Under the pieces are notes generated by a model that saw only the letters and a list, made by a program, of their open reading frames with translations, had not been told where the DNA came from and did not search any database. A program made the position numbers and the translations under genes. A stretch of 64,000 nucleotides of DNA from Allorhodopirellula solitaria (GTDB lineage Bacteria; Planctomycetota; Planctomycetia; Pirellulales; Pirellulaceae), in assembly GCF_007859855.1 (NCBI RefSeq), contig NZ_SJPK01000001.1, forward strand, positions 287,664-351,663, read 5' to 3'. Positions 1 to 64,000 of this stretch are shown here, one piece after another (position 1 is the stretch's first letter; each line of letters starts with the position of its first letter).

Positions 1-2
1 GA

Positions 3-287
3 TTCTTCATCGCTTCGATTGTACCGGGAGTAAAGAAGTTTGCTCGCTACGTACGCGGTCACTGGGCGATCGAGAACACGCTTCATTGGTGCCTCGATGT
101 GACATTCCGCGAGGATGAAAATCGAGTGCGCGAGCGAAACACTGCGAACAATATGGCGTGGCTGAAACGCTTTGGTCTGAGCATGCTCAAGCAGCAAGAC
201 GACAAGTACAGCGTTGCGATGAGGCGACGAGTCGCTGGTTGGAACCTGGACTATCTCGCTAAAGTACTGGGAATTCCCGTGCTATAG
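3..287 (+). CDS. ISAs1-family transposase, C-terminal part (cut by window edge)
   Basis: The frame is open from base 3 and reads through the motif HWAIENTLHWCLDVTFREDE, the signature of the C-terminal catalytic region of ISAs1-family (IS4-like DDE) transposases; the Glu of this block is the last acidic residue of the DDE triad. It ends at TAG 285-287 with the usual basic tail (RFGLSMLKQQ). The 5' part lies outside the window, so it cannot be said whether the element is intact. No terminal inverted repeat could be recognised downstream. Other transposon debris lies within 1.2 kb, so this is a mobile-element landing area. Confidence 0.9.
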   Translation, partial: FFIASIVPGVKKFARYVRGHWAIENTLHWCLDVTFREDENRVRERNTANNMAWLKRFGLSMLKQQDDKYSVAMRRRVAGWNLDYLAKVLGIPVL

Positions 288-408
288 TGTGCGTTTGCCG
301 TGGCTGCGGTGCCACGTTACCCGGTGACCTTGGGAGTTATTCGACTCAAATCTAATTGCGCGCACTGTCGCCAGTAGTTTCCCGAACTCGCAATCTGCGA
401 ACAGAGCC

Positions 409-837
409 TTGACCGACGTTTTCTCCCTCAAACTTGCGATTTACTTCGTTGGCCCACTCATTTTTCTTTACGCCGTGACCTTCCTCACCGGCGCGGCATT
501 GACGCTAATTTCGACAATGATCGTTGATCGTGAACTTTCAATGAATTCTGCGATGCGATCAATGGCAATCGTAATTTGCGCTACGAATACCGTAGCGTCA
601 ATTGCTCATTGGACCATCGGATCTCCCTGGGCGACTTACGCATTCGCAGTAACGTCGTTCTTCTTTACCGGTGGCCTTGTTTATTCTCACGCTGTCGAGG
701 AATACACCCTATTTAATCAAAAACTCAAGACAAAACCGATCGGCATACCCAAGGGGTTCCTCATGTCAGGTATCTACTCTGCCCTCCTCGTTGGGTTTAC
801 CTTATTCACAATATGGATTATTGGTGCCGCACGGTGA
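409..837 (+). CDS. Small multi-pass membrane protein, unknown function
   Basis: This 142-residue frame is hydrophobic in four blocks (about residues 8-35, 46-66, 71-93 and 117-140), consistent with four membrane helices. It would start at TTG 409; no better start is in frame. I recognise no family. It sits between an ISAs1 transposase end and an ISL3 remnant, so it may be cargo or a bystander. The regular alternation of hydrophobic segments and short polar loops makes it more credible than a chance frame. Confidence 0.5.
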   Translation: MTDVFSLKLAIYFVGPLIFLYAVTFLTGAALTLISTMIVDRELSMNSAMRSMAIVICATNTVASIAHWTIGSPWATYAFAVTSFFFTGGLVYSHAVEEYTLFNQKLKTKPIGIPKGFLMSGIYSALLVGFTLFTIWIIGAAR

Positions 838-1010
838 CACGGCAGAACGGCGGATAATCATGCAATGCACTCGCGTCGCGAAGCTGGGCGTTTTGACAAT
901 TGAGAATCGCTCGTCGCGACCACGTGATTGCAATCATTATTTGGTTCTTCAAGGAATTTAGTGGCTAGGAATGAATGGATTGAGTTCGAGCTTGCCGCAA
1001 AAGAAGGCTC

Positions 1011-1055
1011 ATTCGACGGAAGCGTGCGCCCGAGGTTTTCAAGGCATGGCTCCAG
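1011..1055. repeat. 45-bp dispersed repeat, copy 1
   Basis: This 45-bp block is almost identical to 17611-17655, differing at two positions. It directly abuts the inner end of the ISL3 transposase remnant. Both copies are intergenic and read in the same orientation. The block contains the core CGAGGTTTTCAAGGCATGGC. Confidence 0.8.
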
Positions 1056-1058
1056 TAT

Positions 1059-1467
1059 CAGTTCTCGCTGTTCTCGACGGCGCACCTTGTCGACCGCTTC
1101 GCCGAGATACTTGCTGACGTGAAATTTGTCATGAACGCCGTCCACATGTCCATCGAGACGGATTCGACGTCATTTCGCTGGTTTTCGTTGCAAGGCACTT
1201 GCTTCGCGGAACCGCTGCTCGAATCTCGGTCGCGAATTGCATCGTATCGAGATGGCGCCACGTTCGTTTCGCAGCAGTATCGCTTCGTGAACAAGATCCA
1301 AAGCACTCAAGACAGCAGAGCTTGTCACCGGAATGTTCCAGGTCGACGATGACTCGGTTGGCGTTGAGATCGAGGTCAACGTCGACGACTTTCCATTCGT
1401 CGCTGAGCCCAAGAAGTAGTCGGTAGTGTTGGTTGAGATCTTTCATCCCAACAAAATACAGATTCAA
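1059..1467 (-). pseudogene. ISL3-family transposase remnant
   Basis: Minus-strand translation gives three pieces of an ISL3-type transposase in different frames. First, from 1467, comes the N-terminal region with a cysteine-containing zinc-finger stretch and TWRHLDTMQFATEIRAAVPR. Next, around 1155, is a piece ending ESVSMDMW, the first catalytic-Asp block. Last, at 1145-1059, is DGVHDKFHVSKYLGEAVDKV, the block around the second Asp. The HTH region and everything after KVRRREQREL are gone. Frame changes and internal deletions show the element is dead. The fragment ends where a 45-bp dispersed repeat begins. Confidence 0.85.
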
Positions 1468-1548
1468 TGCGTTTCAAGCGATCCAGCCACTGAACTCCCG
1501 AAAGCCCCCCCTCGGTTGGCTTCGCGAGTGATTCAGCGCAACGGATGG

Positions 1549-3858
1549 TTACTTCTGAACAGCCCCGTCGGAGTGCGGCAGCTCTTGGCCGCGAGATGTG
1601 CTTAGAAACGCGACCAGCTGTTTGACTGGCAATTCGTCGCCGGCAGGATCGAGGCGCTGCAGCCCTGCGAGATCATCCGGCAGTGCTTCGATGGTGGATG
1701 AGGAAGCTGATCGGGCTGCGTTATCGCGGAGCATGAGCGGATGCGGCGAGACCAGCGCAACGAGGGCATCGACATCCCCATACTTGACCGAGCCAGGCAC
1801 GAATCCAGGCGATCGGTAGGTGTCCGCGTGAACGAACCGAAAACCGTCCAACAGGACCGCTGCGGCCTCGACATCCGTGTCGCTCAGAGCGATCGCTGCG
1901 AGCGATGCCGGGGCGGCGTCGCCGGTTCCCAGGATCGAGACGGAACTGTCGCTGCGTGAATCTGCATAACGAATCACATCGATCGCATCGGCAACTTGTT
2001 CGGCCATGCGAGTGCGGTTGTAACCGAAAGTGAAAGCGGCAAACGGACGGTCGTCCGCGATCACCCGCTGCCGGTCTGCCTCGCCACCCACAGACAACTC
2101 GCCCTGACCGAATAGATCGGGAACCAAAATTTCGCGTTCGGAAACGAGCAGTTGTCGAACCAGATCCCGTTCTTCCTGCGTCATTGAGTCGAGTGACGCT
2201 TTGCCCCCGGGGCGGAACCAGACGACGACAGCGGCGGGAGAGTTCGCTGCGTCATCGGCCCGCAGAGAAGCAAACGGAATCGCCGCTCCACGCTCCGCGT
2301 TGCGGATCAATCCGGTTTGGACCTCGACACCATCTATCCCCAGCTTATCGCTATGTCGTTTCAACTGAGCCGTCTCTAGAGCGGACAGCGAAGAATCGGC
2401 GAGCGAGAGAATCGTCCGCCAAGCTTGCCGAAGCTTGGTGGAACCATCGCCCGAATCGTCCTCGGAGTTCGGCCACCACGACTCGAGCCCAGCCGCTGCC
2501 TGAGCATCCATCCACTGGCAAACAGCTTTCTCGTGTTCGACTCCAACTTGCGTCGGCTGCGGGTGTTCCTCTCCCCAGACCAGACCGTCGTCATCAGTAA
2601 TCACGGCAAAGTCAGCCTCCACGATCGGTGCGTCCGCCCCCAACCCAAGGTGCTGGTTCATCCACGGATACATCACGCTGCGCGTCACATAGTTGAAGTT
2701 GTGCGGGAATTGGAGAAGATCGGAACACTGCACGTGATCGGTTTTCCCGAACAAGCCATACAGGGTCCGCAATTGTGGATAGCCATCGTGCAGCATGTCG
2801 CGGGTCCAATCGTCCGCTGCGGTACACGCCATCGGGCGTGGAGCCATCAGTGCCGCTAACTCAACATTGCCCGTATCGACACGCAGCAGAGAACAGTTCT
2901 CGCAGTAGCAGCCACCCTGCATCGAGGTGGACACCATGCCGTTGGGAAAACTGACTTTCACACGCGGATCAATCGCTCCGAGCAGGATGGCTTGAGTACC
3001 GCCCCCACTGCCGCCTGTCATACCGAGTCGCTGTGGGTCGACGTCGGGCAGACTCGCGAGGAAGTCAAGCGATCGGATCGCATTCCAAGTCTGCAGGCCC
3101 ATCACGGATTGCAGTCGCAAGTCGGCATCGATACTGAATAGCGGCCAGGAGGTCGGAAGAGAACCATCGGTGGGTCGTTTGTCTTCGCGGCGCAGTTCGG
3201 CATGGCGGTGGACCGTCTCGCGAGAGATCTGCAGCGAGTCGCCGTAACCGAGCATGTCAAAAATAAACGTCACGCAGCCCATTCTCGCGAGCTGGACACA
3301 ACGAGCGAGTTTCGGGGTTTGGCCTGAATCGACAAAGCGTTCGGCGCCAGCTTCGATCTTCTGCTGAATCTCCCCATCGGAGTATCGCTGCATCCGGCCC
3401 CCATGACCGTGCGGAGAGAGAATTGCCGGGTATTTTCCATCGGTGGGATTGCCGTTCTCGGTGCTGTCGCCGTCGGGGCGGAACAGCAACCCAGTGACGA
3501 AGTGACCGGGAAGACTCTCGAAATAAACTCTCTCGATCGTAAAGCCATCTCGCTGCAGCTTGCCATGGATCACCGCGTTGAGCGGTGTTCGCTTGGGGAG
3601 GGGCGACAAACCCGTCGACACGAGGATCGTCTGCCGCAATTGATCGGCGCGAGCCTGCCACGCGGCCTTCGTCTCGGGCACACGAAACGGAAAATGACCG
3701 TTGAGCGTTTTCAGTTCGCCAAGCCTAGCGTCGGGGGGAGACTGACCAGCGGGCATCACGCTCAGAACGGACGCATCCTGACCGATTGCGATCGCTGCGG
3801 TGAGAAGAAACACGCCAGCCATGGTGGCGCATCGAAGGGTCGGAAAACGTGATCGCAT
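1549..3858 (-). CDS. Secreted alpha/beta-hydrolase (acetylxylan-esterase-like), two domains
   Basis: This 769-residue protein has an N-terminal signal peptide (hydrophobic stretch 13-26, cleavage near AIG-QDA). Residues about 60-410 form an alpha/beta hydrolase of the large esterase/acetylxylan-esterase type. The nucleophile elbow is GMTGGSGGG with Ser284; a likely acidic residue is Asp349 or Asp350, and the likely catalytic His386 lies in FPHNFNY. A second region (about 530-740) again resembles a hydrolase fold (VVVWFRPGG, VPDLFGQGE) but without a clear nucleophile. Such proteins are common in planctomycetes next to sulfatases and are thought to remove acyl groups from polysaccharides. A sulfatase gene starts just beyond its 5' end, divergently, which fits a role in degrading modified polysaccharide. 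The substrate is not predictable. Confidence 0.8.
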   Translation of the reverse strand: MRSRFPTLRCATMAGVFLLTAAIAIGQDASVLSVMPAGQSPPDARLGELKTLNGHFPFRVPETKAAWQARADQLRQTILVSTGLSPLPKRTPLNAVIHGKLQRDGFTIERVYFESLPGHFVTGLLFRPDGDSTENGNPTDGKYPAILSPHGHGGRMQRYSDGEIQQKIEAGAERFVDSGQTPKLARCVQLARMGCVTFIFDMLGYGDSLQISRETVHRHAELRREDKRPTDGSLPTSWPLFSIDADLRLQSVMGLQTWNAIRSLDFLASLPDVDPQRLGMTGGSGGGTQAILLGAIDPRVKVSFPNGMVSTSMQGGCYCENCSLLRVDTGNVELAALMAPRPMACTAADDWTRDMLHDGYPQLRTLYGLFGKTDHVQCSDLLQFPHNFNYVTRSVMYPWMNQHLGLGADAPIVEADFAVITDDDGLVWGEEHPQPTQVGVEHEKAVCQWMDAQAAAGLESWWPNSEDDSGDGSTKLRQAWRTILSLADSSLSALETAQLKRHSDKLGIDGVEVQTGLIRNAERGAAIPFASLRADDAANSPAAVVVWFRPGGKASLDSMTQEERDLVRQLLVSEREILVPDLFGQGELSVGGEADRQRVIADDRPFAAFTFGYNRTRMAEQVADAIDVIRYADSRSDSSVSILGTGDAAPASLAAIALSDTDVEAAAVLLDGFRFVHADTYRSPGFVPGSVKYGDVDALVALVSPHPLMLRDNAARSASSSTIEALPDDLAGLQRLDPAGDELPVKQLVAFLSTSRGQELPHSDGAVQK

Positions 3859-4011
3859 GGGGGTTCATCAGAAAGAGTGTCGAGATAATATGGTCGTCAT
3901 TGTACCCGTTCTGCCCCAGCGGGGGCGTGACGGGTTACGATGAGCGATCGATGTCTCGTGCCGTGTTTAAGCACCCTCCCGTTCTTCCCACTCTCCCAAG
4001 GTGACATTTTG

Positions 4012-5562
4012 ATGCGGACAATCCTTCCCACATTGCTTGCGACGACCATCGTGTTGCTGTCGACACAAGCTCGCTCAGCGGTCCGAGCTGAGTCTGTCGA
4101 AGCGAGTACCAGCGAGCAGCCGAACTTCGTCTTGATCATCGCCGACGATATCGGCTTTCGAGATCTGGGCTGCTACGGCAGTGCAAATGCACGGACGCCG
4201 CGGCTGGACGCACTCGCAGGTGAGAGTTTACGGCTGACCAATGCTTTCCTGACCACGAGCAGTTGCAGTCCATCGCGGGCATCGATCATCACGGGACGCT
4301 ATCCACATAACAATGGTCCCGCCTGCGAACTGCACCAGCCCATTCCCTGGCACCTGCCTTCGGTGACGGGAATCCTCCGTGAACAGGGATACTACACCGC
4401 ACTCTCAGGCAAGAACCACATGTCATGGTCGCAGCCGCCGCAAGATGTCGTGGTGCCCCCCGAGGCCTTCGATAAAATTGACAGAGGCGTCAATAAAAAG
4501 GCGACCCCCAAGAACACGGGGGGGCACGCAAACTGGGTGAAAACATTGCAAGATCGCCCCGCTGACCAGCCCTTCTTTTTATGGTTGGCGAGCTATGACG
4601 CTCATCGTAATTGGGATGCCGACGGTCAATGGGACGTGGCCAAGTACGGCCCACAGCATCGTGGTGACGACTTGCAATTGCCACCGGCATTCGTCGACAC
4701 AGTACAAACTCGCGAAGACTTCGCATCGTATCTCAACGAGGTCACCCGCTTCGACCATTATGTTGGAGAAGTAATTGACGAATTGAAGCAAGAGAAGATC
4801 TGGGACAACACGTACTTGTTTGTGTTGGCGGACAATGGGCGTCCGTTTCCGAGGGGCAAAACGCGGCTCAACGATGATGGAATGCAAACGTTCCTGTTTC
4901 TTTCGGGCCCGAGCGTGAGCTCAGCGGGAACGGCCAGCGATTCGTTGGCCAATGTCATTGATATCGCACCAACAATTCTCGAGCTCGCCGGTATCGAGCG
5001 GCCAGAAACCTTTCAGGGGCGGTCGCTGGTCCCGCTGTATTCAGACTCGCAAGCGACGATCCGTCCCTATGCGTTCTCGGAGCATAATTGGCACGATTAT
5101 GAAGCTCTCGGCCGTGCGGTCCGCGACAAACAGTACCTCTATGTCCAGAACGATCGACCCGAATTTGCCTCTCAAGGTCCCGCAGATTCCGTCCGCAGCC
5201 CCACCCATCAGGACCTTCGCGCCGCCAACGAGAGAGGCGAGAAGCTCAGCGATGCTCAAGCCGACGTATTACGCGCGCCACGGCCAGCCCAGGAACTCTA
5301 CGATCGTCAGGCCGACCCATTTCAAACCCACAACCTAGTGAATCAGCCCGAGCATGCATCGACCCGCGACCGCTTGGCAGCGGCTCTGCTGAAATGGCGG
5401 CAGGAAACAGGTGACTCGACTCCCGATCAGATCACCGGCGACGGCTTTGACCGGGAGACGGGCGTCTCGCTGAAACTCGGCAAGAAAATACGAGCAAAGA
5501 ATCAGATGCCACCACCGGGCCACGATCGCAATGCCGAGCGGGTGAACGCGGAAGGTGTCTAG
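4012..5562 (+). CDS. Secreted type I sulfatase (SGSH/N-sulfatase-like)
   Basis: The first in-frame start is at 3940, but ATG 4012 is preferred because it begins a clear signal peptide (MRTILPTLLATTIVLLSTQA) and has AAGGTGA upstream; this gives 516 residues. The N-terminal sulfatase block NFVLIIADDIGFRDLGCYG supplies the metal-binding Asp pair 45-46. The active-site motif is CSPSR with Cys85, the residue converted to formylglycine. Later blocks (WLASYDAHRNWD, VLADNGRPFPRGK) also fit the family, nearest to heparan N-sulfatase-like members. It would hydrolyse sulfate esters or sulfamates outside the cytoplasm. It is divergent from the esterase-like gene, with about 150 bp between them. A formylglycine-generating enzyme is not in the window. 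Confidence 0.9.
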   Translation: MRTILPTLLATTIVLLSTQARSAVRAESVEASTSEQPNFVLIIADDIGFRDLGCYGSANARTPRLDALAGESLRLTNAFLTTSSCSPSRASIITGRYPHNNGPACELHQPIPWHLPSVTGILREQGYYTALSGKNHMSWSQPPQDVVVPPEAFDKIDRGVNKKATPKNTGGHANWVKTLQDRPADQPFFLWLASYDAHRNWDADGQWDVAKYGPQHRGDDLQLPPAFVDTVQTREDFASYLNEVTRFDHYVGEVIDELKQEKIWDNTYLFVLADNGRPFPRGKTRLNDDGMQTFLFLSGPSVSSAGTASDSLANVIDIAPTILELAGIERPETFQGRSLVPLYSDSQATIRPYAFSEHNWHDYEALGRAVRDKQYLYVQNDRPEFASQGPADSVRSPTHQDLRAANERGEKLSDAQADVLRAPRPAQELYDRQADPFQTHNLVNQPEHASTRDRLAAALLKWRQETGDSTPDQITGDGFDRETGVSLKLGKKIRAKNQMPPPGHDRNAERVNAEGV

Positions 5563-5586
5563 CATCGGTGTTTTCCCGACCGGCGA

Positions 5587-7083
5587 TTAGGCTTGAGCGA
5601 TCAAGTCGAGCAGGGTTTGCCGGACCGCTTTCGGATTCGCGTTGGGATTCTTCGCTCTGGCTTTCCCGATCAAGGCGCCGACTGCTTGCTGCTTTCCGCC
5701 TTGAACGTCCTCGACGACTTGAGGGTTGGCAGCCAGCAGTTCTCGACAGAGTTCGAGCAGATCGTCTTCGCCGACCGCTTCGATGCCGAGGGCGGCGAGA
5801 GCCGTATCGACGTTCTCGTCGTGATCGAGCAGATATTCAAACACGTCCCGCGCCCGGGCGTTATCGAGCTTGCCGTCGACGATTTTGTGCACCAGTTCAC
5901 CAAGCCGATTCGGTGGCACCGGGAATGATTGGATCTCAACATCGCGTTCTTTGATCGTCCGCATGACCTCTTGCATGATCCAAGAAGACGTCTTTTTCGG
6001 ATCACCGCTATGAGAGGCTGCGGTTTCAAAGTAGTCGATCATCGCTGGGCCCTGATTGACGATCACATCGGCGTCGTAGAACTTCAGGCCGTACTGATTT
6101 TGCAAGCGAGTCCGGGTTACGGCGGGCAGTTCGCCGAGTGAACTTCGTATTTCGTCGATCATGTCGCGCGGCAACCGGACCGGCAACAAATCGGGATCGG
6201 GGAAGTAGCGATAGTCGGCGGACTCTTCTTTTTCTCTCTGCGGAAAAGTTCGCTCGCTGGCGTCGTCCCATCCAAAGGTACGTTTGGGCGCGTCGTTGAT
6301 CGTTTCGCCCGAATCCTCCCAGGCGACTAACTGACGCTCGACTTCATAATCGATCGCACGCTGGACGTTGCGGAAGCTATTGAGATTCTTGACCTCCACA
6401 ATCGGTGTTGCCACTTTCTTGCCATCAACGTCGAGGTGCAGGTTCACGTTGGCATCGGCGCGGAGACTGCCCTCCTGCATCTCGCAGTCGGACACTGCAA
6501 GGTGCGTCAGCAGCAACTTCAGTTCGCTGAGGTACTCCTTTGCTTCGGCAGCCGAACGCAGATCCGGTTGGCTGACAATTTCGAGCAGCGGCGTACCACA
6601 ACGATTCAGATCGATCTTCGTATCCGAAACGCCAGCGGATTCGTCGTGCATGCTCTTGCCCGCATCCTCCTCGAGGTGGGCGCGAACGATGCCGATGTGG
6701 CGAGTCGAATCGGGGTCGGCAGGATCGGTGATGTCGAGATAACCGTCAGCGCAGATCGGCAGATCAAACTGGCTGATCTGATACCCCTTGGGCAAATCGG
6801 GATAGAAATACTGCTTGCGATCCCATTTCGTCAGCGGGGGGATCGAGCAGTTCAGTGCCAACCCTGTACGCACCGACAACTCAATCGCTTCGCGGTTGAT
6901 CACTGGAAGCGCCCCGGGCATGCCCAAACAAACCGGGCAAACCTGAGTGTTGGCAGGCATCCCGAACTGAGTCGCGCAACCGCAAAATAGTTTGGTCTGC
7001 GTCTTGAGCTGGGCGTGAACCTCCAACCCAATGATGACGGTCACGGGGTAGCGATCGGACGCGAGGCGAGTGGATGTCGGCAT
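5587..7083 (-). CDS. gatB: Aspartyl/glutamyl-tRNA amidotransferase subunit B
   Basis: GatB transfers ammonia, supplied by GatA, to Glu-tRNA(Gln) or Asp-tRNA(Asn) in the GatCAB complex. The protein contains IGLEVHAQLKTQTKLFCGC with family Cys residues, the signature YFYPDLPKGYQISQ, and a C-terminal YqeY-like tRNA-binding tail (residues about 350-498). An in-frame start at 7170 would add 29 residues unlike GatB; ATG 7083 gives 498 residues, the usual length. gatA and gatC are not adjacent. It is convergent with the sulfatase gene (24 bp between stops). Confidence 0.95.
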   Translation of the reverse strand: MPTSTRLASDRYPVTVIIGLEVHAQLKTQTKLFCGCATQFGMPANTQVCPVCLGMPGALPVINREAIELSVRTGLALNCSIPPLTKWDRKQYFYPDLPKGYQISQFDLPICADGYLDITDPADPDSTRHIGIVRAHLEEDAGKSMHDESAGVSDTKIDLNRCGTPLLEIVSQPDLRSAAEAKEYLSELKLLLTHLAVSDCEMQEGSLRADANVNLHLDVDGKKVATPIVEVKNLNSFRNVQRAIDYEVERQLVAWEDSGETINDAPKRTFGWDDASERTFPQREKEESADYRYFPDPDLLPVRLPRDMIDEIRSSLGELPAVTRTRLQNQYGLKFYDADVIVNQGPAMIDYFETAASHSGDPKKTSSWIMQEVMRTIKERDVEIQSFPVPPNRLGELVHKIVDGKLDNARARDVFEYLLDHDENVDTALAALGIEAVGEDDLLELCRELLAANPQVVEDVQGGKQQAVGALIGKARAKNPNANPKAVRQTLLDLIAQA

Positions 7084-7229
7084 GTCGATAGGAGTGAAGG
7101 AGAGAGAAAAAGGCGAGCCCAAAAAGCCTGCGTTGTACGAATCAGCAACGGCACCCGCGACGGATGCCATTGTATCGCAATCGCCTCCCAGCGATACCGC
7201 GAGCAGATTCGTACCATCGACCGATGAAG

Positions 7230-8528
7230 TTAGATTTCCCAGCCTTTACGGTAAGGGGTGCGGATCAATGCCTGCGCGTTGACATTGTCACCGGTCGACA
7301 GGTTCGCCGAGTCCCAGTCAAAGCCACCCGTCCGATAGGCCACGTTGCCCAACAGCACTGATTCAGCCATCGGTCCGGTGTAGTCGAATTGGCAGGTCGC
7401 TGGTTCTCCCCCTTTGCAGGCGGCAATCCACTCATTGTAGAAACCCGGCGAATCGGCAATGAACGGATCCGGGGCACGATAGTCTGCGAATTGCTCTTCG
7501 GGGTACAGTTTTCGCGAACCGAAACCGCATGCCAGGATTCCCTCGCTGCCCAGGAACACGGTGTTCATTCCCTTGGCCGAGATTCCGTGTTTTTGCAATA
7601 ACTCGTTGGGGGTTCCGTGGTACCAGTGCAAATCGATCGGTGAACCCTGGTTGGATTCGGGGAAGCGATAAGTCACGTGCATCGACTTGGGCGTTCGCAA
7701 CGCGTCGACGGGAGGGCCGGCTGCCTCGACGCGATCGGGATGGCGGAGCCCGAGCGACCAGTACGGGATGTCCAAAATGTGACAGCCCCAGTTCCCCGTT
7801 TCGCCCGTGCCGAATTCCCACCAGAACCGCCATCCATAGGGCGTGATCGATGGTTGGTACGGGTAGAACTGCGCGGGACCGATCCACAGATCATAGTCGA
7901 GCGTCCCGGGAACGGGCGGTCTGTCGGTCGGCATCTTGGGCATGCCCCGATCGCCACCGACCCAGCAATGAACTTCCTCCACCTTCCCGATCGCACCTGA
8001 TTGGATGGATTCCACCACCCGGTGCATGTTGGACATTGCGTGGCGTTGATTACCGAGCTGAGTAGCGAGCTTCTTCTTCTTCGCGAGATCGCAGAGGGTC
8101 CGTGTCTCGAAGACGTTGTGAGCCAACGGTTTCTCAAGATACAGGTGCAAGTCGTGCTGCATCGCGATATTGGCGGGATGAAAGTGGGTGTGGTCAGGCG
8201 TACTGATCACGACGGCATCGAGTTCCCCGCCCAGCTTGTCAAACATCTTCCGGTAGTCGGTGTACCGGGTGACGTTGGGAAACTTCTCGAACGTGCCGCC
8301 AGCCCGCTTTTGGTCAACATCGACCAATGCAATGATATCTTGGCTTTTGACGCCGTTGACGTTCGCCGCCCCACGTCCACCGATACCGATGCAGGCGATC
8401 TTGAGCTTTTCATTAGGACTCTCGGCTGCCGAGAGTCGGCGCGCCGACGCGCCGTGATAGAAAGCCACCCCAGCCGCGGAAGCAGCGGAGGATTTCAAAA
8501 TATCGCGTCGAGAATGTTGGATAGTCAT
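7230..8528 (-). CDS. Tat-exported Gfo/Idh/MocA-family oxidoreductase
   Basis: This 432-residue protein begins with a twin-arginine signal (SRRDILKSSAASAAGVAF), so it is exported folded, probably with bound NAD(P). The Rossmann motif is IGIGGRGAANV near residue 47, followed by the family motif LYLEKPLAHN. The C-terminal half (GTGETGNWGCHILDIPYW and onward) is the mixed alpha/beta domain typical of the planctomycete secreted subfamily with DUF-type C terminus. The substrate is probably a sugar or cyclitol but cannot be read from sequence. It is followed by gatB on the same strand, 146 bp away; co-transcription is uncertain. Confidence 0.9.
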   Translation of the reverse strand: MTIQHSRRDILKSSAASAAGVAFYHGASARRLSAAESPNEKLKIACIGIGGRGAANVNGVKSQDIIALVDVDQKRAGGTFEKFPNVTRYTDYRKMFDKLGGELDAVVISTPDHTHFHPANIAMQHDLHLYLEKPLAHNVFETRTLCDLAKKKKLATQLGNQRHAMSNMHRVVESIQSGAIGKVEEVHCWVGGDRGMPKMPTDRPPVPGTLDYDLWIGPAQFYPYQPSITPYGWRFWWEFGTGETGNWGCHILDIPYWSLGLRHPDRVEAAGPPVDALRTPKSMHVTYRFPESNQGSPIDLHWYHGTPNELLQKHGISAKGMNTVFLGSEGILACGFGSRKLYPEEQFADYRAPDPFIADSPGFYNEWIAACKGGEPATCQFDYTGPMAESVLLGNVAYRTGGFDWDSANLSTGDNVNAQALIRTPYRKGWEI

Positions 8529-8581
8529 CGTTAACGGTGCCTCGCGGTGAATGGTTGAAATTTAGGAACGTCGAAATAATA

Positions 8582-8656
8582 AGTGGCGAGTTTAAAAGTG
8601 CTGTAAGCTTCCAGTTTGCGATTTTTGCCCACCGCAAGCTGGAAGCTTGTGCCACT
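8582..8656. repeat. Palindromic intergenic element, copy 1
   Basis: The element is bounded by AGTGGC (8582-8587) and GCCACT (8651-8656). Inside is a near-perfect 16-bp stem (8605-8620 with 8633-8648; AAGCTTCCAGTTTGCG). A clearly related element occurs at 38296-38355, also intergenic and followed by a similar GTTCTC-containing flank. This resembles a REP-type dispersed hairpin. It lies between two minus-strand genes (8528 and 8708). Confidence 0.8.
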
Positions 8657-8707
8657 CATTGTTCTCGTGTTCCTTGAGAACGGGAGTGGATGGAGACGGT
8701 GTGTTGC

Positions 8708-10627
8708 CTACACGTCGATTTCGCTTGCGTCTTCGGCACGCTCCATGATGAACCGGAACCGGGCCGACGCGTCACGGCCCATCAGATCACTGATCGCCCG
8801 ATCCGTCTCCAAGTGATCGTCGATGTCTACTTTTAGCAATCGTCGTTTGCTGGGATCGAGCGTGGTATTCCAAAGAACCTTCGGATCCATTTCGCCGAGA
8901 CCTTTAAAACGTGTGATCTTGGGTTCCGAGCGACCGCCATGTTCGCTGACGATCTCGTCACGTGCCGGCTCGTCAGCGGCCCAGTAAGTTTCCTTGCCGA
9001 TGTCGACGCGGTAGAGCGGCGGAACGGCAATGTACAACCGACCGTCGGCGATCAAAGCGGGCATGTGGCGGTAGAAGAACGTGAGCAAGAGGGTCGTAAT
9101 GTGATGGCCGTCGGAATCGGCATCAGCGAGCAAGATCACCCGGTTGTATCGCAGGTCGGCCAGATTCACGTGTGCTCCGATCCCGCAACCGAGCGTGGCG
9201 ATCAGGTCCTGGATCTCCTTGTTATCCAGAATTTTCTTCAGCGTTGCGGACTCGGTGTTGAGCACCTTTCCTCGCAGCGGCAAGATTGCTTGGTAGTTGC
9301 GGTCACGTCCTTGCTTGGCACTGCCACCTGCCGAATCGCCTTCGACGATAAACAGTTCCGATTGGCCCTTGCCTCCCGATACACAGTCGCCGAGTTTGCT
9401 CGGCAACATCACGCGTTTCGAGCCCCCTTTTCGCGAGACCGCTTCGCTGGCCGCTCGCGAGGCGGCCCGGGCACGGGCGGCGGCAATCACACGTGCGATC
9501 ACGCCGTCGGCGATACTGGGATTGTTATTGAGCCACTGTTCCATCGCGCCACGGACGTTGGACTCGACAAACCCTTGAGCCTCCGGGTTGTTCAATCGAT
9601 CTTTGGTCTGGCCCTGGAACTGAGGTTCCGCGATGAAGAGCGACACGATCGCAATCAATCCCTCACGGATATCCTCGTGGGTGATTTTGACACCGCGCGG
9701 CGTCAGGTCATGCGTATCGATGTAGTTGCGTACCGCTTTGACGAGCCCGCCGCGGAAACCGTTCTCGTGCGAACCCCCGTTGGCAGTGGGGATGCCGTTG
9801 ACGTACGAGCGGACATGTTCATCGGTCGACTCCGTCCACCGCAACGCGACCTCGAGACGTTCGTTTTCATCGATCCGGTAAGTGAACGGCGTGTCATGGA
9901 TCGCTCGCGCGCCACGTTCCTTGATCACTTTGGCGAGATAATCAACGATGCCGTTTTCATGCAGGTAGGTGACCTTAGTCCCCGCGGCTTCGTCGATGTA
10001 GTTGACTTTGACGCCGCGATGAAGGAACGATGCCGTCTCGAGCCGCGCCGCGATGGTCTCACTATTGAAGGTTGTCTTGGGGAAAATCGTGGGGTCGGGT
10101 TTGAACGTGATCGTCGTCCCGGTACCGCGGACGGCGCCCTTGAGCTTTTGCAACTTGGTCGTCGGCACCCCTCGTGCAAAAGACATCCGGTACTGCGCGC
10201 CATCGCGTTTGACGACTGCGGTCATTTCTTTGCTGAGCGCGTTGACAACAGACGCTCCCACACCGTGCAATCCGCCGGATGTCTTGTAGTTGGCACCTTC
10301 AAACTTGCCGCCCGCATGGAGCACCGTCAGCACCATCTCGAGAGCAGGCTTTTTCGTTTTCGGGTGTTTGTCGACAGGAATGCCGCGGCCATTGTCGCTG
10401 ACGGTGATCGTTTGCTCATCTTTGTGGAGCGTCACTGTGATTTCGCTGGCATGCCCGTTCATGGCTTCGTCGACCGAGTTGTCGACGATTTCCCAGATCA
10501 AGTGATGCAGCCCGGCCGAGTTGACACCGCCAATGTACATCCCTGGACGCTTGCGAACCGGATCGAGTCCTTCCAGCGCGACGATGTCTTTTGCGTTGTA
10601 CGATTTCGGTGAAGTAGCAGTCGACAT
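8708..10627 (-). CDS. Type IIA DNA topoisomerase subunit B (ParE/GyrB)
   Basis: This 639-residue protein is the ATPase and TOPRIM subunit of a type IIA topoisomerase. The GHKL ATPase motifs are IWEIVDNSVDEAM, DNGRGIPVD and GLHGVGASVVNAL. The TOPRIM motifs are EGDSAGGSA and DADSDGHHI, which bind the catalytic metals. The length and absence of the long GyrB insertion fit ParE or short GyrB. It lies 59 bp downstream of the A-subunit gene on the same strand, so the two are probably an operon. The C-terminal GyrB signature with FKGLGEM is intact. I cannot separate ParE from GyrB without a phylogeny; dnaA, dnaN and recF, frequent gyrB neighbours, are absent here. Confidence 0.92.
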   Translation of the reverse strand: MSTATSPKSYNAKDIVALEGLDPVRKRPGMYIGGVNSAGLHHLIWEIVDNSVDEAMNGHASEITVTLHKDEQTITVSDNGRGIPVDKHPKTKKPALEMVLTVLHAGGKFEGANYKTSGGLHGVGASVVNALSKEMTAVVKRDGAQYRMSFARGVPTTKLQKLKGAVRGTGTTITFKPDPTIFPKTTFNSETIAARLETASFLHRGVKVNYIDEAAGTKVTYLHENGIVDYLAKVIKERGARAIHDTPFTYRIDENERLEVALRWTESTDEHVRSYVNGIPTANGGSHENGFRGGLVKAVRNYIDTHDLTPRGVKITHEDIREGLIAIVSLFIAEPQFQGQTKDRLNNPEAQGFVESNVRGAMEQWLNNNPSIADGVIARVIAAARARAASRAASEAVSRKGGSKRVMLPSKLGDCVSGGKGQSELFIVEGDSAGGSAKQGRDRNYQAILPLRGKVLNTESATLKKILDNKEIQDLIATLGCGIGAHVNLADLRYNRVILLADADSDGHHITTLLLTFFYRHMPALIADGRLYIAVPPLYRVDIGKETYWAADEPARDEIVSEHGGRSEPKITRFKGLGEMDPKVLWNTTLDPSKRRLLKVDIDDHLETDRAISDLMGRDASARFRFIMERAEDASEIDV

Positions 10628-10686
10628 GGTTGAGAATCAGCGGATAAGAAACGAGTATGGGAGAAGGGGCAGCGCGCGGTCGTCGG

Positions 10687-13125
10687 CTATTCGTCAAAGT
10701 TCGTCGGCGGTTCGATGGGTAATGGAACGATCTCAGCGATCTTACCGTTCTTCTGCAGTTCGATCCCTCGCCCGCCGCGGGAGGTTGTGCGGTATTTCGC
10801 CGTTGAGATCGTTTTCTTGGCACCCCGATTAGTGACGACAGTTAACAGATCACGATCCCCAGTCGACGGCTTGAAACCAAGCATTCGATCCGTTGCCGCG
10901 AGTTTGATCAGCAACACGCCCTTTCCTGCACCTGAGAGGTAGTTGACCTCATCGACCGGACAAACCATCGCCCGGGCATCAGCCGAGACAGCCAACACCG
11001 TTTCCGTTCCATGGATCGTAACGACGTTCACGATCGAGGCACCTGGTTTGACACGCGCAAACCGGCGACCGGCACGGGTGGACGGTTCGGCAAAGGACTG
11101 CAGGCCAAAGCGGAGAGCGTACCCGTCACTCGAGACGGCAAGGGCGTGCGTTTCGGGATAGTAGACGCCTTTGGGGTCTTCGGTGATATTGCCGATGACT
11201 CGCGGGTCGAGTGACACGGCCGCGACAATACGTTCACCGTCCTTGAACTTGAATAGTTTCTGGATCGGTTCACCGAAACCGGTCGAGGCGGGGATGTCTT
11301 GCATGCGGGCGGTGTAGCAGACACCGAGTGAACTGAACAACGCGATGGTTTCTCGTGTATTCCCGGCGACGCAGGCGAGAACTTGGTCGCCCTGACGCAG
11401 TCGACTCTTGGTGGGGTCCGCGATCAGTTTCTGCCGTTTGATCCAGCCATCGACAGTCACCATCACGTGACAGTTCTCGGCGATGATGAAGTCTTCTTCG
11501 GTGTACTCGACCTCTTCGGTGGGCACCGTAATTTTGCTGCGTCGTCGCCCCGCCTCGCTCTTGCCATACTGGGTAACGAGTTCATTGAGTTCGTCACGAA
11601 TGATGTTCCAACGTCCTGAAGAGGCGAAGTCCTCGTGGTCATCGGCGAGCAGCTTCTCGATTTCCTTGACGCGTTTTCGTTTCGCTTTCAGCTCGTCGAG
11701 AATCACGTTGATTTCCAAACGCGCCAGACGATAGAGCTTCAGTTCGAGAATCGCGTCGGTTTGTTCCGCATCGAGGCCCCCTTTCTCGGCGGGGAATCGC
11801 TTCATGATCTTCGCCGCCGCGTCCGACTTGCCATCGCTGCCACGGATGATCTTGATGATCGTGTCGAGGGCGTCGAAGACGATCGCGAATCCCTCGAGGA
11901 TGTGGATGCGACGCAGCAGCGAGTTCAGTTCATTGGTCAAACGCGCTGTCAGCACGTCGAAGCGGAACTTGAGAAAGTACCATAGAATTTCTTTGAGCGA
12001 TAACCGCCGCGGTGATCCGACCTCTGGATTTTCCGTCGGCGTCAGGCAGGTCAAGTTGACATTGAAATTCGTCTGCAGTGGCGTGTGCTTGTAGAGATAG
12101 GCGAGCACCTTCTCGGGGTCCGCATTTTTCTTCAGCAATAGATCGACGCGAATGTCTTCGCTCGACAGATCGCGTACTTCCTCGACGAGCGGCAGCTTGT
12201 TGGCATAGACGAGCTCGGTGATCCGCTCGACCATTTGAGCCTTGTTGACGCCAAATGGGATTTCCGTGATGCGGAGAACGTCGCCAGATTTGGATGATTC
12301 AGCGACTTCGCCGACCCCGCGCAGCTTGATCGTCCCGGAGCCTGTTGAATAGATTTCACGCAGTTCCTCTTTCGTGTTGACGATCAACCCACCGGTCGGG
12401 AAATCGGGGCCAGCGATCGCGTCGCCCGCGACGAGTTGGTAGTCCTTGATCTCGGGATCACGTAACAACTTCAGCAGCGCGTTGCAGACTTCCTTTAGGT
12501 TGTGCGGTGGGATGTTTGTGGCCATCCCCACGGCGATGCCGGTGGCACCGTTGACGAGCATGTTGGGAACACGCGAAGGCAGCACAACCGGTTCTTCCCG
12601 CGTGCCATCGTAGCTCGGCTTGAAGGCGACAGTGCGTGTGGCGAGGTCAGCGAGTACCTCCGTGGCAATGGGCATCATCCGGCACTCGGTATACCGCATC
12701 GCGGCGGCATTATCGCCATCGATACTGCCGAAATTACCGCTGCCGTCGATCATCGGCATCCGCAGCGAAAACGATTGGCTCATCCGCACCAACGCTTCGT
12801 AGATCGAGCTGTCACCGTGCGGGTGGTAGTTACCCATCACGTCGCCAACCACTTTGGCACACTTGCGATGCTTTGCCGTCGAATCGAGCCGCTGCTGAAA
12901 CATCGTGTAGAGAATCCGCCGCTGGACCGGTTTCAAGCCGTCCCGCACGTCGGGCAGCGCCCGCGACGTGATCACCGAGAGCGAGTAGTTCAGATAGCGG
13001 TCTTGAGCAGCCATCCGCAGCGGGATGTTTTCAATGTCCTGGAACATGGACTCATCCGGAACACCCCCGCGTTTGGGTTTTCTACTTTTCGAGCCGTTGG
13101 AGGAGGATGAACGCCGTTTTGCCAC
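10687..13125 (-). CDS. Type IIA DNA topoisomerase subunit A (ParC/GyrA)
   Basis: This 812-residue breakage-reunion subunit has the catalytic Tyr145 in AAMRYTE and the conserved block VGDVMGNYHPHGD. The quinolone-region residues are Ser106 and Glu110 (HPHGDSSIYE), so there is no obvious resistance substitution. The C-terminal domain shows beta-pinwheel blades, with a degenerate GyrA-box-like stretch (TTSRGGRGIE). The N terminus has about 22 extra Ser/Lys/Arg-rich residues before the family start. It heads a likely two-gene operon with the B subunit. A ParC or divergent GyrA identity is equally possible. Confidence 0.92.
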   Translation of the reverse strand: MAKRRSSSSNGSKSRKPKRGGVPDESMFQDIENIPLRMAAQDRYLNYSLSVITSRALPDVRDGLKPVQRRILYTMFQQRLDSTAKHRKCAKVVGDVMGNYHPHGDSSIYEALVRMSQSFSLRMPMIDGSGNFGSIDGDNAAAMRYTECRMMPIATEVLADLATRTVAFKPSYDGTREEPVVLPSRVPNMLVNGATGIAVGMATNIPPHNLKEVCNALLKLLRDPEIKDYQLVAGDAIAGPDFPTGGLIVNTKEELREIYSTGSGTIKLRGVGEVAESSKSGDVLRITEIPFGVNKAQMVERITELVYANKLPLVEEVRDLSSEDIRVDLLLKKNADPEKVLAYLYKHTPLQTNFNVNLTCLTPTENPEVGSPRRLSLKEILWYFLKFRFDVLTARLTNELNSLLRRIHILEGFAIVFDALDTIIKIIRGSDGKSDAAAKIMKRFPAEKGGLDAEQTDAILELKLYRLARLEINVILDELKAKRKRVKEIEKLLADDHEDFASSGRWNIIRDELNELVTQYGKSEAGRRRSKITVPTEEVEYTEEDFIIAENCHVMVTVDGWIKRQKLIADPTKSRLRQGDQVLACVAGNTRETIALFSSLGVCYTARMQDIPASTGFGEPIQKLFKFKDGERIVAAVSLDPRVIGNITEDPKGVYYPETHALAVSSDGYALRFGLQSFAEPSTRAGRRFARVKPGASIVNVVTIHGTETVLAVSADARAMVCPVDEVNYLSGAGKGVLLIKLAATDRMLGFKPSTGDRDLLTVVTNRGAKKTISTAKYRTTSRGGRGIELQKNGKIAEIVPLPIEPPTNFDE

Positions 13126-13483
13126 GCCTGGTGGTTCCTGTCGTATTGGTTTGCGATTGAGTCGATGGCCGGAGGCCCGATGGGCGGAAGCCGAAAGTGG
13201 GGACTGGGGTTCTGGGGGTTATAGCTACCCTGTGCCTAGTAGTGAAACCCTAGCGGCTGTCCCGACTAAGGGATCGGACTGAATCGCGACAAACTGAAGC
13301 CAATTCTCAATTCCCCGATTTGGACCAGCGCCAGGAGCGATGCGAGGACGGGGAGGGAGAATCACGCTGGTTTGGAGCTTTCCGTTGCGTCGACCCTCCC
13401 CGGAACACTCGCGAAAGGCTCGTCTTCCGACCCTCCCAGCTTCGCCGGGAAAGTGAAGTAAATCGTGGATCCGGTGGTTTTCC

Positions 13484-13540
13484 GGCCTGTCGATTGATTC
13501 GATGTTGGCTCCGCGATGGTGAGCCGAGGGCTGTAAGGCC
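13484..13540. repeat. 57-bp dispersed repeat, copy 1
   Basis: It aligns without gaps to 44072-44128 with about 46 of 57 identical bases. Shared blocks are TGTCGATTGA and GAGGGCTGTAAGGCC (with one difference). Both copies lie in gene-free DNA. Confidence 0.7.
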
Positions 13541-13587
13541 AATGCCATCTATTTTGCCCCCGTGCGGGGCATCATCACGATGGCAAC

Positions 13588-13654
13588 CCGACGCGTCAGC
13601 GAGGAAAACGCAGTGTTTTGCGTGGCGAACAAGTGATCCTCGCTGACGCGTCGG
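13588..13654. repeat. 17-bp perfect inverted repeat
   Basis: The arms CCGACGCGTCAGCGAGG (13588-13604) and its exact complement (13638-13654) are separated by 33 bp. The arms could form a stable cruciform or hairpin. No T-run follows, so a simple terminator is unlikely. Confidence 0.75.
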
Positions 13655-13825
13655 ATTACCAAGGCCGCTTCGAGCGGCTGATCGGTTTCTGACGGATAGA
13701 TCGATTCGCCCTAAACTCGCGGTCCTAGCGAGCAGCGACAAAGTGCTGGCTTTCGCTGCAGTTGGCGACCGAAACCACTCCAAGTAAACATCTCAACTAG
13801 GTCGTCGTTCAGGAGGAACGCGCAC

Positions 13826-14422
13826 ATGAAGCGTAAAATGAAACAACCCGTGTCGACGGCCCGAACAGCCAAACGTCGTTACCAATCGGTCCTGGTCGCC
13901 TTAGCGGCTTCCGCGTCGCTGGTATCCAACGCCCCGGATGCACACGCCTTTGGTGGCCACGGCTATCACGGTGGCGAGCGCGTCGTCAGTTCTCGAGTCG
14001 TCAGCGACACCGTCGTCGGTGAATCCGCCAGCGGTGTCGACTCCGGCGGCGAAGTCCAATCGACAGGCGGCGACTGCGCCTCAGGAAATTGCGGCGGCGG
14101 TGGCTACGGGGCTGGCGGGATCCAAGGCCGCGAGTACGGCCAACCGGACCTGTTCTACAACTTCTACACCCAGGGTGCTGCCAACTCGGCCAACGCGCAG
14201 ATGTACGCCGCACCAGTCCCTGTCCCGCGGCATGTCGGACAAACCTACCTGACGTATCAACCTTTTTATCCTCATGAGATGCTTTATAAGCACCATGATC
14301 GGTTCCACAACTATTATGACGGTGGACGCGGGATGAATCGGACGCATGTCTCGTACTACTACCCGCCCGTTCGGACGGGGCTCAGCAACTTCTACTGGAA
14401 CGTGCTGCGGATTCCTCGCTAG
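13826..14422 (+). CDS. Secreted Gly/His/Tyr-rich protein
   Basis: ATG 13826 has a perfect AGGAGG ribosome-binding site at 13811-13816. The 198-residue product begins with basic residues and a hydrophobic segment ending at AHA (about 23-42), a signal peptide. The mature part has Gly/Ser-rich stretches (CASGNCGGGGYGAGG) and then a Tyr/His/Pro-rich C-terminal half (QPFYPHEMLYKHHDRFHNYY). I recognise no enzymatic domain; the composition suggests a cell-surface or matrix protein. The next gene (44 bp downstream, same strand) encodes a protein of similar style, so the two are probably one transcript. Confidence 0.75.
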   Translation: MKRKMKQPVSTARTAKRRYQSVLVALAASASLVSNAPDAHAFGGHGYHGGERVVSSRVVSDTVVGESASGVDSGGEVQSTGGDCASGNCGGGGYGAGGIQGREYGQPDLFYNFYTQGAANSANAQMYAAPVPVPRHVGQTYLTYQPFYPHEMLYKHHDRFHNYYDGGRGMNRTHVSYYYPPVRTGLSNFYWNVLRIPR

Positions 14423-14466
14423 AGGACGAAGTTGGCTCAACACCATCAACGATCAGGAAATCTGAC

Positions 14467-14850
14467 ATGATTCGAAAGACTTTACTCTCACTGGCGGTTG
14501 TCGCCGGCGTCTGCGGCGGATCGCCAGCAGCCCCGAAGGCCGAGGCTAGCGATATCTACGGAATGACGCACGTCTGGAACCTTAACTATGCCAACACCCG
14601 GCCGTGGCATGGCAACTATTACTATGCCCCCTACGGTCAACCGACCGCATTGGTCGTACCGCCAACGGTCAGCATGCGGCAGACGTACTCATGGGGAGTC
14701 AGTCAGAACCTGATGTATCCGGTCCACCACCAATTCGGGCGAAACGCATCTTCCCCTGGAGCGGCCGCGCCAGGCCAATTCCGGCCCACACCGAATTGGC
14801 CCAGCCACACCGACCAGTATGGAATTTACTACGTCCGCGGGCCTTGGTAG
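14467..14850 (+). CDS. Small secreted Tyr/Pro-rich protein
   Basis: This 127-residue product has an N-terminal signal (MIRKTLLSLAVVAGVCGGSP, with cleavage near AEA at 24-27). The remainder is rich in Tyr, Trp, His and Pro (HGNYYYAPYG, MYPVHHQFG). It follows the preceding secreted protein gene by 44 bp, and both share Tyr/His-rich composition and WN...Y motifs. No known domain is seen. A joint role in the cell surface is inference from composition and pairing only. Confidence 0.7.
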   Translation: MIRKTLLSLAVVAGVCGGSPAAPKAEASDIYGMTHVWNLNYANTRPWHGNYYYAPYGQPTALVVPPTVSMRQTYSWGVSQNLMYPVHHQFGRNASSPGAAAPGQFRPTPNWPSHTDQYGIYYVRGPW

Positions 14851-14913
14851 TCAACCGGCGGGCACGGGCCGCGTGACGCGTACCCATTGTCGTCGATCCA
14901 CCGTAGGTGGAGC

Positions 14914-14984
14914 TAAGCAACACACGATGAATATGTGTTTTAGTAGTGGACGAGGCGACGAGTCCTGCGGCTTTGGACTCGTTG
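14914..14984. repeat. TAAGCAAC dispersed repeat, copy 1, with adjoining hairpin
   Basis: The block TAAGCAACACACGATGAATA continues to TAGTAGTGGACGAG (14954). It recurs at 38052-38096 and 49529-49572, with a diverged form at 56933-56992. In this copy it runs into an imperfect hairpin (arms ending CGACGAGTCC at 14956-14965 and GGACTCGTTG at 14975-14984). It lies between the convergent stops of 14850 and 15000, where a bidirectional terminator could act. Confidence 0.8.
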
Positions 14985-14999
14985 TCTCAGCCACCGACG

Positions 15000-17474
15000 T
15001 TACAAGAACGCGGCCGTACGGCTCTTTCGCGACCGGGCCACTTTTGCCGGTGGTCCCTGGGCGACGATGCGGCCGCCTTGATCTCCCGCCCCCGGACCGA
15101 CATCGATGATCCAGTCGCTCTGGCGAGCTACCTGCATATCGTGTTCGACCAAGATGACGGTGTTGCCGGCATCGACCAACCCGTTCAACTGCGACATCAA
15201 CATATCGACATCGGCGGGATGCAGCCCCGTGGTCGGTTCGTCGAGAACGTAGAGGGTATCGCCGCGTTGGGCGCGTTGTAGCTCGGTGGCGAGTTTGATC
15301 CGTTGCGCCTCACCTCCCGACAGTTCTGTGGCAGGTTGTCCCAGCCTTAGGTAACCCAACCCGACCTGCAGGAGTGCCTCCAGCGCCCGCTGGATGGGAG
15401 GCTCATCGCCAAAAAACTCATTTGCTTGCTCGACCGTCAGGTCGAGTACCTCCGCGATGTTCTTGCCGCGGTAGATCACCTCCAGAGTCTCGCCGTTGTA
15501 ACGCTGGCCCTGGCAGACTGGACAAGGGGTGTACACACTGGGGAGAAAGAGCAACTCCACGCTCACGAACCCGGCCCCTTCGCAGTTCGCACAGCGCCCC
15601 TTGGCGACATTGAACGAAAACCGCCCCACGTCGTAGCGCCGAGATTTTGCCTTCTTTGTTGCCGCGAATAGCTTGCGAACGTGATCAAACAAACCGGTGT
15701 ACGTGGCGAGATTGGACCGGGGGGTACGGCCGATCGGTTTCTGGTCCACGCTCACCAAACGCCGCACATGATTCGCCCCGCCAGCGATCTTGCCGCCCGT
15801 CGGGGTTTCCCCGGCCTGCTCCAACAGATCCACTTCGCTAGCGGGCGCATCGACGGCCGGTTTCTGTCCGAGTGAGTCTCGCACCAGCTCCACGAGGGCC
15901 TGGCTGACCATACTCGATTTCCCCGATCCCGATACGCCCGTCACCGTGGTCATCACCCCGAGGGGAAATTTAACATCCAAACCCTGCAGATTGTTTCGTT
16001 CAATCTCCACCAGCTCCAACCAATTCTCAGATTGACGCGTCTGTCCAGCTGACAGAGGCCGCTTCGGTTCGCCCCCCTGATAGAGATGCTCCGCGGTGTG
16101 CGAGTGGGGAACGTCTCGCAAACCCGCAATGGGACCGCTGTAAACGACCTCGCCGCCGTGCTGGCCCGCGTCGGGGCCGATGTCGACGATCCAGTCCGCG
16201 TGCTCAATAACGCTCACTTCATGCTCGACGACGAACAGGGAATTTCCGGTTTCCTTCAGTTCATCGAGTGCGCCGAGGAGGGCCTGGGTGTCGGCGGGGT
16301 GCAAACCGGCCGAAGGCTCGTCGAGCACATAAACGACGCCGAAGAGCTTCGAACGGAGCTGGGTCGCGAGACGCAGTCGTTGGAGTTCACCCGGTGAGAG
16401 CGTCGGTGTGCTGCGTTGTAGCGAAAGGTACCCCAGCCCCAAAGTGGTCAGCGTTTCGACACGGGCCAGAATATCCGTTGCAATTCGCTCGGCAACGATT
16501 GTTCGTTCACGGTGCAAGTCTTTCGCGGTGGGTTTCGCCTCGATGACGGCTCGCAGCTTCTCGGCGAGTTCGGTCAACGACAACTGGGACAGTTCACCGA
16601 TATCGAGCCCCGCAAACTTGACTGCGAGCGATTCGCGCTTCAACATTTTGCCTTGGCAGTCCGGGCACTCTGAGATCTGCATGTACTGCGAGACGCGTTT
16701 CTTGGTCCGTTGACTCTGGGTGGTGGCAAACGAATTCAAGACATAGCGGCGGGCACTGGAGTAGGTGCCCATGTAACTCGGGGAATCCCCACGTTCGATG
16801 GCATCACGAACCTGATCACGATCCAGCCCGGGATAGACAGGCACTTCGGGGGTCTCGTCGGTGTAGAGAATCCAATCGCGAGTTTTCTGCGGCAATTTCT
16901 TCCATGGTTTGTCGACATCATGGCCGAGAGTGATGAGAATGCCTCGCAAATTCTTACCCTGCCACGCAGGCGGCCAGGCGGCGATCGCTCCCTCGCGAAT
17001 CGTCAGCCGGTCATCGGGAACGAGCAGTTTCTCGGTCACGTCAAAAACGCGGCCGATTCCGTGGCAGCGTGGGCAGGCACCCTCGGGTGTGTTGGGCGAG
17101 AAGGCGTCTGCGTAGAGGATCGATTGACCGCGAGGATAGGTGCCTGCGCGCGAGTAGAGCATCCGCAGCCCATTGGAGATCGTCGTCACACTGCCCACCG
17201 AGGAGCGTGCCGATGGCGTTCCCCGCTGCTGCTGTAAGGCGACCGCAGGCGGCAATCCGTCAATCGAATCCACATCGGGTTCGCCGACTTGGTCGATCAA
17301 CCGCCGCGCGTACGGCGATACCGAATCGAGATATCGACGCTGGGATTCCGCGAACAAGGTCCCGAACGCCAGCGACGACTTGCCCGAACCGGAGACCCCC
17401 GTGAACACGACAAGAGAATTGCGGGGCAGATCCACGTCGACGTTCTTGAGGTTGTGCACACGGGCACCACGCAC
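15000..17474 (-). CDS. UvrA-like excinuclease ATPase, short class
   Basis: This 824-residue protein has two ABC modules, each with a Walker A motif GVSGSGKSS. Zinc-binding Cys pairs are present ([24 protein letters not shown] with CPVCQGQ). The second module has the standard signature LSGGEAQR, but the first reads [12 protein letters not shown]. It is about 115 residues shorter than E. coli UvrA. Such short UvrA paralogues occur in several phyla; their role in repair or drug tolerance is unclear. The GTG start at 17474 leaves out two usual residues (IQ) before [11 protein letters not shown]; the frame remains open upstream but without ATG, so a few residues could be added. A primary uvrA is expected elsewhere. 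Confidence 0.85.
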
Positions 17475-17610
17475 CTGAATGCTATGCTCGAGAACCCTCG
17501 AGGCTGCCTTGGCTTGGGATGAAACGATGGGAGGAACTCCACCTGGAGCGAATATGGAAACAGAAATCTCGTCAGCCGGATCCTAACAAATCCGCGAAAT
17601 TTTCCGGATC

Positions 17611-17655
17611 ATCCGACGGAAGCATGCGCCCGAGGTTTTCAAGGCATGGCTCCAG
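17611..17655. repeat. 45-bp dispersed repeat, copy 2
   Basis: It is almost identical to 1011-1055, with two differences, in the same orientation. It lies between the divergent start of the UvrA-like gene and the stop of the SHD1 gene. There is no transposase remnant at this copy, so the repeat is not simply part of the ISL3 element. Confidence 0.8.
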
Positions 17656-17697
17656 CTCCGTCGAAGACGTCAACCTCGGGGGTACATTGCCGTACCG

Positions 17698-19452
17698 TTA
17701 CTCACTAACATCCGCGGCAAACGTCCCACTCACCATACTGCGTTCTTCATCGGGCAGGCACAGGTAGATTTTGCCTGTTACTTTGCCACCAGCCACTTCG
17801 CCAAACTCCAACTCCATCGCGTAGCCGTTCATCATCATCTCCGTATCGCTCATGTTGTCGGCACGCAGTTTTCGGTGCACATGGGGCGACCCAAACCCAG
17901 ATTTTGGACTCACAGAGAAAGTTTTTCCACCGACGCTTTCGCCTTCATCGAGAAATAGGAAGATGACAAAACCGCTGTCGTTGAAGTGCCCCTGCTCATC
18001 GGCATCCCACAGTTCCAGGATTCCATTCTGCAGAACAGCGTCAACAATCGGAGCTTCCTCGCCACTGAAATAAGCCACTGCCGGGGTCTCGGGGATCGTG
18101 ATGGAATCCAGTTCGAGAGCCCAGCCTTCGGGCACACTCCCCGAGGCCGGCGGGAGCGGTTTGTCCTCTTCCATGCCGTCGGCGCCCATGTGAAATTCGA
18201 CTTCGCCGCCATCGGAAAATCCCATTTCACCAAATTCGCCGCCCGGCATCGCCGCTTGCTGCTCGAAGGCAGCATCGAACTCTTCCTGTGTTTTCGCCGC
18301 GAGCATGGAGTCGAGGGCACTTTCAATCATCCCTTTGAACATGCCCAACATCATGCTGGCACCTTGCGTTTGGTTCACATTCTCCGCTTGCACCTGATTG
18401 ATCTTCTCCTCGATCGTGCCGCTATCCAGTTGGCTTTGCAGATCCCGCCAACTATCGACAACTTTTTTCGGCACCCATCGCTGATCCACGCGCACCATCT
18501 CAAGAGATTCGGGGATCATTGTGGCGGACGGTCCGGCGACCCCAGGTGTCGCTGTGGCCGGGGGCGGTGGAAGATGGACTATCGCGTGGTCCGCGTCGAT
18601 CTGTTCTACCGACACACCCTCGAGAATCTTGGCTCTCGAGTCGTCGGGAACCATTGCCAACAGCGATTTCAGGTGCGCGCCAATTCTCGGAAAGTGATAG
18701 TCCACCATCTCAGTAACACTGTGTTGGGTGGGATCAAATGAAAATCCGAAATCCGCCACTTCATACGCGACACCCACCGCGGGGTCGTAACCCTTTTGGA
18801 AGAGCGGTTGAATTGGCGGCGGAAGGTCCTCAAGCATCTTCGATCCGAGGACAAAGTCTTTTTTCGTGACCAGGACTTCGATGCTCTTGAAGACAAGCGT
18901 CTCCAACTCGGTGATCATCGTTTGCTGTTCATTGACAAACGGATTGACGGCTTTGCGAAGCCGTGGATCGTCAAACGTCTTTCGCATGTCCTTCGGCAAG
19001 GCGTACCAAAAGACACCCGGATGCCCCGCAAAGACTTGCTTTTGGACAAACGCCAGCGTTTGTTCGACCGACATACCGTCGGGAAACGATGGCATCGCAG
19101 AAATAGCGGGAGGAGTCGGCGCCTGAAAGTTCAGAGAGCGTGTCGCGTGCAGTGGAGCTGTCGCACCGGCCGAAGAACCGGGATCCGATTCGGCCGCCTC
19201 ATCGGCCGCCCGCATCATCGCCTGGTAGAGTGCTTTGGCTTGAGCTCGACTCTCCGGGCTCAGCTTGGCGATGGGCACTGTGATCTTTTGCCCGTTGGCC
19301 CTAAGCAAAATGATGCTTTTTCCCTCCACGCCTTGGAATTCGGCCTCGATCGCAAATTTGCCCGTGGTATCGGTCCACGTCTCTGCTGACACGCAGGGGA
19401 CGCTGGGCAGGAGCAAGCCGAATAGACAACCGAAGGCAATGAATCGAAACAT
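17698..19452 (-). CDS. Secreted SHD1-domain protein
   Basis: This 584-residue protein has a signal peptide (residues 1-23, cleavage near VSA-ETW). An SHD1-type domain follows (about 24-75: WTDTTGKFAIEAEFQGVEGK and VPIAKLSPESRAQAK), a beta-barrel module common in planctomycete exported proteins. The middle section (about 110-400) is helical, and the C-terminal section (about 430-584, SGEEAPIVDAVLQNGILELW) looks like a beta-rich domain of unknown type. No catalytic motif was found. SHD1 is known from yeast Sla1 as a peptide-binding module; its role in planctomycetes is not established. It appears to be a single-gene unit. Confidence 0.75.
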   Translation of the reverse strand: MFRFIAFGCLFGLLLPSVPCVSAETWTDTTGKFAIEAEFQGVEGKSIILLRANGQKITVPIAKLSPESRAQAKALYQAMMRAADEAAESDPGSSAGATAPLHATRSLNFQAPTPPAISAMPSFPDGMSVEQTLAFVQKQVFAGHPGVFWYALPKDMRKTFDDPRLRKAVNPFVNEQQTMITELETLVFKSIEVLVTKKDFVLGSKMLEDLPPPIQPLFQKGYDPAVGVAYEVADFGFSFDPTQHSVTEMVDYHFPRIGAHLKSLLAMVPDDSRAKILEGVSVEQIDADHAIVHLPPPPATATPGVAGPSATMIPESLEMVRVDQRWVPKKVVDSWRDLQSQLDSGTIEEKINQVQAENVNQTQGASMMLGMFKGMIESALDSMLAAKTQEEFDAAFEQQAAMPGGEFGEMGFSDGGEVEFHMGADGMEEDKPLPPASGSVPEGWALELDSITIPETPAVAYFSGEEAPIVDAVLQNGILELWDADEQGHFNDSGFVIFLFLDEGESVGGKTFSVSPKSGFGSPHVHRKLRADNMSDTEMMMNGYAMELEFGEVAGGKVTGKIYLCLPDEERSMVSGTFAADVSE

Positions 19453-19709
19453 GATGACCTCTGGGGACTTCGAGGGTGGGGAGGGGGGAGGGATTGGCCC
19501 AGATTACCATAATGCAGCTGGAACCGCACCGCAGCACTGCAAGTCTTTCGATCTCAAATGGATGCACGAGACGTGTCTCGTTGGCTTTCCTGCACGGGGG
19601 CTATGTCCACGTAGGATCCGAGAATCGATCGGTTCAACCGCGACTTCCATGCCACTAAATTCCAAGAAGAACCGTCGCAAAACATCGCCACTTATTGATC
19701 ACGCGATGC

Positions 19710-21257
19710 TTAGACGTCACCACCACGCTCATCCCCGGTGTGTGACCGGAGTCGAGCCAACCCAACTCCGACGAAAAACGTCACACTCGATCCAATCAGT
19801 GCGAACCACGGCCAGGCGACACGTATCCCTGACTCCAGGTCAGCAGATCGGGTGAGGCTGGGAAGCAGGAACTGCACGCACAGCAGTACCGCGAGACCGC
19901 AGAGTGCGCCGATCAAGGCGTCGGCAGTGCGCACTCCAGTGGTCAGGACACCGAGAAGGAACAAGCCGAGTAACAGTCCTGCGGAGTACCCAGCGATTGT
20001 CAACGAATTGCTGACGACGGATGCATCCAATGAAATCGCCCAGATGCCAATCATGACCTGGATGGCACCAAAGGCGATGGCGAGCCTGCGGGTGATCGAT
20101 AGAAGCCGACCGGGTGATGGTACCGTGCTCGTTAGCGGCAGATAAAAATCGTTCAACACAGCCGACGCAGATGCATTGAGCGAACTGGATAGAGTCGACA
20201 TGGCGGCGGCGAGAATCGCGGCGAGCATCAGCCCCACGAGCCCGGTGTTGCGTGGGAAGTGATTGACAATGAAATCAGCGTAGACTTCATCGGATGTGGT
20301 GAACTGCGTGCCTGGGTTCTGTGCGTAGTAACACGCCAGCAGCACGCCAATGAACAGAAACAATGCAAACTGGATCGAAACCACAACGGCGCTGAGCAGG
20401 ATGGCGCGGGCAGCATCACGCTCACTCCGTGCACTGAGGTATCGCTGCACCATCATCTGATCAGTGCCATGAGTCCCCAGTGACAGCACGGCACCACCGA
20501 TCACAGCGGCATAGAAGTTAAACGGTTCGGACAACACCCACAGCCACGTCGACGAGGAAAATCCTGCGGGCGGCGTCAACTGAAACACGGTTAGCTTATC
20601 GTGCGTTGTCGCAAATTCCCAAAAAGTGGGCCAGCCTCCCGAAATCTGGTTTGAAATCACGAACACGGTCGCCACGGCCCCGAGCATGTAGACCACGAAC
20701 TGGATACAATCATTCCAAATGACACTTTTCATGCCACCGAAGTAGGTGTAGAAGATCGTGATAGCGCCGATGGCAATCGCACTGGTGGCCAAATCCCAGC
20801 CGGCGAGTTTGTGCAGGACCACCGCGGCGAGAAACAGACGCAGCCCATCGCCGAGATTCCGAGTGACGAGAAACAGTAGCGAAGCAAATTTTTCAACAGC
20901 ACCACCGAAACGTTTATTGAGCACCTCGTAGGCGCTCATCAGTTTGCCCTGGAAGAACAGCGGCAGAAGCAACTGCACCACAATGGTCCGTCCGATCAGA
21001 AAACCGAACGTGATCTGCAAGAAACGCATGCCGACCGGGCCGTAGCCGGCCCCCGGGACGCTGAGCACCGTCGCGGTACTGGTTTCCGTGGCCACGATCG
21101 ACCCTAAAATGGCCCACCACGGAAGATCACGATTGCCAACCAAGAACGCCTCGACGGAATCATTTTTACCACTCAATCGCAGCCCGATCGCGATCGCCGC
21201 GGCGACCGAGACGAAGAGGACCATGGCGTCGATATGACCAATGTGAAGCAAAATCAA
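19710..21257 (-). CDS. Sodium:solute symporter (SSS family)
   Basis: This 515-residue integral membrane protein has about 13 hydrophobic helices. Family features include the N-terminal helix followed by SVEAFLVGNRDLPWWAI, the VATETSTATVLSVPG stretch and the conserved MQRYLSARSERDA segment after GTDQMMVQRY. Members use a sodium gradient to import sugars, sialic acid, amino acids or vitamins. The gene is divergent from murQ and a sugar kinase, with only about 45 bp between starts, so it may import N-acetylmuramate or a related amino sugar. That substrate is inference from context. Confidence 0.88.
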   Translation of the reverse strand: MILLHIGHIDAMVLFVSVAAAIAIGLRLSGKNDSVEAFLVGNRDLPWWAILGSIVATETSTATVLSVPGAGYGPVGMRFLQITFGFLIGRTIVVQLLLPLFFQGKLMSAYEVLNKRFGGAVEKFASLLFLVTRNLGDGLRLFLAAVVLHKLAGWDLATSAIAIGAITIFYTYFGGMKSVIWNDCIQFVVYMLGAVATVFVISNQISGGWPTFWEFATTHDKLTVFQLTPPAGFSSSTWLWVLSEPFNFYAAVIGGAVLSLGTHGTDQMMVQRYLSARSERDAARAILLSAVVVSIQFALFLFIGVLLACYYAQNPGTQFTTSDEVYADFIVNHFPRNTGLVGLMLAAILAAAMSTLSSSLNASASAVLNDFYLPLTSTVPSPGRLLSITRRLAIAFGAIQVMIGIWAISLDASVVSNSLTIAGYSAGLLLGLFLLGVLTTGVRTADALIGALCGLAVLLCVQFLLPSLTRSADLESGIRVAWPWFALIGSSVTFFVGVGLARLRSHTGDERGGDV

Positions 21258-21302
21258 TTCTCCGACTCAGGGACATACACTCATCTGGGAGTGACCGGGC
21301 GT

Positions 21303-22199
21303 ATGGATCCATCTCACGAACTGACCACCGAGGCCCGAAATGAACGTTCAGATCATCTCGATTTGATGACAGCGCCCGAAATCGTTCAGCTCATGAACGC
21401 CGAGGACGCCACGTTGGCGGCGGCTGTGGCGAAAGAATCCGAGGCGATTGCTGAAGCGATCGACGTTGTGGTGAACAGTTTCCAATCCGGTGGCCGGCTA
21501 TTCTACATCGGCGCTGGCACTTCGGGGCGTCTCGGCGTGCTCGATGCATCGGAGTGTCCACCCACGTTCAATACGCCACCGGAAATGGTGATCGGGATCA
21601 TCGCAGGAGGCGATACCGCCCTGCGACAAGCGATCGAGGGCGCAGAAGATTCCGTGACGCTCGCCGCGGAGGACTTGGCCAAGCACAACTTCAACGCGAA
21701 CGACACGCTCGTGGGGATCGCATCGAGCGGCGGCACGCCTTACGTGATCGGTGGACTCGATTACGCTCGTCAGACCGGAGCGGCCACCGTGGGCTTGACC
21801 TGCAATGCCAACTCACGTCTGCACCGACACGCCGATACCATCATCGCTCCCGTCGTCGGGCCAGAAATCCTCAGCGGATCGACACGGCTTAAAGCGGGCA
21901 CCGCAACGAAAATGGTCCTGAATATGTTGACGACCGGTGCGATGGTTCGAATCGGCAAGACCTATGGAAACTGGATGGTCGACCTCCGTGCCTCCAACGA
22001 CAAGCTCCGCCGCCGCAGTATCCGCATCGTCGGCGAACTGACGGGACTGTCCGCAGATGCCGCCGCAGGACTTCTCGGCCGCTGCGATGGAGATCTCAAG
22101 ACAGCAATCGTCTCGCACGTTCGTGGTGTCGATGCGGCGGAGGCTCGGGAGCGTTTGCAGCAGAGCGATGGTCAATTACGCGAAGCGTTGAAAGCGTGA
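21303..22199 (+). CDS. murQ: N-acetylmuramic acid 6-phosphate etherase
   Basis: MurQ cleaves the lactyl ether of MurNAc-6-phosphate, giving GlcNAc-6-phosphate and D-lactate. The signature GAGTSGRLGVLDASECPPTF and the later block STRLKAGTATKMVLNMLTT are both intact. A longer frame opens at 21234 and would overlap the divergent symporter gene; ATG 21303 gives 298 residues, the usual length, and starts at MDPSHELTTEARNE. It overlaps the downstream kinase gene by 4 bp (GTGA), so the two are translationally coupled. Context indicates salvage of peptidoglycan sugars. Confidence 0.95.
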   Translation: MDPSHELTTEARNERSDHLDLMTAPEIVQLMNAEDATLAAAVAKESEAIAEAIDVVVNSFQSGGRLFYIGAGTSGRLGVLDASECPPTFNTPPEMVIGIIAGGDTALRQAIEGAEDSVTLAAEDLAKHNFNANDTLVGIASSGGTPYVIGGLDYARQTGAATVGLTCNANSRLHRHADTIIAPVVGPEILSGSTRLKAGTATKMVLNMLTTGAMVRIGKTYGNWMVDLRASNDKLRRRSIRIVGELTGLSADAAAGLLGRCDGDLKTAIVSHVRGVDAAEARERLQQSDGQLREALKA

Positions 22200-23125
22200 A
22201 CAGTGCATACGTTCTCGGCGTCGATGCCGGCGGTTCCAAAACCCGCGTGTCGCTCGGCCGAGTCACCGACGGGCAGTTGCACGGTATCACAACCGCGGTC
22301 GGCGGGGCCGGCAATCCTCGGTCGGTAGGGTTCGAGCGCGCCCTCGGCGAAATTGGAGAAACCGTCCAACGCGCCTTCCAGGCGGCTAGCATCAAACCTA
22401 CGACAGTTTCGCATGCGTGTCTTTGCATCGCCGGCGCAGGCCGCCAAGAAGAGCAACAGCGGATCCTCGATTGGTGCGTGGCATCGAAACTTGCCGTCCA
22501 TCCAGCCGTTGTCAGCGATGCCGAATGTTTACTCGCCGCCAGTGATTCAGTTGGCGTTGCCTTGATTGCGGGTACCGGATCGATGGCGTGGGGATGCAGC
22601 CATCGCGGACAGACGACACGAGCGGGAGGTTGTGGCTACCTGCTCGATGATGAAGGCAGCGGTTTCTGGCTGGGAAAAGAGATCCTCCGACACTGCTGCA
22701 TGTCCGCCGATGCCCGCCAAAGCACGACCAGCCTCGTGCCCCCTGTCCTCGCGTATCTCGATCTCGCCTCACCCGATCACATCATCGCCTGGTGCTACGA
22801 CGGTACCGACGCACGACAACGCATTGCGTCGCTCGCGCCACTGGTCTTTGAGGAGTATGGCCATGACGCGGTTGCGCAGGAAATCGTTCATGCCGGTGCT
22901 CACGCCCTCGCAGACCTGGTCGCGGCAGTGTCCCATCAGCTCAGATTCGCCGCCCGATCGTATACACTTGCCTGCGCCGGAAGCGTCTTGTTGAATCAGC
23001 CGATCTACCGGGAACTGCTGGAATCCCGGCTGCGTCAATTGGAGGTGGAACCGCGCGAAGTGCGTTGGATCGGCAATCCCGCCGAGGGAGCCCTCGAGCT
23101 CGCCTGGAAAGCTTGTGTGGGATAA
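22196..23125 (+). CDS. BadF/BcrA-type sugar kinase (GlcNAc/MurNAc kinase-like)
   Basis: This 309-residue ASKHA-fold kinase has the phosphate-1 loop LGVDAGGSKTRVSLG, the GTGSMAWG motif and the adenosine-region motif GYLLDDEGSGFWLG. Relatives phosphorylate N-acetylglucosamine, N-acetylmuramate or glucosamine. Its GTG start overlaps the murQ stop, so it is co-translated with murQ. A product of MurNAc-6-phosphate would feed MurQ directly, matching kinases of the MurK type. Substrate choice between GlcNAc and MurNAc cannot be decided from sequence. Confidence 0.85.
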   Translation: MNSAYVLGVDAGGSKTRVSLGRVTDGQLHGITTAVGGAGNPRSVGFERALGEIGETVQRAFQAASIKPTTVSHACLCIAGAGRQEEQQRILDWCVASKLAVHPAVVSDAECLLAASDSVGVALIAGTGSMAWGCSHRGQTTRAGGCGYLLDDEGSGFWLGKEILRHCCMSADARQSTTSLVPPVLAYLDLASPDHIIAWCYDGTDARQRIASLAPLVFEEYGHDAVAQEIVHAGAHALADLVAAVSHQLRFAARSYTLACAGSVLLNQPIYRELLESRLRQLEVEPREVRWIGNPAEGALELAWKACVG

Positions 23126-23314
23126 ACTTGTTCCTAAATCATTCTCGAGCACTGGACGGCTGAAATTGCTTGCGTCGTATTTGTCGTGTCGGTAACATGT
23201 GCCCTTTGCCGGGCTCTCATTGCAACAGGGCGATCGCGACATACGCGAGTCGACGCAGACTGAATTGCAATGCGTCTCCCCGCCTCGTACTTTCTCTGGA
23301 AACGGAATCATGGC

Positions 23315-23482
23315 ATGTCCGTAAACTGCACTGCGACCCAGTTCGTTGGCGCTTTGATTTGCTTGGTAGGTGTGGTGGGACTGTTCCTGCGGATATCATC
23401 CAACGACGGAGCCTTGGCCATTGCTGGAGCAATCGTCTTTGCCTCTGGCGTGATTGCGCAGGCGATCGCGCGTAGCAAGTAG
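23315..23482 (+). CDS. Small two-helix membrane protein
   Basis: The 55-residue product from ATG 23315 has two hydrophobic helices (about 9-26 and 32-50) joined by a short polar loop (RISSNDGA) and ends in a basic tail. An upstream in-frame start (23270) would add 15 residues. It stops only 6 bp before the HTTM gene start, so the two are probably translated together. I recognise no family. Confidence 0.55.
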   Translation: MSVNCTATQFVGALICLVGVVGLFLRISSNDGALAIAGAIVFASGVIAQAIARSK

Positions 23483-23488
23483 GCACTG

Positions 23489-25000
23489 ATGACGGCGATA
23501 GAAAAGCAATCGTCTTTCCGGAGGCGAGCACGGAAGTTCGTCGAGATCGATCCGCGATCCCTCACCGCGTTTCGGATAGCGATCGGAATCGTGCTGCTGG
23601 TCGACTTAATCATTCGAGCGACGTCGCTCGAGGCGCACTACACCGACATCGGTGTCATGCCCTCGACTTTGGTTGGCGGCAACTACGAAGGCACCTGGCG
23701 TTGGTCTCTGCACCTGTGGAGTGGCTCCCTGGGGTTTGCCTACCTGCTCTTCATGGTATCTGGAATCGCAGCAGTCTGTTTGACGATCGGGTTCTGCGCC
23801 CCGATTGCCACGATTGCCTGTTGGGTTTTGTGGGCGTCGGTACAATGCCGGACACCGTTGCTGCAGAACGGTGGCGATGATCTGTTGCGAATGCTGCTGT
23901 TCTGGGCCATGTTTCTGCCATTGCCGTCGAATGGACGCTTCAAGCTGGGGACGGCTCTCATTCGCTACCGGACGAGCTCGATTGCTTCGGCTGCGCTCCT
24001 GCTACAGGTCTCGCTGATGTACTTCATGGCAGGCTCCTGGAAGTTGACTGGTGATTGGCTGCACGGCAACGAGCTGCACCGAATATTCTGCGATGGTGGA
24101 TACGCGCGTCCACTCGCCTATGCACTTCAATCTTACCCCAACCTCACCTCGATCTCCGGTACCGCGGTTGTTGTCGCCGAACACCTGCTAGCGTTTCTGC
24201 TCTGGATACCACCGCGATATTGGCGTGCGCGGTGTGCCGTCGTCGCAGCGCTCGCTCTCATGCACGTCGGCGTCGAGTTGACACTCACCGTCGGACTATT
24301 CTCCTTCGTTTGCTGGACGGCGTTGCTACTCTTCCTTCCCACTGGGTTCTGGGACGCGTTCGAGAAACGGATGGGGCGTCGATGGGCAATCCGTCGAGGC
24401 AAATCGGAGTCCACCGAGGCCTACAATGCGGATATCGCGACCGGTGTGCAACCCGCCCCATTTCGCATCGGCGGTCTCAGCCGTGCTGTCGCGGCAGGGG
24501 TGGTTCTGTTTTCGCTGCTGTACGTCATCACATGGAACCTGGCCGCGCGACGCGTCATCGGCTACGACGTGATCCCGCCTGCGGCGCGGAGAGTGGGTGA
24601 ACTGCTCTCGCTGCAGCAGAGCTGGCGTCTATTCGACTACGCATCCAATCGAGACGGTTGGTTCATCGTGCTGGCGCGCCAGCCGGACTATCGGTATGCC
24701 GATTTGCTTCGTGATGGCGTTCCAGCTGACAGAGAGACATTTTCTCGGCCAGCCTTTCCCTATCGCCGCTTTCCCGACCATCGCTGGCGAAAGTTCTACA
24801 GCAATCTTGTCAGGGACCACTACTACGCCTTCCGCGAACCGCTCTGTCGATATTTGGCGTTCCAGTGGAAACGAGAGCATGGTGCTCAAGAACGGATCGA
24901 AGCGATTGAATTGCAGTACATGCAGGAACTCAATGACCCCGAGGATCCCGATGCGTACATGCAACGATTTTTATACACCCTCGAACTCAACGAGGCCTAG
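23489..25000 (+). CDS. HTTM-domain membrane protein (gamma-carboxylase-like)
   Basis: This 503-residue multi-pass protein shows the HTTM pattern: DPRSLTAFRIAIGIVLLVDL at the N terminus, then a chain of hydrophobic helices up to about residue 270 with one more at about 330, and a soluble C-terminal part (RRFPDHRWRKFYSNL). HTTM is the membrane part shared with vitamin-K-dependent gamma-glutamyl carboxylase. In bacteria its substrate is mostly unknown. A carboxylase reaction is not proven by the domain. It is coupled to a small membrane-protein gene upstream and convergent with a large single-pass protein gene. Confidence 0.8.
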   Translation: MTAIEKQSSFRRRARKFVEIDPRSLTAFRIAIGIVLLVDLIIRATSLEAHYTDIGVMPSTLVGGNYEGTWRWSLHLWSGSLGFAYLLFMVSGIAAVCLTIGFCAPIATIACWVLWASVQCRTPLLQNGGDDLLRMLLFWAMFLPLPSNGRFKLGTALIRYRTSSIASAALLLQVSLMYFMAGSWKLTGDWLHGNELHRIFCDGGYARPLAYALQSYPNLTSISGTAVVVAEHLLAFLLWIPPRYWRARCAVVAALALMHVGVELTLTVGLFSFVCWTALLLFLPTGFWDAFEKRMGRRWAIRRGKSESTEAYNADIATGVQPAPFRIGGLSRAVAAGVVLFSLLYVITWNLAARRVIGYDVIPPAARRVGELLSLQQSWRLFDYASNRDGWFIVLARQPDYRYADLLRDGVPADRETFSRPAFPYRRFPDHRWRKFYSNLVRDHYYAFREPLCRYLAFQWKREHGAQERIEAIELQYMQELNDPEDPDAYMQRFLYTLELNEA

Positions 25001-25021
25001 CGGCCGGTCCGTCCCAGATCG

Positions 25022-27352
25022 CTAGGGTTGCAGGTAGAGCGGCAATTGAGCCTGCAGTTCGCTGCGCTGGGCTGAGGATTCCGGTTCATCGCCGTATAGA
25101 TCAATCGCGTGCAGGCGCACCGCCGACGCTTCGCGTGGCCCGAGTCGATCGGCGATCTTGCTCCACCGGCTAGCGAGATCAGCGAGTGCGTCTTGGTTGC
25201 TAGCGGTAGGGCCAGCGGAAACCTGCATGGACTGGATCACCTTCCACTCCGCTTTCGCGGCCGCCGCGACAGACAGATTGCTCGTTTGGCCGAGCCATGC
25301 GATCCCCTTGTTCCAGCGCCGCTGTTGCAGACAGAAAATACTGGCCATCAAGCCCGAAGGATGCTCGGCGGACTCGAGCCGTTCCCATTCGCTCGGGGAA
25401 GGCAGTGTGTCGATCGCAGCGAACAAATTGTTCAACTCGGAGACACTCTCCTCATCACTACAGATGCGAGCAAGCTGCTCGACGTCAATCCGGAATGCTG
25501 CCAAGCTGTCGCTGCGATCTCGAGCGGACAATCGCTCACTCACCACGATCCGGTCGATTAGCACGTTGGCTTGTCGCAGCATCTGGTCAAGGTCGCTGGT
25601 CCTCACCACTCGCTTGCGGGCGGCGCGCCAGGACTCAAGTAACGCGTAAATCTCTTTCGCATTCAAATTCGAGGAGTTAGCGAGTTCGCTAGCGCTCGCT
25701 CCCGCTGGCATACTCACCCCATAATCGGGAGCTTGGCGTAGCTGGGAAACAATCTCTGAGAATGGCATGACCAACCACGAGGCTTGGCATTTGAGTCGCG
25801 ATGCCGCCACACTCTCGAGCGATCCGGAACCGGCGAGCTCTGCGATGAGGTCCCATTGATCAATCAAATCGCTGGCGGCGGAATCGGTAAACAGTTCTTC
25901 CGCTGAGTCAGTTTCGGACCACAGCGTCGACACCGCTGATGTGATCGCGGACTCGTCAAACACTCGGGCTTCGGTCGAGCTGGGGGCCGGCGCGGCGGGC
26001 GTTGGCCCAGCCGATCGATCGTTGCCAATCGACAAAATCTCTGCGGGCGTTGGGTTCATCGGCTCAGGCACACGGTCGAGCGAGTCAGCCCCCGACGATG
26101 CTGGCCCAGTGGTGGCGGGCCCAGTGGTGGCTGGCTCCTCGGTCATCGGCAAATCAATTTCAGGTAATTCAGCAACGTTGGCGAGCGCCGCCATCAACTC
26201 CTCCGTGGTGAGTTGATGCTGAGACATATCGGGTACTGTTGCCGGCGACTCGTTGACCGACTCGAGATCGATCGGTTGGGCGCGGGGCGAATGAGGCAGA
26301 GGCGTTTCAGCAGCCGTGGGCTCGGGGCCGGCCGGCTGAGGGATGGTCGTTGCGGGAACAGGCGAATCGGGTAACGAAGGGCTGACAGTCGATCGATCCG
26401 TTAGCTGGTCGGCTGGGATCGCTGGCTCCGGAGCGAGGCGGGTAACTGGCTCCTCAGTTCCAGCGAGTGGCTCTGGGGGAGCAGCGTTTCGGTAGACGGC
26501 AATAGACAGGATCAGCAAGACCACGCCCCCAGCCAGGCCGACGATCAGGCGCGGCTCGCGAAGCCAACGCTGCCACCTCGTTGGTTTCGATCGAGCCTGC
26601 AGTTCGGCGAGTACCTCGATGGCCTCGGCTCGATAAGTCGGGGAGTCATGAAGCCGACGGAGTTGTTTTCTCGTGGCCTGCTTCGCCACCAATCCGCCTC
26701 GCACCTGCGGCGTCGCTGCGGGTGTGACGCCTCCACTAGCTGCCGTGACGGGAATGGCGTGGCCAAACAGGCGAATGCTGCCCTGTTGGTCGTTCCCATG
26801 CGTGGGCTGCAAGACCACCGGAGTACCATCGATCTCCGAGGCGTGCTGCAACACCATCGGCAACATGCGGCCCACCCGCACTTGCTGAAAATAGCTGCCG
26901 CGAAAACGGGGATCGATCAACCGGTAGGTCGACATGACGATCTGGGTGAGTTGGTCTTCCTGCGCCGGTGAGGGATCAACGATCTGGCTCAATGCGATCG
27001 CGTCGGCGCTGCGGTGAGCGGCACTGCGGATGATCGGCAAACGCCATTCGAGATTCCGAACGCCGATGGTGGCAAAATCCGCCTCACTGGCACCCTGACT
27101 GTCCGCAGGCGCGGCCTCGGCGGCCCCACGCGTCTGTGGCTCGCCGAGCGATTCATTTTCCAGGTCGAGGTCCAGGTCACGAACCATCTCATCGACGCTG
27201 ATCTCTGCCATCGCCGAGCGTCCGTCCGCCTCCTCGGCGACAGAACGATCGCCCGCGACTCCACTATCGGGCATCGCGCGCTGAAACGGCGGAACGCGAT
27301 CGGGCAGATCCATCGGCGGCGAGCTGTTGGTACATACGGGGTTGGGATACAT
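25022..27352 (-). CDS. Large single-pass membrane protein, unknown
   Basis: This 776-residue product has an acidic cytoplasmic N-terminal part (1-265) containing a small folded segment (about 95-200), one membrane helix at 268-288 (LIVGLAGGVVLLILSIAVYR), a long Pro/Thr/Glu-rich linker (about 290-470, including ATTGPATTGPASSG), and a helical C-terminal domain (about 480-776). I recognise no domain. The layout (soluble head, single helix, Pro-rich spacer, outer domain) resembles that of the 642-residue protein at 57075-59003, though the sequences are not alike. The start is uncertain; Met14 is an alternative. Confidence 0.7.
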   Translation of the reverse strand: MYPNPVCTNSSPPMDLPDRVPPFQRAMPDSGVAGDRSVAEEADGRSAMAEISVDEMVRDLDLDLENESLGEPQTRGAAEAAPADSQGASEADFATIGVRNLEWRLPIIRSAAHRSADAIALSQIVDPSPAQEDQLTQIVMSTYRLIDPRFRGSYFQQVRVGRMLPMVLQHASEIDGTPVVLQPTHGNDQQGSIRLFGHAIPVTAASGGVTPAATPQVRGGLVAKQATRKQLRRLHDSPTYRAEAIEVLAELQARSKPTRWQRWLREPRLIVGLAGGVVLLILSIAVYRNAAPPEPLAGTEEPVTRLAPEPAIPADQLTDRSTVSPSLPDSPVPATTIPQPAGPEPTAAETPLPHSPRAQPIDLESVNESPATVPDMSQHQLTTEELMAALANVAELPEIDLPMTEEPATTGPATTGPASSGADSLDRVPEPMNPTPAEILSIGNDRSAGPTPAAPAPSSTEARVFDESAITSAVSTLWSETDSAEELFTDSAASDLIDQWDLIAELAGSGSLESVAASRLKCQASWLVMPFSEIVSQLRQAPDYGVSMPAGASASELANSSNLNAKEIYALLESWRAARKRVVRTSDLDQMLRQANVLIDRIVVSERLSARDRSDSLAAFRIDVEQLARICSDEESVSELNNLFAAIDTLPSPSEWERLESAEHPSGLMASIFCLQQRRWNKGIAWLGQTSNLSVAAAAKAEWKVIQSMQVSAGPTASNQDALADLASRWSKIADRLGPREASAVRLHAIDLYGDEPESSAQRSELQAQLPLYLQP

Positions 27353-27493
27353 AAATCGGTCTAGGCGCGTTCCATTGTACGCACCCCATGCGGGCGGGGG
27401 TCGGAATAATTTTTGCCTACCCAGATTGGCTCCATTCCTCGACTCTCAGGGCGCGGCAACTGGCAATCATGACGGCTCAATAACCCATTTCTA

Positions 27494-27519
27494 GTGCCAA
27501 ATCCAGTCGGAATTGGCAC
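27494..27519. promoter_or_regulatory. 11-bp inverted repeat in a divergent upstream region
   Basis: GTGCCAAATCC (27494-27504) and GGAATTGGCAC (27509-27519) form an inverted repeat with one mismatch and a 4-bp loop. It lies in the 377-bp gene-free stretch between divergent genes (27352 minus, 27730 plus). It could be an operator or a small hairpin. I see nothing else in 27353-27729. Confidence 0.35.
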
Positions 27520-27729
27520 CGATTGGCGTGTGGCGACATTCCGCCCCGCTGAGCCGCCTCTGTGGGAGAACGGAAAATTCGCATCGATTCGGTAGAACCT
27601 GAAAAATCGGATCAAGCTCCCCAATCGTTAAAGTCGACACTTAGATGGCAGGACGCTCTGGCGATGGATCGCCGTGCCTTGTTACACCCACCTGCGTCGA
27701 CTCGTTTCTAGCCGAAAGATTGAACTGCC

Positions 27730-27978
27730 GTGATACCGCCTTGCACTCGATTGAAGAAACACAGTTTTGTACGCGAACTGGAACTGGACCGTGTGTCAGG
27801 ATTGGGGAAAGCAAAATCGGTCTCCATCCCGTTGGCGCAGATCAGCCAATTGCTGATGGATGCCCACCAGTCCAACCGCACATGGCTACGAGACTTTGCA
27901 GACGACTGTGTCAAAATTGATGCTGATCTGTATGAAGTTTTGTTGGCCTACCAATCGCTCCGCGGATCGTCGCGATAG
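27730..27978 (+). CDS. Small hypothetical protein upstream of parA
   Basis: This 82-residue frame starts at GTG 27730, just after an in-frame stop at 27721. The sequence is balanced and helical ([20 protein letters not shown], then [20 protein letters not shown]), unlike typical chance frames in this window. It ends 68 bp before parA on the same strand. I do not recognise a family. A partner role with ParA is only suggested by position. Confidence 0.5.
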
Positions 27979-28046
27979 CGAATCAGCGGCGGACGGTTCC
28001 GTCGCCGGGTCCTCAGTGTGCTCAGCCCTCTCAAAGGAAATCTGTT

Positions 28047-28880
28047 ATGCGTTCGATCGCAGTCATCAACCAAAAAGGCGGCGTTGGGAAAACAACCAGC
28101 AGCGTGAACTTGGCCGCCGCTCTGGCCCGCGCCGGACGCCGTGTTTGCGTGATGGATTTGGACCCCCAAGCTCACGCGTCGCTGCACCTCGGAATCACCG
28201 CCATTGATGGTGAAGCGACCATGTACGAAGTCCTCTGCGGAGAAGCAACACTCGCCGATGCGAGACAACAGGTTGATGAGAATCTCTTCGTCGTGCCGTC
28301 GAATCTCGACCTCGCTGCTGCGGAGATGGAACTGGCCTGCGAAGTCGGCCGTGAGATGATCCTCAGCGACAAACTCGCCGACGATAACGAGGATTTCGAT
28401 TACTTGATTCTCGACTGCCCGCCGAGCCTGGGCGTCCTCACGATCAATGCCCTCGTCGCGGTCTCGGAGGTTTTCCTCCCCCTGCAGCCACACTTCCTCG
28501 CCCTGCACGGTCTCAGCAAACTGTTGCGGACGATCGAAGTCGTCTCGCGAAGAATGAACAACCGCTTGCGGCTATCCGGTGTGGTGCTGTGCATGTACGA
28601 CTCGAACACACGCCTGGCAGCGGAAGTCAGCACAGACATCGATGAATTCTTCACGACGTCGAAGGACTCGCGTGAATTCTTCCGCGATGCCAAGTTCTTC
28701 GATACACGAATCCGTCGCAACATCCGCTTGGCCGAAGCACCAAGTTTCGGCAAATCGATCTTTGACTACTCGCGCGAGAGCAACGGCGCCGTTGACTACC
28801 AATCGCTAGCCGAAGAAGTGATCGCTCAAGAAGCTATCCGCGCCGAGACCGAAGCCGAGGCAGCCCGCGTCGCCGCCTAA
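28047..28880 (+). CDS. ParA-family ATPase (orphan)
   Basis: This 277-residue protein has the deviant Walker A motif [10 protein letters not shown] (residues 10-19), the switch I-like DLDPQAHAS stretch and Walker [11 protein letters not shown]. It matches chromosomal Soj/ParA-type ATPases that position cargo (chromosome origins, plasmids or large complexes) through ATP-driven dimerisation on DNA. The RBS AAAGGAAA precedes ATG 28047. No parB lies in the window, so it may serve protein or organelle positioning instead of chromosome segregation. A small hypothetical gene lies upstream. Confidence 0.9.
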
Positions 28881-29062
28881 GCACAGCAACCCTCCGCTGG
28901 CAACATCACGAGCTTCTTCGACGGCAACATGATGTTCGTACCTAGCCGGGTGAACGAGGACGACGAGCTCGCCAGTCACGAGACCGCATTTCCCTGCCCG
29001 CTGGGCAGGTGGAAGAACGCACTCATCGCGTTCCGGTGCATCGCCTTGTCCACTCTTTCGTA

Positions 29063-29226
<164 letters not shown>

Positions 29227-29373
29227 GGTATCAACCACTGAGCGATAGCGATATCTCGAAAGACCGAGCAACGTAGTCGATCGAGAGACGGTGAACATCG
29301 AGCCGCTCATGGCCGAATGTTAGCGAGGACATCCGGGCTGGTTTCGAGCACGAGCACCGTCGCTAGCGCGACT

Positions 29374-29397
29374 GAGCACGAGCACGAGCACGAGCAC
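29374..29397. repeat. GAGCAC hexamer array (4 units)
   Basis: Four tandem GAGCAC units, the reverse complement of the CTCGTG array 280 bp upstream. The two arrays could pair to form a large stem. Confidence 0.9.
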
Positions 29398-29489
29398 GAT
29401 ATTCTTGGATGCCAGAACGGCAACAGGGCGCGGCGAATGACCTTAATTTCAGTTGCTGGACGGCCAGCAGTTCCGTGCACCACGGATTG

Positions 29490-29829
29490 CTATGCCGTGC
29501 GTCTTGCATTTGGGTGAAGGTTGCGCTGCGGTAGCTCCGTCCCATAAAAGTCGAGTCGCAAATCAAGTCCCAATGATGCAAGATCCTGTAGCAATTGCCG
29601 GTCAAACTGGTGGGCGCAGCAACGGGAACTGCCGACGCCAATGAACACGCAAACTTCACCATCCGAATCAGCAATACTGCGAAGCAGTTCGCGCGTCCCC
29701 GGCAGCATGGACTGTCTTGGGGACAAGTCCAAGGCTCGGTCCGACGCCATCCATCGCCATGCTCGGATGATGAATGTGAAGTGTCGCGTCGTATCCAAAT
29801 TCGAGCATCTCAGATTGATAGATCGCCAT
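29490..29829 (-). pseudogene. DUF4279-like gene, broken
   Basis: From ATG 29829 the minus strand reads a DUF4279-like N terminus (LEFGYDATLHIHHPSMAMDG, then GPSLGLVPKTVHAAGD) before hitting a stop at 29668. The matching C terminus (GEVCVFIGVGSS, then LLQDLASLGLDLRLDFYG) lies in another frame that ends at 29490. The middle of the domain, about 40-50 residues with the usual aromatic W-containing block, is missing. An internal deletion with a frame change explains this. DUF4279 proteins are small and uncharacterised; some sit in toxin-immunity loci, which I cannot show here. It is flanked by the duplicated repeats. Confidence 0.75.
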
Positions 29830-29990
29830 TGTACGTCTGGTTGTTTCGGGAGTTGCGCGACGGGCTTCAGCAAGTGGCATAACAATGGCCACCAACAGGT
29901 ACAGTCGATTGATTCTCAGATTGCAAAACCGCGTCAGCCGCCATGAGGTGCACGGCATCGCTCTGGCTTCCTGCCTCCTTCGTACTCGTA

Positions 29991-30124
29991 CTCAGCATCG
30001 CGGTACTCGTACTCGATCGCCGCATTCTACTCGACGTCGGGCTCGCCAACACCACCCGCGCGTGCGATCAGGCGGGGCAGCATGGATACAATTCAATTCA
30101 GCGTTCGATTCAGTTCGCCGTGAC
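29991..30124. repeat. 134-bp duplicated block, copy B
   Basis: See copy A at 29093-29226, same orientation, 764 bp apart. The broken DUF4279 gene lies between the two copies. Confidence 0.85.
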
Positions 30125-30467
30125 AATCATCTTCCCGCCCGTCAGTCGTTGTAAGGTTGTGTTGGATCACGGCACATTCCAGCGCTGAGCCACGATCGAT
30201 GTCCAAAATAGGGCTTCGATCCTTCGGGCTGCAGTTTCAAATGCTTCCGCAGAGTTCAGCGGAATCGATGGGGGCCGCACGCAGCCATTTGTTGCCCGCA
30301 CGGCGATGGCAACGGCTCAGGTCTTTGGCGATCGTGAACGACGATGCGACGCATTCGATTGAGTCGCGATAAACGTCGAGCTAGGCCCCAGGTCGTCAGA
30401 ATCTCTGCCGGTGGCGTCGGGGGAATGGGGGCAGCGAACCGACCAGCTCAGAGGGTGACCCAATAAG

Positions 30468-30594
30468 TAGGGCCGGTTCCCACCGGCCGCCCCCTGGGCG
30501 AGAACCAGCCGACGAACCACCAATCTAATTGTTGCCGTTGCCAGCCACGTGAGTCGACGAACCGGCGCATATGGCCGGTGGAACCGGCCCTACG
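30468..30594. repeat. 125-bp element with terminal inverted repeats, copy 1
   Basis: The ends read GGGCCGGTTCC...ACCGGCC and GGCCGGTGGAACCGGCCC, complementary over about 17 bp, so the unit can fold end to end. Nearly the same sequence is found at 30830-30953, in direct orientation. No coding potential is evident. Size and ends are like a MITE or REP-type element. Confidence 0.85.
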
Positions 30595-30829
30595 TGGGGT
30601 CGAGCATTTCACCCACCTTCGCAAAAAGACGCTCGCGGTGAATGTAGAATTCTCGCAAGCCGATGGGGAGACTGGCTAGGATAGCGACCAACGGGAGCGG
30701 CTTGGCCGGGGCAGTCTCGGCCCATCAGCCAACGTCTGCATGCTTCATTCATGTGTTTTGGCTAGTGAAGTGCTCAGAGTTTGTGTCAATCGCCTCGCAC
30801 GCTCGCTACGCCGATTCGAGCAGCATGTC

Positions 30830-30953
30830 GGGCCGGTTCCACCGGCCATCCCCTGGGCGAGAACGGGGCGACGAACCGCCAATCTACTTGTTGCCGTTGC
30901 CAGCCAAGTGAGTCCACGAACCGGCGCATATGGCCGGTGGAACCGGCCCTACG
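30830..30953. repeat. 125-bp element with terminal inverted repeats, copy 2
   Basis: Second copy of the unit at 30468-30594; the ends GGGCCGGTTCCACCGGCC and GGCCGGTGGAACCGGCCC are perfect complements. The two copies bracket about 235 bp of unrelated DNA. Confidence 0.85.
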
Positions 30954-31087
30954 ACGCGTTGCCCAACGCACGTGGTGTTCGCTTGCGTTCAAATCACCGG
31001 CCATTTTCTATCGTGCCTGACGAGATATTTCTGGGAATTGAACAGCTCGTTGCTTCGCCCAATTCAACACTTATTACTTTCCCGTTC

Positions 31088-31765
31088 CTAAACGAGAACC
31101 TCAACATCGGGAAGGGAATTTGCAACCAACCGACGGAATCCGTTCGCGCCGTCAGCGGTCACTGACGTGCCCCTGGCGTTAATTGTGAACAGATTTCGTA
31201 GGTCACGTAGTTGGTGCAGCCCGTCGTTGGTCACGTGAGTATCGCTTACATCAAGCAATTCGAGATCCGGTAGCGTACCGAAAGTAGTCATTGCGATGTC
31301 AGTAAGTCGTGTGCCTGCGAAGTGGATTGACGTGAGGCCGGAACGATTCGCGAGTACAGTGACATCGGTATCCGTAATTGACGTGTGTGACATCGCGATT
31401 GACCGCAGGTCCGAAGACTTGACGATGGCAGGTAACAGCGTGCTCGCGAAATCCATGTGATGGGCGACGATCCCTCGAAGTGATGGAAAATGCAATAGCG
31501 CCGCAATGTCGCTTGCAGTCATCAGCGCCCCGTTGAGAGTAACTGTCTCAGGAGCCATGCCCGCAACCATGTCGGCGAAATTTGCCGGAATCTCTCGCTC
31601 GCAAATGTGCAAATGCTCTACTTTCGAGAAGTCAACTGGATCGACGAACGATCCAAGCTCAGCGATTCGGGCAGCGGCATCGCGTGGTGACATTCGATAG
31701 ATAGTGAAGACTCTGGGGGTGGCGCTGCTCTTCCGATGAAACAAATGGTTCGCAAGGTCGAGCAA
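31088..31765 (-). CDS. Leucine-rich-repeat protein
   Basis: This 225-residue frame (TTG start 31765) contains several LRR units of about 24 residues in its second half: LRSIAMSHTSITDTDVTVLA, LTSIHFAGTRLTDIAMTTFG and LELLDVSDTHVTNDGLHQLR. These match the bacterial LRR type with a conserved T-x-(I/V)-T-D/N turn. No signal peptide is visible, and the frame is open for about 15 residues upstream without ATG, so the N terminus is uncertain or truncated. It follows the YhaN-like gene on the same strand by about 60 bp and may be its distal operon member. LRRs usually bind proteins; the partner is unknown. Confidence 0.65.
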   Translation of the reverse strand: MLDLANHLFHRKSSATPRVFTIYRMSPRDAAARIAELGSFVDPVDFSKVEHLHICEREIPANFADMVAGMAPETVTLNGALMTASDIAALLHFPSLRGIVAHHMDFASTLLPAIVKSSDLRSIAMSHTSITDTDVTVLANRSGLTSIHFAGTRLTDIAMTTFGTLPDLELLDVSDTHVTNDGLHQLRDLRNLFTINARGTSVTADGANGFRRLVANSLPDVEVLV

Positions 31766-31823
31766 GCGGGGGTGGCCCTCGGAAAGCCCAGGGCATCTCC
31801 CTGTCAGTTATGCAAATAGATGA

Positions 31824-34800
31824 CTACTTCGCCTCGGCTCGCCACCATGAATTCTCATCGCTGTCGACTTCATTCGCGGTGGGGGTCCGCTGCGGTTCGT
31901 CGGCGACTTCCGTTTCGTACACCCGATCTTCCTCGGCGAGCCATTGGTTGCGGGCTGCTTGCGCGGCCGCTTCCTCGGCGTCGATCTGGCCATCGGCGGG
32001 CTCGCGTTCGAACCACGCCCAACCAATGGAATCTTCAGGCACGCGACTCTCGACGATCGGTTCGGGTTTGGGCTTGCGTTTTTCGACAACTCGCACCGGC
32101 GGCGTCGGTTCGGGAGCGACCGGTTGGATGCGTTGGAGCTTGATCGATGGCGCGACTCGGCGTCGATGTTGGCGGTGCAAACGTTCAAAGCCAAACTGGT
32201 AGCGTGACTTGGGTGTCTTCGGCAATGCAGGTTTGGAAACCCGGTTTTCCAAAACGAGGGAAGCGGGCCGGATCACGGGTAGCGGGGCCGGCGGAGGCAC
32301 GACGACGGGTTCTGGCTCCACCTCAGCGACCGGGGCCGGCTCTAGTTCGGGCTGCTCAACGAGTTCCTCTTCTGGCTCTTCGACTAATTCCTCCACCTCT
32401 TCGTACTCCTCCTCCATCACCTCTTCAGGAGGCGGCAGGATATGAGCTCGCCCGGGAGTTCCCTGAGCGGGCATCTCACGCACCTCGGCTCCGATCTGAT
32501 GAAAGATCTCGACAATGTGAGCGTGACAGGTGAACATCATGACTTGATGTCCGAGTTCGGCAAACGTTTGCAGAGTGCGTGCAGCGTGCTCGGCACGCTC
32601 ACCGTCAAAGTTCACCAGAACATCGTCGAGCACCAATGGCAGCATCACGCCACGACGCGAGTAGGCAGCCGCGAGGGACAGTCGCAGTGCGATGAAGACG
32701 GCCTCGCCAGTACCACGACTGAGCACTTCGAGTGGCAGGGAGCCGCCTTCGCTGTCGTCGATCTTCAGTTGATTCGTGCCCAGCGGCGTCCAAATCCGCG
32801 TGTACTTGCCATCGGTCAATTGATTCAGGAACGACGAGGCTTCACGAAGCGTCTCGGGCTGCCGTTCCCGCTCAAACGTGCCACAAACATCCTCCAACAG
32901 ACTGCTGGCCATGGCCAGGGTCTGCCAGCGACGGGAGAGTTGATCGAGCTTGCGTTCGACGCAACCGAGCTCGAGTCGCGCCGTCATCAAGCGGTCATCG
33001 TCACCGAGCTGCTTCATGCTGGCGGCGAGTTCGCCTTGAGCGGTCTGGAGCGTGGCGATTCGTGCTTCCGTCTCGGTCATTCGCGTCGTCAGTGAATCCC
33101 AGCGCCGTTCGAGATCTGTCGATTTCACGCCTTCGATCTCGCGAGCGACATCCTCGTACTGAATCGAATTGCCGACCATCGCACGAATTTGCTTATCGAG
33201 CTCCGCTCTTTCGTCCTGCAACTGGGCGAGGGTCGAGCGGCGGTCAACGATCTCGTAGAACTGCTCACCAGTCGCCACGCCGCACTTGGCCCAGAGGGCG
33301 CGTCGCTGTTGCTCGGCACGCTCGATGGCACTGGCGTGAACGGAATGCTGTTTCTTGTACTGTTGGTCCTGCGATTTGAGGTCGCGGCGTTGTTTGATCC
33401 AGTGTTGCTGGCGGGCGAGTTCTTCGTGCAGGTGGTTGAGTTGATCGAGCGGATTGGCACGCGATTTCAATGATCCGCTAACGCGGTCGCCGTTCTCGAC
33501 AGAGACCCGTTTCATCAAGCGGGAATCCCCGTCGCCACGCGCATCGGCGTTGCCCTGAGGATTGGCATCGTGAGCGGCCGTCGCGGCATCCTCGGAGGCA
33601 TCGAGCGCCTCGATGTAGAGCGATTCGATACGCTTGGCAATCGTTTGCCGCTCGCGGCGGCGCTGATCGCGTTCTTCGCTGAGATCGTGGACCCGACGCA
33701 GGCTTGTCTGCAGGGTTTCGTAACCGTCGCCGAGCGAGCGAACGCTTCGCGGCGAAAGCGTGGTGGACAGGCCGAGTCGATCGAGGGTATCGGTCCACTC
33801 GCGGCGCGCGGCCTTCAGGTCCTCAGCGGCCCGAGTGGCGCGAGCGTAGGAAGCTTTGTAAGCTTGCAGGGCGGCTTCGTGCGAATGATAGATCGGCAGG
33901 GATTCTTCGAGTTCAGCGAGCAACGACTCCGATTCACGCAGCCGCGCTTCGAGCGACTCGTTGCTAGCGGGCATGTGCGTCGTGGCGTCTTCGCGTTCGG
34001 ATTCAATCTCTCGGATCTGCCGCCGAAGACTCTCAATCTGCCGTTCGCAATCCTCTAGGTCCGCTTCGGTACTTCGCTGTCCTTTCTCACGACTGAGGTA
34101 GTACAAAAACAAAGCCATCGCACCAAAGAGGACCCACAGCATCCCCTGTGTTGGGTTGGGGTTTGCGACGAAAAGATCGATCTGGAAAACGTTGAACAAG
34201 CCATAGGTAACCGCCATCCCGCCGAAGATGAACGGCAATCCAAGTAGGAACAGCCGATCCATCGGCAGAGCCTCGTCGGTCGTCAGCTCGATGGATTCGC
34301 GTTCGAGATCGCGGTAGTGCCGGGTAAGCTTATCGAGATGGGTGCCGAGCTGGATCCGATGCCGTAGCGACGAGATATTATCGTTCTCCCGGCGAATCGC
34401 TTGTTGCAAGTCGCTGGCGTGTGCACGCTGCAAAATATCTTGCAATTTTCCACCGAATTTGTCGGCGCGATCTTTATGCGACTTTGCTTCGGTGCGAGTT
34501 TGTTTGAGCAGGAAGGACTGTTCTTTGACCTCTTTGGCGGGGCCAGACAAGGCTGAGAGCGTTTGCCGGGACAAGTCCGGCAGTGCAGCGAGATCACCTT
34601 CGGCAACCTGCGTTCGCTCATGCTCGTCCAAGCCAAGTCGATCCGCGTCGGCAGCGACGAGCTTGCGTGCTTTCTCGATCTGGATATCGAGCCGATCGAT
34701 CTGTTCCTCGAGAGCTTCCACCCACGTCGCCTGCTGGGTCGCCGCTTCAATTCGCCCCTGGAGGTCAAACAAACGTTTATTGACGGGCAGCTGATCGGCT

Positions 34801-35741
34801 TTGTCGCGCAGCGTGCGGCGGCGACTGCGGATATCTTCGACCTTGGCTTTGCGTTCTTCGATCGACGCTTCGATCTGGACCAAGTGCGAAGGAGCATCTT
34901 CGGGAAGATTGACTTCGCCTTCGATGTCGGCAATCCTCACTTCGATCTTGGCGCGCTCTTGCCATGGATCGAAGACGCTTGTTGCGATCTCGACACAGCG
35001 TGCTTCCCGCTCCCACGCGACCATCCGCCCGCGGAGCGATTCAATCTCTTCACTCTGAGTCCGACGCTGGGTAGCCAACTCACTCCAGCGGCGGGTCTGG
35101 CCGCTGAGCTTTTGAATTTCGTCACGAAGTTTTTCACGGCGACTGATCATGCCGCTGAGTCGGTTCGCCGCCGCGTCCTCCTCCGCGTTCGACGGCGAGT
35201 TGTTTCCCACCAGTTCGCCGCGTCCGGCCCGCAGGCTGCGCAGCACATCGACGAGAGAGACACGGTCGAGACCACTGCTGAGCTTGTACAGTTCATCGGC
35301 AGCGGAAGTATCGTCGAGCGTACTGAGCTCTTGGAGTTCGCGAATACCGATGGCAAAGACATTGGTGAAGATCGGCTCATCGATCTGGCCTAGCAGCATG
35401 CTCAAGCGATGCTGGCCTTGGCTCAGACCATCCGTACCGGTAACGCTCAGCCGGCCGGCCGTATCCGCATCGGTCAATTGGCTGTGACGCCGGATCTCGT
35501 AGCCGCCGCCTGGCCCGGTTACTCGAATCGCACCACCGGGCGTGCCACCATAGATCGGTGGCAGATAGCGAGAACGACGCTCCGGCGTGAAACCGTAGAG
35601 CATCGCCCGCAGAAACTGCATCAAAGTCGTCTTGCCCGCTTCGTTGGGACCGTAGAACAGCGTCATGCCCTCACTCAGCGAGTCGACGCTGAGGCCGGTC
35701 CAGACACCGAAACCATCGATTTGGATATCTTGAATCTTCAT
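31824..35741 (-). CDS. YhaN/SbcC-like AAA ATPase with membrane hairpin and acidic tail
   Basis: This 1305-residue SMC-like ATPase has Walker A GPNEAGKTT near residue 31 and Walker B LPLVLDDVLVNFD near residue 1040. Long coiled coils flank a pair of hydrophobic helices (about 500-550, LFLLGLPFIFGGMAVTYGLF), as in YhaN. The last 200 or so residues form a Glu/Pro-rich extension (EEYEEVEELVEEPEEELVEQ) that ordinary YhaN proteins lack. The start overlaps the stop of the upstream YhaO-like gene by 4 bp (ATGA), so the pair is translationally coupled. Relatives are thought to act in DNA repair with a phosphoesterase partner; the membrane helices suggest work near the membrane. Confidence 0.85.
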   Translation of the reverse strand: MKIQDIQIDGFGVWTGLSVDSLSEGMTLFYGPNEAGKTTLMQFLRAMLYGFTPERRSRYLPPIYGGTPGGAIRVTGPGGGYEIRRHSQLTDADTAGRLSVTGTDGLSQGQHRLSMLLGQIDEPIFTNVFAIGIRELQELSTLDDTSAADELYKLSSGLDRVSLVDVLRSLRAGRGELVGNNSPSNAEEDAAANRLSGMISRREKLRDEIQKLSGQTRRWSELATQRRTQSEEIESLRGRMVAWEREARCVEIATSVFDPWQERAKIEVRIADIEGEVNLPEDAPSHLVQIEASIEERKAKVEDIRSRRRTLRDKADQLPVNKRLFDLQGRIEAATQQATWVEALEEQIDRLDIQIEKARKLVAADADRLGLDEHERTQVAEGDLAALPDLSRQTLSALSGPAKEVKEQSFLLKQTRTEAKSHKDRADKFGGKLQDILQRAHASDLQQAIRRENDNISSLRHRIQLGTHLDKLTRHYRDLERESIELTTDEALPMDRLFLLGLPFIFGGMAVTYGLFNVFQIDLFVANPNPTQGMLWVLFGAMALFLYYLSREKGQRSTEADLEDCERQIESLRRQIREIESEREDATTHMPASNESLEARLRESESLLAELEESLPIYHSHEAALQAYKASYARATRAAEDLKAARREWTDTLDRLGLSTTLSPRSVRSLGDGYETLQTSLRRVHDLSEERDQRRRERQTIAKRIESLYIEALDASEDAATAAHDANPQGNADARGDGDSRLMKRVSVENGDRVSGSLKSRANPLDQLNHLHEELARQQHWIKQRRDLKSQDQQYKKQHSVHASAIERAEQQRRALWAKCGVATGEQFYEIVDRRSTLAQLQDERAELDKQIRAMVGNSIQYEDVAREIEGVKSTDLERRWDSLTTRMTETEARIATLQTAQGELAASMKQLGDDDRLMTARLELGCVERKLDQLSRRWQTLAMASSLLEDVCGTFERERQPETLREASSFLNQLTDGKYTRIWTPLGTNQLKIDDSEGGSLPLEVLSRGTGEAVFIALRLSLAAAYSRRGVMLPLVLDDVLVNFDGERAEHAARTLQTFAELGHQVMMFTCHAHIVEIFHQIGAEVREMPAQGTPGRAHILPPPEEVMEEEYEEVEELVEEPEEELVEQPELEPAPVAEVEPEPVVVPPPAPLPVIRPASLVLENRVSKPALPKTPKSRYQFGFERLHRQHRRRVAPSIKLQRIQPVAPEPTPPVRVVEKRKPKPEPIVESRVPEDSIGWAWFEREPADGQIDAEEAAAQAARNQWLAEEDRVYETEVADEPQRTPTANEVDSDENSWWRAEAK

Positions 35742-37036
35742 GATTTACGTCCCCATGTGGGTTTGCCGCCACGAAGCAGTTCAACGCCTAGCAGCGTTGC
35801 TTCATCGAGCGTTTCGTCGCGATGTTGGGCGGGAAGGTCACCGAGCAGAGTTGTCGCGGTACTGGAGAGCTCCGCGTGCTCTTCGGTGAAGGGCATCAGA
35901 TTGATCAGTCGTGAATCACCGGCCGATCCAGCGGCAGAACCCGACGGAGACGACGTCCCCGCCGGTGAGCCGGATTTGCGAAACTTGTCACTGGCGCGTA
36001 AGAAGTCACCCAGAATCGTGTCTTCCTCACGCCATGATTTGGGGTAGGTCCGCGGCGGCCGGACCGTCAAACGGGTTGTCCAGGCGGAAGGGTTACCATT
36101 GCCGTGATCGCGACGAATTTGCCTCAACAGCTCATTGGGGTCACCAATCGACGCGATCATCTCGGGATCGGTGAGGTTGACATCCCAGGCGATCAGCAGG
36201 TGGCGACCGCCGTTCTCGTTGGCGAGCGTGGAAATCTTTTGACCGAGCAGGTTACGCAGGCTGCCGACCGAGCGAATCTCGTCGGCGTCAATCGTTTCAT
36301 GACAGTACCGAAAGCAGTCCGACTCGACGCGGTGGACACGAGCGGTCTGTTCGGCGTCCACATCAACGACGCAGTAACCGTGCGGCCCGCTCTCGTCGAG
36401 TCCGCGACCTTGGGGGGAACCAGGCTGGACCGCACCGGCCGGTGCCCCGCCTTCAATCTCCCTGTAGTTGTGGGCACCACCAAGTGCCCAGTAGTCCATT
36501 CGGCCGGCCGAGAGTGCGTTGGCATCGGACGCTCCGTAACCGACACCGATTGTGAAGTCGTCGATCGTCTCGGTCTGGAACCCCGGCACGTGCAGCGATG
36601 AACGCCCCTCACTGGAACGGCCCACCAGGGTGCAAATCGTCCGCCCCGCCCGCTCATACGTAATCGAGAGCGGTTTATCACGCGGAAACAACGTCACATT
36701 GGGTGGCAAGGGGACCGCTTCGGGCCAATGTTTGGGGTCATCGGCAACACCCGCGGCCCAGTAAACTGGCTTCTTTGCCGCGTGCAGCTTCTCAAAGTTA
36801 TCCAACAGCAATGACATGCCGTGCGGCCCCGCAGCAACGGGGTGTAGCAAATCGCCGCTCAGGACGAGGAAATCAATGTTCGTGGCCAGCGCGGCTTCGA
36901 AGATCGCCTCGGCCGCATCCCGGGGAGCCGTCGCCAGAGCGTCGTGCAGATTCGGTGGCAAGGCATCCAGATCGCCCAGCGGCGTTTCCAAATGAAAGTC
37001 GCTAGCGTGGATAAAGCGAAAAGATTCTCCCGACAT
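35738..37036 (-). CDS. YhaO/Mre11-like metallophosphoesterase, active site incomplete
   Basis: This 432-residue protein starts like Mre11/SbcD/YhaO nucleases: FIHASDFHLE supplies motif I (D-x-H) and LVLSGDLLH motif II (GD). Motif III, normally GNHD, reads AAGVADDP. Motif V, normally GHxH, reads GGAHNY, so only one His remains. The C-terminal third carries a planctomycete-type region with LTVRPPRTYP. Gene order and the 4-bp overlap with the YhaN-like ATPase make partnership likely. Loss of two metal-binding motifs suggests the protein is non-nucleolytic or uses metals differently. Confidence 0.8.
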   Translation of the reverse strand: MSGESFRFIHASDFHLETPLGDLDALPPNLHDALATAPRDAAEAIFEAALATNIDFLVLSGDLLHPVAAGPHGMSLLLDNFEKLHAAKKPVYWAAGVADDPKHWPEAVPLPPNVTLFPRDKPLSITYERAGRTICTLVGRSSEGRSSLHVPGFQTETIDDFTIGVGYGASDANALSAGRMDYWALGGAHNYREIEGGAPAGAVQPGSPQGRGLDESGPHGYCVVDVDAEQTARVHRVESDCFRYCHETIDADEIRSVGSLRNLLGQKISTLANENGGRHLLIAWDVNLTDPEMIASIGDPNELLRQIRRDHGNGNPSAWTTRLTVRPPRTYPKSWREEDTILGDFLRASDKFRKSGSPAGTSSPSGSAAGSAGDSRLINLMPFTEEHAELSSTATTLLGDLPAQHRDETLDEATLLGVELLRGGKPTWGRKS

Positions 37037-37292
37037 CGTTTCCTCCCTGAAAACGTCGCTGCGCGGCGAGCCCGCCGCGTCAAAATGGCATCATGCCGTG
37101 AAACTTTAACGAGTTTCCCAATATTCCGCAAAATCAATTTGCCGGGAAACTCGCAGAAGTTTTGCTACGGACGCTGGGTAGGCCTGCCGCCCGAAGATGT
37201 TTCCGCTCGGGTTCCGGGTTAGGCAAACCCGCCCGTTTCTGCGAGATTATCGCTTTCTCACCCGATACCCAGGCAGGCTGAACTCCAAGACC

Positions 37293-38054
37293 ATGCGTAT
37301 ACTGTTGACCAATGATGATGGCGTCTATGCCCCGGGACTTGCAGCTCTCGGGCAACAGCTGCGGCATTTGGGCGAGGTGATTGTCGTCGCCCCAGCTACC
37401 GAACAAAGCGGCGTGGGGCACTCGATCACCTACCTGACACCACTGGTCCCCAAATCCATTCACCGCGAGGGCAGACACTGGGCCTGGGCGGTCGAGGGTT
37501 CGCCAGCTGACTGCGTGAAGCTTGCCTTGTCCGAGCTTTTCATCGACGAGCCAATTGACCTCGTCGTCAGTGGGATCAACAGCGGTCTTAACGCGGGCAT
37601 CAACGTCCTGTACTCGGGCACCGTGGCCGCCGCGATCGAAGGAGCCTTTTTCGGTGTCACCAGTGTTGCGGTTTCCCTCGAGCGTGATGAGGATGCGGAC
37701 TTCGATGCCGCAGCCGTGACCGCCCGCAAGGTGATCGGCCAATTGGTCGAGCATGAAGAGACTGCCGGCGGCTTGTTCAACCTCAACATCCCCACCGCAG
37801 CGACTTCCTCCACCAACGAAGTGAAAATCGTCCCGATGGGGCTGGCCCAGTACGGACGCCGCTACGAAAAACGCCAGGACCCAGGCGGGCGTGACTACTA
37901 CTGGGCACTGTGGACGGAACCGGATAACGCCCCCGAGGAAATGACCGATCTCATCCAACTCCGCAAGGGGAACACGACCCTCACTCCCCTGCACTTCAAC
38001 CTCACCCGTCACGAACTCCTGGACCAGATGCAAGACTGGGCGATCCGAGGCTAA
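37293..38054 (+). CDS. surE: 5'/3'-nucleotidase SurE
   Basis: SurE dephosphorylates nucleoside monophosphates and helps stationary-phase survival. The metal site TNDDG (residues 6-10), SGINSGLNAG and the YSGTVAAA loop are intact. ATG 37293 gives 253 residues, the family's usual size; the frame is open upstream to 37197 but the extra 32 residues do not match. It is divergent from the YhaO-like gene, with about 250 bp between. Confidence 0.95.
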   Translation: MRILLTNDDGVYAPGLAALGQQLRHLGEVIVVAPATEQSGVGHSITYLTPLVPKSIHREGRHWAWAVEGSPADCVKLALSELFIDEPIDLVVSGINSGLNAGINVLYSGTVAAAIEGAFFGVTSVAVSLERDEDADFDAAAVTARKVIGQLVEHEETAGGLFNLNIPTAATSSTNEVKIVPMGLAQYGRRYEKRQDPGGRDYYWALWTEPDNAPEEMTDLIQLRKGNTTLTPLHFNLTRHELLDQMQDWAIRG

Positions 38055-38147
38055 GCAACACACGATGAATAAGTGTCGGTTTTAGTAGTGGACGAGCACC
38101 CAAAAGAGCAAACGCTCGGGGAATCCATCGCTCGCTGACTCGTCCAC
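38052..38147. repeat. TAAGCAAC dispersed repeat, copy 2, with hairpin
   Basis: TAAGCAAC through GTGGACGAG (38052-38096) matches copy 1 (14914) and copy 3 (49529). Its end GTGGACGAG (38088-38096) pairs with CTCGTCCAC (38139-38147), forming a stem with a 42-base loop. It overlaps the surE stop codon, where the repeat supplies the TAA. This placement directly at a gene end is worth noting. The rest of 38055-38510 holds another hairpin repeat and no gene. Confidence 0.8.
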
Positions 38148-38295
38148 CGCGACACTCACTGATCTCACGTTCGCCTTCGGCACACGACTTGCTGTATACT
38201 AAAAGCCTATATTGAAAAGGAGCTGCCCTTTCGGGGGCGAGCGACGTGACATGGCAGCTTATGCATCGGGTGAATGACGACTGATGAGTTCTCGA

Positions 38296-38355
38296 AGTGG
38301 CTTCAGCCTTCAGCTTGCGATTCCTGCTGACGGCAAGCTGGAGGCTCACGCCACT
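38296..38355. repeat. Palindromic intergenic element, copy 2
   Basis: Bounded by AGTGGC and GCCACT with an inner stem of the type CTTCAGCTTGC / GCAAGCTGGAGG. It is a shorter relative of 8582-8656, and both are followed by a GTTCTC flank. It lies 155 bp upstream of the chemotaxis-fusion gene. Confidence 0.8.
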
Positions 38356-38510
38356 GTTCGTTCTCCCGGTACCTAGCGGTCTCGGCGGAAAGGGTCAGGC
38401 ACCTTTTCGGATAACCTGTAAGCACAGCCCTGTTAAAATACCTAGCCGGCCACCAACACCCCTCCCCAGCGGTCGCGTGTTGATCGTCGCCAAGCGGAGA
38501 GTGATTAGAA

Positions 38511-41500
38511 ATGGAAGACGACGCCCTCGAAAGCAGCCAGGATGGCGAAACCGACGGCAAACTTCATATCGTGGGGGTCGGCGCTTCCGCGGGCGGGCTC
38601 GAAGCACTGGAGTCTTTTTTTCATGCGATGCCTGCCGATTCAGGCATGGCATTTGTCGTGATCCAGCATCTGTCGCCCGATTTCAAAAGTCACATGGAGG
38701 AGTTGCTGAGCCGGCAAACAAGCATTCCCGTCCACCGTGCCGAGGACGGTGCGAGCGTTCAGGCAAACACCATCTATCTGATACCGCCGAACAAAGAGAT
38801 GGTGATCAGCGACAGTAGGTTGCGGTTGACTGAGCGAAGTAGTGACCGTTCCCAGATCCACCCCATCGATCAGTTCCTCACTTCGCTGGCCGCCGATCAA
38901 GGTGACCGTGGACTCGCTGTCATTCTGTCGGGTACAGGCAGCGACGGGTCACGCGGCATCGCCGACGTCAGCCATGCCGGTGGCCTGGTGCTGGCCCAAG
39001 ACGAACATTCCGCCAAGTTCGATGGCATGCCCATGAGTGCCAATGCGACGGGCAAGGTCGATCTCGTGTTGCCACCGGCAGCGATCGCTGAATCCCTCGT
39101 TGCCTACGCGCAGGAGGGCCTCACCAAGGAGCAGTTGGAAACCCACGTTCTCGAATCGAGCAGCGTCGAAGGCATTGAACGAATCGCGGCCTTGCTCAAC
39201 CAACGATACGGCCTCGACTTCTCACAGTACAAATCGGGCACGGTAGGTCGACGCGTCCAACGCCGCGCGACACTGACGGGCTGCGAATCCATCGAGGACT
39301 ACATTTCCCTCCTAAGAACGGATGATACCGAACTCAACAATCTGTACGAAGATCTTCTGATCGGCGTGACGAAATTCTTCCGCGATCCCGAGGCGTACGC
39401 AATACTCAAGCGTCAGGTCATTGCCAAGCTATTGCGGGACGCGGTCGACGAACCCGTCCGAATCTGGGTAGCTGCATGTGCGTCGGGCGAAGAAGCGTAC
39501 TCGATTGCGATTGTGGTCGATGAGGAGTTGCGAAAATTGGACCACGAGGTGGAAGTCAAGATTTTCGCGACCGATGCCCATCAGGGGTCCCTTCAAATCG
39601 CGGCCAAGGGCGTGTACTCCACCGAGGCGTTGAGCGAACTGAGTGACGAGCGAGTGTCTCAATACTTCACCCGCGCCAGTGACGGCTACCATGTCAACCG
39701 ATCGCTTCGAAATTACGTGGTCTTCGCTGCTCACAACATTATCGATGACGCTCCGTTCACACAGATGGATCTCGTCTCGTGCCGAAATATGCTGATCTAT
39801 TTGCAACCGGCCGCACAACGGCAAGCGCTGGGCATGTTTCACTTTGCTTTAAAAGCCAAGGGCACTCTGTTTCTCGGCCCGAGCGAATCGCCCGGCGAAC
39901 TCTCGGGCGAGTTCAAAACGATCGACAGCAAATGGCGGTTTTACACTAAGCGTCGAGATGTCCGCTTGGCGATGGGTGTGCGATCGTCGCGCAAGCGGAG
40001 TTCTGAGAAACTCCCTCGGGTCACACTTCCCACAGCGGCCCCTCGCAGCAATCGAGTCGATCCGGAGTTGATCAAGACGTACGATCAAGTCCTCGCGCGG
40101 ATGATGCCATGCAGTATCCTTACCAGTGAGACCGGCGATGTTCTCCATGTGTTCGGCGGCGCTGAGCGTTTCATGCAAAATCGCGGCGGCCGCCCTTCCA
40201 ATCATTTGCTCGAGGTGATTGACGATTCGCTGCGGACGTCAGTCTCGGTAGCTTGGCATCACGCGATGAAGAAGGAGTCTGCCGTACGCGATAGCTCGAC
40301 CACATTTGAAAGCGGCAACGGCAACGAAGATGTCCGCATCACCGTCACGCCGATGTCCGACGGCGACACCGGTCCCAATAATTTTCTGATTGCGATCGAA
40401 GTAACCGGGAAGGAAACGACGCACCCCGATCCGATTGACGCTAGCCATCGCGAAATGCACCGCACGCGCGTCGAGAGCCTCGAGAGCGATCTGCAAGTCT
40501 CTCAGGAGAACCTACAATCCGCCCTCGAAGAGATGGAGTCGTCCAACGAGGAATTGCAGGCTAGCAATCAAGAACTGATCGCTTCGAATGAAGAACTGCA
40601 GAGCACGAACGAAGAACTGCACAGCGTCAACGAGGAACTGTACACCGTCAACGCCGAACATCAGCGCCGGGTGGAGGAACTCGCGACCGCCAATGACGAT
40701 ATGGAGAATCTGCTTGCCACCACGCGGGTCGGTGTGATTTTCCTCGACAAGGACTTATACATTCGAAGGTTCACGCCAGAAATCTCGAAGGTCTTTCAAT
40801 TGTCCAGCGAGGATACTGGGCGATCGATGGAGCATTTTGCGCACGCCTTGAATCATCCTGATCTCGTCGATGAGCTCCGTAAAGTGCTCGAGACCCAAGA
40901 GGAGATGGAGGTGAAAGTGACCGATCGCTACGGCACTTACTTCCTGCTCCGTGTTCTGCCATATCGCAGCGGTGACACGACCGAAGGCCTCGTGCTAACA
41001 CTGATCGACATCAATTCACTCGAAGCAGCAGCGGCTGAAATTCACCTGCAGAAGCTGGCTATCGAATCTGCGGTCAATGGAATCGTAATCACCGATCCTC
41101 ACCAGAACGATGACCCCATCGTTTATGCCAATCAAGGGTTCCTCGATCTCACCGGTTACGAACGTAACGAGGTGCTCGGCCGCAATTGCCGCTTCTTACA
41201 GTGCGAAGATACCAATCGCGATGCGGTATCCCGAATTCGCTCATCGATGGACGAAGGTGTCGCTGCACGGGTGGCCATTCTCAATCACCGCAAAGATGGC
41301 TCGTCATTTTGGAACGATCTCAGCATCACTCCGGTGCGGAACCAAGCAGGCGAGATTGTCAATTTTGTGGGGGTCCAGCACGATGTGACAGCCCAGGTGG
41401 AAGCGCAGCAACGACTCGAAGACGCGAATCGGGCCGCCGAACAAGCCAGCGATGCGAAAAGCTCTTTCCTGGCGACGATGTCCCATGAACTGCGGACACC

Positions 41501-42647
41501 CCTGACTGCGGTCCTCGGATTCGCCGACATTCTCCGTAACGAGTCGGATGATCCAGAGTATCTCGAAAAGATCGACACGATTCGCCGCAACGGGGCTTAC
41601 TTGCTCGCCTTGCTCAACGACATTCTCGATTTGTCTAAAATCGAAGCGGGCAAGCTGTCCTTCGGTAGGGAGAGCATCGACGTCCGGGCTGTGCTGAAAG
41701 AGGTCGAGATTCTGTTGCAGGTTCGTGCCGGGGAAGCCGACGTGCCGCTCCGTTTCGACCTTCGCCAACCCCTGCCTGTCGCTGTGACGGCCGACGAAGT
41801 CCGCGTGCGACAGATCCTCGTCAATCTCATCAGCAACGCGATCAAGTTCACTGAAGACGGGGAGGTTGTCATCGAGGCGAAGATGAGCAAAGTGCCTGAG
41901 GGCGAAACGGCATCCCAGCTGGAGATTTCTGTCGTGGATACCGGAATTGGGATCTCAGAAACCCAGCTCACTGAGCTTTTCACGCCATTCAATCAAGCAC
42001 ACGTCCAAACCACCCGCCATGCTGGAGGTACAGGACTCGGACTCAGTATCAGCAAACGCCTGGCCGAGGGGATGAATGGAGCGATCGAAGTGGAGAGCGA
42101 ACTCGGCAAGGGAAGTCGCTTCACCTTGATCCTACCGGTTACCGCCGAGCAGTCCCAAAAGTTGATTGGGGAAGCCGAGCTCGACGCTTTCGAACAGTCC
42201 AAACGGCCGTCGGAGTTTCCCCAGCTTCGTGCCAAAATCTTGCTCGCCGATGATCGCCGCGATGTGTGGCTCGTCGGTAAACACTTCCTGGAAAAGTGCG
42301 GAGCCCAGGTGAAGATCGCTGAAAACGGCCAGCAAGCAGTGGAGATGATCGAGTCCGCTGCAAAAGAGGACGCCCCATTCGAGTTGATTCTGATGGACAT
42401 GCAGATGCCTGTTCTCGATGGGCGGCAAGCCGTTGCGAAATTGCGTGACCTCGGGCATGCGACGCCGGTTATCGCTCTGACCGCGGATGCCATGGATGGT
42501 GAGCGTGAGGCATGCATCGAAATGGGGTGCGACGAGTATTTCCCGAAGCCGATCGATGGCCTGCTGCTGACGAATCTGATCGCCGACATGCTGCAGCGTG
42601 CTGGAGCCGAGGCCAGTGCGGATGATGGTCGCGATCCGACGTCATAG
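38511..42647 (+). CDS. CheB-CheR-PAS-LOV-histidine kinase-receiver fusion protein
   Basis: This 1378-residue protein joins six modules. Residues 18-200 are a CheB methylesterase domain (Ser26 in GASAGG, His53, then SGTGSDG). Residues 220-480 are a CheR methyltransferase ([13 protein letters not shown] binds SAM). Residues about 650-735 are the coiled coil with repeated SNEELQ/TNEELH units typical of CheB/CheR fusions. A PAS domain spans about 736-845. Residues 851-960 form a second PAS with the LOV photosensor signature GRNCRFLQ (Cys893), Asn in LNHRKDG and FWND, and Gln956 in GVQHD, all flavin-contact positions. A HisKA/HATPase unit follows, with His992 in SHELRTPL. The C-terminal receiver has Asp1296 in LMDMQMP. 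No N-terminal CheB receiver exists. It would sense blue light and signal by phosphorylation; targets of the Che domains are not in the window. Confidence 0.92.
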
Positions 42648-42949
42648 ACTCGAGACCCAGCCGAATCCGAGGCGGCTTTCGCCCGCCGATTCTGGCGTAG
42701 TGGAGAGCGACCGGAGCGCAAGATGTGTAGCGAACGCGAGGCAGACAAATTCGGTTCGGTGCGCCGCTTGCGCAATTCTGATCATGCCACAATCGCGTAA
42801 TGTAACGTCGGCCGCTCCAAAAACGCCTTTGGGGCTTAGATAAGAACCCTGCGCCAGGCTACTTCCATCCTGTGGTATGGTTTGGTTTCGTGCCAACCCC
42901 CACACGGCATTTTTGGTTTCACATTGTCTAGAAAAGAAAGAAAGCAAAG

Positions 42950-44047
42950 ATGGAATTTAGGTTCAAGCGTTCCCGTGGATTCACTCTGGTGGAACTACTG
43001 GTTGTCATCGCGATCATTGGTGTTCTCGTGGGGCTGCTCTTGCCCGCTGTGCAATCCGCACGGGAAGCAGCCAGACGAATGCAGTGCAGCAATCGACTCA
43101 AGCAGATGAGTCTGGCACTTCACAATTACCACTCCAGTTTCAACACGTTTCCTTCGGCAGGGGTCCTACCCAAAGGACAAAATGTCGCGCGTTACTACCC
43201 TGGCGTGACGGTGGCGTTGCTGCCGTACATCGAGCAGCAGGCTCGGTATGAGACTATCCAGGTCCGACTTGCTGCGTCGACCTCTGCATTCTCTCGGATG
43301 TTTAACGGACCGGAGTATGAATCGATCTTGCCGGGAGTGCTGTGCCCGTCATCTCCCAACTCGTCGCAGCCGTCGACCTATGCCAATAATGCTCGGATCA
43401 ACTACATGTTCAACATGGGCGACGGCATGCTGAAGCTCGACGCCGCGTGGCACCACCCCAACTATGTCAATAACCAATACGTTCAAGCTCGACATCGAGG
43501 CCCATTCCATCTGGAATCGTGGATTAAGTTCCGGGACATTCTCGATGGAACGAGTCACACTTTGGCATTCAGTGAATCAGCAAGTTCCGCGACTGGCAAC
43601 TGGTCTTTGGAGGTCAAAGGAAGCTCGGGTTACAACGGGGCTTTGCTCGATCCCGACGGCGCGCAACCGGTGATCCATCCCGATGTGTGTGTTACCAGCG
43701 TCGTCGATCCAGAGAATCGAAATCTCTATCTGAATCCCTGCGATTCATGGCGTGGAAACTTTTTCCAAACAGGGACACCGTGGAATGGCTTTCATACAGT
43801 CGTCCCGCCCAACGGTCCGAGTTGCTGGGATAGTCCCACTGGATACTGGGCAGCGATCTTCACGCCCAATAGCCATCACACCGGCGGCGTCCAAGGGGCG
43901 CTTATGGACGGTTCGGTGCGTTTCATCACCGATTCCATCGACAGTGGGGACTTGACCCAGTCTCAGCCATTATCGGGAGAGAGCCCCTACGGTATCTGGG
44001 GTGCACTCGGAACGCATCGCGGTGCCGAGACGCCTACTGATTACTAG
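42950..44047 (+). CDS. DUF1559 prepilin-like protein
   Basis: This 365-residue protein begins with a type II/IV prepilin leader (RSRGFTLVELLVVIAIIGVL), cut after Gly with Phe methylated, followed by the planctomycete-specific DUF1559 domain with REAARRMQCSNRLKQM and the C-terminal block HTGGVQGALMDGSVRFI. Dozens of paralogues occur per genome in this group; their assembly partner and function remain unknown. A carboxypeptidase-regulatory-like lipoprotein gene lies convergently behind a terminator hairpin, a frequent pairing. I see nothing supportable in the 302 bp upstream (42648-42949). Confidence 0.92.
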   Translation: MEFRFKRSRGFTLVELLVVIAIIGVLVGLLLPAVQSAREAARRMQCSNRLKQMSLALHNYHSSFNTFPSAGVLPKGQNVARYYPGVTVALLPYIEQQARYETIQVRLAASTSAFSRMFNGPEYESILPGVLCPSSPNSSQPSTYANNARINYMFNMGDGMLKLDAAWHHPNYVNNQYVQARHRGPFHLESWIKFRDILDGTSHTLAFSESASSATGNWSLEVKGSSGYNGALLDPDGAQPVIHPDVCVTSVVDPENRNLYLNPCDSWRGNFFQTGTPWNGFHTVVPPNGPSCWDSPTGYWAAIFTPNSHHTGGVQGALMDGSVRFITDSIDSGDLTQSQPLSGESPYGIWGALGTHRGAETPTDY

Positions 44048-44071
44048 GACACCGACGGCCACCAGTGAAAT

Positions 44072-44128
44072 GGGCTGTCGATTGAACCGGCGTTGACGCC
44101 GCAGTGGTGGGCCGAGGGCCGTAAGGCC
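44072..44128. repeat. 57-bp dispersed repeat, copy 2
   Basis: Aligned without gaps to 13484-13540. In this copy GGGCTGTCGATT (44072-44083) is complementary to AATCGACAGCCC (44176-44187), so a 116-bp segment can fold on itself. Confidence 0.7.
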
Positions 44129-44205
44129 CCGGGGTAGCGTCGCCCACCCGGCCGCGTACGCGTCTCGGCTCAAGGAATCGACAGCCCGGAAAGGCGACGG
44201 CAAGA

Positions 44206-44271
44206 CCCGGCGGACGGGAGGCACAGCATCTTAGCTCGATGGTCTGTGCCTCCCCGCCGGGTATTCTTTTT
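44206..44271 (+). terminator. Strong hairpin plus T-run
   Basis: CCCGGCGGACGGGAGGCACAG (44206-44226) pairs with the segment ending CTGTGCCTCCCCGCCGGG (44244-44261), with a small bulge, and is followed by TATTCTTTTT. It is placed between the convergent stops at 44047 and 44363 and would terminate the plus-strand DUF1559 transcript; on the minus strand no matching T-run is seen. Confidence 0.75.
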
Positions 44272-44362
44272 GCCGTTCGCGAAGCTGTCACCAGTATCAG
44301 CACTGCTCAGTGCAGAGACAGCCCGTCACGGGCAAGCTTCGAACCACCGCTTGGCTCGAATC

Positions 44363-44956
44363 TCATTCGGGGTTACCACCCATGGGGACGTAATCCTCGT
44401 CACCGCCCGCCGTGGCACTGGCCTGTTTGTCAATCTCTTTGACGGCGGCGCCCAAGTCTTCGCTGAACGTGTTTTCGCCCGAGCTGACGACTTCCACCGT
44501 CAGTGGAGTTGTCCCGGCCGTGCGGTATTCCTTGGCGATGACTTTGAATACCTCAAACTTCCCCGTTTTCATAGCGCGGTCGTATTCATTGATCTGCTCG
44601 CGCGTCGCTCCTTGTCCCGGATGCTTGGGCAGCGGGTCGCCTTCGGTGACGCTTTTCGTGACGATCACTTTAAAAGTTCCAGCCGGTGCGCCTGGGTACT
44701 GGGTGGATGTCATTAGTGTTGCCTCGCCCTGCTCATCGGTGACGCCACCGACAGGCCAACGGGTCAGCGTTGAGTCTTCCGGATAGAGCACGACCGTCGC
44801 ATCGGCCAGCGGCTCGCCAGCCTGCGTGAGCGCCAAAGTAGTGGGGTAGGTTTCTGGCATCCCCTCGGGCCGCGAGTCACCGCATCCCGTGAAAGAAAAT
44901 GTCAGCGTCAGCGCGATTGCAACCGCGCCAGCCCAAGTTCGGTTTGTCTTCTGCAT
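44363..44956 (-). CDS. Lipoprotein with carboxypeptidase-regulatory-like fold
   Basis: The frame is open to 45058, but ATG 44956 is preceded by AGAGGT and starts a lipoprotein signal (MQKTNRTWAGAVAIALTLTF, then SFTGCGDS with the lipobox Cys). The 197-residue product carries a beta-sandwich of the transthyretin/carboxypeptidase-regulatory type (LADATVVLYPEDS, GVTDEQGEATL, GAPAGTFKVIVTK). These small lipoproteins frequently accompany DUF1559 prepilin-like proteins in planctomycetes, as here in convergent arrangement. No enzymatic residues are seen. Confidence 0.85.
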   Translation of the reverse strand: MQKTNRTWAGAVAIALTLTFSFTGCGDSRPEGMPETYPTTLALTQAGEPLADATVVLYPEDSTLTRWPVGGVTDEQGEATLMTSTQYPGAPAGTFKVIVTKSVTEGDPLPKHPGQGATREQINEYDRAMKTGKFEVFKVIAKEYRTAGTTPLTVEVVSSGENTFSEDLGAAVKEIDKQASATAGGDEDYVPMGGNPE

Positions 44957-45236
44957 ATCTCGACCTCTGTGATTGTGAAACATGTTGCGCCGCCAACGCC
45001 AACGCGACAGCCGCGTCGCCCAGATGGGAACCGTGCAAAGATGAAGCAAATATATCACTCAGAGCAAAGAGCTTTGCACTGGACGCAGGCCCCTCATTGC
45101 CAAGGCGCGAGATGGCACCGCCGATCGGCGATACGGAAGGGATCACATGCTCAAAAAATAGCGAGATGCGTAGCCGCCATCGGATTGGTTAGGCTCAATA
45201 GCAACGGTGTGGTGACACACACGTTGGCCCGCTGCA

Positions 45237-47024
45237 TCACATCAACAATTCTTCACGCAAGCCGGTGAGATAATCGAGCATGGGGCGGGGAGCACCATCG
45301 CTGTCGATCACGCCGGTGTGCGGCATCACGTGAGGAAGCTGATCGGAGGCGCCGTCCCACACGACCGCGTGGACGATCTGCTTGGCCAGCAACGTGTCGA
45401 TCAGCGGACGAGCGAAGTCACGCTGTTGGCGCGCCCAAGCGTCGACTTGGCCGTTCATCTCAGGAGCCAACGACACGGGCGAAGTCTTGATCCGCGCGGC
45501 GGGGTCGATACCGGGAGCCGCCGGGACGGATAGCTGCACGAGCAACGGCGAACCGAGCGTCCCCCAACGATCGATCTGCTGAGAAAACTCGAGCGCCGTG
45601 CGAGGATGCGTGTTTCCTTTGTCGTAACCAAACCGGAAGTTCAGCCCGATACCAGCCAAGCCTAATCCGCTGCGCAGCAGTGCGTCGGCGAAATGAATCG
45701 GCGAGATCCCGTCAGAGTGCTGGGCCAGATACTCCCCACAGGGCTGGTCGATCGACATCACCACAGGCGTGTGAGGATCACAGCGGCGGATGGTTTGCAG
45801 CACCCCGATCGAAAACCGCATGACCTGCTCATCATTGAGCCCCAACGGGCCGCGAACATTCAGGCCCGAAGCGGCGTTCCAAAGATGGACGCGGCCTCGG
45901 AATTCCGTCACTGTCGCTTCGACAAATTTGGTCATCCCTGACATCAGCTGATCGAAATGGTTGTCCATCAGCGTTAGCCAATCCGGCAGCATCCCAGCCC
46001 GGTGGTCGATCACGGGACCACCGATCACACGCATCCCAATTTTGGCGCACTGATCGAGAATGCGATTGGCGGTGGTGAAGTCGGGTGTCCCTGAGGCGTT
46101 CTCGATCTCTCCCCAACTGATCCGCACAGCGACCGCATTGAAGGCCTGAGCGATCTCGTTGAAAATCGTATCGGCGCCATCATCGAGCCCACTCCATGCT
46201 TCCCTGCCGGGTAAGTTCGCCGAAGATTGCGTCGCCGGGGTGCGGTGGGAACCGGATGCTCGCGACGGGTTCGCGGCGTTCGAGGTCGCTGCATTTGAAC
46301 TCGCCGACTGCGAGATAGATTGGTCGCTCGGCAGCACTCCAGCAGCCATCATCGTGCTCAATCGTGGCTCTCGAGTCCGGCGGAACGCCATCGACTGGGC
46401 GGCAAAAAGATCGCTCAGTTCCGCCGCAGCTTGTTCGAGTAGTGAGATCGACTCGAGGGCGGCGCGGGTGGATTGAATCTCCGATTCGCAAATGGCGAAC
46501 GCGCGGCCCGGTGACGACTGGCCAGTCTGCTCAGCTGCGCGAGGTTGCAGTGCATCCAGAAAACGCTCGGTACCCCGGGTGACCAATTCATCGAACTCAT
46601 CGCTCAGACAGAGCCCGCCGCGCTGCCAGATATCGGCCTGCGTTCGCACGCGATGGCAGCTGCCCCGTGCCAGTTCAGTCACCAGTGAGTGAGACGCCTC
46701 GACGCAGCGGAGTGAGCAGGTGGTCAGGACTCGGTAGCCCACACGGTCGATCGGGCACGTGATCAGCAGTTTCGCCGAATTGTCGACGCTGCGTGTGAGC
46801 GTCAATCGCCCACCGGAATCGGCTGCCCGACGAAACGCCGCTGGCAAGTCGGCGGCCGAGCTAACCGGACCCAGCCCCGCGGATTCGTGCGGGCGGAACA
46901 CGTTGCGAGTCTGCCAGGGAACCCCTTCCATGCCACACAAGTAGGCGTCTTCCCAGCGGCTTGCGTGAAAGAAACCGGCCGCGGCATCTGGGACATGAAA
47001 GTGCATCTGACCCATAGCTGTCAA
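45237..47024 (-). CDS. GH10-like protein with substituted catalytic residues
   Basis: This 595-residue protein has an unknown N-terminal region (about 1-200) and a TIM-barrel region (about 275-585) resembling glycoside hydrolase family 10 xylanases (FNAVAVRISWGEIE, MRVIGGPVIDHRAGMLPDW). The acid/base position, normally in WDVVNE, reads VHLWNAASGLN. The nucleophile motif TELD reads VQLS. Both catalytic Glu are therefore absent. It has no signal peptide. It might bind rather than cleave polysaccharide, or do another job. It is divergent from purC. Planctomycete genomes often call such genes xylanase-like; true xylanase activity is doubtful here. Confidence 0.7.
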   Translation of the reverse strand: MTAMGQMHFHVPDAAAGFFHASRWEDAYLCGMEGVPWQTRNVFRPHESAGLGPVSSAADLPAAFRRAADSGGRLTLTRSVDNSAKLLITCPIDRVGYRVLTTCSLRCVEASHSLVTELARGSCHRVRTQADIWQRGGLCLSDEFDELVTRGTERFLDALQPRAAEQTGQSSPGRAFAICESEIQSTRAALESISLLEQAAAELSDLFAAQSMAFRRTREPRLSTMMAAGVLPSDQSISQSASSNAATSNAANPSRASGSHRTPATQSSANLPGREAWSGLDDGADTIFNEIAQAFNAVAVRISWGEIENASGTPDFTTANRILDQCAKIGMRVIGGPVIDHRAGMLPDWLTLMDNHFDQLMSGMTKFVEATVTEFRGRVHLWNAASGLNVRGPLGLNDEQVMRFSIGVLQTIRRCDPHTPVVMSIDQPCGEYLAQHSDGISPIHFADALLRSGLGLAGIGLNFRFGYDKGNTHPRTALEFSQQIDRWGTLGSPLLVQLSVPAAPGIDPAARIKTSPVSLAPEMNGQVDAWARQQRDFARPLIDTLLAKQIVHAVVWDGASDQLPHVMPHTGVIDSDGAPRPMLDYLTGLREELLM

Positions 47025-47189
47025 ATTTCTCGGTGCCGTGTGCAGGGATGGAAAGATCGGAATTGCCGCCTCCGTGGGGGCGACCTCCCTCTATCCTAGT
47101 CGGTCCGGCCCGGTATCGCGAGATAGGTCGATTCTTCCGCATTGGGAACCTATCTGTTCAAACGGGATCGGCTATGCGAAATTTGAGGA

Positions 47190-48140
47190 ATGAACACACC
47201 ATCTCAAGAAGTCTATCGGTTCGATTCCGCTGGCTCACTCCTGCAAACGAGTCTGCCCTTTCCCCGTCGCCAAGGGAAAGTCCGCGATGTCTACGATCTC
47301 GGCGACTGTTTGCTGATCGTCAGTACCGACCGAATCAGCGCCTTCGACTATATCCTACCTTCCGGTATTCCCGGCAAAGGCGCCTTGCTCACCACGATGA
47401 GCCAGTTTTGGTTTGATGCCGTCGACCGCGGCGAGATCGGGGGTCGCTTGGCCACTGCGGGGACACCGCTACAACATCACCTGATCAGCACCGATGTCCC
47501 CAAACGGGTCGCCGACCGCGTGGACACCGAGCCGTTGGAAGGCCGGATCATGGTCGTGCGGAAGGCGGAAGTGGTGCCGTTTGAATGTGTCGTGCGAGGG
47601 TATCTGGAAGGCAGTGGGTGGCAGGCGTACCAGGATTCCGGCGAGATCTGCGGCGTTGCTCTCCCACCGGGATTGCAGCAATGCGAACAGCTCGCCTCGC
47701 CGATCTTCACCCCCGCGACCAAAGCCGAAGAAGGGCACGATGAAAACGTACCCATCGATGTCATGATCGAACAGCTCGGGCTCGAGACCGCCGAGCAGCT
47801 CCGCTCGACGAGCCTCATCGTTTACGAAGACGCCGCTCAGATCGCGGCCCGCCAAGGCGTCTTGATCGCCGACACTAAATTCGAGTTCGGTGTCTGCGAT
47901 GGGAAACTGATTTTAATCGACGAAGTCTTGACGCCCGATAGCTCCCGGTTCTGGGCCGCCGACGAGTACGAACCGGGGCGTGCCCAGCGATCCTTTGACA
48001 AACAGTTCGTTCGCGAGTGGTTACAAAATTCCCAATGGGATCGCAACAGCCCACCACCCCCGCTGCCCGAGGACATCGTGGCCAAAACCGCCGCCCGCTA
48101 CCGCGAAGGCGCCGAGCGTCTGCAAGCCGGAACTGCTTGA
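47190..48140 (+). CDS. purC: SAICAR synthase
   Basis: PurC joins aspartate to CAIR in purine biosynthesis. The 316-residue protein shows GKVRDVYDLGD near the N terminus, the signature STDRISAFDYILPSGIPGKG, the central EGHDENV motif, and LIDEVLTPDSSRFW. The length fits the longer PurC type. It has no purine-gene neighbours here. Confidence 0.95.
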   Translation: MNTPSQEVYRFDSAGSLLQTSLPFPRRQGKVRDVYDLGDCLLIVSTDRISAFDYILPSGIPGKGALLTTMSQFWFDAVDRGEIGGRLATAGTPLQHHLISTDVPKRVADRVDTEPLEGRIMVVRKAEVVPFECVVRGYLEGSGWQAYQDSGEICGVALPPGLQQCEQLASPIFTPATKAEEGHDENVPIDVMIEQLGLETAEQLRSTSLIVYEDAAQIAARQGVLIADTKFEFGVCDGKLILIDEVLTPDSSRFWAADEYEPGRAQRSFDKQFVREWLQNSQWDRNSPPPPLPEDIVAKTAARYREGAERLQAGTA

Positions 48141-48277
48141 GAACCTGACATCAGTCAGGCACCGGAGGTGAGGCCACCCGCTCTGTTCACCCACGAATTG
48201 GCCCGGGCGCTGGTTTCTGCCTACTGAGCCTAACGCGGAGGTGCGATTGGACGCATTGGAAACCCTCGGCATTCCAG

Positions 48278-49459
48278 CTATTGCAGATGGAAACGCTTTC
48301 TTAGGAATCGGACCGCGTGGTCCCACCGACGATTGTAAAATGCACGATCCTTCTCGTTCTCCACGGTATAGACTTCGCATTCAACGCCATTCTCATCCGC
48401 AAGCTTCTTCAATTCGAAACCGAATATCGGATGATGGATACCATCCATCGCGTTCTGTTCCGCAACCATTGGGTCTCTCGAACGCCGGTAAAAAAACAGG
48501 GTCGGAGGGGCGTTGCTGCTAAAGTGGTTAATGGGCGAGCACTCTTCGATCACGCGAAATTTTTCAGAGTCAATCTCGCCAGCGGTTTCGATCGTATACC
48601 CGAATAGCTGCTGCAATGCTTCGCCTTGCCAGGCGTCGCCAGGGATGTGTTCCTTGATCCAGCGGAAATCGTATGAGGTTTGTGCGTTGAGCAAAATCAG
48701 GGCGGAAACCTGGGTCGATTCACGCAGGACGGGGTCGTGGGCCGTGGGGTCTGCCAGGTCATTTTTGTAGGCCAGCCATTGCGCTAAACCTGTGCCGGCC
48801 GAACCGCCGCCCACCGCGATTCGCGTCTTGTCGATATTCCATTTTTCTGCATTTCGTCGTATGAACTGCAGCGCTCGCGCACAGTCATGAAAGCTCGCTG
48901 GCGCAACCGCGTGTTGGCTTAAGCGATAGTTTAGGGTCACGAAGTGAATTCCATTCTTCGTAAAGTTGGCTGCAAACAAGCTCCCTTCTGATTTGTCTCC
49001 TCTTCGGAACCCTCCGCCATGGATCCAAATCATGCACGGCGAAAGTTCTTCGCCGTCGCTTTCGGACTGGTAGACGTCGAGAACATTGCGCTCGTGCTCA
49101 CCGTACCGCACGTCTTTATGATCTGGCCGTGCTTTTAGCGTTTCCCTAGCACGCATGCCCTGATTCCGCCGTGAATCGCTTCCAGGACGTGTCCTCTCGC
49201 CCCAGAACCTGCTGGCTCGTTCCCGAACCTCCTTCAGCTTCGCTGCCGCATCCTCGAGCACTAACACTCCATCACCATCCCGATCTAATCGTTTGAACAA
49301 CGGATCAGGGCCGGTAAACTCAGCCAGTGTTAGCTTGCCGTCACCGTTCTTGTCATCGTTCTTCATCCGATTTACAAATCGCTCCACGTCGCTTTGCGCC
49401 GACAGAGGCGAGGTCGCCAACAGTCCGCCGATAATCGCTATCATCAACCTGATTGTCAT
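48278..49459 (-). CDS. Secreted esterase-like protein with two EF-hands
   Basis: From ATG 49459 the product has 393 residues (an upstream start at 49486 is possible). A signal peptide (1-22, ATSPLSA-QSD) precedes two EF-hand loops, DKNGDGKLTLAE near 36 and DRDGDGVLVLED near 59, which bind calcium. An alpha/beta hydrolase of the HSL/BD-FAE type follows, with oxyanion motif IHGGGF and nucleophile elbow GGGSAG. At the place where the catalytic His is normally found (HGFFN), the sequence reads NEKDRAFYN, so the triad looks incomplete. Related secreted esterases are common near sulfatases and glycosidases in planctomycetes. Confidence 0.8.
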   Translation of the reverse strand: MTIRLMIAIIGGLLATSPLSAQSDVERFVNRMKNDDKNGDGKLTLAEFTGPDPLFKRLDRDGDGVLVLEDAAAKLKEVRERASRFWGERTRPGSDSRRNQGMRARETLKARPDHKDVRYGEHERNVLDVYQSESDGEELSPCMIWIHGGGFRRGDKSEGSLFAANFTKNGIHFVTLNYRLSQHAVAPASFHDCARALQFIRRNAEKWNIDKTRIAVGGGSAGTGLAQWLAYKNDLADPTAHDPVLRESTQVSALILLNAQTSYDFRWIKEHIPGDAWQGEALQQLFGYTIETAGEIDSEKFRVIEECSPINHFSSNAPPTLFFYRRSRDPMVAEQNAMDGIHHPIFGFELKKLADENGVECEVYTVENEKDRAFYNRRWDHAVRFLRKRFHLQ

Positions 49460-49528
49460 CACGCTGCTCCAATCTAAAACGGCCAAGGGTATCGTGTTAA
49501 AACTTCCGCAATCTCACCCGTGTTCGTT

Positions 49529-49572
49529 TAGCAACCCACGATGAATAAGTGTCGGTTTTCGTAGTGGACGAG
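49529..49572. repeat. TAAGCAAC dispersed repeat, copy 3
   Basis: TAGCAACCCACGATGAATAA through TAGTGGACGAG, a close match to copies at 14914 and 38052. It lies in gene-free DNA upstream of the esterase gene. Confidence 0.8.
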
Positions 49573-50101
49573 GGTTGCTTAGTCGGTCGCTAGGCTTGTC
49601 CTGGCCTCGGGACACTGCGTTGGGCCCCACTATAGATCAGCTATTGGGAGCCAACACCTAGACTGGCGATTGATCTTTCATTCGTGGGTTCTGCTTGGAA
49701 CTGAGTTGCAGCCATCCGGGAGGCGGGATTTTCAAGCAAACGAAAAGAGGGTCCCTGCTTCACCGAGGCTCCAGGCAACGCTGTTGATCAGGGCGGGACC
49801 GAGACAACTTCTACGTCCTGAAACTATCGCGATGAATGACGGATACCGTCGCGCTTCCAAAGGGAGAACTTTAGTTTGGCTACCAGTACGGAAGGTTATC
49901 CTTGTGCAGAGAGACTCATCCGAATAGATCGTGTGCTGGAGGTTTCCCGATCTCGGCTGGTCTCGCGCCGCTTGTTTCTCGAATGGCCGCGGACGTCTTG
50001 TGCGAAGCGCACTTCGATTGGGACCGGCCGGCAGAGCGTTCGGGCGACAATGGTCGGTAGCACCCGCGCCGCGAGTAGTTGCCACGGATAACGCGGACGG
50101 C
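49573..50101. other. Gene-free stretch
   Basis: After repeat copy 3 I see no supportable gene up to 50101. Several overlapping frames of 70-140 codons exist on both strands, but they are Arg/Ser-rich and without recognisable motifs. Confidence 0.5.
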
Positions 50102-51322
50102 TCATGGCTTGGGGTTTTGGTCGCGGGCTCGGGTTTGGCGGATTGCCTCGCTGACGCGGCTGAGAATTGCGTGTTCTTCGTCGCTCAAAGAGTCTGGCCC
50201 GCCAGTGTGCAATCGTTGCAGAATCTCGTCGACTTGAGCGGCGTCGTTGGCCTCGTCTCGTTCGCGTTTGGCCACCTCCAACAGTTTTCGAGTTCGCGCT
50301 CGTTGTTGCCTTTCCGCTTGCCATCGTCGGTAGGCCGGGCCGATTCCGATCCGGGAATGCAGCACACCGGTTTCTCCATTAGCGGCCAATATCATTTGCG
50401 ACGCCAGTAGGTCTTGGCCCCGAGCGGAGATGAACAACCAGAGGGCGAGCAAGGTCACGCCGCTCAGGGCGGGCCAAACGCGGCCTCCGGCTTGACTGCT
50501 AATCCCACTGAGCTGGATCGCCATCACTCCACCCAACAGCGTGCTCAGGGCGATCGCGACAATCCACCATTGCACCCGCCGCACCGCGAAGATCGCCTCG
50601 CTGCGATCATTGGCATGGGGGTCGGGATGCCTCGCAAATAGACCAATGGCAGCCGACCAGCCGACACGGCCAAGGGCTTGCGGGATCGGCAGTAGCTGCC
50701 AAAACCCTTGCAAGCAAAACATCCAACTCGCGATAACCCAGGGGCGATCCATGGCAGCGACCGCTGCGGTGGTTGCCGTCGAGGACGCCGCCGAATCGGG
50801 GGCGGACGCAAGCAACGTATCGACGAGCAAGCAGCCCAAACACGCGGCACCGAGCGAAAGCAGCAACAGCGACCATAGCGCCAGCACACGACTGGCACCC
50901 GCGAAGGTTTCTAGCCAACTGGGTTGATTGCGATTGATTGCGATATCGGGGATCGCCATCCAGACGCCACCGATGGTGAGCACCGTGCGGTACATCAGCG
51001 AATCATCGCCACTGTCATCACGCACTGGGTCGCCGCCGAATCGCGATCGCTTTGGGATCGAGAACAACACCTGCGTCACAACGACCTGGATCACCAGTCC
51101 AACCAGCCACGCCCCGAGCAGCGGTGCCCAAGCGGACCAGTCCACTGCCCTGGAGCCGTCCAGCAGCGAAGGAACTGCGACAATGAAAGCGGCCGCTAGA
51201 ACTCCTAGCGGCAGAGAGACAGCGATCGACCACTGCAGTGGTTCGACCGAACAGAACAACCACCTCACGCCGCGACCAAAGCTGGCCGCAGCAAGTGAAT
51301 GGGACAACGGATCGTGGCGCAT
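50102..51322 (-). CDS. Multi-pass membrane protein with DUF6576-like tail
   Basis: The 406-residue product (ATG 51322; 51358 is also open) has about six hydrophobic helices between residues 25 and 310. The stretch FWQLLPIPQALGRVGW recalls the NLLPIPPLDG motif of site-2 proteases, but there is no HExxH. The soluble C terminus contains VDEILQRLHTGGPDSLSDEE, resembling the tail found on some rhomboid proteins. No rhomboid GxSG or catalytic His is evident. It follows the FKBP gene by about 42 bp. A degenerate membrane protease is possible but unproven. Confidence 0.6.
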   Translation of the reverse strand: MRHDPLSHSLAAASFGRGVRWLFCSVEPLQWSIAVSLPLGVLAAAFIVAVPSLLDGSRAVDWSAWAPLLGAWLVGLVIQVVVTQVLFSIPKRSRFGGDPVRDDSGDDSLMYRTVLTIGGVWMAIPDIAINRNQPSWLETFAGASRVLALWSLLLLSLGAACLGCLLVDTLLASAPDSAASSTATTAAVAAMDRPWVIASWMFCLQGFWQLLPIPQALGRVGWSAAIGLFARHPDPHANDRSEAIFAVRRVQWWIVAIALSTLLGGVMAIQLSGISSQAGGRVWPALSGVTLLALWLFISARGQDLLASQMILAANGETGVLHSRIGIGPAYRRWQAERQQRARTRKLLEVAKRERDEANDAAQVDEILQRLHTGGPDSLSDEEHAILSRVSEAIRQTRARDQNPKP

Positions 51323-51364
51323 AATTCGCCCGCCCGGAGCCGGCGGTAGGGGGGACACGGGAGC

Positions 51365-52075
51365 CTACAGGATCTCGAGCAGCTCGACTTCAAAAACCAA
51401 GACTTCGTTGGGTCCGATCTTAGGCTGCGATCCGCGTTCGCCGTATGCCATCTCTGGGGGGATGAAGAGCATCCATTTCGAACCGACCTTCATTTTCTGA
51501 AGTGCCAATTGCCATCCTTGGATGACGCCGTTGACGGGAAACTCAGCTGGCTCGCCCCGTTGGACGCTGCTGTCAAATACTTCGCCGTTGGTCAGTTTGC
51601 CGGTGTAGTGGACACGGACGGTATCGGTGGGAGCAGGCGATCCACCGGTGCCTTCTTGGAGCACTTTGAACTGGATGCCCTTGTCGAGCTGTTGGACGCC
51701 TTCGGCTTTTGCGTTTTCAGCCATCCATGCTTTGCTCTTGCCCAAGTTCGCGACGGCTGCTTCCTGCATCTCAGCATTTCGCGCCGCTTGCCGCTTCTGC
51801 AGCATGGCTTGGATCTTGCCTTGAGCCTCAGCGAGCTGTTCGTCGGTGAGTGCAGGGTCGTTTCCAGAAAGCGAATCAGCCAAACCTTGTTGCAGTCCAG
51901 CGTTGGTGAAGTCCGTCGCTTGGAATCCCTGTTGGGAGAGAGATTGCCCCACTGAGAAACCGAGGAAGTAGCCGACCGTGTCATCGACCGTAGCGGGAGT
52001 GTCTTGTCCGGGGAGTGAGGTTGCCATGGCCAGGGTTGCCAATAGGGAAAGGGGAAGGAGCGTCAGTCGCAGCAT
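51365..52075 (-). CDS. FKBP-type peptidyl-prolyl isomerase, exported
   Basis: A frame opens at 52453, but the signal peptide MLRLTLLPLSLLATLAMATS starts at ATG 52075, giving 236 residues. Residues about 30-130 are the N-terminal dimerisation domain of the FkpA/Mip class (VGYFLGFSVGQSLSQQG). Residues 150-236 are the FKBP domain (VRVHYTGKLTNGEVFDSS, GVIQGWQLALQKMKVG, IPPEMAYGERG). It would assist folding of exported proteins. It is followed by the membrane-protein gene on the same strand. Confidence 0.93.
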   Translation of the reverse strand: MLRLTLLPLSLLATLAMATSLPGQDTPATVDDTVGYFLGFSVGQSLSQQGFQATDFTNAGLQQGLADSLSGNDPALTDEQLAEAQGKIQAMLQKRQAARNAEMQEAAVANLGKSKAWMAENAKAEGVQQLDKGIQFKVLQEGTGGSPAPTDTVRVHYTGKLTNGEVFDSSVQRGEPAEFPVNGVIQGWQLALQKMKVGSKWMLFIPPEMAYGERGSQPKIGPNEVLVFEVELLEIL

Positions 52076-52310
52076 GAGAGTGTCTTCGTGGAAGGTAGAA
52101 GGTGGGACGTGGAAACCCGAATGAGTTCCCGGTAGGTCGCCTATCGCCGCCCTCCAATCAGCCTCGCGGAGATTATCCAACGGGGCGGCTCCAAGCAGGG
52201 GCTCAGGATACCACGATAGGCGGCCTCTGTACTCCCCCTGACCTGAGCGGTGTGCGAAACGGTCGATTCTGCCGGTCCCGCCCCCCCGCCGGCCGATACG
52301 ATGGGACAGC

Positions 52311-52865
52311 TCAACCGATTGTTTCGAGCTGACAATCTTCGAGTTTGACGCTGACGCCCTGTTCCATAAACTGGACCGCGACGAGCAGACGGGTTTCGTT
52401 TTCGCGGCGAATGACGGTTCCTTCGTAACCTTGGAACGATCCGTTGCGGACACGCACCTTGGTCCCCGCCTGCAGACGGCTCTCGACGGTCAACGGAACA
52501 CCGAGTTCGATCAACGACTGGACTTGCTCTAAGTCCGCCAGCAATTGCTCCACATCGAGAATTTCCGCGGCCTTGAGCACACACCCGGTACAGATCGCGG
52601 CATGCCGTTCCTCCTCACCTCCCCGTAAAAACACGTAGGTCGAGAACAACGGGACATAGGATGTGCGAATCCGACCGGCGGGCGAACGTGTTCGATTCGG
52701 GATCATCGGGCCGTAGTGGCCGACCTCCACTTCTCGCAACCGCCGCATGACCATCTTTTCTTGACGCGTGCGGGTGTAGAGCAACCACCACCGCGACTGC
52801 GATGACTCGGGTTGAGCGAACAGGTTGTCGGGAAAGCAATCGGGCTCGGGAGGTAGAATCGGCAT
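52311..52865 (-). CDS. NusG/RfaH-type transcription factor paralogue
   Basis: This 184-residue protein has an NGN domain (residues about 25-115, WWLLYTRTRQEKMVMRRL, then VPLFSTYVFLRGG) and a C-terminal KOW domain (GTKVRVRNGSFQGYEGTVIR). NusG-like factors bind RNA polymerase and alter pausing or termination. The loose NGN sequence and the isolated position place it with specialised paralogues (RfaH, UpxY) and not the housekeeping nusG, which normally sits by rpl genes. RfaH/UpxY types usually regulate long polysaccharide or surface operons; no such operon follows here. A small CxxC protein gene lies upstream on the same strand. Confidence 0.85.
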   Translation of the reverse strand: MPILPPEPDCFPDNLFAQPESSQSRWWLLYTRTRQEKMVMRRLREVEVGHYGPMIPNRTRSPAGRIRTSYVPLFSTYVFLRGGEEERHAAICTGCVLKAAEILDVEQLLADLEQVQSLIELGVPLTVESRLQAGTKVRVRNGSFQGYEGTVIRRENETRLLVAVQFMEQGVSVKLEDCQLETIG

Positions 52866-52967
52866 CGGCGTTCTGGCAGTGAGCTCTGCGCTCCTGTGTG
52901 AATGGATTGGGACTCGCTCAGAGACTACCGCGGATAGACCGACCGGCCAACCTGTTGAGCCTAATGA

Positions 52968-53318
52968 TTAGAAACGCGGGTAATCCAACAAACTGATCGG
53001 TTGCTCTGCCGAAGCAATTTCCCACAGCCGCCGATACGCACTGCTGACCCGCTCGGTTTGCTCGGCAACGAAACCGGCATCGAGCCCGCGTTTGTCGAAG
53101 GCATCATCCAACTCGACAGGCGGAAACCTGTCATCGTCAATGTACTGCGTCAGCACCGGATTGCAGCGGAGGTGCCGCTCGGGCGACAGATGCAGCTTTT
53201 CGGCATCGAGTTGCCCGAGCACATATCGCAGGTACAAATCGCTCTGCACAATCGATGAGACTTCCGCTCCGCAAACCTCACACATATACCCCTGGTCACA
53301 CTTCGCCATCTCATTCAC
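52968..53318 (-). CDS. Small CxxC protein, unknown
   Basis: This 116-residue hydrophilic protein has MCEVCGAEV near its N terminus (a C-x2-C pair) and a third Cys at LRCNPV, so it may bind a metal. The remainder is helical (SDLYLRYVLGQLDAEKLHLS). Protein-like composition and the well-placed gene, 102 bp upstream of the NusG paralogue on the same strand, support it being real. I recognise no function. Confidence 0.65.
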   Translation of the reverse strand: MNEMAKCDQGYMCEVCGAEVSSIVQSDLYLRYVLGQLDAEKLHLSPERHLRCNPVLTQYIDDDRFPPVELDDAFDKRGLDAGFVAEQTERVSSAYRRLWEIASAEQPISLLDYPRF

Positions 53319-53435
53319 TCCTGGACGGTCTCGATTGGATTTTTTCGTCTCACTGGCAATGTCTCGCTAACCAACATAACCAATCCGGCATCGACAGCTT
53401 TCCTACTCAAAGGATCTCTCGTCACCACTGATTCT

Positions 53436-53463
53436 TTGACTTGTCGCATTCCAGAGGTATTTT
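53436..53463 (+). promoter_or_regulatory. Possible sigma-70-like promoter before flp
   Basis: TTGACT (53436-53441) and TATTTT (53458-53463) are separated by 16 bp, upstream of the pilin start. The match is reasonable but unproven, and planctomycete promoters are poorly defined. Confidence 0.25.
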
Positions 53464-53484
53464 TCGGTGGCAAGAATCTTAGCC

Positions 53485-53691
53485 ATGAAAAACGGGAGCA
53501 TAATGGAGATGCCTGTGAAGAAGTTTGCGGAACATGTCATGGACTTTCTCAAAGAGGAAGACGGGCCCACCGCGGTGGAGTATGCCGTGATGATCGCGTT
53601 GATGGGCGCAACATGTCTGGCGATCCTCCGAGGCACCGACATGAATACCGTGAGCGATGCCAACGACCTCACCTCGCAGCTCGGTGGGTAA
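53485..53691 (+). CDS. flp: Flp/Fap-type pilin
   Basis: This 68-residue protein has the Flp motif GPTAVEYAVMIALM, where the prepilin peptidase cuts near Gly and Glu/Tyr are conserved in the mature N terminus. A single hydrophobic segment follows. Starts at 53467 (GTG), 53485 and 53509 are all in frame; 53485 is a compromise. It is the major subunit of Tad-type pili. The prepilin peptidase gene begins 2 bp after its stop, so they are coupled. Confidence 0.85.
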   Translation: MKNGSIMEMPVKKFAEHVMDFLKEEDGPTAVEYAVMIALMGATCLAILRGTDMNTVSDANDLTSQLGG

Positions 53692-53693
53692 AC

Positions 53694-54251
53694 ATGTCGC
53701 TGTTCGCATCAGCCATCTCCGAAAACGGGATCATCTGGTTCGTCACCGTTGTCTTGATCATTGCAGCGGTGATCGACGGCTTGACGCTGAAGGTCCCCAA
53801 TTGGCTGACGCTCCCGTTCATCGTCAGCGGGTGGGTCTATGGGGCCTACGCTACAGGAGCGATCGGTTTCGGATCGAGCGTCGTCGCTAGCATGGCGAGC
53901 ATGATGTTGCTGCTCCCTCTCCGCAACGTCGGGGGGATGGGTGCCGGAGACGTCAAATTGCTTGCCGGAATCGGTGCGTGGTGCGGGATCGTGGTCACCT
54001 TCCAGGCGTTCGTCGCGACCGCGATTGTCGGCGGCATCATGGCCGCAGCGATGATCTGGATGTCCGGCGATTGGTTAAGACATTACGCTCAGACCCTGAC
54101 GATTCTCCAGGAGTGGCGAACGATTCGCGATCGAAAAAAACTCGCTGCGATTGCCCGGCAACGCAAGCCGACGATGCTGTTGCTGCCCTATGCGATCCCG
54201 ATGGCGATCGGCACGATTGCATACTTCGGCTACGCCGACATGTTGATGTAA
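53694..54251 (+). CDS. cpaA: Prepilin peptidase of the TadV/CpaA type
   Basis: This 185-residue membrane protein (ATG 53694, with GGTGGG upstream) is an A24-type aspartyl prepilin peptidase that processes Flp pilin. The two catalytic Asp fit DGLTLKVPN (near residue 27) and GAGDVKL (near residue 85; the GxGD motif). About six membrane helices are seen. The frame continues upstream but overlaps flp, so the longer start is unlikely. It lies between flp and cpaB. Confidence 0.9.
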   Translation: MSLFASAISENGIIWFVTVVLIIAAVIDGLTLKVPNWLTLPFIVSGWVYGAYATGAIGFGSSVVASMASMMLLLPLRNVGGMGAGDVKLLAGIGAWCGIVVTFQAFVATAIVGGIMAAAMIWMSGDWLRHYAQTLTILQEWRTIRDRKKLAAIARQRKPTMLLLPYAIPMAIGTIAYFGYADMLM

Positions 54252-54409
54252 AGATAAAACGATTAGGCAGTTTCTTTCATGCGGGGTGCATCGGTTCGAG
54301 CCGAACGCGATCTCGCTCCGATGATGACAGAGAGACGACCGGCGTGTCACATCGGCACGTGAGCGGCGGCTCAATCGGTCCTCGTCGGTGTCCCCGAGTG
54401 AAAGCTGTC

Positions 54410-55468
54410 ATGAGAAACAAGACCGTTCCGCTCCTCATCGCTAGCGTCGTCGGCGTTCTGGCCGCCGTCGGTGTCAGCCGCTCGATGCTGGCTCCCTCGA
54501 CAGAGGTTGCATCCGTTCAAACCGTTGAGATTTTCGTATCGGTGCGCACGATCGATGTCGCCGAAGCGATCACGCCTGACAAAGTCCGGCTGGAGAAATG
54601 GCCGATTGATCGGATTCCGAAAGGGGTGGGTGGCCAGCTCGCGAACTTTGAAGGGAAATTTGCTCGCCAGCGGTTCTACGAAGGCGAACCGATCATGGCT
54701 GCCAAGCTCATGGACGCCGCCACGGATACCGCTCAAGCGATCCCACGCGGTTTCCGAGTGGTCTCGATGCCTGACGACGGCCGCCATGGGGCCCCCAACC
54801 CACTGCGGGCCGGCGATCGGGTGGATGTCGTTGCCTACTTCGATAAGAGTGAACGGTTTGTCGAGCCAATCGCCAAAACGGTACTGACGGGTGTCCAGGT
54901 GTTCGCAATCGATGCCAGCCCCGTGGATCCGGATCGGTCGCTCGGCGCTCCAGTCAATCCGCTGGGATCGATCTCGCTTTTGATCCAACGCTCCGACGCT
55001 CCCGCATGGACCTGCGCCACCGAACTGGGCACGATCCGTTTGGCCCTGGCCAGTCCCACGGAATTCGAAGAAGAATCTGACGAAGAGCTAGCCAGTCGAT
55101 CTGCAGCCGATTTCCTCGCCTGGTTGTCTCAGCACCAACCCGCGCCGAAATTTCGTCAGTCCGAACTGCTGCAGACGGCCGCGATGTCCTCAGCACCCAC
55201 TCTCGTGTCCGTCCCCGCCCCAATCGCACTACCGACACCCACAGCCTCCCCCCAGCCAATCACGCAGCCCGAATCAATCGCGCCGGACGAATCAATCGGG
55301 CAGCCTCAACCGATCGCCCAGCCCCGACCTGTCGAAGCGTCGACCGAAGCGTCCCAACCTGGCTTCAAGATGCTCAAGGTGTCCGGAGGAGTCGAAACGG
55401 AATATTGGTTCGAAGAGGACACCCCATCACCAGTGACCAGGCACGATGCCGGTCACGCTACGAACTGA
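54410..55468 (+). CDS. cpaB: Flp pilus assembly protein CpaB/RcpC
   Basis: ATG 54410 starts a 352-residue exported protein with an N-terminal hydrophobic anchor (VPLLIASVVGVLAAVGVSRS) and an SAF domain (VSVRTIDVAEAITPDKVRLE) followed by the CpaB fold (LRAGDRVDVVAYFD). The C-terminal 90 residues are Pro/Gln/Ile-rich (PQPITQPESIAPDESIGQPQ), an extension not required in the family. GTG 54398 is an alternative start. It is thought to act in the periplasm with the CpaC secretin, whose gene follows. A 158-bp gap separates it from cpaA. Confidence 0.85.
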   Translation: MRNKTVPLLIASVVGVLAAVGVSRSMLAPSTEVASVQTVEIFVSVRTIDVAEAITPDKVRLEKWPIDRIPKGVGGQLANFEGKFARQRFYEGEPIMAAKLMDAATDTAQAIPRGFRVVSMPDDGRHGAPNPLRAGDRVDVVAYFDKSERFVEPIAKTVLTGVQVFAIDASPVDPDRSLGAPVNPLGSISLLIQRSDAPAWTCATELGTIRLALASPTEFEEESDEELASRSAADFLAWLSQHQPAPKFRQSELLQTAAMSSAPTLVSVPAPIALPTPTASPQPITQPESIAPDESIGQPQPIAQPRPVEASTEASQPGFKMLKVSGGVETEYWFEEDTPSPVTRHDAGHATN

Positions 55469-55574
55469 ACCGAGTGCCTCGAACACGATGGATCACTCAC
55501 TCTCGACATCACGCCCTGACGACACGATGGCAGACGCGATTCGGCGCACCCTATCAAGCGAAAGGCTGTCCACG

Positions 55575-56936
55575 ATGCGACCATTTCATTCGCACCATTC
55601 GATTCGGTTGTTCACTGCGGTTTGTCTGCTAAGCATTTTCGGGCAAACAACGCTGCTGGTCTCGCAGCCCGTATTTGCTGAGCAACCCACACTCTCGACA
55701 CGGGATACGTCCGACCATCGGATCGAGCGCCCCGTCGAACAGATGCAGCTAAGCGTCGACACGAGCCGTTCACTCTCGATGAACACTCGCATTCCCCGAT
55801 TTGAAATCGACAATGAAGAAGTCGTGGCCGCCGATCCGGTCAGCGACCGGGTGATTGAGATCACGGCCCAGAAACCTGGCACGGCGCAGCTCAAGGTATG
55901 GAACACAGAAAATCAAATCCAAACGATCGTTATCACTGTCGTCGACGAAACACCCTCGGTGGCAGAAATCCTTCGCACCCAACTGCCGCGGGCGTCATTG
56001 CAGGTGACGCCGATACGAGACAATGCGATCGTGTCGGGGTACGTCACCCGTGAGCAGGATATCCAGCGAGCGTTGGCCATCGTGGAACAATTTCATCCAT
56101 TGGCGATCAACAATATCCGGGTCGCTGGCGTCACGCAGGTGTTGCTGCACACGCGGGTGATGGAGGTCAACCGTGCCAAGCTGCGACGTCTCGGCTTGAC
56201 CACGCCCTGGTCCGAACCGGCCCTGAATCCAGCTAAATCGAAACTCTGTTTCGAATCCCCCACCGCTCTCCAATCCCTCTTCCAGGCCCTCGAACAGCAG
56301 CAGCTCTTGACGGTGTTGGCGTCTCCCACTCTGGTGACCACTCAAGGTCGTCCGGCCCGATTCAAGATCGGTGGACGCATTCCCAACGTGCTGGATGAAC
56401 ACGGGCGAGTGGACATTGCGTACGAAGCCTACGGCACGAGCATTGAATTCAATCCGCTCGAGGTCGACGCTGACCAAATTCAACTGCAAGTGCGTCCCGA
56501 GGTCTGCGAGTTGGATCCCGATCGTGCGGTAACGTCAGGGTCGGCGCAATATCCCGCATTTCAAACACGCGGCGTCGAGACCATCGTCACACTGCGTGCT
56601 GGACAAACATTCGTGCTAGGGGGATTGTCGCGGGCTGCGGTGCGGCGCGTCCTCTCGCAGCAACCCGAGCTCAATAGCAGTAGCAGTACCAGCACCGGGA
56701 CGCTATTCCGAGACGCTCCCCGCGACACCGACGAGATGGAGATGCTGGTCACAGTCACCGTCGAATTGGTGGAGGCAAACGATCGAGCAAACACCTCCAT
56801 CGCGACCAGCACGTCCGACGCCCTCGACAAGGGCATGATCCATCAGGAACACGCCGCCCAACCGGTCGATCCCCGCTCGCCCACGGCTCGCACTCACGCA
56901 ACCGCGTCGCTCCCTAGCAACCGGCAGTGGCGTTAG
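55575..56936 (+). CDS. cpaC: Flp pilus secretin CpaC/RcpA
   Basis: A longer frame opens at 55446, but ATG 55575 begins a signal peptide (RLFTAVCLLSIFGQTTLLVS) and gives 453 residues. The N-terminal pilus-assembly region (QMQLSVDTSRSLSMNTRI, then VVAADPVSDRVIEITAQKPG) is followed by a BON-like segment and the secretin domain (LLTVLASPTLVTTQGRPARF, VETIVTLRAGQTFVLGGL). It would form the outer-membrane ring for the Tad pilus. Genes for the TadA ATPase and TadB/TadC platform do not follow; the next gene is convergent. Confidence 0.88.
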   Translation: MRPFHSHHSIRLFTAVCLLSIFGQTTLLVSQPVFAEQPTLSTRDTSDHRIERPVEQMQLSVDTSRSLSMNTRIPRFEIDNEEVVAADPVSDRVIEITAQKPGTAQLKVWNTENQIQTIVITVVDETPSVAEILRTQLPRASLQVTPIRDNAIVSGYVTREQDIQRALAIVEQFHPLAINNIRVAGVTQVLLHTRVMEVNRAKLRRLGLTTPWSEPALNPAKSKLCFESPTALQSLFQALEQQQLLTVLASPTLVTTQGRPARFKIGGRIPNVLDEHGRVDIAYEAYGTSIEFNPLEVDADQIQLQVRPEVCELDPDRAVTSGSAQYPAFQTRGVETIVTLRAGQTFVLGGLSRAAVRRVLSQQPELNSSSSTSTGTLFRDAPRDTDEMEMLVTVTVELVEANDRANTSIATSTSDALDKGMIHQEHAAQPVDPRSPTARTHATASLPSNRQWR

Positions 56937-56992
56937 CAACGCGTCACCAATAGGTGGCGAATTTAGCGAAAGCTATTCGGTGGTGGACGAGG
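56933..56992. repeat. Diverged TAAGCAAC repeat, copy 4
   Basis: TTAGCAAC followed, after a changed middle, by GTGGTGGACGAGGCGACGA. The ends match copy 1 (14914), which also continues into GAGGCGACGA. It begins at the cpaC stop codon, as copy 2 begins at the surE stop. Confidence 0.5.
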
Positions 56993-57074
56993 CGACGAAC
57001 TGTTGAACCCCGCACGTCAGATATCACCCCCTCGTTGCTCGGGCAATCTGGTAAGAATTCTCGTACCGACATAT

Positions 57075-59003
57075 TCACTCCGGTGGGCTCTGCGCCGCCA
57101 ACAAAGTCTGCACACCGCCGTCGGGCCACTGCACGTCCAGGGTGAATTCCATGCGGCCGTCGACGGCGAGAAGAGACACGAGTTGGTCCAGCTCCGCCAA
57201 CCGTTTCGCCAGAGCGGTGCCGCGGCGGGCGGCCTCCTCGATATTGTCGCGTTGTATCTCCAGCACCGCTTCTTGCCGCCGTTCGCGAAATTTCTTGGCT
57301 CGCGAAATCGCAGCCTCGATCTGCAGCAACTGATTGTCGGCAAGCTGTAGCTGCCTCGTTGTGGTATCGAGAGCTGATCGGATCGAGGGCGCGTCGGTCC
57401 ATTGCCAGGGCATCGCTGGGCCGAGCCGCGCGCCGTACCGCAGCCGCATCGATAACGAAGCGGATGTCTGAATGTCGATTCTCACGGCCAAGGCACTACC
57501 GTCGGCCGCGTCTTGGAGAGTCAGCAACGCAATACCCCGCGTCCGCGCCGGAGAACTTTCGCTGGGTGACTCGACCCACTCGACCGCGACGTCGTCGGGC
57601 AGTTGCCACTGAACCCGCACACGAGTGACCGGATAGAGGATGCTTCCGCCTATACTCCATTTCAATTTCTGGTCGCGCTGCAGCAATTCAGCCGCGATGG
57701 GATCAGCATGGTATTGGCGGCGCAGGTAGACGATTTCCCCGTCACCTGTGCGCAGCCGGGCGTGCATCAGCGACCCGGCCTGCGACGTCTCCGCAGCTGC
57801 TGGGAGCCAGCGAAACTGTAGCGTCGATTCCCCCTCGGTACCTCGATGCAGTTCGACCACCGCGACCGCGGCTTCGAGCTCGGCGGCGTTTACCCACCAA
57901 CGATCTCCGTCGGCCTGTAGACGGAGCGGCGCCTTAGCAGGGAATTGCAGCTGCAGCTGTTCCGGTGGCCGAGCCAACGACGTCAATGATACCGCGGGTG
58001 GCAGTTCAGCGTCCTGCGAACCAGGCGGACTCGGCAACGACACTGCTGTGGTCTGCGGTTGGAGCGGCTCGCTGGGCTCGGTCGATTGAGGCACGGCCTC
58101 GGCAATGGTGTTGTCCTCGTCCTCCACTTGAGTGATGTCAATCGCTGCAATGCGATCGGACAGTGAGCCATCTCGCGATTCGCCCTCGCTCCGCGTTCCT
58201 TCAGCCGGAAGGTAAGCACTGAGTGAGAAGTCCGATGTTCCGCTTGCCGAGATGCCTTCCGCGAAAGTTGCCTCCTCATCGCCGGGATCGACAGAGCCAA
58301 CCGCCACCGCGTTATCATCCGTTTCGCGGGGGACATCGAATAACGTTTCAAGTTCCGGGGTCGGCATGCCGCGATGCTTTTCATCTTTGGATGACACAGA
58401 TGAAGGCGACTCACGCCAGGGCTGCGGGGAGAAGGGATCGCGGCTCTGCGTGGAGTCGGCGACGGCACCCGGCTGCATGCTTTCCTCGCTGGAGTCGGGT
58501 GATCGCAGTGCCACGACGATCGAGATCAGTGCGATCACAGCGACAGCGCCGCCCACGGCGATGGGGAGAAGACGAGACCGACGCTTGCTTGCGGACCGTT
58601 TGGGGGCGTCACTCTTATCCTCACTCGCGTGTGTTTGAAGCTCCAAAGGCGGCAGTGGAGAAGTGGCGGGAGGAGTCGACAGCGGAGCTGGCGTTTTCCC
58701 GTCCAACAGTTCCGCTGGGTCAGGGGGCAGAGGCGTCAGGCCGGTCCTCGAGATTGGATCCCCTGTAGAAGCCCCAATAGAAGCCCCTGTCGGAGCTCCA
58801 GACAGATCCCCAGAAAAGAAGACGCTGCCTTCTTCGCTGACTTCAAACAGTTGCCAGAAGCGGGAGTTTGCCTCGAGGGGAGGCACGTCTTCGATAGACA
58901 GGCAGCGGCGAGCATCACTGCTCCATCGCGCTGCAATATCGGGGGGCGGTTCACCGAGTCGAGCAACAAGACTCGCAACGGTCTCCCGTTCTCGAACGAC
59001 CAT
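57075..59003 (-). CDS. Large single-pass membrane protein, last gene of the spoVG-like operon
   Basis: This 642-residue protein has a soluble N terminus (1-65, SLVARLGEPPPDIAARWSSD), a Pro-rich stretch (66-140), one membrane helix at about 145-166 (LLPIAVGGAVAVIALISIVV), a long acidic linker, and an outer C-terminal region (about 350-642) that looks beta-rich then coiled (RAKKFRERRQEAVLEIQRDN). I recognise no domain. It lies 30 bp downstream of a small membrane-protein gene and is the fourth gene of an apparent operon with ispE and the spoVG-like gene. It is convergent with cpaC. Confidence 0.7.
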   Translation of the reverse strand: MVVRERETVASLVARLGEPPPDIAARWSSDARRCLSIEDVPPLEANSRFWQLFEVSEEGSVFFSGDLSGAPTGASIGASTGDPISRTGLTPLPPDPAELLDGKTPAPLSTPPATSPLPPLELQTHASEDKSDAPKRSASKRRSRLLPIAVGGAVAVIALISIVVALRSPDSSEESMQPGAVADSTQSRDPFSPQPWRESPSSVSSKDEKHRGMPTPELETLFDVPRETDDNAVAVGSVDPGDEEATFAEGISASGTSDFSLSAYLPAEGTRSEGESRDGSLSDRIAAIDITQVEDEDNTIAEAVPQSTEPSEPLQPQTTAVSLPSPPGSQDAELPPAVSLTSLARPPEQLQLQFPAKAPLRLQADGDRWWVNAAELEAAVAVVELHRGTEGESTLQFRWLPAAAETSQAGSLMHARLRTGDGEIVYLRRQYHADPIAAELLQRDQKLKWSIGGSILYPVTRVRVQWQLPDDVAVEWVESPSESSPARTRGIALLTLQDAADGSALAVRIDIQTSASLSMRLRYGARLGPAMPWQWTDAPSIRSALDTTTRQLQLADNQLLQIEAAISRAKKFRERRQEAVLEIQRDNIEEAARRGTALAKRLAELDQLVSLLAVDGRMEFTLDVQWPDGGVQTLLAAQSPPE

Positions 59004-59033
59004 GGGTCAATCCTCCGATTTTCTTCGTTGACC

Positions 59034-59399
59034 TCACCTTTTGGACACGTACGCCCAGCATGACGTCGCCAACGACAATGTCACTGCGATCAAAAGAGGC
59101 GAGGTGACCGTGAACAGGATGAATAAGATCTGTGGCCCCCGGCGGCTCCGGTCTGCCGTGACGGGGGTGCCGAATAACACCGACCACTCCTCTTGGACCT
59201 CGGGGATGCGGGCGGCATAGACGAGTCCGGCGGAAATGACCGCGGCGACGATCACCATGACCAGCAGCGAGGCGATTCCGATCTGCAACGGCGGGCTGGC
59301 TGGCGGCGGTCGCTTCTCGCTAGCTGCCGGTCCGGCTCGCTCGGTCCCCGCAGGGGTCGGCACCGCGCGCGGCATCGTCTCGGTGGCGGAGTCAGTCAT
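59034..59399 (-). CDS. Small two-helix membrane protein
   Basis: From ATG 59399 the product has 121 residues: a Pro/Ala-rich N terminus, one hydrophobic helix at about 40-62 ([20 protein letters not shown]), a short loop, and another at about 90-112 ([20 protein letters not shown]). The start overlaps the spoVG-like stop by 8 bp, so translation is coupled. No known family. The gene sits between the spoVG-like gene and the large single-pass protein. Confidence 0.75.
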
Positions 59400-60336
59400 C
59401 GAGGATCCCGGCACCGAAACCGGCGGATTCCGACACGTCTTGTTCGTCCGCCGGCACACCCTGATCGACCGACTCGGCCTCGTTCGAGCTAGTCAGGCTG
59501 CGCTGGCGTGGCGGCGGATTGCTGGGGACGAGGGGCCGGCCAGATCCACCGGGGCGGTCGCGAAAATGGGGTTTGGGGAGTGGATTGGGCGCGCCGCTCT
59601 CGCCCCGAACGACAATCGCATCGGGTTGCGAATGATCGGGTTGCGAACGATCGGGACTTGCCCCGCTATCGACGCGAGGTTCTTCGGCAAGCGGCTCATC
59701 GAAGAGTCCTGCGCCGAACGCGTCCGCAGGCGATTGGGTAGGCGGCTCGGGTCGCTGGGGCTCGCGCTGCGGCGGTTGGCGGCGGGCCATCGCTCGCGAC
59801 ACCGTCGCCTGCGGTTTCGTCGCCTGCGGTTTCGGCACGCCTGCATCGGATCGCGAGGTCGGTGATGAAGCGGCCTTGTGTGGCTCGAGTGTGGCGGCAT
59901 CGGAGTAGTCTGCTTCGTCATAATCGCCCGCATCGAAATCGTCGTCGTACCGACTGCGATAGTCCGGCTGGGCGGCGCGTTGCAGTTCAGCCTGAAACTC
60001 GTCAACGACGGCGTTCTGGATCTTTTCGCGGCACTCGCTATTGATGGGGTGCGCGACATCGGCATAGAGTTTTTGGGGTCCATCCGATCCGTTGCCCTGC
60101 TGCAATTTGGCACCGCACTGGTTGCAGAACGTCGCCCGCAAATGATTCTTGCTGCCACAGCGATTGCAGTGCCCAGTCAACTTACGCGAAGGCATGGCGA
60201 CAAACGGGCCATGGCTGCCATCAATGATCTTGAGGTCGCGAACGACGAAGCTCTGGTCGATCGTGATCGAACAAAACGCGCGCAAACGATCCTCCGAACC
60301 TTCCATCAACTTGATGCGGATCTCCGTAATCTCCAT
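59392..60336 (-). CDS. spoVG: SpoVG-family protein with inserted zinc ribbon and long tail
   Basis: The N terminus matches SpoVG closely ([30 protein letters not shown] and VAMPSRKL), as does [17 protein letters not shown]. Between these two SpoVG blocks is an insertion with C-x2-C...C-x2-C (Cys57, Cys60, Cys71, Cys74; [20 protein letters not shown]), a zinc ribbon not found in Bacillus SpoVG. After about residue 125 comes an acidic, Pro-rich tail of some 190 residues. SpoVG in Firmicutes binds nucleic acid and affects septation. The gene directly follows ispE (as ispE lies near spoVG in Bacillus) and overlaps the next gene by 8 bp. ATG 60336 is preferred over 60342. Confidence 0.9.
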
Positions 60337-60345
60337 CACCATCCC

Positions 60346-61437
60346 CTATGCGATATGAATCTCCGGCGCTGCCGGACACGTCGCGACAGTTTGCACCAGC
60401 GCACCCCCCGGCAACCGCTCACGAATCGTCGCGAGCCATGCCTCGTTGACATCATTCGATTGACGTTGCTCTTGAATGGACTCGCCATCAGGTGTCAACC
60501 AAATGAAACAAGCCGAACCACTGCCAGTCATCTGGCAATGGGATCGGTGCCTCCCTAGCGACGCGTTAGGTTGCCCTAGTTCCCGCAGGCATTGTATCGC
60601 CTCCCCGATGGGAGGTGAAAGCCCGCAAGCCGGTCGCGTGAGCGCATTATAGAGGATCTCAGTGTCCGTGTTGTCATGCGGCCGAAGAAAGGCATTGACC
60701 GCATCGAGCCCCGAACGCGGCTGCTCCGTGACGCTCGCGTGTCGGTAGACCTGGGCGGTCGATAGAGCGATGGCAGGGTAAACCACGCCGAAGCGGTGGG
60801 GGTGGGGCAGGTCGTAGAAAGTCAATCGCTCCCCACGCCCCAAGGCGCGGGCCAGCGTTCCAGGGTTTCCCCGCAGCAGATCATTCGCCACGGTTGGCTC
60901 GACCGACTGCACGTCACCCAGAAAGAACGGCACATCGCTGCCGAGCTGCTCAGCCAACTCAACCAACCTGTCGCCAGTGAGCGTTGCCAGGCAACCGTCG
61001 TCCTCGCTCGCCAACGCCGCAGCGGCCAGCCGGAGCGTCGCCGCGGCATCGCTGCTGGCACCGCCCATCCCCGCGCCGCTGGGGATTCGTTTGCCTAATC
61101 GCACCAACCATCCACCGCTGTACCCGGCCGCGTCGTTGATCAGCTCGAGTGCGCGGTGGACGAGGTTTGAGCCGTCCGTCGGCACGTCCAATAACGGGTC
61201 GTCCGGCTCGACACCGAGATCGCTGGCCACCTCCGAGCGGCTGGGCAGCCACTGCACCGCCAGCGAAATGCCGGGCGTGGCTGTCATTTCCAACTGCAAC
61301 TCATCACGCCAATCGATTGCGACCATCACAGTGTCAAGTTCGTGGAACCCGTCATCCCGCCGCCCCAGTATCTCCAGAAAGAGATTGAGTTTAGCGGGCG
61401 GAGAGGTGCGGTACTGGGTTCGGGGCGAGTCGCTCAT
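60346..61437 (-). CDS. ispE: 4-diphosphocytidyl-2-C-methyl-D-erythritol kinase
   Basis: IspE phosphorylates CDP-methylerythritol in the MEP isoprenoid pathway. The GHMP-kinase motif PSGAGMGGASSDAAATL is intact, as is the N-terminal PPAKLNLFLEILGRRDDGFH. ATG 61437 gives 363 residues, somewhat longer than E. coli IspE (283), because of extra loops in the C-terminal half. It heads the operon with the spoVG-like gene, 9 bp downstream. Confidence 0.93.
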   Translation of the reverse strand: MSDSPRTQYRTSPPAKLNLFLEILGRRDDGFHELDTVMVAIDWRDELQLEMTATPGISLAVQWLPSRSEVASDLGVEPDDPLLDVPTDGSNLVHRALELINDAAGYSGGWLVRLGKRIPSGAGMGGASSDAAATLRLAAAALASEDDGCLATLTGDRLVELAEQLGSDVPFFLGDVQSVEPTVANDLLRGNPGTLARALGRGERLTFYDLPHPHRFGVVYPAIALSTAQVYRHASVTEQPRSGLDAVNAFLRPHDNTDTEILYNALTRPACGLSPPIGEAIQCLRELGQPNASLGRHRSHCQMTGSGSACFIWLTPDGESIQEQRQSNDVNEAWLATIRERLPGGALVQTVATCPAAPEIHIA

Positions 61438-61648
61438 CGTGTGCGTGTCCGTTTCCAAAGTGAGACCGTAAGCCTAACGCTGTGAAGCATTTTTTAATGT
61501 TAATCATATGCATGTGGGCGGAATTCGTCTCCAAAATCCATCCCACGAAGGATAGCCAGCGTATCGGATAGTCGCGCCATCGTCGGTTCGCTAGGATAGG
61601 CACGATGTCCGTTTTGTCACTTTCCATTCTCGCCGTGTGAATTCCCGC

Positions 61649-62869
61649 ATGACCGCGTCCGAATCGGCCACCGCCGCTGCCCATCGTTTCGATTCCATTG
61701 CCATGGCCGCCCCGGATGCGATTTTGGGGATTGGGGAAGCCTTTGCGGCTGACCCGCGGTCGGAGAAAATGAACCTCTCGGTTGGCGTTTACAAAGATGC
61801 TGCGGGAACGACGCCGATCATGCAGTGCGTCAAAGCCGCCGAGCAGAAGATCTTGGAGTCCGAGACGACCAAGAGCTACCTCCCGATCGACGGCCTACCC
61901 GATTATCGCAATGCCGTCCGTGAGATGCTGCTGGGCGATCAAGTTCCCGCCGACCGGGTTGCGGTCCTGCAGACCCCCGGGGGTACGGGGGCTCTCCGCG
62001 TTGCTGCGGAGTTTCTAGCCACCCAGTGCTCGCCCACCCGCGTGTTCGTCCCCAATCCCACCTGGGCCAACCATACTGCGATCATGCGTGCTGCGGGACT
62101 GCCCGTGGAAACCTACCGATATCTCGGCAGTGATCGACATAGCCTTGATTTTCAAGCGATGGTCGATGACCTGACCGAGAACACGCGGCCTGGTGACGCG
62201 GTCCTCCTGCACGCCTGCTGCCACAATCCCACCGGCGTCGACCCGACGACCGACCAGTGGCAGGAGATCGCCAAACTGCTCGCCAGTCGCGGTCTGATCC
62301 CCTTGCTCGATTTCGCTTACCAAGGATTCGGCGATGGGCTCGAAGAAGACGCCGCTGGTCTGCGAACGGTCCTGCAGCACTGCGACGAAGCAATCGCATG
62401 CTCGTCCTACAGCAAGAACTTTGGTCTCTACAGTGAACGGGTCGGTGCCGCCACGCTGATTGCTGCCACACCGTCAGCCACGGCAGCGTCACTGAGCCAA
62501 CTCAAAATCGTCGTTCGTGCCAACTACAGCAACCCACCGCGTCACGGCGGTGCCATCGTCGCCACGGTGCTGGCGGACCCCGAGCTGACCAAAATCTGGA
62601 AGACGGAACTCGAAGGCAAGCGACTGCGGATTAAACAGTTACGGGAGCAGTTCGTCGCTGGCATGAAGCAACAACCCGGTGCACCCGATTTTTCGTTTCT
62701 GCTCCAGCAGAAAGGCATGTTCTCGTTCAGCGGACTGAGCGCCATGCAAGTCGACGAGCTTCGTACCAAGCATGGTGTGTACGTCGTCGGCAGCGGACGC
62801 ATCAACGTCGCTGGCATGAACGAAGAAAAAATGGACTGGCTCTGCCAAGCCGTCGCCGATGTGATGTAA
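61649..62869 (+). CDS. Aspartate/aromatic aminotransferase, class I
   Basis: This 406-residue PLP enzyme contains LSVGVYKDAAGTTPIMQCV, the HNPTGVDPT motif and the Schiff-base Lys in SYSKNFGLYSERVGA, all of the AspC/TyrB type Ia aminotransferases. It exchanges amino groups between aspartate (or aromatic amino acids) and 2-oxoglutarate. ATG 61649 is chosen over GTG 61637. AspC versus TyrB preference cannot be read reliably. Confidence 0.93.
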   Translation: MTASESATAAAHRFDSIAMAAPDAILGIGEAFAADPRSEKMNLSVGVYKDAAGTTPIMQCVKAAEQKILESETTKSYLPIDGLPDYRNAVREMLLGDQVPADRVAVLQTPGGTGALRVAAEFLATQCSPTRVFVPNPTWANHTAIMRAAGLPVETYRYLGSDRHSLDFQAMVDDLTENTRPGDAVLLHACCHNPTGVDPTTDQWQEIAKLLASRGLIPLLDFAYQGFGDGLEEDAAGLRTVLQHCDEAIACSSYSKNFGLYSERVGAATLIAATPSATAASLSQLKIVVRANYSNPPRHGGAIVATVLADPELTKIWKTELEGKRLRIKQLREQFVAGMKQQPGAPDFSFLLQQKGMFSFSGLSAMQVDELRTKHGVYVVGSGRINVAGMNEEKMDWLCQAVADVM

Positions 62870-62982
62870 GTTTCCAACAATCCAATCGGTGCTTCGATCA
62901 CGACGATCCCTCGCAGATCGACCCAGACTCCCCGGCTGAGAGCCCAGTCACTCGCAGCCCATCGCTTCCAAGGATTTGCGAC

Positions 62983-64000
62983 ATGCCTCCCGAACTGCGA
63001 CGTATCTTTGTCATCTCGGCACTGCTGGTGATGGGCATTGCAGTCCTTTGGGCGACGCAGTTTGATTCCATGCCGCCTGCGGACTTCAGTATCCAGAACG
63101 GCACCGATCCCAAAACGCTCGACCCTCACCGGGCGACGGGGCAACCGGAAAGCCGAATCCTTTTCGGCATCTTCTCCGGGCTGCTGCAAATGCTGCCCGA
63201 CGGCGAACCCGACCCTGTCACGGGGCTGCAGCCGATGTCGCCCCAGCCCGCGGTCGCGGAATCGTGGGAGGTCTCCGACGACAAGAAAACCTACACGTTT
63301 CACTTGCGCCCCGACGCCGTTTGGTCCGATGGTGTGCCGATCACGTCGGCGGACTTCATGTGGTCGTGGACGCGGATGCTCCATCCAGCCACGGCCTGCG
63401 AATACAACTTCCAACTTTTCAGCGTCCCCTATGCTCAAGAGTTCAACTCGGGGCTGGTCGAGATTGGCGACCGCTGTGAAGTAGAGCTGTTTGATCGCCC
63501 CAACCCCGACGGCACCACCGAAGCGGATACCGGCCAAGCGAGTTTTCAGGCTTTCCCTCGCGGCACCATGCTCTACGGAACGTTGAAAGAGATTCGCAAA
63601 CCACCCGAACCGACTTTTGACGACGAGGCAGGAAAACAGCTCGACGAGAAGGAACGCGAACAAGCGATCCTGAACTGGCAAGAGACTTGGGTCTACGTGC
63701 TCGACATCTTAAACCAAGCCGAGCCGGGGCAAATCGATTGGGACGGACCCACGACGACGCAGTCGTTCACGGTCAACCTGGATTCTCCCCAAGCTGCCCC
63801 GGAGACCCAACGCATGCATGCGGTGCTCGTTGCCTTCGATCAACTCGGTGGTATCGAAGCACCCGACCCGCATACCTTCGTCGTCCAACTCAAAGACCCG
63901 CTGCCGTATTTCCCGAGCCTGACGGCGTACTACCCCCTCTTTCCTGTGCCGCGTCACTGTATCGAGGAACATGGGATGCCGATGTGGACGAAGGCTGAGA
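62983..64000 (+). CDS. Oligopeptide ABC transporter substrate-binding protein, N-terminal part
   Basis: From ATG 62983 the frame stays open to the window end (339 codons). It has an N-terminal hydrophobic segment (RIFVISALLVMGIAVLWATQ), without a lipobox Cys, and then the SBP family 5 pattern: IQNGTDPKTLDPHRATGQPE, GLLQMLPDGEPDPVTG, VAESWEVSDDKKTYTFHLRP and SADFMWSWTRML. These match OppA-type periplasmic peptide binders. The remaining half and the permease genes lie beyond the window. An insertion of about 90 residues (about 175-265) relative to plain OppA is seen, rich in charged residues. Confidence 0.88.
   Translation, partial: MPPELRRIFVISALLVMGIAVLWATQFDSMPPADFSIQNGTDPKTLDPHRATGQPESRILFGIFSGLLQMLPDGEPDPVTGLQPMSPQPAVAESWEVSDDKKTYTFHLRPDAVWSDGVPITSADFMWSWTRMLHPATACEYNFQLFSVPYAQEFNSGLVEIGDRCEVELFDRPNPDGTTEADTGQASFQAFPRGTMLYGTLKEIRKPPEPTFDDEAGKQLDEKEREQAILNWQETWVYVLDILNQAEPGQIDWDGPTTTQSFTVNLDSPQAAPETQRMHAVLVAFDQLGGIEAPDPHTFVVQLKDPLPYFPSLTAYYPLFPVPRHCIEEHGMPMWTKAE

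Follow-up and report, generated by a model that had tools for sequence, protein, structure and literature searches.

We analysed a window of 64,000 nucleotides of DNA from Allorhodopirellula solitaria, in which one open reading frame encodes CheB and CheR adaptation enzymes, a LOV domain and a hybrid histidine kinase in a single chain. LOV kinases and CheB-CheR hybrids are each already known; for their combination in one chain we found no report in the literature searched. We tentatively propose, at a little short of an even chance, that this protein is a hybrid kinase that senses blue light and carries the enzymes for its own adaptation; a conserved helix next to CheR would serve as the CheR/CheB substrate. 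The features of the fusion are as follows.

38511 to 42647, + strand: whole open reading frame, a CheB-CheR-PAS-coil-PAS_10-LOV-histidine kinase-receiver fusion of 1378 amino acids
38571 to 39098, + strand: CheB methylesterase domain, residues 21-196, lacking an N-terminal receiver (Pfam, 2e-56)
39174 to 39938, + strand: CheR methyltransferase (CheR_N 222-271, CheR 286-476; Pfam, 8e-50)
40113 to 40403, + strand: putative PAS-like domain, residues 535-631 (predicted strand and helix order in a low-confidence model; no match in a Pfam search)
40479 to 40652, + strand: highly conserved helix, residues 657-714, proposed to be methyl-accepting (conservation, motif tally, predicted helix)
40701 to 41012, + strand: PAS_10 domain, residues 731-834 (Pfam, 5e-23)
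41055 to 41393, + strand: LOV domain, residues 849-961 (Pfam, NCBIfam, PDB matches, predicted fold)
41187 to 41189, + strand: codon of Cys893, the putative flavin-adduct cysteine of GRNCRFLQ
41454 to 42143, + strand: histidine kinase with HisKA His992, N box 1105 and G boxes 1143 and 1172 (Pfam, motif positions)
42237 to 42575, + strand: C-terminal receiver, Asp1296 (Pfam, 8e-20; motif position)

The window protein contains a LOV domain

The sequence-only reading of this DNA had claimed a LOV signature at 41061-41400, residues 851 to 963 of the fusion, to be checked by domain search and by alignment to LOV domains including YtvA and phototropin. Sequence, profile and predicted fold agree with that claim. 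The NCBIfam profile YtvA_fam matches residues 849-978 (profile positions 4-133 of 243; E=2.3e-45) with 155 bits, which for this single domain lies below the whole-protein cut-off of 250 bits. A PDB search gave 160 distinct sequences at E ≤ 0.001, and among the best 60 of these the top matches were LOV domains, led by 9vf7 (1.3e-39), with aureochrome, YtvA and phototropin chains ranking lower. In the four PDB alignments inspected NCRFLQ was placed on NCRFLQ, so Cys893 lies in register with the LOV adduct cysteine and the concern that it might be off register does not apply. All four residues named in the earlier reading were found at their positions: Cys893 and, filling what we take to be the flavin-contact positions, Asn925, Asn935 and Gln956. 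The predicted LOV fold, modelled with six related LOV domains, reached a pLDDT of 89.1 and has a helix on each side. With this model as the Foldseek query, the best 50 of 1277 matches were LOV domains or LOV-derived constructs, and YtvA (2pr5) superposed at 1.2 Å over 121 columns. The match is far beyond chance, and it is near certain, on the strength of these comparisons, that the domain is a LOV domain; as such it would be expected to bind flavin and to undergo a photocycle.

Pfam further places PAS_9 at 856-961, HisKA at 982-1047, HATPase_c at 1095-1211 and Response_reg at 1243-1355. The features of a hybrid histidine kinase are thus all present, namely the HisKA histidine, the N and G boxes of the HATPase and the receiver aspartate; we assume that the catalytic motifs of CheB, CheR, kinase and receiver have the roles assigned to them here. 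The LOV domain had been called the second PAS domain of the chain, which holds by Pfam; counting the predicted domain at 535-631 as well would make it the third PAS-like unit. Known LOV histidine kinases, Brucella LOV-HK (6ph3) and Meiothermus Mrub_1259 (9vf7), likewise carry a LOV domain in a histidine kinase and are among the best sequence and fold matches.

Fusions with a LOV domain make up a subfamily

A LOV domain was present in 14 of 69 fusion rows, which cluster on the CheB-CheR tree; since the loci chosen were those that best matched queries with a LOV domain, the sample is biased and 14/69 is not a natural frequency. Counted by helix, the fetched loci held 67 distinct fusion helices; for 13 of these the LOV match exceeded 100 bits, and two tree rows share one helix. 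On a tree of the CheB-to-PAS_10 core, which excludes the LOV columns and was built by a quick method that leaves many forks open, the LOV label required 3 changes, compared with a mean of 13.1 after shuffling, and none of 500 shuffles gave a number as low. This pattern fits one LOV gain and two losses (L011 and L050). From these sequence comparisons the LOV versions form a subfamily of the CheB-CheR fusion, and we rejected the view of the LOV domain as a one-off fusion on the same counts. The nearest LOV fusion, that of Aporhodopirellula aestuarii (L010), is 61% identical over 827 core columns and reads GRNCKFLQ. One LOV member, L013, is labelled Robiginitomaculum (Pseudomonadota) yet falls among Pirellulaceae sequences, which may reflect a binning error. 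Viral contigs were also searched for close relatives, and none was found there. A large LOV survey, that of Glantz et al. 2016, may list a LOV-CheB-CheR architecture.

The Cys and both Asn are kept in all 14 LOV fusions and the Gln in 13; next to the Cys, R is changed to K in L010, and after it FL to LM in L042. This retention of all four residues in 13 of 14 fusions makes it highly improbable that the domain has given up photosensing to act as a redox or structural PAS domain instead, even though Gln956 is replaced by Leu in L015 and no LOV match was obtained for two sequences within the LOV clade.

A highly conserved helix joins CheR to PAS_10

Between CheR and PAS_10 a continuous single helix is predicted at residues 648-737, in a low-confidence model. 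Six Glx-Glx pairs lie along it seven residues apart, at 673, 680, 687, 694, 701 and 708, with Gln at 687 in the window protein itself. The comparison of conservation covered the segments from CheB to PAS_10 in 58 sequences sharing less than 70% identity with one another (0.43 on average over all pairs). Among these segments the helix (columns 656-713) varied least, at a mean entropy of 0.75 bits; the corresponding values were 1.29 in CheB, 1.61 in CheR, 1.91 in PAS_10 and 2.63 in the stretch 500-635. Pooled over the 58 sequences, the 12 Glx positions held Glu 683 times, Gln 12 times and Asp once, counts that are not independent events because the rows are related. For comparison, the columns in 15-655 where the window protein has Glu, pooled in the same way, held 39% Glu, 12% Asp, 7% Ala and 4% Gln.

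The main methylation sites of E. coli receptors are seven residues apart, and methyl-accepting sites of chemoreceptors follow a short consensus and a ten-residue one. The pattern [EQ][EQ]xx[AST][AST] occurred three times in 5 of 69 helices, four times in 59, five times in 4 and seven times in 1, compared with 0.33 times per 1000 amino acids outside the helix in the same sequences, although helix composition alone raises the helix figure. A stricter form with Ala was found at least once in 62 of the 69 helices. The ten-residue consensus, which requires small residues on either side, was matched by 5 helices and by none of the other 64, and at pairs 701 and 708 the window protein has Val at the last motif position. 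By sequence, most heptads of the helix resemble the short methyl-accepting motif.

The main rival to self-methylation is a structural role, in which the helix would be purely a signalling coil, conserved for packing against CheB and CheR or for dimerisation, with the two enzymes regulating by contact or forming a parallel output. The Asn before each pair and several heptad Leu are as invariant as the Glu pairs, and since this Asn is absent from the ten-residue consensus, another constraint must act as well. A pure coil accounts less readily for the fact that 12 of the 13 departures from Glu, in related rows, are to Gln. The AlphaFold model of residues 1-975 (pLDDT 61.5, pTM 0.32) is too poor for contact between helix and enzymes to be judged from it.

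CheB and CheR retain their catalytic residues and stay with the helix

Both enzymes are present in one chain with their catalytic residues. Ser26, His53 and Asp145, presumably the CheB triad, are the same in 38/38, 38/38 and 54/54 of the aligned rows holding those columns, and in CheR the residues R291 (68/68 rows), D355 (68/68) and C424-R425-N426 (69/69) are invariant. This conservation, above all in CheR, argues for catalysis and against a coil whose neighbouring enzymes act by contact. The CheB serine motif was found in 37 of 39 frames with more than 200 amino acids before CheR. It was missing from L008 and from one L010 frame, sister rows on the tree that both keep CheR and the helix, a retention that would be expected of a structural element. 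L008 (6948-11069, contig C9 of the same genome) encodes a paralogous fusion of CheB, CheR and kinase in which CheB has no GASAGG serine motif and the NEEL helix and CheR are kept. Taking the evidence on both sides together, we regard the purely structural role as rather unlikely.

Searching 117 genomes with the helix alone gave 47 places in 30 genomes; the C9 paralogue was not among the matches at the threshold used. In each of the 30 loci fetched from these 47, the window included, CheR lay directly upstream of the helix, and in 29 it was in the same open frame. Because this co-occurrence is within one family, it indicates that the parts stay together and is not proof of modification.

The same CheB-CheR-helix-PAS_10 core is found in CheB-CheR fusion proteins that are often annotated 'chemotaxis protein CheB' or 'CheR family methyltransferase', both in Planctomycetota and on plasmids of Pseudomonadota, Bacteroidota, Rhodothermota and Cyanobacteriota; a Nonomuraea plasmid match has CheR and the helix, with CheB in a separate frame. 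Of 263 matching plasmid records 14 loci were fetched, and 12 of these show the helix with NEEL-type repeats; within 100 amino acids each has between 2 and 7 short motifs. The strict Ala motif is absent from 5 of these 12 helices, and none of the 14 loci has the LOV signature. Elsewhere, three genomes each hold three fusion or helix-matching frames within about 7-11 kb (G071:C6 524926-533796, G097:C2 707562-714492 and G364:C1 5425559-5436727), which suggests multi-gene arrays.

Chemoreceptors in the genome and in the order

The sequence-only reading had noted no other chemotaxis gene nearby, and for two families this now extends to the whole genome (99.92% complete): searches for MCPsignal (PF00015) and for CheW gave no match, nor did the fusion protein itself match PF00015 in Pfam. 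CheR is matched four times in the genome, in three fusions (the window, C9 and C17) and in one stand-alone gene. On contig C6, near 216551-216784, a 406-amino-acid open reading frame (L122) matches FliG_C with 30.6 bits (cut-off 23.3), and the adjoining frame looks, by eye only, like FliH. This sequence match suggests that the genome has flagellar genes, and flagella without a chemotaxis array would be possible.

The order was surveyed in 296 genomes, several of them incomplete, with two fusion candidates scored per genome and thresholds of E ≤ 1e-60 for the fusion and E ≤ 0.001 for MCPs. The fusion was found in 77 genomes and an MCP in 217; 56 had both, 21 the fusion only, 161 an MCP only and 58 neither. 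Among the 14 genomes with a LOV fusion an MCP match was present in 9 and absent from 5 (G000, G558 and the genomes of L012, L014 and L016), completeness not being given for six of the 14. In one genome of the order (G079:C71 10310-17073) a CheB-CheR fusion and an MCP gene are about 3.4 kb apart, and some fusions may have receptor partners.

These figures bear on whether the fusion works on MCPs in chemoreceptor adaptation and takes light as an additional signal. The 56 of 77 fusion genomes with MCPs, together with the neighbouring MCP gene just described, speak for such a role, whereas the A. solitaria genome has no MCPsignal or CheW match and the MCP match is likewise missing from 5 of 14 LOV-fusion genomes, the completeness of some of which is not known. 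We therefore rejected an MCP-directed role in the genome of the window; it is refuted there, save for MCPs that lie in missing sequence or have diverged too far to be recognised, and for the fusion we give it hardly any probability.

A second way to account for conserved CheB and CheR residues in a genome with no MCPsignal match is that the enzymes act in trans on another, non-MCP protein, which would control or be controlled by the LOV-kinase part. CheR methylation of a signalling protein that is not a receptor, the response regulator PhoP, is on record, with arginine as the confirmed site (PMC8546571). Action in trans leaves it unexplained that the helix adjoining CheR varies less than CheR and CheB do. 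The surroundings of the fusion are ordinary, with SurE upstream and DUF1559, a GH10-like protein and SAICAR synthetase downstream, and the eight neighbouring proteins scanned include no obvious partner for CheB or CheR. We consider action in trans to be quite unlikely.

A stand-alone CheR/CheB cluster as a control

Contig C5 of the same genome (L009, 6901-13300) holds stand-alone CheR and CheB genes flanked by two large hybrid kinases. Similar clusters occur in six other genomes of the order, with a kinase helix like EELQxQxEELRVSNEELEEQ, and the helix of the partner kinase has no methyl-accepting motif. In kinases linked to CheR/CheB, EE stands at three doublets in 7 of 7, whereas among 14 unlinked homologues EE was kept by 2, 9 and 4 at doublets 1, 2 and 3, respectively. 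Here 21 of 23 places were fetched, and unlinked means that no CheR/CheB match was found in the fetched stretch, which at 3-12 kb is short enough for such a neighbour to have been missed. The linked kinases also match the query better overall (at least 236 bits, against 75-93 for the unlinked ones), so the contrast may reflect one evolutionary event. Doublet 1 was not Glx-Glx in 10 of the 14 unlinked homologues; doublets 2 and 3 were Glx-Glx in 27 of 28 cases, so exchange within Glx is not unique to CheR-linked helices, which favours the structural role at two of the three doublets. As a control for helix methylation the stand-alone clusters, judged from their sequences, thus give a mixed result.

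A proposed model for adaptation within one chain

CheR and CheB both look intact, no chemoreceptor was found in this genome, and the receptor-like Glx helix to which the two are covalently joined varies less than either of them. The most economical interpretation is that CheR and CheB would act on this helix as their substrate, with methylation tuning the light-driven kinase. Blue light would form an FMN-Cys893 adduct in the LOV domain. By analogy with known LOV kinases, the C-terminal LOV helix would relay the change to HisKA, and the phosphorelay from His992 to Asp1296 and onwards would be altered by light. CheR would methylate the Glx pairs of the helix, in cis or across the dimer, and CheB would demethylate or deamidate them. 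The resulting change in helix charge may shift the set-point of the kinase, so that the light response would adapt as in chemoreceptor methylation, with no MCP involved. More speculatively, the receiver could stand in for the one missing from CheB and so close a feedback loop.

We regard self-methylation of the helix as possible, if somewhat doubtful. We extend the proposal, more guardedly, to CheB-CheR fusion kinases in general, which may be self-contained adapting sensors whose NEEL-repeat helix accepts methyl groups in the same molecule or dimer, giving sensory memory without chemoreceptors. In favour we count the 21 of 77 fusion genomes without a detected MCP and the NEEL repeat in plasmid fusions of other phyla, and against it the 56 genomes that do have MCPs. 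The fusion shares with the MCP adaptation system the enzyme pair CheR/CheB and heptad-spaced Glx pairs in a long helix, the latter being, on the receptor side, a feature we take as given; it differs in having no MCPsignal domain, in a genome with no CheW match, and in carrying kinase and enzymes in one chain. Salmonella CheR alone showed no automethylation, according to PMC8546571, which we count against self-methylation.

Neither a LOV-CheB-CheR fusion nor such self-methylation was found in the literature searched, most subscription papers lying outside its reach; the same holds for the available portions of PMC5812497, PMC4844311, PMC2829493, PMC2890560 and PMC8546571. PMC2890560 lists RC1_3878 of Rhodospirillum centenum as a CheB-CheR hybrid.

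CheB-CheR fusions are widespread in bacteria and are often annotated as chemotaxis proteins even where, as here, a search finds no chemoreceptor. If the helix is the substrate, this would answer what the fusion enzymes act on, and sensory adaptation would be packed into one chain. The LOV subfamily would then be a naturally light-switchable, self-adapting histidine kinase, in which the light switch would allow kinase activity, methylation and adaptation to be followed in one purified protein.
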